Origin: Pseudomonadota bacterium
Lineage (GTDB): Bacteria; Pseudomonadota; Gammaproteobacteria; Burkholderiales; Burkholderiaceae_C
Direction of reading: 5' to 3'
Assembly: GCA_018241985.1 (NCBI GenBank)
Contig: JAFECV010000010.1
Coordinates: forward strand, 1-13,318
DNA: 13,318 bases
A model generated the notes under the pieces. The model saw nothing but the letters and a program-made list of their open reading frames with translations, searched no databases and was not told the origin of the DNA. The position numbers and the translations under genes are program-made. Positions 1-13,318 of the stretch are shown here, piece by piece. Position 1 is the first letter of the stretch, and each line of letters opens with the position of its first letter.

Positions 1-2
1 CC

Positions 3-569
3 GCGCAGGCCAACGCGAACATCGGCGTCGCGAAGGCCGCCTATTTCCCGTCGCTGACGCTGGCCGCGAGCGCGGGCTACAGCAGCACCAGCTTTGCTAC
101 GCTGTTCGACACCCCGAGCCGGGTCTGGTCGCTCGGCGCGGCGCTGGCCGAGACGCTGTTCGACGGCGGGCTGCGCAGCGCGCGGACCAGGCAGGCGGTG
201 GCCGCGTACGACGCCGCGGCGGCGCAGTACAAACAGACCGTGCTGAATAGCTTCCAGCAGGTCGAGGACAACCTCGCGCTGCTGCGCGTGCTGCAGCACG
301 AGGTCACGCTGCAGGACCAAGCGGTCGATGCGGCACGCCGCGCCGAGAAAATGGCGCTTGCGCAGTACCGCGGCGGCACCGCGACCTACCTCGCGGTCGT
401 GACGGCGCAGCAGCTGTCGCTGACGAACCAGCGCACCGCGGTGCAGCTGCGCGGCCGCCAGCTGCTCGCCAGCGTCGCGCTGATCACCGCGACCGGCGGC
501 GGCTGGAACGCCGCCGCGCCGCTCGCCAATAACAAGCCCGCCGCCGCGAAGGCGGATTCATCGTCATGA
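3..569 (+). CDS. Outer-membrane efflux channel, NodT/OprM type (3' part only)
   Basis: The last 188 codons of a TolC-fold outer-membrane factor are present; the 5' part lies before the window. The reading frame is open from base 3 and ends at TGA 567-569. The segment begins with the family's helical stretch (ANANIGVAKAAYFPSLTL), followed by a beta-strand-like region and the second helical hairpin (LFDGGLRSARTRQAV, then FQQVEDNLALLRVL and AEKMALAQYRGGTATYLAVV). These are standard landmarks of the RND outer-membrane factor C-terminal half. The trimeric channel would carry substrates from the adaptor/permease complex across the outer membrane. The stop overlaps the adaptor start by ATGA (566-569), so the gene is co-translated with the rest of the pump. 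The family is clear; the substrate is unknown. A lipoprotein signal, usual in NodT proteins, cannot be checked because the N-terminus is missing. Confidence 0.93.
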   Translation, partial: AQANANIGVAKAAYFPSLTLAASAGYSSTSFATLFDTPSRVWSLGAALAETLFDGGLRSARTRQAVAAYDAAAAQYKQTVLNSFQQVEDNLALLRVLQHEVTLQDQAVDAARRAEKMALAQYRGGTATYLAVVTAQQLSLTNQRTAVQLRGRQLLASVALITATGGGWNAAAPLANNKPAAAKADSSS

Positions 570-1747
570 CCCACCTGCTCTCCCCGCGCCGCCGGCCGCT
601 GCTGGTCGCGCTCGCACTGCTCGTGCTGCTGTCCGCCGCCGTGCTCGGCGCCAGCGAGAAGGCGCGCTCGGCCAAGCCGACGCTGACCGCGCCGCCGCCG
701 GTGCAGGCGACGACCACGCGCGTGCGCCAGCAGGACATGCCGATCGTGCGCACCGGCGTGGGCACGGTCACGCCGCTGGCGACGGTGACGGTGCACAGCC
801 GCGTCGACGGCCAGCTCGAGCGCGTCGGCTTCACCGAAGGCCAGGACGTGAAGGCCGGCCAGTTGCTGGCGCAGCTCGATCCGCGCGCCCTGCAAGCGCA
901 GCTCGAGCAGGCGCAGGCGCAGCGGGCCAAGGATCTGGCGCAGCTCGGCAACGCGCGGCTCGATCTGAAGCGCTACGGGGCGCTGTTCGCGCAGGACGCG
1001 GCGACGCAGCAGCAGCTCGACACGCAGAAGGCGCTGGTCGCGCAGCTCGAGGCGGCGACGAAGGTGGACCAGGCGCAGATCGACGCCGCGCAGGTGCAGC
1101 TCAGCTACACCAGGATCACCGCGCCGATCAGCGGCCGCGTCGGTGCCCGGCTCGTCGATCCGGGCAACATCGTGCATGCCGCCGACCCGGGCGGGCTGGT
1201 CGTGATCAACCAGATCGATCCGATCACGGTCGTGTTCACGCTGCCGGAAGACAGCTTCCAGGCAGTGAACCGTGCGCTGCACGAAAACCGCGAGCCGCTC
1301 CAAGTGCTGGTCTACGAGCGCAACGCGAAGGACGTGCTGGCGCGCGGCAAGCTGATCCTGCTGAACAACCAGATCGACACCGCCAGCGGGACGGTGCAGC
1401 TCAAGGCCAAGTTCGACAACCCCCAGCACAAGCTGTGGCCGGGCCAGTACGTCGATGCGCGTCTCGTGCTGGGCATCCGGCACGATGCGCTGACGATTCC
1501 GGCGGCCGCGGTGCAGCGCGGCCCTGACGGCACCTACGTCTACACCGTGGGCGCCGACGACACCGCGCAGCTCGCGCCTATCGACGTCGCGCAGATCCAG
1601 GACGGGGTCGCGGTGATCGACAAGGGCCTCGCGGCCGGCCAGCGCGTGGTGATCGACGGCCAGTTCAAGCTCAGGCCGGGACTGAAGGTGGTCGAGACCG
1701 CCGACACCGCGGCCGACACGGCGCCAGGCGCCGGAGCCGGCAAGTGA
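566..1747 (+). CDS. RND efflux periplasmic adaptor (membrane-fusion protein), MdtA-like
   Basis: A 393-residue membrane-fusion protein linking the RND permease to the outer-membrane channel. Residues 1-10 are basic (SPRRRP) and residues 11-29 hydrophobic, which fits a signal or anchor helix. There is no lipobox Cys. The first half of the barrel-sandwich (VTVHSRVDGQLERVGFTEG) is near residues 72-90. A Gln-rich alpha-hairpin (residues about 110-170) follows, then the returning lipoyl half (YTRITAPISGRVGARLVDPG), the beta-barrel and the membrane-proximal domain (LTIPAAAVQRGPDGTYVYTV). These features and the length match MdtA of MdtABC. The ATG at 566 overlaps the preceding stop by 4 bp and has a purine-rich stretch AAGGCGGA about 10 nt upstream. 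The 3' end overlaps the permease GTG. The C-terminal tail is rich in Ala, Asp and Thr and is probably disordered. The family is certain; the exact MdtA assignment is likely but not proven. Confidence 0.95.
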   Translation: MTHLLSPRRRPLLVALALLVLLSAAVLGASEKARSAKPTLTAPPPVQATTTRVRQQDMPIVRTGVGTVTPLATVTVHSRVDGQLERVGFTEGQDVKAGQLLAQLDPRALQAQLEQAQAQRAKDLAQLGNARLDLKRYGALFAQDAATQQQLDTQKALVAQLEAATKVDQAQIDAAQVQLSYTRITAPISGRVGARLVDPGNIVHAADPGGLVVINQIDPITVVFTLPEDSFQAVNRALHENREPLQVLVYERNAKDVLARGKLILLNNQIDTASGTVQLKAKFDNPQHKLWPGQYVDARLVLGIRHDALTIPAAAVQRGPDGTYVYTVGADDTAQLAPIDVAQIQDGVAVIDKGLAAGQRVVIDGQFKLRPGLKVVETADTAADTAPGAGAGK

Positions 1748-4700
1748 GCGTTTCGGCGACCTTCATCCGGCGCCCGATCGGCACCTCGCTGCTGGCGCTG
1801 GCGATCTTCCTGGTCGGCGCCGCGGTCTGGCCGCTGCTGCCGGTCGCGCCGCTGCCGCAGGTCGACTTCCCGACGATCCAGGTCACGGCCAAGCTGCCCG
1901 GCGGCAACCCGGAGACGATGGCGTCGACCGTCGCGCAGCCGCTGGAGCGCCAGTTCTCGCTGATTCCGGGGCTGTCGCAGATGACGTCCGAGAGCGCGCT
2001 CGGCCAGACCCAGATCACGCTGCAGTTCGACCTGAACCGCAACATCGACGGCGCCGCGCTGGACGTGCAGACCGCGATCAACGCCGCCAGCGGCCAGTTG
2101 CCGGCGAACCTGCCGAACCCGCCGACGTTCCGCAAGATCAATCCGGCCGACTTCTCGATCCTGATCCTGACCGCGCAGTCCGACACGCTGCCGCTGACCA
2201 CGGTGGACGACTACGCCGAGAACATCCTGGCGCAGCAGATCTCGCAGATCGAGGGCGTCGGCCAGGTGGTCGTGTTCGGCCCGCAGAAGCCCGCGGTGCG
2301 CATCCAGGTCGACCCGACCAAGCTCGCCGCCGTGGGCCTGAGCCTGGAGAGCGTGCGCGGCGTGATCGCCCAGACCACGGTGAGCCAGCCCAAGGGCACG
2401 GTGGACGGTCCGAACCAGAGCTTCACCGTCTACACGAACGACCAGATCCTGAGCGCCGCGCCGTGGAACGACATGGTGCTGGCCTGGAAGAACGGCGCGC
2501 CGATCCGGGTGCGCGACATCGGCCAGGCCGTGTCCGGGCCGGAAGACATGAAGCAGGCGGCCTGGGCGTTTTCCGGCGCCGGCGCCGAGAAGACCGGCAC
2601 CGCGCCGATCAACGGCCGCTCGCTGGTGCTGGGCGTGATCAAGCAGCCGGGCGCGAACGTGATCGACACGGTCGCGCGCATCAAGGCCGCGCTGCCGCGG
2701 CTGGAGGCGTCGATCCCGCCGGCGATCCATGTCGGCACGCTGATCGACCGCACGCAGAACATCAAGGCGTCGGTCGAGGACGTCGAGTTCACGCTGCTGC
2801 TGACCATCGCGCTGGTGGTGATGGTGATCTTCGTGTTCCTGCGCAACGTGCCGGCGACGCTGATCCCGGGCGCGACCGTGCCGCTCGCGCTGCTCGGCAC
2901 CGCGGCGGTGATGTACCTGGTCGGCTTCAGCCTGGACAACCTGTCGCTGATGGCGCTGACGATCTCGGTCGGCTTCGTGGTCGACGACGCGATCGTGATG
3001 CTCGAGAACATCTACCGCCACATCGAGGACGGCATGCCGCCGATGGAGGCGGCGCTGAAGGGCGCCGGCGAGATCGGCTTCACGATCATCTCGATCTCGG
3101 TCTCGCTGATCGCGGTGTTCATTCCGCTGCTGCTGATGGGCGGCATCGTCGGCCGGCTGTTCCGCGAGTTCGCGATCACGGTCACGCTGGCGATCGGCGT
3201 GTCGGTGCTGGTGTCGCTGACGCTCACGCCGATGCTGTGCTCGCGCTTCATCACGCCGCACCGGCCCGAGGACCACGGGCGCGTGTTCCGCTTCTTCGAG
3301 CGCCGGTTCGACGCGCTGCAGCGCGGCTACCGGCGCGGCCTGCAGCTCGCGCTGCGGCACGACTTCCTGACGCTTTGCATCTTCTTCGCGACGCTGGCCG
3401 CGACCGTGGTGCTGTTCGTCGTGATCCCGAAGGGCTTCTTTCCGCAGCAGGACACCGGCTTCATCTTCGGCTACGCCGAGTCGGCGCAGGACAGCTCGTT
3501 TTCCGCGATGAACCGGCGCATGCTAGCGGTCGCCGACATATTGCGCCGGGACCCCGACGTCGCCGGCTTCGGCATGAGCGGGCGCACCACGTTCAACACC
3601 GGCGTCTACTTCATGGCGCTGCGGCCGAAGTCCGAGGGCCGCACCGCGAGCGCCGACCAGGTGATCGCGCGGCTGCGCCCGCAGGTCGCGCAGGTCGAAG
3701 GCATCAACCTGTACATGCAGGCCGGGCAGGACATCAACGTCGGCGGACGGCTGTCGCGCACCCAGTACCAGTACACGCTGACCGACGCGAACCTGGACGA
3801 GCTCAACACCTGGGCGCCGCGCGTGCTGGAGCGGCTGCGCAAGCTCCCCGAGCTCACCGACGTCGCGACCGACCAGCAGAACGACGCCGCCACCGCGACG
3901 ATCACGATCGACCGCGCGCGCGCCGCGAGCTTCGGCATTTCGCCGGCGCTGATCGACTCGACCATCAACGACGCGATCGGCCAGCGCCAGGTCGCGCAGT
4001 ACTTCACGCAGATCAACAGCTACCACGTGGTGCTCGAGGTCACGCCCAAGCTGCAGCAGGATCCGGACCTGTTCGGCAAGCTGTACCTGCAGTCGCCTTT
4101 GAGCGGCCAGCAGGTGCCGCTGTCCAGCATGGTGCACGTCGATACGAACAAGACCGGTTTTCTGTCGATCAGCCACCAGGGCCAGTTCCCGGCGGTGACG
4201 ATCTCGTTCAACCTCGCGCCCGGCGCGGCGCTCGGCGACGCGGTGAACGCGATCCAGAAGGCGCAGGCCGGCATGGGCGTGCCGATCACGCTGCGCGGCT
4301 CGTTCCAGGGCACGGCGCAGGCGTTCCAGAGTTCGCTCGCGACCCAGCCGTACCTGATCGCCGCGGCGATCGTCGCGGTCTACATCGTGCTCGGGCTCCT
4401 GTACGAGAGCTACATCCACCCGCTGACGATTCTCTCGACGCTGCCGTCGGCCGGCGTCGGCGCGCTGCTGATCCTGATGGCCGGCGGCTACGACCTGACC
4501 GTGATCGCGCTGATCGGCATCATCCTGCTGATCGGCATCGTGAAGAAGAACGGCATCATGATGGTCGACTTCGCGATCACCGCCGAGCGCGAGCGCGGCC
4601 TGCCGCCGCGCCAGGCGATCTACCAGGCCTGCCTGATGCGCTTCCGCCCGATCATGATGACCACGATGTGCACGCTGTTCGCCGGCCTGCCGCTGATGCT

Positions 4701-4890
4701 GAGCACCGGCGCCGGCTCCGAGCTGCGACGCCCGCTCGGTTACGCGATGGTCGGCGGCCTGATCCTGTCGCAGGCGATGACGCTGTTCACCACACCGGTC
4801 ATCTACCTGTACCTGGACCGCGCGAGCCACTGGTACGCGAGCCGCCGCGCCGCGCGCAAGGCGCGCAAGCTGGCTGCGCACAGCGCCTGA
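1744..4890 (+). CDS. RND multidrug efflux permease, HAE1 family, MdtB/MdtC-like
   Basis: A 1048-residue inner-membrane proton-driven pump of normal HAE1 length. The start MSVSATFIRRPIGTSLLALA leads straight into TM1 (about 13-32). TM2-TM6 span roughly 349-500, TM7 about 540-560 after the first porter domain, and TM8-TM12 about 869-1035. The proton-relay pair is intact: Asp414-Asp415 in GFVVDDAIVMLEN, equivalent to AcrB D407/D408, and Lys935 in IGIVKKNGIMMVDFA, equivalent to AcrB K940. PQVDFPTIQVTAKLPG and GFFPQQDTGFIFGY are porter-domain signatures close to MdtB/MdtC. The GTG start overlaps the adaptor stop (GTGA) and has GGAG at 1733-1736, 7 nt upstream. Only one permease follows the adaptor, whereas MdtABC has two, so a homotrimer is the simplest reading. 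The C-terminus is basic (RRAARKARKLAAHSA). Transport of lipophilic drugs, bile-salt-like compounds or siderophore-like molecules is possible; the sequence does not decide. Confidence 0.96.
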   Translation: MSVSATFIRRPIGTSLLALAIFLVGAAVWPLLPVAPLPQVDFPTIQVTAKLPGGNPETMASTVAQPLERQFSLIPGLSQMTSESALGQTQITLQFDLNRNIDGAALDVQTAINAASGQLPANLPNPPTFRKINPADFSILILTAQSDTLPLTTVDDYAENILAQQISQIEGVGQVVVFGPQKPAVRIQVDPTKLAAVGLSLESVRGVIAQTTVSQPKGTVDGPNQSFTVYTNDQILSAAPWNDMVLAWKNGAPIRVRDIGQAVSGPEDMKQAAWAFSGAGAEKTGTAPINGRSLVLGVIKQPGANVIDTVARIKAALPRLEASIPPAIHVGTLIDRTQNIKASVEDVEFTLLLTIALVVMVIFVFLRNVPATLIPGATVPLALLGTAAVMYLVGFSLDNLSLMALTISVGFVVDDAIVMLENIYRHIEDGMPPMEAALKGAGEIGFTIISISVSLIAVFIPLLLMGGIVGRLFREFAITVTLAIGVSVLVSLTLTPMLCSRFITPHRPEDHGRVFRFFERRFDALQRGYRRGLQLALRHDFLTLCIFFATLAATVVLFVVIPKGFFPQQDTGFIFGYAESAQDSSFSAMNRRMLAVADILRRDPDVAGFGMSGRTTFNTGVYFMALRPKSEGRTASADQVIARLRPQVAQVEGINLYMQAGQDINVGGRLSRTQYQYTLTDANLDELNTWAPRVLERLRKLPELTDVATDQQNDAATATITIDRARAASFGISPALIDSTINDAIGQRQVAQYFTQINSYHVVLEVTPKLQQDPDLFGKLYLQSPLSGQQVPLSSMVHVDTNKTGFLSISHQGQFPAVTISFNLAPGAALGDAVNAIQKAQAGMGVPITLRGSFQGTAQAFQSSLATQPYLIAAAIVAVYIVLGLLYESYIHPLTILSTLPSAGVGALLILMAGGYDLTVIALIGIILLIGIVKKNGIMMVDFAITAERERGLPPRQAIYQACLMRFRPIMMTTMCTLFAGLPLMLSTGAGSELRRPLGYAMVGGLILSQAMTLFTTPVIYLYLDRASHWYASRRAARKARKLAAHSA

Positions 4891-4923
4891 GCGCGCAGCC
4901 GTTCATGCGGCACGCGCGCCGCG
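4891..4923. other. Convergent intergenic spacer without a recognisable terminator
   Basis: Thirty-three bases separate the stops of the permease (+) and the propeller gene (-). The spacer contains GC-rich alternating GCGCGC blocks (4891-4896 and near 4913-4919) but no stem followed by a T-run on either strand. Transcription from the two sides must end by another mechanism, or run into the opposing gene. Confidence 0.5.
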
Positions 4924-6021
4924 CTACGGCACGAAGCGCAGCGCCGCGGCCGGCGGCAGGTCGCCCGAGAGCGCCTGCCAATGCTCGCCGGCATCCACGC
5001 TGACCCACAGCCCGCCGGTGGTCGATGCCATCGCCAGCGTGCGGCCGTCGGCCGCCACGTCCAGCCCATGCCGGTACACCAGGTGGTAGGCGTGCTCGCT
5101 CGGCAGGCCGGCGCCGAAGGTGGAGAAGCTCGCGCCGCCATCGTCGGTGCGGTTCACCACCATGCGCGCGCCGACCGGGATGCGGCAGACATCGGCCTGC
5201 GCCGGCACGAACCAGGCGCGGCGCGCGTCGTTCGGGTCGCACGCGACCGCGAAGCCGAAGTCCGACGGCGCCGGCCGCGCGATGCGCTGCCAGTTCTGCC
5301 CGCCGTCGGCCGAGCAGTACATGCCGTCGTGGTGCTGCAGCCAGAGCGTGTCCGGCGCGGCCGCGCATTGCACCATGCAATGCGGGTCCTGCACGTCCGG
5401 GTTCTCGGCGCTCTCGGCTGGCACGTAGCCGGCCTTCATGCCGCGCGTGGTAGCAAGCCAGCTCGCGCCGTCGTCGCGGCTTTGCCAGACGCCGCCGCAG
5501 GAGATCGCGACGGTGACGTGGCGCGCGTCGCGCGGATCGACCCGCACACTGTGGATGCCGGCGTGGTCGTAGCCGCCGCCGAACCAGTTGCGCCGGTTCG
5601 GCTTCTCCCAGAGGTCGGTGACGAGCGCCCAGCTCGCGCCGCCGTCGTCGGAGCGGAACAGCCCGGCCGGCAGGCAGCCGGCCCACAGGCGCCCCGGCTG
5701 GTCCACGCCGCCGGCCGCGAGCGACCAGACCATGTCGACGCTCCACGGCGTCGCATCGTCGGCCCAGGGACCGGTCTCGGGCTTGCGCGGAAACGCCGGC
5801 GCGGCCATTTCCTGCCAGCTCGCGCCGCGGTCCTGGCTCTTGCGCAGCTTCACGCCGAAATGGCCCATGCGCAGCGCCGCGTACCAGGCACCGTCGCGCG
5901 GATCGGGCAGCACCTGGGTCACCGGCTCGCCGGCGAAGTGGTGCGCGGCGATGCGCCAGCGCGCACCGTCGCCGTCGATCACGAACAGGCCCTTGCGGGT
6001 GCCGAGCAGCAATCTGTGCAT
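4924..6021 (-). CDS. Asp-box (BNR/sialidase-like) beta-propeller protein of unknown function
   Basis: A 365-residue protein built from six regularly spaced Asp-box motifs (S-x-D-x-G-x-x-W): KSQDRGASW (61-69), RSDDGGASW (123-131), QSRDDGASW (180-188), CSADGGQNW (236-244), RTDDGGASF (291-299) and VSVDAGEHW (340-348). This predicts a six- or seven-bladed propeller of the sialidase/Vps10/Ycf48 fold class. No signal peptide or membrane segment is visible (MHRLLLGTRKGLFVIDGDGA), so it is probably cytoplasmic. There is no sialidase Arg triad or FRIP motif that I can identify, so enzymatic sialidase naming is not supported. The ATG is fixed by AGGAG at 6028-6032, 6 nt upstream. It lies 37 bp downstream of a MoaD/ThiS-like gene on the same strand, so the two are probably one transcript. 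Propellers of this type act as binding scaffolds; partner and role are unknown. Confidence 0.85.
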   Translation of the reverse strand: MHRLLLGTRKGLFVIDGDGARWRIAAHHFAGEPVTQVLPDPRDGAWYAALRMGHFGVKLRKSQDRGASWQEMAAPAFPRKPETGPWADDATPWSVDMVWSLAAGGVDQPGRLWAGCLPAGLFRSDDGGASWALVTDLWEKPNRRNWFGGGYDHAGIHSVRVDPRDARHVTVAISCGGVWQSRDDGASWLATTRGMKAGYVPAESAENPDVQDPHCMVQCAAAPDTLWLQHHDGMYCSADGGQNWQRIARPAPSDFGFAVACDPNDARRAWFVPAQADVCRIPVGARMVVNRTDDGGASFSTFGAGLPSEHAYHLVYRHGLDVAADGRTLAMASTTGGLWVSVDAGEHWQALSGDLPPAAALRFVP

Positions 6022-6027
6022 CGCGTT

Positions 6028-6032
6028 CTCCT
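6028..6032 (-). promoter_or_regulatory. Shine-Dalgarno AGGAG of the propeller gene
   Basis: AGGAG on the minus strand, 6 nt before the ATG at 6021. It supports this start and independent initiation after the upstream beta-grasp gene. Confidence 0.75.
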
Positions 6033-6058
6033 GGGGTTCGCGGCCGGCAGGCGTCCGA

Positions 6059-6358
6059 TCAACCGCCGGTCAGCGCCTGGATCACCAGCACCCGGTCGCC
6101 GGGGCGCACCGGCTGGTCCAGCCGCGCGCGCTCGTGCTGCATCTGCTGGTTCACGAACACCGCCACGTGCCGGCGCACCGCGCGCTGGTCGTCGAACACA
6201 TAGTGCGCGAGCGGCGGCGCGGCGGCGAGCGCCGCCTCGAGCACGCTGCGCAGGCTCCCCGGCGCGACCGTCTGCGGCGCGCAATCCACGTGCCGGCGCA
6301 GGCTGGCGGCGAATTCGACGACGACCGCGTCGGTCGATCGAGCGGTGGTGGCAGTCAT
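6059..6358 (-). CDS. MoaD/ThiS-family small beta-grasp sulfur-carrier-like protein
   Basis: A 99-residue protein ending in QALTGG. The C-terminal Gly-Gly is the hallmark of MoaD/ThiS ubiquitin-like sulfur carriers, which are adenylated at the terminal Gly by a MoeB/ThiF-type E1. The central segment RRHVAVFVNQQMQ and the following LDQPVRPGDRVLVIQALTGG match the final strands of the MoaD fold (expected V-N ... L-x-x-G-D-x-V). The N-terminal 12 residues (MTATTARSTDAV) are extra and probably flexible. No moaE, thiG, moeB or JAMM peptidase gene is visible nearby. Instead it precedes the Asp-box propeller gene by 37 bp. No strong Shine-Dalgarno sequence is seen before this ATG, so the start is less certain than the fold. 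It could serve molybdopterin, thiamine, cysteine/methionine or another sulfur transfer, or act as a protein modifier; the sequence alone does not decide. Confidence 0.85.
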   Translation of the reverse strand: MTATTARSTDAVVVEFAASLRRHVDCAPQTVAPGSLRSVLEAALAAAPPLAHYVFDDQRAVRRHVAVFVNQQMQHERARLDQPVRPGDRVLVIQALTGG

Positions 6359-6516
6359 GGCGGTATCTGCAACGGACCGGGGCGTTCGCGGCCCTTGTCA
6401 CTGTGGACGAACGGCGATCAGCGTTTTCGACAACCCGAGTGGAAAATTTTGCATCCGCGGCCTGGATTCCGCTCGGCGCGGCGCCTGCGCGGCGCGGATC
6501 TATTCGCCGCTCGCGA
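6359..6516. other. Intergenic region upstream of the MoaD-like gene
   Basis: 158 bp between the rfbD stop and the MoaD-like start. It holds an AT-rich island AAAATTTT at 6443-6450 in otherwise GC-rich DNA, and two tandem copies of the 9-mer GCGCCGCGC on the minus strand near 6480-6500. A promoter for the MoaD/propeller pair is expected here, but I could not find a convincing -35/-10 pair, nor a terminator for rfbD. Confidence 0.4.
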
Positions 6517-7419
6517 TCAAAGCGTTTCCGCCAGCATCCTCGCCACGCCGACCTGCCAGTCCGGCATGCGCAGCCCGAACGCCTCGTGCAGCTTGGCCGT
6601 GTCCAGCCGCGAATTGGCGGGCCGCTTAGCCGCTGTCGGGAAGGCGCTGGTCAGCACCGGCTCCACGGCGTCGGGGCCGGCCTTCAGCGCGACGCCCGCC
6701 GCTTGCGCCTCTGCCAGCACGAAGCGCGCGTAGCCGTGCCAACTGGTCTCGCCGGCGGCGGCGAGGTGGTACAGGCCGGCCTTGGCCGGATCGCGCAGCG
6801 TCGCGAAAACCGCATGCGCGGTCACGTCGGCCAGCAGTTCGGCACCGGTCGGCGCGCCGAACTGGTCGTCGATCACGGTCAGGCGCTCGCGCTCTTTCGC
6901 GAGGCGCAGCATGGTCTTCGCGAAGTTGCCGCCGCGCGCGGCGTAGACCCAGCTCGTGCGAAAGATCAGGTGCTGCGGGCCGGCCGCCTGGATCAGCCGC
7001 TCGCCTTCGAGCTTGGCCGCGCCGTAGACGCTCAGCGGGCCGGTCGCGTCGCTCTCGCGCCAGGGGCGGCTGCCGCTGCCGTCGAACACGTAGTCGGTGC
7101 TGTAGTGCACCAGCAGCGCGCCGATCCGGGCCGCGGCCGCGGCGAGCACGCCGGGCGCGACGGCGTTGACGCTGCGTGCGAGCTCGGGCTCGCTCTCGGC
7201 CTTGTCGACCGCGGTGTAGGCGGCGGCATTGACGACGACTTGCGGCCGCACCGCCTCGATCGTCCGGGCCAGCGCTTCGGGCCTGCTGAAATCGGCGTGC
7301 AACTCAGCGTGCAAAGCGCTGCCGCCGTGGCCGAGCGCGACCAGTTCGCCCAGCGGCGCGAGGCTGCGCTGCAGCTCCCAGCCGAGCTGGCCGTCCTTGC
7401 CGAACAGCAGGATCTTCAT
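6517..7419 (-). CDS. rfbD: dTDP-4-dehydrorhamnose reductase
   Basis: A 300-residue NAD(P)H-dependent reductase that converts dTDP-4-dehydro-L-rhamnose to dTDP-L-rhamnose, the donor for rhamnose in O-antigen, exopolysaccharide or glycolipid. The N-terminal Rossmann motif is GKDGQLG (7-13). [15 protein letters not shown] (61-75) and YSTDYVFDG (106-114) are RmlD signatures, and the catalytic Tyr132/Lys136 lie in [10 protein letters not shown]. The length matches the family. The frame stays open upstream to 7500, but the ATG at 7417-7419 begins the conserved [13 protein letters not shown]. It also overlaps the rfbB stop as ATGA (7416-7419), so I chose that start; translation is probably coupled to rfbB. 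The C-terminus ([15 protein letters not shown]) is complete. In many rhamnose operons rfbA and rfbC follow, but here the next gene downstream is the unrelated MoaD-like gene. Confidence 0.96.
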
Positions 7420-8474
7420 GCGCCGTAGTGCTTCGCGACCCAGTCGCGGTACGCGCCGCTTTGCACGTTGCGCACCCAGGGCTCGTGCGCGAGGTACCAC
7501 TCGACCGTCTTGCGGATGCCGGTGTCGAAGGTCTCGGCCGGACGCCAGCCGAGTTCGCGCTCGATCCTGCGCGCGTCGATTGCGTAGCGGCGGTCGTGGC
7601 CGGGGCGGTCGGTGACGTAGCTGATCTGCTCGGCGTAGGGCCGGCCGTCGGCGCGCGGCCGCAGTTCGTCCAGCAGCGCGCAGATCGTGCGCACGATCGC
7701 TATGTTCGGCTTCTCGTTCCAGCCGCCGACGTTGTAGGTCTCGCCGACCCGGCCGGCTTCGAGCACGCGGCGGATCGCGCTGCAGTGGTCGCCGACGTAC
7801 AGCCAGTCGCGCACCTGCATGCCGTCGCCGTAGACCGGCAGCGGCTTGCCGGCGAGCGCGTTGACGATCATCAGCGGGATCAGCTTCTCGGGGAACTGGT
7901 ACGGGCCGTAGTTGTTCGAGCAGTTCGTCGTCAGCACCGGCAGGCCGTAGGTGTGCGCCCAGGCGCGCACCAGGTGGTCGCTCGCGGCCTTGCTCGCGCT
8001 GTACGGGCTGTTCGGCTCGTAGCGGTTCTGCTCGGTGAACGCCGGGTCGGTGGCGGAGAGCGTGCCGTAGACCTCGTCGGTCGAGACATGCAGGAAGCGG
8101 AACGCAGCCTGCTCCGCCGCCGGCAGCCCGTTCCAGTAGCCGCGCACCGATTCGAGCAAATGGAAGGTGCCGAGCACGTTGGTCTGGATGAACTCGCCGG
8201 GCCCGTGGATCGAGCGGTCCACATGCGATTCGGCGGCGAAATTGACGACGGCGCGCGGCCGGTGCCGGGCGAGCAGCGCATCGACCCGCGCCGCGTCGGC
8301 TATGTCGCCCTGCACGAACACATGGCGCGCATCGCCCGTCAAAGACGCCAGCGTCTCCAGGTTGCCGGCGTAGGTGAGTTTGTCGAGGTTGACGACGGGT
8401 TCTTCCGTTTGCGCGAGCCAGTCGAGGACGAAGTTGGCGCCGATGAAGCCGGCGCCGCCGGTGACGAGGATCAT
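7416..8474 (-). CDS. rfbB: dTDP-glucose 4,6-dehydratase
   Basis: A 352-residue extended SDR that oxidises, dehydrates and re-reduces dTDP-D-glucose to dTDP-4-dehydro-6-deoxy-D-glucose, the second step of dTDP-L-rhamnose synthesis. It starts directly with the NAD-binding motif [15 protein letters not shown] (GGAGFIG 6-12). Family signatures follow: [12 protein letters not shown] (29-40), [13 protein letters not shown] (80-92), the catalytic STDEVYG with Thr132, Asp133 and Glu134, and Tyr158/Lys162 in [11 protein letters not shown]. Length and motifs are those of RmlB/RfbB. It is the first gene of an rfbB-rfbD pair whose coding regions overlap by 4 bp. A 73-bp spacer separates it from the acyl-CoA operon upstream on the same strand. 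That spacer is AT-richer than its surroundings and could hold the promoter. The enzyme is cytoplasmic and normally a homodimer. Confidence 0.97.
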
Positions 8475-8547
8475 GGGATGGTTCGGTGTTCTATGATTTT
8501 GATAGCAGCACGCGAAGAGTTTACCTTCGCTTGCGGCCGATTTGACA
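8475..8547 (-). promoter_or_regulatory. Upstream region of rfbBD with two short dyads (putative)
   Basis: This is the AT-richest stretch of the right half of the window. It contains CTATCAAAATCATAG on the minus strand (8491-8505), an imperfect dyad. A perfect TTTGA-TG-TCAAA dyad (8541-8552) overlaps the stop of the upstream hydratase gene. The first resembles TGCTATCAAAAT-type intergenic sequences that I recall as frequent in Comamonadaceae. A weak -10-like TAAACT is present (minus strand, near 8520) but no good -35. A promoter or operator role is inferred from position only. Confidence 0.35.
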
Positions 8548-9312
8548 TCAAACTTTGCTGAAATCCGGCTTGCGCTTCTCCATGAACGCGGCGAACGCTT
8601 CGCGCGCCGCCGGCCCCTGCAGCAAGCGGCCGAACACCGCGCCCTCTTCGGTCATCTGCTGCAGCACCGCCTGCTGCTGGCCCTGCTTCATCAGCCGCTT
8701 GGTCTCGATCAGCGAGCCGATCGGCTTTTCGGCGAGCTTGCGCGCGCGGCTCTGCGCGTAGGCGTTGACCTCGGTCGGCGGCAGCACGCGGTTCGCCAGG
8801 CCGACTTCGAGCGCGGCCTCGGCCATGAACGGCTCGCCCAGCAGCAGCGCCTCGGCCGCGCGGTGGTAGCCGAGCATCTGCGGCAGGATCAGGCTGGACG
8901 CGGCCTCCGGGCACAGCCCGAGATTGACGAACGGCAGCGCGAACGCGGCGTTGTCACCGGCGTAGACCAGGTCGCAGTGCAGCAGCATCGTCGTGCCGAT
9001 GCCGACCGCCGGGCCGCAGACCGCCGCCAGCAGCGGCTTCGGGAACGTCGCGATCGCGCGCAGGAAGCGGTGCACCGGCGAGTCGGGCCCCTGCGGCGGC
9101 TGGTTCTGGAAGTCGGCGATGTCGTTGCCGGCGCAGAACACGGTTGCGTGCCCCTGCAGCAGTACGACGCGCACCGCCGCCTGGCCCTCGGCCAGCGACA
9201 GCGCGTCGGCCAGCGCGGCGTACATCGCCTGCGTGATCGAGTTCTTCTTCTCCAGGCGGTTGAAAGTGAGGGTGAGCACACCGCCCTCGGTGTGGCTGAG
9301 GATGTCGCTCAT
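8548..9312 (-). CDS. Enoyl-CoA hydratase/isomerase family protein (crotonase fold)
   Basis: A 254-residue crotonase-superfamily protein. The first oxyanion-hole segment is [10 protein letters not shown] (59-68) and the second [20 protein letters not shown] (96-115). Hydratases normally carry two catalytic Glu. Here the first position (usually QPE) is LPF with Phe128, while Glu136 is present in GLCPEAASS. That pattern is like the delta3,delta2-enoyl-CoA isomerases (PECI/Eci2 type), which use a single Glu at this second site. An isomerase or other crotonase activity is therefore more likely than classical hydration. It is the last gene of the acyl-CoA operon. Its ATG overlaps the preceding stop (ATGA 9309-9312), with a strong AAGGAGG at 9323-9329. 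It is cytoplasmic and probably a trimer or hexamer as usual for the fold. The physiological substrate is unknown. Confidence 0.9.
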
Positions 9313-9899
9313 GACTGCAAGGCCTCCTTGACGAAATCGAGCCGGTCCTGGCCCCAGAACATCTGTTTGCCGACGAAGAAGGTCGGCGCGCCGAACACGC
9401 CGCGCTCGATCGCGTCCTGCGTGACGGCCTTCAGCCGCTCCTTCACCTGCGCCTCCTGCGTCCGCGCGAGCAACGCGGCCGGGTCGAACCCGGCGCGCGA
9501 GAGGACGTCGGCGACCGTGGCCGGATCGTTCATGTTCCTGGCGTCGACCCAGATCGAGCCGAACACCGCATCGAGGTACGGCAGAAAGCGCGCCGGCTCG
9601 TGCATCTGCAGCGCGGTCGCGCCACGCTGCAAATTTAGCGTGATGATCGGGAAATGCGGGTTGTTCGCCATCGGCACGCCATAGCGCTTCGCGAAGCGGC
9701 CGAAGTCCCGCGCCACGTAGCGCGCCTTGGCCGCAATGGTCATCGGCGAGTGGTTGCCGGTCGCCTGGAACACGCCGCCGAGCAGCATCGGTTTGTAGTC
9801 GATGGTCGCGCCGGTCTCGCGCGCGAGCTTTGGCAACTGCGTGTAGGCGAGGTACGACGCGGCGCTGCCGACGTCGAAGAAGAACTCCAGGGTTTTCAT
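9309..9899 (-). CDS. 2-hydroxychromene-2-carboxylate isomerase-like protein (kappa-GST/DsbA fold)
   Basis: A 196-residue protein of the HCCA-isomerase/kappa-class GST family within the DsbA superfamily. Residues 4-18 (LEFFFDVGSAASYLA) match the family start FxFDxxSPxSYLA. Ser12 takes the place of the glutathione-activating Ser (Ser11 of the naphthalene-pathway enzyme). The usual Pro after it is Ala here. No CxxC is present, so it is not a disulfide oxidoreductase. The C-terminal cis-Pro segment GVFGAPTFFVGKQMFWGQDRL is intact. Such enzymes use glutathione to isomerise ring-opened aromatic intermediates, and related proteins occur in acyl-CoA operons with unknown roles. The ATG at 9897-9899 is set by AAGGAGA at 9906-9912 and by homology. 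The frame remains open far upstream, but that extension is antisense to neighbouring genes' codon pattern. The 3' end overlaps the hydratase-like start. Confidence 0.88.
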   Translation of the reverse strand: MKTLEFFFDVGSAASYLAYTQLPKLARETGATIDYKPMLLGGVFQATGNHSPMTIAAKARYVARDFGRFAKRYGVPMANNPHFPIITLNLQRGATALQMHEPARFLPYLDAVFGSIWVDARNMNDPATVADVLSRAGFDPAALLARTQEAQVKERLKAVTQDAIERGVFGAPTFFVGKQMFWGQDRLDFVKEALQS

Positions 9900-9905
9900 G
9901 CGCGG

Positions 9906-9912
9906 TCTCCTT
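9906..9912 (-). promoter_or_regulatory. Shine-Dalgarno AAGGAGA of the isomerase-like gene
   Basis: AAGGAGA on the minus strand, about 6-7 nt before the ATG at 9899, inside the 35-bp gap after the SDR gene. It decides the start of the isomerase-like protein against the long in-frame upstream extension. Confidence 0.8.
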
Positions 9913-9934
9913 GGGTCGGCGCCGGTGCGGCAGG

Positions 9935-10663
9935 CTAGAAATGCTCGAGCCAGGGCCGCAGGTCGAGCTCGTGGGTCCAGGCGTCGCGCGGCTGCTGGTG
10001 CAGCATCCAGTAATTCTCTGCGATGTGCTCGGGGTTCAGGATGCCGTCCTGGCTTTTCAGCGCATAGCGCTCGGGGAACTGCTCGCGGATGAACGCGGTG
10101 TCGATCGCGCCATCGACCACCACGTGCGCGACATGGATGCCGCGGCGCCCGAGCTCGCGTGCCAGGCTCTGCGCGAGCGCGCGCAGCGCGTGCTTGGCGC
10201 CGGAGAACGCGGCGAAGTTCGCGCTGCCGCGCAGCGATGCGGTCGCGCCGGTGAAGATCATCGTGCCGCGGCCGCGCGGCACCATGCGCCGGGCGACCTC
10301 GCGCGCGTTCAAAAACGCCGCGAAGCACGCCATCTCCCAGACCTTGAAGTACTTGCGCGCGGTTTCGTCGAGGATGCTGCACGGCACGTTCGCGCCGATG
10401 TTGAACACCAGCACGTCGATCTCGCCGACGGTGGACTCGATCTCCTCGATGAGCGCGATCACGTCGTCTTCCTTGCGCGCGTCGGACGCGTAGCCCATCA
10501 CGCGGCCGCCCTCGGCGCGGATCTGCTCGACCAGCGGTTCCAGCTTGTCCAGGCTGCGGCGCGTGACGCAGACCGCATGCCCGCCGCGCGCGAAGCGCCG
10601 CGCGATCGCGCCGCCGGTCGCGTCGCCGGCGCCGATGATCAATGCCACGGGAGCGCTGGGCAT
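9935..10663 (-). CDS. SDR-family protein lacking the catalytic Tyr
   Basis: A 242-residue single-domain short-chain dehydrogenase/reductase-like protein. The dinucleotide-binding loop GAGDATGGAIA (11-21) is present, as are the core strand VLVFNIGANVP (NNAG replaced by NIGA) and the helix around KHALRALAQSLARELGRRGIHV. In the active site the YxxxK motif reads F-S-G-A-K: Phe153 replaces Tyr and Lys157 remains. The expected Ser about 13 residues earlier falls in GATAS (Ala140/Thr141). The usual catalytic tetrad is therefore not intact. I recall a sub-family of SDRs sharing the FAAFSGAKxALR and HVVxDGAID sequences, which would mean the change is family-wide and not a decay event. It may bind NAD(P)(H) with altered chemistry or act as a binding protein. 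The start has AAGGAGT at 10669-10675, lying over the thioesterase stop; only 3 bp separate the genes. Confidence 0.88.
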   Translation of the reverse strand: MPSAPVALIIGAGDATGGAIARRFARGGHAVCVTRRSLDKLEPLVEQIRAEGGRVMGYASDARKEDDVIALIEEIESTVGEIDVLVFNIGANVPCSILDETARKYFKVWEMACFAAFLNAREVARRMVPRGRGTMIFTGATASLRGSANFAAFSGAKHALRALAQSLARELGRRGIHVAHVVVDGAIDTAFIREQFPERYALKSQDGILNPEHIAENYWMLHQQPRDAWTHELDLRPWLEHF

Positions 10664-10666
10664 GGC

Positions 10667-11479
10667 CTACTCCTTGTAATAGACGAGCTGGTGCGTGGTC
10701 GCGAGCAGTTCGCCCTGCTGGTTCCACAGTTGCGCGGTCTGGTCGAAATAGCCGTTGCGGAACGCCTGCGCCCGTGCCTGCGCGAGCAGGTGGCCGCTGC
10801 CGGTGGCGGCAAGCTGCGCCGCGTCGGCGTGGAAGTACACCGTCATCGTCACCGTGCCGATCGGCACCATGGTCGCGCGCCGGCGCCAGACGCGCGGGAA
10901 GAACACGTCGGCCAGCGCGGTGAGCGAGCAGTGGTCCAGCGGCCGCGGCGGATCGTCGCGCACCCAGAGCCGCGTCAGGCTGTCGCGCTCCTTGCCGTCC
11001 CAGGCCGGAGGGAAGAAGCCGTGCGCGAAGCGCATGTCGTAGCGCCTGAACCATTCGACGCGGCCGCGCAGGTCGGCGCGCTCCAGCGTCTCGGGCGCAG
11101 GCGCGGCGGGCATGGGCTCGTCGTCGGCGCCCCAGGTGCGGCGGCGCGTCGCGGTGATGGCGGTCGCGGTCAGCACCGTCTGCTGCTGCTGCGCGAATTC
11201 GACCGTCCAATGCTGGGTCGAGCGGTTCGTGCGCGCCGGCCGCGCCGCCACCTCGAACGGCCCGTCGGCCAGCGCGGCCGCGAAGTTGACGGTGAGCGCG
11301 ACCGGCTCGCCGAGCAGCTCCGGATGCTGCAGCACGGCATTGAGCGCCTGCGCCGCCGTCACGCCGCCGAACGGCCCGACCATGTTCGCGTAGGCGGCGC
11401 TGGTGTGGCCCTGCCACTGGCCCTCGCCCTGCGGCTCGAACGCAATCGCGGCGTCGAACGGATGGATCGATGAGTTCAT
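10667..11479 (-). CDS. Acyl-CoA thioesterase, double-hotdog (TesB-like, 4HBT_3) family
   Basis: A 270-residue protein with two hotdog-like halves. The N-terminal half carries NMVGPFGGVTAAQALNAVLQ (32-51), where the GPxGG turn opens the central hotdog helix, followed by strands VALTVNFAAAL and RTNRSTQHWTVEFAQ. The C-terminal half runs from about residue 205 (VPIGTVTMTVYFHAD) through GHLLAQARAQAFRNGYFDQT to AQLWNQQGELLATTHQLVYY, the usual end of acyl-CoA thioesterases of this group. The predicted reaction is hydrolysis of an acyl-CoA to free acid and CoA, either to salvage CoA from dead-end intermediates of the pathway or as a true pathway step. It starts 7 bp after the thiolase stop with only a weak ribosome site, so translation is probably coupled. 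The stop (TAG) is 3 bp before the SDR start. Confidence 0.88.
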   Translation of the reverse strand: MNSSIHPFDAAIAFEPQGEGQWQGHTSAAYANMVGPFGGVTAAQALNAVLQHPELLGEPVALTVNFAAALADGPFEVAARPARTNRSTQHWTVEFAQQQQTVLTATAITATRRRTWGADDEPMPAAPAPETLERADLRGRVEWFRRYDMRFAHGFFPPAWDGKERDSLTRLWVRDDPPRPLDHCSLTALADVFFPRVWRRRATMVPIGTVTMTVYFHADAAQLAATGSGHLLAQARAQAFRNGYFDQTAQLWNQQGELLATTHQLVYYKE

Positions 11480-11486
11480 AGGGTGC

Positions 11487-12691
<1,205 letters not shown>

Positions 12692-12695
<4 letters not shown>

Positions 12696-13108
12696 GTCGG
12701 CTCCAGGTTGTCTTGCTCCCTCCCCCGCTGGGGGAGGGTTGGGGTGGGGGCACGCGCCGCCAACCCTTTCAATGTCTCGAGAATCACGGTGCAGACACCG
12801 TCGCGATTGCGCAAGGGCTCGTCGGTCGCGAACCGCAGCACCTCGAAGCCATGGGCGCGGAAGAACCGATCCCGGGCGGCGTCGTACTCAATCTGATCCA
12901 CGTGCTGCGAGCCATCGAGTTCCACGATCAGCTTGGGCTCCAGGCAGACGAAATCGGCCACGTAGGCTCCGAACGGATGCTGCCTTCGGAATTTCACGCC
13001 CAGTTGCTCGCCCCGCAGGCGGGACCACAGGTGCCGCTCCGAGTCGGTCATCTCGCGCCTGAGCGCGCGCGCATGGCGCTGGACTTTGGACTTCGATTGG
13101 TTCTGCAT
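12692..13108 (-). CDS. DUF559 (Vsr-like, PD-(D/E)XK) endonuclease-domain protein
   Basis: A 138-residue protein whose residues about 5-115 form a complete DUF559 domain. The N-terminal helix RHARALRREMTDSERHLWSR is followed by GVKFRRQHPFGAYVADFVC, the strand-turn LIVELDGSQH and the end strand GFEVLRFATDEPLRN. The putative PD-(D/E)XK residues Asp52, Glu63 and Asp65, plus His69, are all present, so the nuclease site looks intact. The core ends near GVCTVILETLKGL. The last ~20 residues (APTPTLPQRGRE, then QDNLEPT) are read out of the flanking repeat and the old operon spacer, and the stop overlaps the thiolase ATG (ATGA). The ATG at 13106-13108 sits just inside the right repeat with no clear Shine-Dalgarno except the G-rich repeat itself. 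No partner methylase is nearby. DUF559 proteins are mostly uncharacterised; a DNA-cleaving or repair-like role is inferred from the fold. Confidence 0.88.
12718..12753. repeat. Left inverted repeat of the DUF559 unit, with hairpin
   Basis: CCCTCCCCC (12718-12726), loop GCT, GGGGGAGGG (12730-12738) forms a perfect 9-bp stem, followed inward by TTGGGGTGGGGGCAC (12739-12753). It is the reverse complement of the right repeat with about 33 of 36 positions identical: one indel, one spacer change and one loop change. On the minus strand it is translated as the PTPTLPQRGRE tail of the DUF559 protein. There is no T-run, so it is not a standard terminator. Confidence 0.92.
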
Positions 13109-13115
13109 AGGCCGT

Positions 13116-13150
13116 GTGCCCCCACCCTACCCTCCCCCAGAGGGGGAGGG
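13116..13150. repeat. Right inverted repeat of the DUF559 unit, with hairpin
   Basis: GTGCCCCCACCCTA (13116-13129) is followed by CCCTCCCCC (13130-13138), loop AGA, GGGGGAGGG (13142-13150). The 9-bp stem is perfect and matches the left repeat's stem exactly; only the loop and the inner spacer differ. The copy lies between the dehydrogenase stop and the DUF559 start, with its G-rich strand just upstream of the DUF559 ATG. Confidence 0.92.
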
Positions 13151-13158
13151 GAAAGAGC

Positions 13159-13318
13159 TCAGTTCCGGAGCGGCTTTCCACTCTCGAGCATCGCCAGAAT
13201 CCGCGCCTGCGTCTTCGGGTGCTGGACCAGTTCGCAGAACGCGCGGCGCTCCAGCGTCATCAGGTATTCCTCGCTGACCGGGGTGTTCGCGTCGACGTCG
13301 CCGCCGGTCACGACGTTC
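13159..13318 (-). CDS. 3-hydroxyacyl-CoA dehydrogenase/enoyl-CoA hydratase, FadN/FadB-like (C-terminal part only)
   Basis: The last 52 codons of a large acyl-CoA enzyme; the 5' part is beyond the window. The tail NVVTGGDVDANTPVSEEYLM, then LERRAFCELVQHPKTQARIL and the end MLESGKPLRN, is characteristic of the FadN-like multifunctional 3-hydroxyacyl-CoA dehydrogenases of betaproteobacteria, with VTGGDVxANTPV and T-GKPLRN at the end. This enzyme would hydrate and oxidise enoyl-CoA or hydroxyacyl-CoA and hand 3-ketoacyl-CoA to the thiolase encoded next. Stop TGA is at 13159-13161. The gap to the thiolase is occupied by the DUF559 unit. The family call rests on a short segment but agrees with the operon context. 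Confidence 0.8.
   Translation of the reverse strand, partial: NVVTGGDVDANTPVSEEYLMTLERRAFCELVQHPKTQARILAMLESGKPLRN

Follow-up and report, generated by a model that had tools for sequence, protein, structure and literature searches.

A DUF559 nuclease gene enclosed by inverted triplex-motif repeats: a candidate autonomous unit of a dispersed repeat family

Why a one-domain nuclease gene should be tightly boxed between two inverted hairpin repeats, and whether gene and repeats belong together, is the question raised by one end of a 13,318-nucleotide stretch of DNA from a Pseudomonadota bacterium (Burkholderiaceae_C; assembly GCA_018241985.1, contig JAFECV010000010.1), hereafter called the window. 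The first-pass annotation of this stretch described two inverted repeats with an identical 9-bp stem around one intact DUF559 gene, and suggested that a Vsr-like nuclease here takes the place of RAYT in an autonomous, REPIN-like mobile unit. Sequence, open reading frames and Pfam matches confirmed the arrangement at the positions given in Table 1, and the stem CCCTCCCCC/GGGGGAGGG is common to both repeats. What had been overlooked is a third strand, each repeat being a hairpin followed by a G-rich third strand.

Table 1. Features at the repeat-enclosed DUF559 gene (window coordinates)
Feature	Position	Strand	Remark
Thiolase, left host gene	11487..12695	-	Pfam Thiolase_N + Thiolase_C
DUF559 nuclease ORF, 138 aa	12692..13108	-	domain about 12770-13087
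Left triplex repeat (TM)	12718..12751	+	third strand directed toward DUF559 gene
Right triplex repeat (TM), inverted	13118..13151	-	third strand directed toward DUF559 gene
Right host gene, C-terminal end alone (window end cuts gene)	13159..13318	-	GKPLRN-type motif ends frame, as in relatives

The left repeat consists of the stem CCCTCCCCC (12718-12726), the loop GCT, the stem GGGGGAGGG (12730-12738), TT and the third strand GGGGTGGGGG (12741-12750), and the right repeat reads CCCCTCCCCC-TCT-GGGGGAGGG-TA-GGGTGGGGG-C on the minus strand. The arms 12718-12749 and 13119-13150 are 88% complementary without gaps, and 31 of 33 aligned positions agree when gaps are allowed. The G-rich extension GGGGTGGGGG is the mirror of the 3' stem arm, with T opposite A as expected of a purine third strand, and completes an intrastrand triplex motif. 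A triplex-repeat detector run on the window returned exactly two inward-facing elements, namely the two flanking repeats, and it returned none in 200 triplet-shuffled windows or in the reversed sequence of the 104 DUF559 loci described below; the window repeats are therefore not due to chance. The DUF559 frame passes through the left repeat, which encodes its last 20 or so residues (PTPTLPQRGRE...), and it overlaps the start of the thiolase by 4 bp. The right host gene is one which we take to be 3-hydroxyacyl-CoA dehydrogenase-like; the 52 residues of it that the window includes gave no Pfam match. Rfam gave one chance-level match in 12600-13318 (18.6 bits, where the gathering score is 88). 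Assignment to a defence system was considered and rejected, since PADLOC gave a weak DpdF match alone (E 0.003, 13 bits).

Judged by its sequence, the flanking repeat belongs to a class already described, the intrastrand triplex motif (TM; PIT in earlier usage), and is not a REP of the GTAG type; the annotation, which had likened it to REP hairpins, is corrected in this respect. A pyrimidine arm, a purine arm and a mirrored purine third strand are all present, as in Table 1 of Holder et al. 2015 (PMC4666352), whose TM_ECO belongs to the same sequence class as the window repeats. According to the available text of that paper, TM_ECO occurs 23 times in E. coli, TM/PIT elements are known from E. 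coli and more than 260 genomes, and they are described there as neither linked to mobile elements nor flanked by genes of a shared function. The same text reports a triplex in vitro for single strands of TM_ECO, and no triplex from double-stranded TM_ECO or from in vivo footprints. The third strand is under constraint and co-varies with the stem. Of the 202 repeats in which a G-rich tail is present, 164 show a perfect 8/8 fit between the tail and its own stem, whereas tails re-dealt among the stems gave a mean of 46 and a maximum of 62 perfect fits in 500 shuffles. The consensus pairs of stem and tail are CCCTCCCC with GGGTGGGG, CCCTCTCC with GGGTGAGG, and CCTTCCCC with GGATGGGG.

The enclosed frame matches DUF559 with a Pfam E value of 2.1e-37 (127.8 bits, residues 8-113) and has 3hrl as a relative of solved structure. 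Along with the PF04480 match it carries residues of the PD-(D/E)XK type: E63, D65 and H69 are invariant in DUF559 alignments, and D52 is invariant or nearly so. A structure model (37-row alignment, mean pLDDT 80.9) matched 3hrl, itself a DUF559 protein, first (E 1e-7) and the catalytic domain of the homing endonuclease I-Bth0305I second (E 2e-3); its match to Vsr (1vsr) was weak (E 0.25). As far as the available texts go, a YcjD profile detects Vsr (PMC1189080), and Caulobacter VsrA, which carries DUF559, is reported to be required for an SOS response in cells without one cytosine methyltransferase (PMC12907096), a role that is compatible with a DNA-cutting enzyme.

The association of DUF559 with the repeats was examined at 104 loci: the 24 with strong matches (E<1e-20) among 100 relatives, window included, and 80 named loci, which are the best 80 of 571 matches and hence close relatives of the query. 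By their titles, the named loci are mostly proteobacterial, and Chloroflexi, Nitrospirae, Omnitrophota, Bacteroidetes, Chlamydiae and others are also represented. The PF04480 genome search can miss diverged members, because its control gave no E. coli match, though K-12 ycjD (b1289) is annotated as DUF559. At the 96 loci with full flanks (eight at contig edges were left out), pyrimidine-arm hairpins lay within 300 bp of the gene on both sides in 49 cases, on one side in 33 and on neither in 14, compared with 0, 19 and 256 of 275 control placements, which were taken from these same loci, chosen for holding DUF559. The G-rich tail of the nearest upstream hairpin points toward the gene in 55 cases, away from it in 9 and is unclear in 11, the corresponding numbers downstream being 36, 13 and 7. 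A motif-blind score of inverted flank similarity, computed for 74 of the 80 named loci (six had short flanks), reached at least 20 at 24 loci, or 23 without L083, whose score is due to a run of N, against 0 of 3958 control placements. The three-strand detector found 278 repeats at the 104 loci, of which 225 are no more than 600 bp away from the gene; the other 1.26 Mb contain 53. DUF559 genes are thus flanked beyond chance, in line with the annotation's proposal, and neither of the contrary outcomes that it had envisaged was found: such repeats are not generally missing from the surroundings of DUF559, at least one being within 300 bp at 82 of the 96 full-flank loci, and within the loci examined the repeats are not spread around unrelated genes without enrichment near DUF559. 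Six weaker DUF559-like loci (L028-L033) had no TM in their 3-kb loci, and the link therefore seems restricted to the strong, YcjD-like subfamily.

At L067 (Legionella anisa), the DUF559 match is situated between inverted repeats of more than 100 bp, longer than elsewhere. A diverged DUF559 gene at L247 (G087 C1:578300-581500), which shares 38% identity with the other copy in that genome, has a different flanking repeat, made up of CCCCTCC-loop-GGAGGGG, a further small hairpin and then GGGGTGG, possibly a variant triplex design.

In E. coli, the DUF559 gene is ycjD, which lies between sapF and fabI; 3365 of 5426 genomes gave a match to it. Strain KE47 has an inward TM that starts 4 bp past the ycjD match and is followed by a second TM, with none upstream. 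In K-12, the surroundings of ycjD are in part degraded, and the gene adjoins the TM listed as no. 9 by Holder et al.; by our reading of the available Table 1 (PMC4666352), four of the five K-12 TM pairs listed are inward and one is outward. A clean empty ycjD site was not found, the four ycjD-less strains examined carrying an efflux operon at this place (see the available text of PMC12817139). Plasmid and phage DUF559 records numbered 49, of which 44 were listed and 12 examined. Two Deinococcus plasmids (L187, L188) have TMs on both sides with third strands directed outward, and a third is one-sided. In Azospirillum, Photobacterium, Lelliottia and Neisseria, the TMs lie to one side of the DUF559 gene or at a greater distance, and a phage-labelled record showed a weak TM match alone. 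The DUF559 units L186, L187 and L188 are inside phenylacetate or hydroxyphenylacetate operons, in gaps that differ between species. On plasmids of Picosynechococcus and Pseudanabaena (L190, L191), DUF559 is found among repeats such as CCCCCGATTCGGGGGCTAGGGGGC; the cyanobacterial repeats have, by eye, a three-strand layout with all-C arms, to which the detector gives no score.

The stem type of the repeats is coupled to the lineage of the protein. On a tree of the 104 DUF559 domains, there were 17 changes of stem type over 74 labelled tips, where 300 shuffles gave 33.6 on average and never fewer than 27, although the tree has few columns and many open forks and shared host ancestry adds to the signal. 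Host lineage and protein lineage are separated in the window genome (G000) and its relative G001: their thiolases are 94% identical and both have the unit in the same gap, and their DUF559 proteins are 54% identical. Among the same-gap units, the G000 protein is closest to those of G002, G003, G026 and G041 (69-73%), and the G001 protein to those of G023 and G049 (60-66%). The stems are of the CCCTCTCC type in G001, G023 and G049 and of the CCTTCCCC type in G002, G003, G026 and G041, and the CCCTCCCC type of G000 is one base off that of its protein relatives. The dispersed copies tend in this direction: where the DUF559 flanks are of the CCTTCCCC type, the CCTTCCCC share among dispersed copies is higher (p 0.0012), and the same holds for CCCTCTCC (p 0.0009), with the DUF559-flanking repeats counted in these shares and with exceptions, G026 and G011 among them.

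On balance, we lean toward the interpretation that 12718-13151 is an autonomous unit of a selfish, REPIN/RAYT-like repeat system driven by an unrelated nuclease of the Vsr/EDxHD fold (DUF559, YcjD). The dispersed short TM doublets would then be its non-autonomous, MITE- or REPIN-like relatives, and DUF559 is the prime suspect for spreading TM through genomes.

The gap between the thiolase and the right host gene was read in 29 relatives, G005 (wrong gap bounds) and G033 (gene end not found) being left out of the gap classes. The unit is present in eight of the 29 gaps (441-714 bp), and 11 gaps measure 9-27 bp. One gap of 49 bp (G050) holds a single hairpin, and one of 171 bp (G051) holds a doublet without a gene; G010 and G051 have no unit in this gap and have DUF559 elsewhere in the genome. 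The thiolase gap may be a preferred landing site. In the comparison of filled with empty sites proposed by the annotation, presence and absence of the unit stood, and neither a target-site duplication nor a transposition event was established among the 29 relatives. The gaps of G005, G048 and G008 (L154, L156 and L163 among the loci) contain an unrelated repeat beginning with AAGCTACTGCG..., and those of G009, G013, G027 and G036 (L167, L174, L177, L178) are occupied by 533-569 bp of sequence that may be a different gene.

The same gap bears on the main alternative, a homing-type invasion, in which an older TM doublet is the site attacked and DUF559, as a free-standing homing endonuclease gene, enters the spacer between the two repeats and so comes to be flanked by them. 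This is possible, in our estimate, but rather unlikely. The second fold match is to I-Bth0305I, and a paper on Thermosynechococcus, in its available text, places a DUF559 gene in the EDxHD homing family. Furthermore, the gene-less doublet of G051 occupies a gap that holds the unit in other genomes, and the sequence just inside the repeats (GCACGC...) is alike in the G041 doublets and the G041 unit. However, the unit-less gaps are mostly the short ones without a doublet, so that most empty gaps show no pre-existing target, and at one site protein lineage and stem type change jointly, which points to repeats and gene moving together. The DUF559 gene lies between two host genes and not within one, and no intron or intein was seen. 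The gene-less doublet of G051 is expected both from the mobility of a unit and from homing.

It could also be supposed that the hairpins serve local regulation or insulation, as terminators or mRNA-stability elements favored around a potentially harmful nuclease gene. The repeats are indeed close to the ends of the DUF559 gene, and an Enterobacter genome paper (PMC2869309), which in its available text counts 100 such palindromes, presumes a role in termination for them. The text available of Holder et al. (PMC4666352), however, cites earlier work in which PIT/TM had no promoter or terminator activity, and regulation leaves the third-strand co-variation, the dispersed gene-less doublets and the swapping of modules unexplained. 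We regard this explanation as improbable.

If the TMs were recombination portals and DUF559 a passenger spread without acting on them, other passengers should be found between them. Inward-facing neighboring TM pairs 300-699 bp apart numbered 53 at the 104 loci, which were chosen for holding DUF559, and all 53 carry DUF559. In 48 of them, the pair encloses the DUF559 match (inner spacing 310-488 bp); in four (L074, L082, L119, L135), the match extends into the downstream repeat; and the pair at L092 (12275-12718) surrounds another DUF559 gene, one that had come up in no prior search. Ten same-direction pairs and two outward pairs also enclose DUF559, which, together with the outward tails in Deinococcus, indicates that orientation is not strict. 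The single inward pair of 700-1500 bp (L125) holds no DUF559 by the criterion used. Closer pairs (<150 bp) comprise 19 inward ones without a gene, spaced 23-82 bp, 39 outward and 18 same-direction. Stretches of G010 and G041, taken around repeat sites already listed, had 11 inward and 3 outward (G010) and 10 inward and 2 outward (G041) pairs of <150 bp; an inward pair 181 bp apart in G041 contained no DUF559-like frame, and no inward pair of 300-699 bp with another gene was present in these stretches. Given the selection of the loci, the strongest independent points are the blind L092 gene and the fact that neither the far DNA nor the G010 and G041 stretches contain other cargo.

Instability of the sites is what speaks for such hitch-hiking. 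TM sites are unstable in E. coli according to the available text of Holder et al. (PMC4666352), and our reading of the fepB-entC region (L240, L241, L242), for which the K-12 query gave matches of at least 80% coverage in 2752 of 5426 genomes, is similar: a TM doublet within a 186-bp stretch is present in K-12 and absent as a block in Ecol_AZ161, and strain AHM21C2872I has 75 bp less than K-12, two repeats being merged into one. Legionella DUF559 segments also recombine with each other (PMC12308824, available text). Set against the exclusive DUF559 cargo at the loci examined and the tracking of the DUF559 protein by stem type, this leaves a passenger role quite improbable.

The repeats are dispersed, as the annotation had expected of short copies, and many of these copies form inverted doublets. 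In the window genome (3.1 Mb in 820 contigs, 89.9% complete), DUF559 was found once, the exact stem pattern at three places and a looser pattern at six; the third exact site (contig C39, L004) is part of an inward two-repeat doublet without a gene. Among the 100 relatives, at least five hairpin copies, DUF559-flanking ones included, were present in 18 of the 24 genomes with strong DUF559, compared with 9 of the 76 without (Fisher p 1e-8, a value that ignores kinship and is inflated by relatedness). A reversed control pattern gave at most 11 matches (G094, against 143 for the pattern itself); in G093 it gave 7, against 1. The six strong-DUF559 genomes with fewer than five copies are G023, G064, G069, G088, G093 and G096. 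Of the nine repeat-rich genomes without strong DUF559, six had no match to a custom DUF559 profile, G050 had partial matches (E 3.4e-11 and 5.8e-5), and those of G038 and G082 were marginal. Repeat-rich genomes without DUF559 would be expected after loss of the gene, and equally if gene and repeats were independent. Recent duplicates were sought in four two-copy genomes, whose copies are 65, 61, 38 and 46% identical, indicating no recent burst.

It is scarcely credible that a RAYT (Y1_Tnp) encoded at another place in the genome spreads these repeats as ordinary REPs, with DUF559 incidental: the architecture resembles that of REPtrons and matches to Y1_Tnp, the RAYT superfamily, occur in 72 of the 100 genomes, but they show no association with repeat load (20/72 against 7/28, p 1), and five genomes (G026, G049, G055, G079, G095) have 13-92 copies and DUF559 with no Y1_Tnp match, so that RAYT was rejected as the driver. 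One genome (G021) has 61 hairpin copies, no DUF559 and 20 Y1_Tnp matches, several of which are apparently split.

We thus return to the interpretation of the segment as an autonomous unit of a repeat system, of which the association, as put forward by the annotation, holds, and mobility and cutting of the repeat by DUF559 are what we infer. A repeat that is single-stranded, for example on the lagging strand, or extruded would fold into the hairpin or triplex, as reported in vitro for single strands in the available text of Holder et al. (PMC4666352). DUF559 would then recognize its own type of stem and third strand and nick or cut in or beside the repeat, which is suggested by its fold, its conserved catalytic-type residues and the co-variation. 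When the broken DNA with its repeat is then repaired or copied, units and doublets could arrive in further intergenic gaps or, alternatively, one site could be converted from another, and the repeats would so be spread. Loss of the gene from units would leave doublets or single hairpins that outlast the nuclease, consistent with G050, G051 and the E. coli alleles. The wider proposition, that triplex-fold selfish repeats are spread across bacteria by a one-domain nuclease of the Vsr/homing type that recognizes its own triplex type, seems to us evenly poised.

Catalogues of triplex/PIT repeats cover hundreds of genomes, and the repeats have been tied to genome instability, with neither a carrier nor a function given in the available text of PMC4666352. 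With a specific nuclease partner that is conserved widely, their origin can be tested through ycjD of E. coli K-12. If the interpretation is correct, the DUF559 family gains a substrate, the enzyme possibly recognizes a non-B DNA structure, REPIN-like repeat populations can be run without any transposase by an enzyme class unrelated to RAYT, and the orphan PIT/TM repeats of E. coli, Neisseria, cyanobacteria and others are explained.

Our search found no paper on the link between DUF559 and TM; subscription papers and preprints were outside it, so that an earlier report is possible. The pairing does not fall under RAYT/REPIN, from which it departs in enzyme class and tag, and we found no other described pair of repeat and enzyme that fits; its two parts are known separately.

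Compared with known systems, the pairing resembles MITEs and their autonomous IS in having an autonomous unit and short gene-less derivatives with the same ends; it differs in that no target-site duplication was seen and that DUF559, the sole protein of the unit, belongs to no known transposase family. With the EDxHD homing endonucleases, represented by I-Bth0305I, it shares the second-ranked fold and a plausible break-and-copy logic, whereas the DUF559 gene here is bounded by dispersed triplex repeats. Vsr proper is a patch-repair endonuclease that acts on T:G mismatches and is coupled to a cytosine methyltransferase. The PD-(D/E)XK fold is common to both, and Caulobacter VsrA is a DUF559 protein (PMC12907096, available text), but the fold match to Vsr is weak. 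TM_ECO/PIT are of the same repeat class, with a co-varying third strand and one element beside K-12 ycjD, but the available text of PMC4666352 reports for them no enzyme, carrier or mobile-element association. REP/REPIN and RAYT (TnpA_REP), or REPtrons, differ in their enzyme, which is an HUH tyrosine transposase (Y1_Tnp) and not a Vsr-like nuclease of the PD-(D/E)XK type, and in the GTAG tag of their repeats (PMC3733652, available text), which is lacking in the pyrimidine/purine triplex motif of the window. In both systems, however, one small DNA-processing gene lies between inverted hairpin repeats, single copies and inverted pairs are dispersed through the genome (six copies by the looser pattern in the window genome), and the type of repeat follows the lineage of the enzyme.
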